In this document: positions 1-13,460 of the stretch, piece by piece | Position numbering within the stretch: the stretch's first letter is position 1 | Layout of the letters: every line of letters begins with the position of its first letter | From: Rhodospirillaceae bacterium | GTDB lineage: Bacteria; Pseudomonadota; Alphaproteobacteria; UBA8366 | NCBI GenBank assembly: GCA_002718015.1 | Contig: PBCW01000064.1 | Location: 10,312-23,771 of the forward strand | Direction of reading: 5' to 3' | Length of the DNA: 13,460 bases | The notes under the pieces: generated by a model | What the model was told of the DNA's origin: nothing | Seen by the model: the letters and a program-made list of their open reading frames with translations, nothing else | Databases searched by the model: none | Position numbers and translations under genes: made by a program

Positions 1-1003
1 CAGGGTTAATTAAGCGCTCTGGTTTCTCGCCGCTAAGTATCTTTACGACCTGGTCAGCATTCCAAAACGCCATATTTTCTCGTGACTCAAAAGTCACACC
101 AGCTGTGTGATAAGTGGCAATAAGGTTATCAAACTGCAGCAGCGGATGATCCAATGGAGGCGGCTCTTGATCCCACACGTCAAGACCTATACCGCGAATT
201 TGCTTGTCCTCTAATGCTTCTATCATTGCGGCCTCATTGGCAATACCACCACGAGCGCAATTTACAAGAAACGCAGAGGGTTGCATTAGCGCAAACTCCG
301 CACGATTTATCAAATCCTTTGTTTCAGAATTGAAAGGGCAATTTATTGAGATAAAGTCTGATTGTGCTAGCAATTCCTCGAGATCCGCCTCAATAGCCCC
401 GTATTCCTTAAAATCAGCTGTTGTAATATAAGGGTCGTAAGCAAGCACACGCATGCTAAGACCCCTATGACATATGCGCGCCACCCTACTTCCAGTATTA
501 CCAAGTCCCACTATGCCGACGGTTTTACCCTCCATATTCCAGCCTTTGAAAGTCTCACGATCCACACCTCGCTCGCTGCGCAGCGACTTGTCGGTTTGTG
601 GAATATTTTTGGTAAGCGACAGCATCATTCCGACGGCATGCTCCGCAACAGCCTCCGCATTAGCACCAGCTTGATTAACAACCAAAACACCACGTTCAGT
701 GCAGGCTGCCACATCAATAGGGTCATAACCAGCGCCAGAAGATGACAAAACTAATAGTTTCTTACACCTATCGAGTAGCTCCCCATGGCCTTTATATTGA
801 TCACCCACCTCGTCACGAGCTGCTGTGATGCAGTAGGCATGGCAAGTCTTCATGATCTCCCAATTTGCATCTTGGGGAGCGTCAAAATAAAGCTTATGTG
901 CCGTTACGGAATCTACCTTCGATAAAGCATCGTAAACGTTGGGCGTCTTATTATCATCGAACCAAAAAACGCGACGTGCATTATCTTTTGAATTATCAGG
1001 CAT
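1..1003 (-). CDS. D-isomer-specific 2-hydroxyacid dehydrogenase, NAD-dependent (3' end beyond window)
   Basis: Reading the minus strand from the ATG at 1003 gives 334 uninterrupted codons to the window edge, ending ...ERLINP. This is close to the usual length of the family, so little is missing. The N-terminal substrate domain is followed by a Rossmann domain with VGIVGLGNTG at about residues 162-171. An acidic residue follows the second strand (VLAYDP), which favours NAD over NADP. The family triad is present: Arg251 in NCARGG, Glu280 in DVWDQEP and His299 in TYHTAG. The start is supported by an AGAGAGGG Shine-Dalgarno at 1008-1015, 4 bases upstream. Members reduce 2-keto acids such as hydroxypyruvate, glyoxylate or 3-phosphohydroxypyruvate to D-2-hydroxy acids, or run the reverse reaction, in the cytoplasm. 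The exact substrate cannot be read here; there is no visible C-terminal ACT domain to indicate SerA proper. It is divergent from the thioesterase pair. Confidence 0.93.
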   Translation of the reverse strand, partial: MPDNSKDNARRVFWFDDNKTPNVYDALSKVDSVTAHKLYFDAPQDANWEIMKTCHAYCITAARDEVGDQYKGHGELLDRCKKLLVLSSSGAGYDPIDVAACTERGVLVVNQAGANAEAVAEHAVGMMLSLTKNIPQTDKSLRSERGVDRETFKGWNMEGKTVGIVGLGNTGSRVARICHRGLSMRVLAYDPYITTADFKEYGAIEADLEELLAQSDFISINCPFNSETKDLINRAEFALMQPSAFLVNCARGGIANEAAMIEALEDKQIRGIGLDVWDQEPPPLDHPLLQFDNLIATYHTAGVTFESRENMAFWNADQVVKILSGEKPERLINP

Positions 1004-1061
1004 GGAACCCTCTCTTGCTTTCGATGATATTTGTTACTGCGCAAAGTTAAAGATGTCTAGA

Positions 1062-1079
1062 GATTGACTTGACGCAATC
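1062..1079. repeat. Small inverted repeat between divergent genes (possible operator)
   Basis: The arms GATTG (1062-1066) and CAATC (1075-1079) are separated by 8 bases, in the roughly 100-bp gap between the divergent dehydrogenase and thioesterase genes. The position suits a regulator binding site. Arms of 5 bases are short enough to occur by chance, and no clear -35/-10 pair accompanies them. Confidence 0.2.
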
Positions 1080-1106
1080 GGAAATTCACGCGATGTGATT
1101 GGTACT

Positions 1107-1538
1107 ATGACTAAAATAAATAAAAATCGAAATAAAATCATTGCAAATTACAATCAAGTTCTTGGCTACGAAGTGCTGGAGTGGATTGATGGATGCTCAC
1201 TATTGGCAATTCCCATACAGAAAAAGCACCGAAATAGGGGTAGGTCTATACATGGCGGCGTAATCGCATCTCTTGTAAACGTCGCTGGCAAAATGGCAGG
1301 AAACTGGACTTGCAGCGGAGAACGCAAAACAAGAACAATCAACCTCAATATAAATTTCATTTCAGGAACAAGCGCCGATTTGGTACATGTCCGTGGCCGC
1401 CGCGCCCATGCAACAAAAGGCACATTATTTTCTGATGTAGAAATTTTTGTTCCGGATACTGGCATGGTGATTGCCAGTGGCCAAGGTGTATTCAAGCTTT
1501 TACGCTCAGAGGTAACACGTCCTCATGCTAATCAATAA
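1107..1538 (+). CDS. PaaI-like hotdog-fold thioesterase, first of a paralogous pair (catalytic acid replaced by Asn)
   Basis: The 143-residue protein fits the single-domain acyl-CoA thioesterase (PaaI/4HBT) family. The core has an HGG turn at residues 49-51 followed by helix residues IASLVNVAG. A beta-strand of the TINLNINF type and a final GQGVFKLL strand also match the fold. At the position where family members carry the catalytic Asp/Glu, this protein has Asn58. The family hydrolyses acyl- or aryl-CoA thioesters in the cytoplasm; with Asn here, activity alone is doubtful. I chose the ATG at 1107 rather than the in-frame GTG at 1095. With it, the HGG and catalytic positions (49-51, 58) number identically in the paralog downstream. 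Neither start has a strong Shine-Dalgarno. The stop lies 17 bases before the second gene, so the two are probably co-transcribed. Confidence 0.85.
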   Translation: MTKINKNRNKIIANYNQVLGYEVLEWIDGCSLLAIPIQKKHRNRGRSIHGGVIASLVNVAGKMAGNWTCSGERKTRTINLNINFISGTSADLVHVRGRRAHATKGTLFSDVEIFVPDTGMVIASGQGVFKLLRSEVTRPHANQ

Positions 1539-1555
1539 AGGAAGACATCAAAAGA

Positions 1556-1993
1556 ATGTTGGAATCTGTATATGAGCGCGAAGACATCAGGGGTACTTTT
1601 CACGAAGTACTAGACTACAAAGTGGTTGAGTGGCGTGATGGCCATGTTTTGATGGAACTTAAAGTGAAGCCAGAGCACCGTGATAATGAAAATTTTATTC
1701 ACGATGGAATTATATCATCACTCATTGATATTGCAGGCTTTCTTGGTGGTGACTGGTCTCCCAATGGTCCCGGACGTTCGGTAACGATCAATCTAAATAT
1801 TAGCTTTATTGACAATAGTGAAGTTGACACGATCGTTGCCCTAGGAAAACGCACCCAAAACACCGAAAAACTACAATTTGCAAAAGTAGATATTCTGGAG
1901 AAAGAATCACAAAAACTGATCGCTACCGGCCAATGCACCTATAAGATTCTAAGTCCAGACACAAAAGAAAGCCCTGGAGTTTTCAGGCGCTAA
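1556..1993 (+). CDS. PaaI-like hotdog-fold thioesterase, second of a paralogous pair (HGG turned to HDG)
   Basis: This 145-residue hotdog protein aligns along its whole length with the preceding gene. Shared blocks include the VLxY..xEW..DG start, the HR before the turn, TINLNI.FI and the GQ...K.L end. It keeps the catalytic acid, Asp58 (SSLIDIAG), but the usual HGG turn at 49-51 reads HDG. The middle Gly, near the oxyanion-hole turn in this family, is therefore Asp. The two copies are thus degenerate in complementary places. The start is supported by AGGAAG at 1539-1544, 11 bases upstream, a somewhat long spacing. Expected activity is CoA-thioester hydrolysis in the cytoplasm; the substrate is unknown. 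The gene converges with the MmgE/PrpD gene, whose stop is only 11 bases away, and no hairpin terminator is evident between them. Confidence 0.87.
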   Translation: MLESVYEREDIRGTFHEVLDYKVVEWRDGHVLMELKVKPEHRDNENFIHDGIISSLIDIAGFLGGDWSPNGPGRSVTINLNISFIDNSEVDTIVALGKRTQNTEKLQFAKVDILEKESQKLIATGQCTYKILSPDTKESPGVFRR

Positions 1994-2004
1994 TTGAAGT
2001 TTTA

Positions 2005-3429
2005 TTATGACAAACTGATTACTGTATCAAATTCATCAAGATCAGCCTGATCTTCAATGCTTAAAATTATGGAACGAATTTCCTCAGCGCGACTAGTTGA
2101 GACCGCAATAGTCGCATTATTCATGAATTTATCGAGCACCTGTTCTTCGCTTATAGGGTGTTGGTCCGTACCAAGATTGTACTCCTGAGCATGTTTCAGC
2201 TCGCGCCCATCTTTTGTTCGGACGACGACTGTACCTGAGAAATAATCTGGATATAGAGTCTCAGTCGTTGTGTCGTAATGAATCTTCTCACAAAGACCTA
2301 GTATCTCGGGATCACCGTAAGCATCTGGCTCTATTTCGGCCAACGTAAATTGGCCCCGACAGATCGCGGCGGCCGTAGCAAAATGCACACTAAATTGAGC
2401 CTGATAAGGGCTTTGTGGTCGACGCTTAGACTCTTCAGGAATACAAACTGCGGTTTGATTAGGGTGTGCTAATACGATTATTGATTCAATTTGGTCAGGC
2501 TTTAACTTGTACTTTTCCCGAAGCTTTATACCAGTTTCTATAAAAGCGTGTAACCAATGGCATGCCGGATAAGGTTTGTAAGCAACATTTGATATCTCCC
2601 ATTCATTGCCAAACCCCTTAGTCACAACATCTAAGTCAATTTCCTGTCCATGAGCGTAGCATCCGTAAAGACCTTGCTCATATTCATATATTGTTTCCGG
2701 CCCAGTGAAACCGTGGCGGGCCCACATTGCAGCATTTATGCCGTTAACGGCCGCAATCCCAGTATGCATACGCTTTGCCCAAGCACCATTCGCATGGTAG
2801 GCACGAGTAGCGCCACCGAAACTCGCCACAAGACCCTGAGCTTGAGTTAATTGATTAACGGTAAGATCGCAAAGTTTGCCAGCAACCATCGCACAGCCAT
2901 ACGCACCTATTATTCCAGTAGTGTGAAAACCATTTGCGTGGATGCCTCCAGCAGCAGCTTTTGCGAGACGCGAACCAGTCTCGACCCCTGTTAGGTAGGC
3001 CTCTAGTGCCTCGTAGCCAGTTTTTGCATTTGCCATCGCTAAAATAAATGCAGTGGGCACAGTACTTCCTGAAATATGAATGACACCAGTTGTATGAGTG
3101 TCATCAAAATCAAGCCCATGCACTAATACTCCGTTTACCATTACTGCATCACGAAGTGGCAAGCGATGTGCAAGCCCAACCACAGGGAAGTCTCCTTCTC
3201 CACCAAGGTCTAACCCCGCGCTTGCTGCCTTATGACCGTAATCTTTTGTGGATGACGCAAGCGCAATTCCAAAACTATCCAAAACATGAAGTTTTGCTAA
3301 CTTGATGATTTCTTTTGGAACGTCTCTTAAAGAAAAACCTTCAACAAACTCTGCTACCTGTTGAGAAACTGTTAGGGTTTTTTCAGTTTTAGACTGCTGG
3401 AATTCAGAAGGTGTTACAACGTTACTCAT
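2005..3429 (-). CDS. MmgE/PrpD family protein (2-methylcitrate dehydratase / cis-aconitate decarboxylase-like)
   Basis: The 474-residue protein has the usual length and domain order: an all-helical MmgE/PrpD N-terminal domain (about 20-265) and a smaller C-terminal domain (about 280-460). Residues matching the active-site set described for cis-aconitate decarboxylase are visible: the D109-D110-T111 motif with H118 in VIHISGS, H169 in GFHTTG, K219 in WAKRMHTG, and a His near KPYPACHWLH (291/294). The SPYQAQFSVHFA block at 340-351 is also characteristic. The family includes dehydratases, decarboxylases and epimerases acting on small di- and tricarboxylates, and many members are uncharacterised, so the substrate is not assigned. 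The start is set by AGGAG (minus strand of 3437-3441), 7 bases upstream. It lies 142 bases downstream of the selenoprotein candidate on the same strand and may share its transcript. Confidence 0.93.
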   Translation of the reverse strand: MSNVVTPSEFQQSKTEKTLTVSQQVAEFVEGFSLRDVPKEIIKLAKLHVLDSFGIALASSTKDYGHKAASAGLDLGGEGDFPVVGLAHRLPLRDAVMVNGVLVHGLDFDDTHTTGVIHISGSTVPTAFILAMANAKTGYEALEAYLTGVETGSRLAKAAAGGIHANGFHTTGIIGAYGCAMVAGKLCDLTVNQLTQAQGLVASFGGATRAYHANGAWAKRMHTGIAAVNGINAAMWARHGFTGPETIYEYEQGLYGCYAHGQEIDLDVVTKGFGNEWEISNVAYKPYPACHWLHAFIETGIKLREKYKLKPDQIESIIVLAHPNQTAVCIPEESKRRPQSPYQAQFSVHFATAAAICRGQFTLAEIEPDAYGDPEILGLCEKIHYDTTTETLYPDYFSGTVVVRTKDGRELKHAQEYNLGTDQHPISEEQVLDKFMNNATIAVSTSRAEEIRSIILSIEDQADLDEFDTVISLS

Positions 3430-3571
3430 AAAAAAACTCCTATGAACGATCTAAACAGAATTACTACCCCAGTTTCTGATTTAGATAAAAAACTTATTTT
3501 GATACTCTGGAGCCAAATTCAAAATCGGAATAAAACTCAAAATCTTTGCGAAGTCGTTACTTTGAGGCTTC

Positions 3572-4375
3572 TTACTTTACTGCTTGCATGGTTTCATTAT
3601 TCTCGCCCATCGGTTCATCATCCCAAATTTTTTTCGGCATTGGCAACCCTATGAATACACTCTCGTCAATTGGCTTTGAGGGCGGGTGACCTCTGTTTTC
3701 TAGATACATCTTAATCTGCCGGACGTGTTGTCCAGGGTGCCAAGTTACCCGTTCAAGAAGTTCCCTCAATGTCACATCACCCCAATAAGCATTAGCAGGC
3801 TCGGTCCCGTCTCCTGCATAAGACGAATGCCAGGCTTGAAAACGCTTCAGCACGGCGAGACCATAATTTGCGAGATCAGTACCGCTTATTATATCTTTCG
3901 GATGAGGTATGTCTGCTATGGTCGTGTGGTATTCCTCCGCTTCTCCATCCATAAGCTCGCAGAATGCTTCAACTATGCGGTAAACATGGTAACAAAGTTG
4001 CCTAATTTTACGGTCCCGATTAGGGAGCTTAGGCTCCAGATCTCCATCCTGCATCTCTTTCATGTAAGATATTGCTGCAAAAAGAATGATATCCATCTTG
4101 GCTGCCAGCTCATCTACACTAAACTCTTTAATGTCGCCAAGAGGAATTCCGACAAAGTCACAAACGTCCTTTAACTTTTGCCCCATAACATAACTCATTC
4201 CGCGAGAAATGGCAGGAATACGTTTAATTCCAATGCGTTGGAGCATGGCCATCCCTTCTGGATTTCCATGAACATTTACCGATTCGTAAACAACCCCACG
4301 GGCCGTAAGAAACTCTTTAAGTCTCAGGCAACTAGTTCATCCTGGCTGCCAATAAACGTATAGCGGTTCTGTCAT
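3572..4375 (-). CDS. Candidate selenoprotein: glutaredoxin-like domain (UxxC) fused to a DinB-like domain, in-frame UGA at codon 13
   Basis: From the ATG at 4375 the frame reads MTEPLYVYWQPG, then UGA (minus strand of 4337-4339), then TSCLRLKEFL, and continues open to 3572, giving 267 residues. Residues 1-75 look like a glutaredoxin/NrdH-type thioredoxin fold. A redox motif U13-T-S-C16 follows strand 1, the ARGVVYESVNV strand follows, and Pro54 in KRIPAI is the cis-Pro. Residues of about 85-235 resemble the DinB/YfiT-like four-helix fold, with likely metal-binding His130 (QLCYH) and the pair His213/His217 in WHPGQH. UGA replaces the first, nucleophilic Cys of a CxxC motif, the classic position for selenocysteine. 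The only strong ribosome-binding site belongs to this ATG; the internal ATGs at 4258 and 4252 lack a well-spaced one. UGA is used as a normal stop nearby. Several DinB-fold enzymes use thiol cofactors, so a selenol-disulfide reductase coupled to a metal-dependent thiol enzyme is plausible (inference). A nonsense mutation or sequencing error is the alternative. Confidence 0.75.
4302..4329 (-). promoter_or_regulatory. Possible bSECIS-like hairpin just after the in-frame UGA
   Basis: On the mRNA, GAGACU (4325-4320) can pair with AGUUUC (4314-4309) in six pairs including one G-U, closing a UAAAG loop. Below it, GCC (4329-4327) can pair with GGC (4304-4302) across an internal loop of 1 and 4 bases. 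The apical loop lies 18-22 bases after the UGA, within the range known for bacterial SECIS elements. However, known elements usually carry a G in the first two loop bases, and here the only loop G is the last. The fold was drawn by hand, without energy calculation. Confidence 0.4.
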
Positions 4376-4383
4376 AATTATTG

Positions 4384-4391
4384 CCCTCCTT
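4384..4391 (-). promoter_or_regulatory. Strong ribosome-binding site that fixes the upstream start of the selenoprotein candidate
   Basis: The minus strand reads AAGGAGGG, a near-perfect Shine-Dalgarno, 8 bases before the ATG at 4375. Without UGA readthrough it would serve only a 12-codon peptide. Its strength is the main argument that translation begins upstream of the UGA rather than at 4252. Confidence 0.85.
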
Positions 4392-4401
4392 ACCTGAGAG
4401 C

Positions 4402-4430
4402 AGTATGTAATGTGAATGCCTTCAAGGCAA
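4402..4430 (-). promoter_or_regulatory. Candidate promoter of the selenoprotein gene with overlapping palindrome
   Basis: On the minus strand, TTGCCT (4430-4425) and CATACT (4407-4402) are separated by 17 bases; each matches 4 of 6 sigma-70 consensus bases. A perfect palindrome, TGCCTT-C-AAGGCA (4417-4429), overlaps the -35 box and the adjacent spacer, where a repressor could act. The transcript would begin near 4395 with a leader of about 20 bases. Confidence 0.35.
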
Positions 4431-4625
4431 GCATCTGTGGGAAATTAGCTTTCGTATGCTAGAAAATATTTAATACCCCGTGCGATGTCGCAAACACCTG
4501 AATATCATTAGATTGAACCATTTAAAATGATAGTTTCGAGGTTAAATAAGGCGTGTATTTTCATCGAGGGGTAGTAATTTAGGAACGGCAAAACCGCATA
4601 ATTGAAAAACATTGATATGCACTGT

Positions 4626-4673
4626 ACAGACACTCTGTCCTACTATTGGACAAATAAACAATATTGATAAATA
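4626..4673 (+). promoter_or_regulatory. Candidate promoter and palindrome upstream of the FAD flavoprotein gene
   Basis: TTGGAC (4646-4651) and TAAATA (4668-4673) with a 16-base spacer form a weak sigma-70-like promoter about 50 bases before the flavoprotein start. Directly upstream is a perfect palindrome, ACAGA-CAC-TCTGT (4626-4638), in a position suited to an activator or repressor. Both are short enough that chance is a real possibility. Confidence 0.3.
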
Positions 4674-4722
4674 AACCCGACGACACAACAACACGTACTT
4701 TCACCTTTTGGGAGGGCCGACA

Positions 4723-6276
4723 ATGACATCAACTTACATTCCGCCACAGCATGTGGATAGTTTCGATGAGGAATACGACGTAGTGGTAGTTGGCTTTGGC
4801 TACGCGGGCGGCGCCGCCGCCATTGCCGCGTGTGATGGGGGGGCAAAAACACTCCTGATTGAAAAAATGCCAATGCCGGGCGGCATTTCGATTTGTGCTG
4901 GTGGTGGAGTGAGGCTAGCTTTAGAACGAGATCCAGTCGTTGAACATCTATACGAAACGAATGACGGCACGACGTCACGGAATATTATTGAAGCATTCGT
5001 AGATGAAATGATGCTGCTCGATGACTACCTAGAAGAACTCTGCAAAGTAAATAATGCAAGCACCATAACTATCGAAGGACGAGGAGCAAACTACCCGTTT
5101 ACAGGGTTTGATCAAATGAGGTTTGTTGAAGTAGAAGACATTCCAGGCGTTGACGTCTTAAAAGTGTATCCACATGCCCGATCCCATCGTAATGGAACTA
5201 AACTGTTCAAAGTTGTTCATGACAATGTCAATTCGCGTGGAATTGAAGTTCGTCTGAACACCCCAGCTCTGAGATTAATTACTCAAAACACCAATGAAGT
5301 AAGAGGCCTCTGGATTGATGGGCCAGATGGCCGCAAAGCTATCAAATGTAACAAAGGTGTCATTCTTGCCTGTGGCGGACTAGAGGCGGCACCGGATATG
5401 CAACGCCAGTATTGGCAGATGAATCCGGTTCTCTCTGCCGCCCATCAAGGAAATACCGGCGATGGAATAAAGATGGCAACTGATGTGGGGGCAGATCTAT
5501 GGCACATGTGGCATTACCACGGCACTTATGGTTTCCGACATCCTGACCCAGATTATCCCTTTGGAATACGTATGAAACGCCATCCCGACTGGGTCCCTAC
5601 CAAAAAAGAGGCTGAAATACCAATGGCATGGATCTTAGCTGATAAACGCGGCAATAGATTTATGAATGAATATCAACCATATACCCAAGATACGGGCCAC
5701 CGGGCCCTTGATGTTTATGACACTAGCAGAATGGAATTCCCGTACGTGCCCTGCTTTATGATCGCAGATGAGGATGGTCGCGAGCGGTATCGTTTTGGTG
5801 CCACAATATATAATGACAGCACAATAGAGCCGTATGAGTGGAGCGAAGATAACCTCAAAGAGGTACAAAACGGGATCCTAAAAAAGGCCAACACAATCGA
5901 AGAATTAGCTGATCTTATTGGCTGTGACCCTGTAAATTTGAAAAAAACTATCGAGGAGTATAATTCAGCTACCGATAGCGGCTTGGAGGATAAATTTGGC
6001 CGTCCACCCAAAACCCGTCTCAAGATCGAGCGCCCCCCATTTTATCTTGGAGAAATTTGGCCAGTTGTTTCCAATACTCAAGGAGGTCCGCGACACAATG
6101 AGAAGTATCAGATTTGCAACGCTTTTAACGAGCCAATACCCCGTCTTTACGCAGCAGGCGAGTGCGGAGGAATCTGGGGCTTCTTGTATTTGGCAGGTGG
6201 TAATCTGACCGAGTGCTTTGTCGGAGGTCGCGTTTCCGGCAGAGAGGCTAGTGCTTTGAAGGATTGGAACACTTGA
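4723..6276 (+). CDS. FAD-dependent oxidoreductase, FAD_binding_2 (fumarate reductase flavoprotein-like)
   Basis: The 517-residue protein begins with a dinucleotide-binding fold, YDVVVVGFGYAGGAAA (residues 18-33, GxGxxG at 24-29). The acidic residue at the end of strand 2 is Glu47 (LLIEK), followed by a MPGGIS..AGGG loop. Near the C-terminus, LYAAGECGG and LYLAGGNLTEC followed by GGRVSGREA form the second FAD contact typical of the fumarate reductase/succinate dehydrogenase flavoprotein and ketosteroid dehydrogenase superfamily. No signal peptide or heme motif is visible, so it is probably a soluble cytoplasmic enzyme that reduces or desaturates a C-C bond; the substrate is unknown. The start is the ATG at 4723 with GGGAGGG at 4710-4716, 6 bases upstream. 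An in-frame TTG at 4708 overlaps that site and is not the start. The gene ends with TGA, showing that UGA is a normal stop in this genome. Confidence 0.92.
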   Translation: MTSTYIPPQHVDSFDEEYDVVVVGFGYAGGAAAIAACDGGAKTLLIEKMPMPGGISICAGGGVRLALERDPVVEHLYETNDGTTSRNIIEAFVDEMMLLDDYLEELCKVNNASTITIEGRGANYPFTGFDQMRFVEVEDIPGVDVLKVYPHARSHRNGTKLFKVVHDNVNSRGIEVRLNTPALRLITQNTNEVRGLWIDGPDGRKAIKCNKGVILACGGLEAAPDMQRQYWQMNPVLSAAHQGNTGDGIKMATDVGADLWHMWHYHGTYGFRHPDPDYPFGIRMKRHPDWVPTKKEAEIPMAWILADKRGNRFMNEYQPYTQDTGHRALDVYDTSRMEFPYVPCFMIADEDGRERYRFGATIYNDSTIEPYEWSEDNLKEVQNGILKKANTIEELADLIGCDPVNLKKTIEEYNSATDSGLEDKFGRPPKTRLKIERPPFYLGEIWPVVSNTQGGPRHNEKYQICNAFNEPIPRLYAAGECGGIWGFLYLAGGNLTECFVGGRVSGREASALKDWNT

Positions 6277-6392
6277 TCACACCAGGTTCAAATATATTGG
6301 CCGCGTTTTGTGCGCTTTAGGAAACCTTATAACCCGGGGTCTGCCTTTTCTGATTGGAAATAGACCGCCATGGTGGTGCTATTATCTAGTTT

Positions 6393-7694
6393 CTAAATTC
6401 GGAAACGATCCTGCAGGTTTTTAAGCGCCACCATTGGTGCCAAGAACCACGGGTTGCCCGAATAGAGTGGATGTGTTGGGTGCTCACTATCAAATATGGT
6501 GTTTCCATTTTTTTGCCCCAAAACCTTGAGGCCGGTTTTGTGCCCCAAGTAATTAGCGTTCACTACACCCGACCCACAAAAACCAGCAACATAAAAAATA
6601 TCCTCATCTTGCGCCATATGAAGCATGTGGTCCAACGTGTAGGCAATAAAGCCTCCCCAACTATGGGTAATTTTGGTACCTTCAAGAGATGGAAATATTC
6701 TTAGCAACCGCCGGTAAAGCATTCGCCCGCTTCTACGCCGGTCGCTGATTTCCGCTGCTCCAGCCCTGCCACCGAACAAAATACGGTCATGATCAGGTGA
6801 TCCCCTATAGTAGTAATGCAAACGACAAGTGTCTCCTAATTGACGATTGCCAGGCACTAAATCAGCCATGATATTTGAGCCTAAAGGCTCTGTTGCAATT
6901 ATTTGGCTCTGCATTGGTAAGACACGACGACGCAACCAAGGTGACTCACAGCCAGTATATCCGTTTGTCGCGATTACTATTTGCCGAGCTCGCAGAGCGG
7001 AAGATCTGCACACAAGTTTAAAGCCCTTCGTCTCACGTGTTATTTCTTCGACTGGAGCACGAGCAACCACGGGAACACCCTCTGCACAAACTAGATCCAA
7101 CAAGCCTTGATGAAGCCTGCCGGGATGAAGGTTCCCATCCTCTGCTAAAAAACGACCTCCGAAATATGCAGTTGACCCAATAAATTTATGTTGCTCATCC
7201 GCAGTAACCATTTCACCCTCAACCCCGAGGTGTTTTGATTGCAGGTCCAGATCATAGCCAAGTGTCTCGTAATCATTTTTTCTGTGGCAACCAATAAATC
7301 TTCCAACCGGATGCAAGTCACAGTCAATTTTCTCTTGTACAATAAAATTCTTCAGCCAGTCCCGCCCTTCGCGTGCTTCACGATAAAACTTCAGTGCTGT
7401 TTCTAAGCCATGCATTTTAATCAATTTTGTAAGAGAGTGTCTCAGCGTAGCCCCGATTGCCCCTCCATTACGCGAACTTGCTCCTTCCCCGGGACGTTTC
7501 GCCTCCAACACAATCACGCTACGCCCACCACGAGCAATTGTGAGTGCAGCTGATAGACCGGCGTAGCCTGCCCCTACAACGGCAACATCAATTGATCTGG
7601 GCAGTTCAGTTTCACCAATCTCAGGCCTGGGTGCGCCTACCCACCAGTAAGGGGTGAATGCAACGTCTGAGGAAAAAATATTGCGTTCCATCAT
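6393..7694 (-). CDS. FAD-dependent oxidoreductase, DAO family (glycine/D-amino acid or gamma-glutamylputrescine oxidase-like)
   Basis: The 433-residue protein starts with TPYWWVGAPRP, then the Rossmann motif VAVVGAGYAGLSAAL (37-51, GxGxxG at 41-46), Glu64 in VLEAK, and GASSRNGG at 71-78. The last is the FAD-pyrophosphate segment typical of PuuB-like oxidases. A long substrate domain follows, and the C-terminal block FCGSGVVNANYLGHKTG closes the FAD site. Family members oxidise amines or amino acids (gamma-glutamylputrescine, sarcosine, glycine, D-amino acids) to imines with hydrogen peroxide or electron-carrier reduction, in the cytoplasm. The start may be either of two adjacent ATGs at 7694 and 7691; the upstream GAAAG is a weak ribosome-binding site. 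It converges with the preceding flavoprotein and is divergent from the amidase, from which it is separated by 79 bp. The two flavoproteins are from different families and are not duplicates. Confidence 0.92.
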   Translation of the reverse strand: MMERNIFSSDVAFTPYWWVGAPRPEIGETELPRSIDVAVVGAGYAGLSAALTIARGGRSVIVLEAKRPGEGASSRNGGAIGATLRHSLTKLIKMHGLETALKFYREAREGRDWLKNFIVQEKIDCDLHPVGRFIGCHRKNDYETLGYDLDLQSKHLGVEGEMVTADEQHKFIGSTAYFGGRFLAEDGNLHPGRLHQGLLDLVCAEGVPVVARAPVEEITRETKGFKLVCRSSALRARQIVIATNGYTGCESPWLRRRVLPMQSQIIATEPLGSNIMADLVPGNRQLGDTCRLHYYYRGSPDHDRILFGGRAGAAEISDRRRSGRMLYRRLLRIFPSLEGTKITHSWGGFIAYTLDHMLHMAQDEDIFYVAGFCGSGVVNANYLGHKTGLKVLGQKNGNTIFDSEHPTHPLYSGNPWFLAPMVALKNLQDRFRI

Positions 7695-7773
7695 CGCTAC
7701 TTTCTATTTCAGTTTGTAATCACATGCTACAAGTTAGCCTCAAATTTACATGAATGAAAGATAAGGTGTATCC

Positions 7774-9066
7774 GTGGATAAATCCCCTAATAAAATGTCA
7801 TTAAGTGAAGCTGCTTTCGCAATCGAGACAGGAAGCATTTCATCCGAAACTTTGGTAAAATCCTGCATAGAGCAAATTGAGGCGCGTGAGAGCTCAGTTC
7901 AGGCTTGGGCATACTTCAATCCTGAGCTTGCACTTAAGCAGGCCCGGGATCTAGACAAAACGTCAACAATCGGGCCTTTGCATGGCATACCGATCGGGAT
8001 AAAGGATATTATCGACACAAAAGATATGCCCACCGAATATAACTCACTAATTTATAAAGATCACCAACCATCCGTTGATGCAGTATGTGTCTCAAAACTG
8101 CGACAAGCCGGGGCAATAATAATGGGCAAAACTGTAACTACGGAGTTCGCATCAAGTTTTCCGGGGCCCACACGCAATCCAAATAATACTGCTCATACAC
8201 CTGGCGGCTCTTCACAAGGTTCGGCTGCTGCGGTAGCCGATTATATGGTCCATGGTGCATTAGGAACTCAGACCGGCGGCTCAGTAATTCGCCCTAATGC
8301 TTATTGCGGAACCGTTGGTTATAAGCCACCGTACAACACATATAATAAAACTGGGGTTAAACCACTAGCTCCAACAATGGATACCATCGGTTTAATGGTG
8401 AGGAATATTCACGATGTCGGACTTTTATCCAGCACTCTTTCAGGAGTAAAACCAGAAAAGGTGACCGACAATACCATACCAAAGTTACTCTTACATCGAA
8501 CAGGTCAATGGGATGCCGCAGAAGAATGTATTCAGACGCTAATTGAAGATTGCGCCGCAAAATTTTCTGATGCCGGAGCAAAAGTACGTGACCATGCATT
8601 TCCGCAGCCATACGACAATCTTCAAGCGCTCCAGAGAGTGGTCATGGCGATAGAGGCTTGCCGGGAGTTTAAGTTTGAATGGACCAGTCACCAAGACATG
8701 TTGAGCAAATCTTTTCAAGACTTGATCTTACGCGGATTCGAAACGACTCCGGAAGAAAGAGGTGAAGCTGAGGGTCTGTTGAAATATTCGCGAGAAAATG
8801 TGTCTGAAATGTTTGAAGTCGGTGATATCCTGCTTACACCTGGCGCGCCAGGTGAGGCACCAAAAGGCATCGAAACTACGGGTAATTCAATTTTTAATCG
8901 AGCTTGGACCTTTTTAGGAGTAGCATGTCTGTACTTGCCTGTAACAACTGGCCCGCATGGGCTGCCAATTGGAATCCAATTGGTAGACCCGCATAACGAT
9001 GAAAGGCGTCTGCTTTCTGCAGGGATATGGTGTGCTAAAGTCCTTGGGCTCAATAAGATCATTTAA
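7774..9066 (+). CDS. Amidase signature family hydrolase
   Basis: The 430-residue protein has the amidase signature core with the Ser-cisSer-Lys triad. Lys77 is in GIPIGIKDIIDT, the cis-Ser is Ser146 in PGGSSQGSAAAVA, and the nucleophile is Ser170 in GTQTGGSV. Spacings of 69 and 24 residues match those in characterised amidases such as malonamidase E2. The segment GTQTGGSVIRP departs from the commoner GTDTGGSIR but is seen in some subfamilies. Members hydrolyse amide or carbamoyl bonds; GatA is one member, but no GatB or GatC is nearby, so a catabolic amidase is more likely. The start is GTG at 7774, supported by AAGGTG 5 bases upstream; the in-frame ATG at 7795 has no ribosome-binding site. 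The next gene begins 10 bases after the stop, indicating an operon. Confidence 0.93.
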   Translation: MDKSPNKMSLSEAAFAIETGSISSETLVKSCIEQIEARESSVQAWAYFNPELALKQARDLDKTSTIGPLHGIPIGIKDIIDTKDMPTEYNSLIYKDHQPSVDAVCVSKLRQAGAIIMGKTVTTEFASSFPGPTRNPNNTAHTPGGSSQGSAAAVADYMVHGALGTQTGGSVIRPNAYCGTVGYKPPYNTYNKTGVKPLAPTMDTIGLMVRNIHDVGLLSSTLSGVKPEKVTDNTIPKLLLHRTGQWDAAEECIQTLIEDCAAKFSDAGAKVRDHAFPQPYDNLQALQRVVMAIEACREFKFEWTSHQDMLSKSFQDLILRGFETTPEERGEAEGLLKYSRENVSEMFEVGDILLTPGAPGEAPKGIETTGNSIFNRAWTFLGVACLYLPVTTGPHGLPIGIQLVDPHNDERRLLSAGIWCAKVLGLNKII

Positions 9067-9076
9067 AGATAATAAA

Positions 9077-9838
9077 ATGCTAAATACCGGAAATAATGTG
9101 CTCATTACAGGTGCTGGCAAACGAATAGGAGCTGCCCTGGCTAAAGAAATGGCTGCAGAAGGGTGGCATGTGTGTGTACATTACAATAAATCCTTAACCG
9201 AAGCCCAAAAGGTAGTGAAGGATATCATTTCAAAAGGCGGACAAGCGACACCAATTCATGCGGACCTTGCTGATGCAAAGGCGCCAGAGAAATTAATAGT
9301 AAGATGTCAGGAAGCGGTCGGGGCCCTAAATTGCCTTATCAATAATGCGTCTATATTTGAGTATGATGAACTTGATAGCATTAACGCAGGTTCCATCGAT
9401 CTTCATCATGCCATAAATTTACGAGCACCGCTTCTATTGTCCCAAGCCTTTTCAAAAAAAATTCCTAAGAAAGAAAAAGGCAACATAATAAACATTCTCG
9501 ATAATAAAGTAATGGCACCAAATCCGGATTACATGTCCTACACACTCAGCAAAGTGGCGCTCAAAGGTGCAACCGAGATATTAGCAATGGCCATGGCACC
9601 ACGTATTAGAGTCAATGGAATTGCTCCTGGCATTACTCTTTTGTCAGGCAAACAATCTAAATCGCGTTTTGAGAAAGCGCATACAACCAATCCACTTAAA
9701 AAGGGGTGTACCCCTGGACAAATTGCCGCTGCGCTAAAGCTTATACTTGACTGTCCTGCGATGACCGGTGAAGTCATTGTGCTTGATGGAGGCCAAAAAC
9801 TACAGCGTCTCCCGCGCGACATAGCTTTTCTAACCTGA
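9077..9838 (+). CDS. folM: Short-chain dehydrogenase, FolM-like pterin reductase
   Basis: The 253-residue SDR has a cofactor motif TGAGKRIG (11-18) with HYNKS after strand 2, a pattern typical of NADPH-using pteridine reductases. It also has NNAS (89-92) and the catalytic Tyr155/Lys159 (YTLSK). The usual catalytic Ser region instead reads NILDNKVMAPNPDYMSY with Asp142, the arrangement of FolM dihydromonapterin reductase and trypanosomatid PTR1. It would reduce dihydromonapterin or dihydrofolate to the tetrahydro form. The FolB-like aldolase 20 bases downstream strongly supports a pterin role. I chose the ATG at 9077, which directly precedes the Rossmann strand. The frame is open upstream to an ATG at 8999 inside the amidase gene, but that would add 26 residues with no family counterpart. 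The ribosome-binding site is weak (AAAGAT); translation may be coupled to the amidase. Confidence 0.85.
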   Translation: MLNTGNNVLITGAGKRIGAALAKEMAAEGWHVCVHYNKSLTEAQKVVKDIISKGGQATPIHADLADAKAPEKLIVRCQEAVGALNCLINNASIFEYDELDSINAGSIDLHHAINLRAPLLLSQAFSKKIPKKEKGNIINILDNKVMAPNPDYMSYTLSKVALKGATEILAMAMAPRIRVNGIAPGITLLSGKQSKSRFEKAHTTNPLKKGCTPGQIAAALKLILDCPAMTGEVIVLDGGQKLQRLPRDIAFLT

Positions 9839-9858
9839 GTCATGAAAGTTTGTAAATT

Positions 9859-10221
9859 ATGCCTATCACCGCTTCAAAATTTTTCCTTAAAGATTATGCC
9901 GTGCCGATTTCAATCGGCATCCATGACTTCGAAAAGACCCGTCGTCAAACCGTGATAATAAATATTGAAATGTATCTTGAAAACCCGACACCACAGCAAA
10001 GTGATTGCATTGACAATACTATCAATTATGATTTTTTAAGGTCTGAAATTGAAATTCTCACAAAGCAGAGGCATTTCAACTTACAAGAAACATTGTGCGA
10101 AGAAATTGTAAAAATAATAATAAGTAAAAATTTATTTAAAAAGATAATAGTATCTACAAGTAAACCGGATATATACAAAGACTGTAAGACGGTAGGTTTC
10201 GAGATAATTTACGAAAAGTAA
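9859..10221 (+). CDS. folB: Dihydroneopterin aldolase (FolB/FolX-like)
   Basis: The 120-residue protein matches the single-domain FolB family in length and order. FFLKDYAVPISIGIHDFEKTRRQ (from residue 8) contains the IGIHDFE block with the conserved acid at about 25. INIEMYLE is the second strand, NYDFL carries Tyr57, FNLQETLCEEI includes Glu77, and STSKPDI has the likely catalytic Lys102. FolB converts 7,8-dihydroneopterin to 6-hydroxymethyldihydropterin for folate synthesis. Related FolX acts on the triphosphate epimers of the monapterin route, and the FolM-like neighbour leaves both options open. The second half is markedly rich in A and T (many AAA and ATA codons) compared with the amidase and FolM genes. 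The ribosome-binding site is weak, and it is probably the last gene of the amidase-folM-folB unit. Confidence 0.85.
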   Translation: MPITASKFFLKDYAVPISIGIHDFEKTRRQTVIINIEMYLENPTPQQSDCIDNTINYDFLRSEIEILTKQRHFNLQETLCEEIVKIIISKNLFKKIIVSTSKPDIYKDCKTVGFEIIYEK

Positions 10222-10350
10222 CACCCAAATAAGTATAAAATTTATATTTACTATATTTTATCAAAAAAATTTGACTTTCGTGTATATTATGATCTCTTGA
10301 ATACTTTATCAATGCTGTGAGGCAAACAACCGGTTGAATACAAAATGGTT

Positions 10351-10373
10351 AGGCAAATCCAGCGAGTCTGCCT
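10351..10373. repeat. Small hairpin in the folB-sulfatase gap
   Basis: AGGCA (10351-10355) and TGCCT (10369-10373) can pair around a 13-base loop, and the stem may extend outward past one T-T mismatch. There is no following T tract, so it is not a convincing terminator. It could be part of a leader or a protein-binding site, or chance. Confidence 0.2.
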
Positions 10374-10481
10374 TACTGAATGCAAATCTTTCCGCGAGAC
10401 GGGCACTTAACCGACCGTAAGCCTCTGGGCAAGTTTATAAATCATTTAAAAAAAATTAGAGTTAACGAAATAATATCGTGC

Positions 10482-10509
10482 CTGACAAAGTTAGTAGACA
10501 TGCTAACAT
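10482..10509 (+). promoter_or_regulatory. Candidate promoter of the sulfatase operon with overlapping inverted repeat
   Basis: CTGACA (10482-10487, 5 of 6 consensus) and TAACAT (10504-10509, 4 of 6) are spaced by 16 bases. An inverted repeat, GTTAG (10490-10494) and CTAAC (10503-10507) with an 8-base centre, covers the spacer and the -10 box, a typical repressor position. Transcription would start near 10516, just before the GGGGAGG site. Confidence 0.4.
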
Positions 10510-10535
10510 AGAGTATCTTTTGGGGAGGTTTAGAA

Positions 10536-11978
10536 ATGGTTAAAAATGTTTTATTCATCATGTCGGATGAGCATCAACAGAAATCAAGTGGGTGCTATGG
10601 ACATCCATTCGTCAAAACACCGACTATAGATGCACTGGCTGCGAGCGGTACTAGATTCACAAATGCTTATACAAATTCGCCAATCTGTGTTCCTGCGCGA
10701 GCCAGCTTTGCGACAGGTCGATATGTTCACGATATAGGATATTGGGATAATGCGCATGCGTATGAAGGGCGTGTTGAGGGATGGGGGCATGCACTACAAA
10801 AGGCAGGGATGCAGTGTCTTTCTATTGGCAAGCTGCACTACAGAAGCGAGAGCGATCCAACCGGCTTTAATGAGCAGATTGTCCCTTTGCATATTGTTGA
10901 TGGTAAGGGGGCTATTGGCGGCAGTGTAAAACAGCCATTGGCTCCACCGATAACAAAAAGCAAACTGGCTTCGAATATTGGTCCGGGAGATTCTGGGTAT
11001 ATTCGTTACGATCAATCCATAATGGAAAAAACAGTAGAATGGCTGAAGACTGAGGCTACACGCCTTACCGACAAGCCATGGGCATTATTTTGTTCTTTCG
11101 TTTGTCCGCATTTCCCATTGATAGCACCGCAGGATTTCTATGACCTTTATCCTCATGAAATGCTTCCTCACCCCAAGGGTAATTATAAAGATTATCCGCT
11201 GCATCCATGGATAGAAAAGTTCCAAAAACTTCAGTGCCATGACGATTTCTTTACAGAGGAAAGTCGGAAAGTAGCTATAGCTTCCTACTATGGACTTTGC
11301 TCATACCTTGACTCTAACATTAATAAAGTAATTACAGCGTTAGAACAGGCGGGCCTTCGAGACGAAACACTTATCGTTTACACTGCAGATCACGGAGAAA
11401 ACTTAGCGACAAGACGTCTATGGGGCAAATCAAATATGTATGAAGAGGCAGCAGCAATTCCAATGATATTGTCGGGGCCCGGCGTACCATCAGGCAAAGT
11501 AGTAAATACACCTGTCACTTTGGCAGATGGCTCTGCAACTATCCTTGAAGCGCTGGGCCTAACCGATACACACCCAGGTGAAATACGCTCGCTGCGCGAG
11601 ATAGCAAACGAAGGTGATAACTTAGAGCGAGTTGCTTTTAGCGAATACCATGCAACGGGAGCAGACACTGCATCCTTTATGATTAGAAAAGGCCAATACA
11701 AGTACATTCATTATGTTGATTACGAACCAGAACTTTTTGACCAAGTGAATGATCCAGAAGAGGAGCAGAATGTAGCGAATGACCCCAAGTTTGCCAGTAT
11801 TATGGAAGACCTTCAGAACGAGCTTTATTCTAGGGTAGATCCGTTAGCCGTAAACGATGCTGCTCAAGCATCACAAGCCGCTTTAGTAAAATCAGCTGGC
11901 GGCAGAGATGCCGTGTTGTCTAAAGGGACATTCCAAGGAACTCCGGCCCCAGGAGAAAAAGCAGAATATATTCAATAA
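10536..11978 (+). CDS. Formylglycine-type sulfatase, first of a tandem pair (choline-sulfatase-like fold)
   Basis: This 480-residue protein is an alkaline-phosphatase-superfamily sulfatase. It has NVLFIMSDEHQ (4-14) with metal ligand Asp11, and the signature CVPARASFATGR (51-62) in which Cys51 would be converted to formylglycine. It also has GKLHYR (Lys99, His101), CPHFP (His192), TADHGENL (metal ligands Asp285, His286) and WGKSNMYEE (Lys298). No signal peptide is visible, so it should act in the cytoplasm on an imported sulfate ester or related phosphonate ester. It needs a formylglycine-generating enzyme, which is not in the window. Compared with its paralog, it has Glu12 for Gln. The usual DVAPTILD block is altered to DGSATILE (331-338), and the following loop is shorter. 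GGGGAGG lies 7 bases before the ATG. The second sulfatase starts 21 bases after the stop. Substrate unknown. Confidence 0.92.
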   Translation: MVKNVLFIMSDEHQQKSSGCYGHPFVKTPTIDALAASGTRFTNAYTNSPICVPARASFATGRYVHDIGYWDNAHAYEGRVEGWGHALQKAGMQCLSIGKLHYRSESDPTGFNEQIVPLHIVDGKGAIGGSVKQPLAPPITKSKLASNIGPGDSGYIRYDQSIMEKTVEWLKTEATRLTDKPWALFCSFVCPHFPLIAPQDFYDLYPHEMLPHPKGNYKDYPLHPWIEKFQKLQCHDDFFTEESRKVAIASYYGLCSYLDSNINKVITALEQAGLRDETLIVYTADHGENLATRRLWGKSNMYEEAAAIPMILSGPGVPSGKVVNTPVTLADGSATILEALGLTDTHPGEIRSLREIANEGDNLERVAFSEYHATGADTASFMIRKGQYKYIHYVDYEPELFDQVNDPEEEQNVANDPKFASIMEDLQNELYSRVDPLAVNDAAQASQAALVKSAGGRDAVLSKGTFQGTPAPGEKAEYIQ

Positions 11979-11999
11979 GCTTTTTTAGGAGTCCAGCAA

Positions 12000-13454
12000 A
12001 TGAAACCAATGAACGTGTTATTTATAATGTCTGATCAACACCAAGGTAAGGCTTCAGGCTGCTATGGACACGACTTTGTTCAAACCCCAAACATTGATAA
12101 GCTATCTGCCTCAGGCACGCGCTTTTCAAGTTCATACACCGATTCGGCAATTTGTGTGCCCGCTCGTGCGGCTATTGCTACGGGAAAATACGTACATCAG
12201 ACGGAATATTGGGATAACGGACACCCCTATGAAGGTCGGATCAAAGCATGGCATCATATGCTAAAAGAAAATGGTGCCTCAGCCACTTCAATAGGTAAGC
12301 TCCACTTTCGAAATGAGACTGACAATACGGGCTTTGAAAAGCAAGTGATCCCGATGCATGTTGTTGAGGGTAAGGGGGATGCCCGCAGCTGCATAAAGCG
12401 GCCTATGACCCCACCCATGACGCAAAGTAAGACTATGACCGACATTGGTGCAGGGCAAACATCCTACCAGCATTACGATAACAAGATAGCAGACAATGCC
12501 TGTGAGTGGCTGCGTGTTAAAGCCGCTGACCCAAACACCGATCCATTCTGTGCCTTCGTCTCCTTCGTATGTCCTCACCCTCCCTATAAGGCACCGCAGA
12601 AATTCTATGATTTTTATAATAAAATCGATATGCCGATCCCAAAACTCCGTGATCCTGACTCCGAGTATCACCCATGGATAAAATTATCTCAGTCTATGCG
12701 AAACTACGATGATTTTGTCACTGATGAAACTTTGCCTATGCTCATGAAATCATACTATGGATGTATATCGTATTTAGATATGAATATCGGCAGGGTTATT
12801 TCTACTCTGGAAGAAACAGGTCTTCGTGATAACACAATCATTATTTACACATCTGATCACGGCGAAAATTTGGGAACACGGCGACTTTGGCAAAAATCAA
12901 ATATGTACGAAGAAGCATCTTTCATCCCGATGATACTCTCTGGGCCAGGGGTGCCGGCCGGTAAAGTAATTGACACTCCTGTCACTCTAGTCGATGTCGC
13001 TCCAACCATTTTGGATGCACAAGATTTAGAAGAAGTAAGCAAATCTCATAGGCTTCCTGGGACATCCTTACTAAAGCTTGTGCAGGAAAAAAATGAAGCT
13101 AATAGGTTTGCTTTTACGGAATATCACGCTGCGGCCGCTGAACGCTCAGTATTTATGATTCGCAAAGGAAAGTATAAATATATTCACTATGTTTCCTTTC
13201 ATCCCGAATTATTTGATCTCGAAAAGGATCCAGATGAACTCAGCAGCTTGCACGAACATCCAAATTATTTGTCGACCTTAGCAGAACTGGAAGCCGATTT
13301 ACGGTCCATCTGTAATCCGGAGGAAATTGACGAACGAGCATATCTTTCGCAGTGTGCTAAAGTCGAGGCTGCCGGCGGGCGTGCAGCTGTTATGGCACGA
13401 GGAAAATATCAAGGCACGCCAGTTCCCGGACAAAACGCTGAGTATCTAACCTAG
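12000..13454 (+). CDS. Formylglycine-type sulfatase, second of a tandem pair
   Basis: The 484-residue protein is clearly paralogous to the preceding gene along its full length. It has NVLFIMSDQHQ with Asp12, signature CVPARAAIATGK (52-63) with Cys52 as the formylglycine precursor, GKLHFR (Lys100, His102), CPHPP (His193), TSDHGENLG (Asp286, His287) and WQKSNMYEE (Lys299). It keeps the standard DVAPTILD and PGTSLL blocks that the first copy has lost. Both share the C-terminal pattern GGR..V...G..QGTP.PG...EY. No signal peptide is seen. AGGAG at 11987-11991 lies 8 bases before the ATG, so the pair is an operon. The role is inferred as sulfate-ester cleavage in the cytoplasm, possibly of a substrate related to that of the first copy; phosphonate monoester hydrolase activity cannot be excluded. 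The stop is 6 bases before the window end. Confidence 0.92.
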   Translation: MKPMNVLFIMSDQHQGKASGCYGHDFVQTPNIDKLSASGTRFSSSYTDSAICVPARAAIATGKYVHQTEYWDNGHPYEGRIKAWHHMLKENGASATSIGKLHFRNETDNTGFEKQVIPMHVVEGKGDARSCIKRPMTPPMTQSKTMTDIGAGQTSYQHYDNKIADNACEWLRVKAADPNTDPFCAFVSFVCPHPPYKAPQKFYDFYNKIDMPIPKLRDPDSEYHPWIKLSQSMRNYDDFVTDETLPMLMKSYYGCISYLDMNIGRVISTLEETGLRDNTIIIYTSDHGENLGTRRLWQKSNMYEEASFIPMILSGPGVPAGKVIDTPVTLVDVAPTILDAQDLEEVSKSHRLPGTSLLKLVQEKNEANRFAFTEYHAAAAERSVFMIRKGKYKYIHYVSFHPELFDLEKDPDELSSLHEHPNYLSTLAELEADLRSICNPEEIDERAYLSQCAKVEAAGGRAAVMARGKYQGTPVPGQNAEYLT

Positions 13455-13460
13455 GCAAGC

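Follow-up and report, generated by a model that had tools for sequence, protein, structure and literature searches.

A predicted selenoprotein family that joins a glutaredoxin domain to a DinB domain behind an in-frame UGA

Introduction

A gene on the minus strand of the 13,460-nucleotide stretch of Rhodospirillaceae DNA analysed here (the window, whose numbering is used for its features) very probably encodes a 267-residue selenoprotein with selenocysteine (Sec) at codon 13, in which a glutaredoxin domain is fused to a DinB domain. Computation supports the recoding of the frame, the alternation of Sec and Cys at one position among relatives and the match between the gene and the Sec machinery, and likewise the SECIS-like hairpin and both folds. 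The selenoprotein reading had been put forward in the original prediction, and the Sec/Cys pair, the co-occurrence with selA and the hairpin all favor it.

The gene and its in-frame UGA

The fusion gene occupies positions 3572..4375 on the minus strand and has 268 codons including the TAA. It opens with an ATG at 4375-4373, and the Shine-Dalgarno sequence AAGGAGGG lies ahead of this codon (4384..4391, minus strand). Codon 13 is a UGA (4337..4339, minus strand) that is predicted to be read as Sec, giving the motif U-T-S-C with Cys16. After the TGA at 4339-4337 there are 254 sense codons and then a TAA with its last base at 3572, and the predicted full product with Sec has 267 residues. The original prediction had described the start codon, the Shine-Dalgarno sequence, the UGA and the 254 open codons, and that description holds base for base. 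It had also stated that UGA is a normal stop in nearby genes and that automatic annotation would truncate the gene at 4252, and neither statement needs to be changed. TGA terminates two of the ten other window genes checked, and an in-frame TGA is unique to the fusion gene among the 11 likely window genes checked. Standard ORF calling opens the gene downstream of the UGA, at an internal ATG that is codon 42 (4250..4252, minus strand), and yields a product of 226 aa.

Both sides of the UGA were compared with the congener locus L013. Codons 1-12 encode identical residues at 12 of 12 positions (dN 0.0, dS 0.32), codons 14-60 have a dN of 0.019 and a dS of 0.418, and the ATG and the upstream AAGGAGG are both preserved. 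Judged from the aligned sequences, the conservation of codons 1-12 and of the SD-ATG arrangement with synonymous change, taken with the recurrence of TGA, is more than chance would be expected to produce.

Glutaredoxin and DinB domains

The glutaredoxin (thioredoxin-fold) domain comprises residues 2-78 (4142..4372, minus strand), and its Pro54 is invariant in alignment A2. The Pfam Glutaredoxin profile (PF00462) matches residues 7-56, a segment that spans the UGA, with 30.9 bits (cut-off 22.9), and the domain belongs to PF00462 by both profile score and fold. It is followed by a DinB/STL four-helix domain, assigned by fold, at residues 84-239 (3659..4126, minus strand). The Pfam DinB_2 match to residues 104-221 is sub-threshold (22.3 bits, cut-off 24.8), and a sequence search of the PDB with the DinB half alone gave nothing useful. 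The structure model contains a glutaredoxin fold and a four-helix DinB fold, both with fold matches. According to the part of PMC5815605 drawn on here, membership of the STL/DinB superfamily is set by fold more than by sequence, and the window protein belongs to the superfamily by its fold and by three conserved His residues. These are His130 (3986..3988), His213 (3737..3739, in a WHxxQHxRQ motif) and His217 (3725..3727), all encoded on the minus strand and presumed to form a metal triad. The triad is found in 80 of the best 80 loci and in 119 of the 120 listed proteins, the remaining one being unaligned there. By analogy, His130, His213 and His217 probably hold a divalent metal. The original prediction had described a metal-dependent DinB-fold thiol enzyme; the fold and the His triad bear out that part of the description, while the metal and the reaction remain inference.

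It has to be considered that the DinB domain is a binding or scaffold domain only, and that the protein acts simply as a disulfide reductase or peroxidase, dependent on Sec, for one partner. This is a serious possibility, if on balance a doubtful one. It would suit the redox motif (Sec/Cys13 plus Cys16), which is complete in 80 of the best 80 loci and in 88 of 88 proteins, and it would also suit the DinB-fold matches, most of which have titles that assign the protein no function. However, the His triad is as widespread as the redox motif in the 80 loci and is of the kind present in metal-dependent STL transferases, as these are described in part of PMC5815605, which argues for a DinB domain that does more than bind a partner.

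Sec and Cys forms among relatives

A protein database search found 132 relatives, 120 of which were listed and used for the pairwise comparison. Cys is present at positions 13 and 16 in all 88 listed proteins that reach position 13, so the UGA stands where relatives carry the first Cys of the glutaredoxin CxxC motif, as had been predicted. The other 32 of the 120 listed entries begin further in and are without the redox N-terminus, which is expected if the UGA is taken for a stop; the loss of the redox half is a recurrent annotation error. One database entry, P0007 (hypothetical protein), is from a contig with a length of 125,522, the same as that of the contig of L068, in which codon 13 is TGA.

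Codon 13 was read in two sets of nucleotide sequences. These sets overlap, several loci being the same genes, and the locus counts are not independent since the sequences are related. The related-genome set consists of 98 genomes including the window's own. The fused gene is present in 22 of these, and codon 13 is TGA in 24 of 24 readable fused loci, which come from 21 of the 22 gene-bearing genomes. A 23rd match, in G082, was rejected as a fusion and is a stand-alone glutaredoxin. The contig-database scan gave 416 related loci, and in the best 80 of these, which were kept, codon 13 is TGA in 52, TGC in 22 and TGT in 6. TAA and TAG never occur at codon 13 in the loci read. Left out before the counts were L033 and L038, which are stand-alone Cys glutaredoxins, and L032, L036, L039 and L040, which are pieces of frame-broken G022 copies with codon 13 unresolved.

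The original prediction had named several ways in which it could be checked, and these came out in its favor. Homologues with Cys13 exist, namely the 88 listed proteins, and the relatives do not all start internally. A sequencing error that turned TGC or TGT into TGA is very unlikely because TGA recurs across many assemblies. A tree of 94 proteins, from which the partial copy L037 was left out, needs 2 Sec/Cys changes, where shuffled labels need 24.4 on average; its root and the direction of change are unsettled.

The fusion occurs in cultured Reyranella strains (L111, L124 and L129) and in assemblies of marine Alphaproteobacteria such as that of L128. Two genomes, G003 (L018 and L034) and G007 (L017 and L035), contain two fusion paralogues each, with TGA at codon 13 in all four. 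The G022 copies mentioned above (C8:1896-2649 and C55:6753-7506) score equally, and in each the N-terminal and the C-terminal part gave a match of its own. They are possibly assembly duplicates or decayed genes.

The short database entries also bear on a second alternative, a selenium switch. The full fusion would be made when Sec-tRNA is available, and without selenium a stop at the UGA and an internal restart would give a functional DinB-only product. The window gene has an ATG at codon 42, and in many short entries the alignment begins at codon 42 or 44. However, the alignment starts of the short entries vary as widely as codons 17 and 53, and a switch is improbable. The preferred reading is the full-length selenoprotein.

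Selenocysteine machinery

The presence of the gene follows the presence of the machinery for Sec insertion. In the related-genome set 26 of 98 genomes have a selA that passes the cut-off, among them 21 of the 22 with the fusion gene and 5 of the 76 without it (G006, G049, G056, G069 and G076). In the fusion-gene genome G053 (77% complete) selD was found, and selA, selB and tRNA-Sec were not. In the contig-database set 49 of 52 TGA genomes (47 of 50 plus 2 of 2) have selA over the cut-off, versus 4 of 28 Cys genomes. Three TGA genomes do not; two of these have selB and tRNA-Sec, and in the third, G147, a search for selA, selB and tRNA-Sec found none of them.

The Sec genes that the original prediction had proposed to look for are present, in part in the window's own assembly and in full in the congener G002. 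The own assembly, which is 84% complete, contains selA. Its contig ends 31 nt past selA, and the last 28 bases align with the start of selB in G002, where the selB translation starts MIVATAGHIDHGKT. This 28-base selB start (L006 2887-2914, at the end of contig C17 of G000) adjoins selA and is absent from the selB profile matches listed. Neither tRNA-Sec nor selD over the cut-off was found in the 84% complete assembly. Rfam tRNA-Sec matches at five places in it were rejected because ARAGORN reads them as tRNA-Ser (3), tRNA-Leu and tRNA-Cys. The best selB profile match was also rejected, since its translation looks like EF-Tu, with what looks like an EF-G frame adjacent. In G002 the protein is 98% identical, selA, selB and tRNA-Sec (anticodon TCA) lie within 3.6 kb, and selD is located elsewhere.

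Two other arrangements of these genes were observed. On contig C48 of G095 the Sec fusion gene at 65028-65789 lies ~7 kb from tRNA-Sec, selB and selA at 72592-76066. In L148-L152 the selD matches (~305 residues) are inside open frames of 755-766 residues, which suggests that SelD is fused to another domain.

A putative SECIS hairpin

A putative bacterial SECIS is located at 4290..4306 on the minus strand. It is formed by ACGGCCC (4306-4300), a GUG loop (4299-4297) and GGGUUGU (4296-4290), and thus has 7 bp and a loop that begins 37 nt past the UGA. The bSECIS model, as set out in the relevant part of PMC13188914, has a loop of 3-9 nt with G within its first two positions, a stem of 4-16 bp, a distance of 16-37 nt from the UGA to the loop and an MFE <= -7.5 kcal/mol. 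The MFE of the 54-nt window stretch is -13.0, and its MFE fold includes a second hairpin upstream.

When repeated 54-nt stretches were entered once there were 49 distinct Sec sequences and 28 Cys sequences. A fitting hairpin of at least 6 bp is present in 49 of 49 Sec versus 1 of 28 Cys sequences. When stems down to the published minimum of 4 bp are admitted, the numbers are 49 of 49 and 10 of 28, and it is thus by stem length that the two groups differ. The window gene and 48 of the 49 Sec sequences are within all published limits including energy, and the Sec sequence L035 (-7.4 kcal/mol) is outside the energy limit. The spacing is 36-37 nt in 36 Sec sequences, with GUG, CGUGC or CGUGA loops, and 23 nt in 13, with a GUU loop. 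By a slightly different rule such a hairpin is found in 11% of synonymous shuffles of the Sec genes and in at most 10 of 49 stretches further down the same genes.

Among the 36 aligned sequences 96.8% of the cells pair, and two hairpin pairs have two-sided changes (UA to AU or GU; UA to CG). In a test that relatedness inflates, none of 500 shuffles reaches the observed covariation score or count of changed cells. The two-sided-change pairs and the pair types are not unusual, with 218 and 206 of 500 shuffles equally high. The overall folding energy past the UGA is little better than that of synonymous shuffles, with a mean z of -0.40 for Sec and +0.06 for Cys genes (p 0.037). Plain folding energy separates Sec from Cys genes weakly and was set aside as a SECIS test; the loop-specific hairpin tests are the informative ones.

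Two readings that dispense with Sec are hardly credible against this evidence. That the UGA is a genuine stop, in a decayed gene or through a sequencing error, with a DinB-only protein made from an internal start, agrees with ORF calling from 4252 and with the N-terminus missing from 32 of 120 listed relatives, but TGA recurs at one codon across many genomes where TAA and TAG are absent in the loci read, the SD and codons 1-12 are preserved while synonymous sites in these codons have changed, and TGA tracks selA. Recoding of the UGA to a residue other than Sec, whether Trp or one from near-cognate read-through, is just as remote: in-frame continuation by itself does not name the residue, but relatives have only Cys there (88 of 88 listed proteins and 28 of 28 non-TGA loci), TGA ends two of ten other window genes, and the gene co-occurs with the Sec machinery and a SECIS-like hairpin. 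Sec at codon 13 is the preferred reading.

Gene neighborhood

The neighbors of the fusion gene in the window include genes for MmgE/PrpD, FAD-dependent enzymes, an amidase and sulfatases. Neighborhoods were compared for 61 of the best 80 loci, those with at least 8 kb (39 Sec and 22 Cys), and no neighbor common to the whole family was found among the 61. The commonest neighbor clusters were each named from the Pfam matches of a single example. An ABC transporter is found at 16 loci, a TctC receptor at 15 (13 Sec loci among them) and a glyoxalase-fold protein at 8, and these are mostly from Reyranella-type loci. From their predicted products the neighbors look catabolic or transport-related. 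Since they are not conserved they name no substrate for the fusion protein.

Other features of the window were also observed. Two sulfatase-family genes (PF00884) at 10536-11978 and 12000-13454 are adjacent and near-tandem on the plus strand. Two small ORFs that lie side by side, 1095-1538 and 1556-1993, are similar in length and alike by eye; the former matches 4HBT thioesterase and the latter is without a Pfam match. The short-chain dehydrogenase ORF at 8999-9838 overlaps the end of the amidase ORF, and its true start is probably further in.

Proposed mechanism

In the proposed mechanism, ribosomes would start at 4375, and the GUG-loop hairpin, with its loop 37 nt past the UGA, would recruit SelB with Sec-tRNA-Sec. 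Sec would be inserted at codon 13, which is the nucleophile position of the glutaredoxin domain (Sec13-x-x-Cys16), and translation would run on into the DinB/STL domain, where His130, His213 and His217 probably bind the divalent metal. The metal site may activate a low-molecular-weight thiol; in these Proteobacteria glutathione is the most likely one. The activated thiol could then be transferred to an electrophilic metabolite or serve in its isomerisation, in the manner of the mycothiol and bacillithiol transferases, and the mixed (seleno)disulfide so formed would be resolved by the selenol/thiol domain. The metal, the thiol activation and the resolution by the Sec domain are modeled on STL transferases as treated in parts of PMC5815605 and PMC10950700, and by this analogy the thiol-transfer mechanism is plausible, though tentatively held.

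It is conceivable, though unlikely as it stands, that the protein represents a new class of selenoenzyme that unites on one chain a selenol site in the glutaredoxin domain with a DinB site for metal-dependent thiol transfer. Such an enzyme would have a glutathione-transferase-like arrangement (a thioredoxin-fold plus a helical domain), built independently, and would conjugate a thiol and then reductively remove or recycle it.

Comparison with known systems

To our knowledge, the known Sec glutaredoxins (PF00462, UxxC; e.g. Clostridium oremlandii) are small single-domain proteins. The window family adds a fused DinB domain with a His triad (80 of the best 80 loci). The STL/DinB-YfiT thiol transferases, which include BstA/YfiT, mycothiol S-transferase and mycothiol-dependent maleylpyruvate isomerase, are DinB relatives of the window fusion, and we know of neither a glutaredoxin domain nor Sec in them. 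Uxx-star (NF041212) and HUGP-GUXX-star (NF045501) are likewise glutaredoxin-like Sec domains, one of them fused. The window protein scores 26 bits against NF041212 (cut-off 66) and 21 against NF045501 (cut-off 325), and no NCBIfam model reaches its cut-off for it.

The 119 selenoprotein families of prokaryotes inventoried in 2026 include glutaredoxin and have no DinB protein (PMC13188914 Table 1), and no report on a glutaredoxin-DinB selenoprotein was found among the titles and abstract openings listed by searches of the open literature. Because of this absence from the inventory and the literature and the NCBIfam scores below the cut-offs, the fusion is, on this evidence, a new family whose domain pairing is also new, among selenoproteins of a known kind, the UxxC thioredoxin-fold selenoproteins. 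A 2006 survey, in the portion used here, gives formate dehydrogenase as the only selenoprotein in the Sec-decoding Alphaproteobacteria then known (PMC1794560). The fusion family may therefore give Sec-decoding alphaproteobacterial lineages a further reason to retain that ability.

The Cys glutaredoxin-DinB fusions, which are often named 'glutaredoxin', have the same architecture as the window protein and ~32-44% identity to it, and they occur in records titled Alpha-, Beta- and Gammaproteobacteria. However, they have Cys in place of Sec, the long SECIS-like hairpin is present in 1 of 28, and selA does not pass the cut-off in 24 of 28 of their genomes. With its Sec and Cys forms in pairs, the family lends itself to testing the rules of bacterial SECIS elements.
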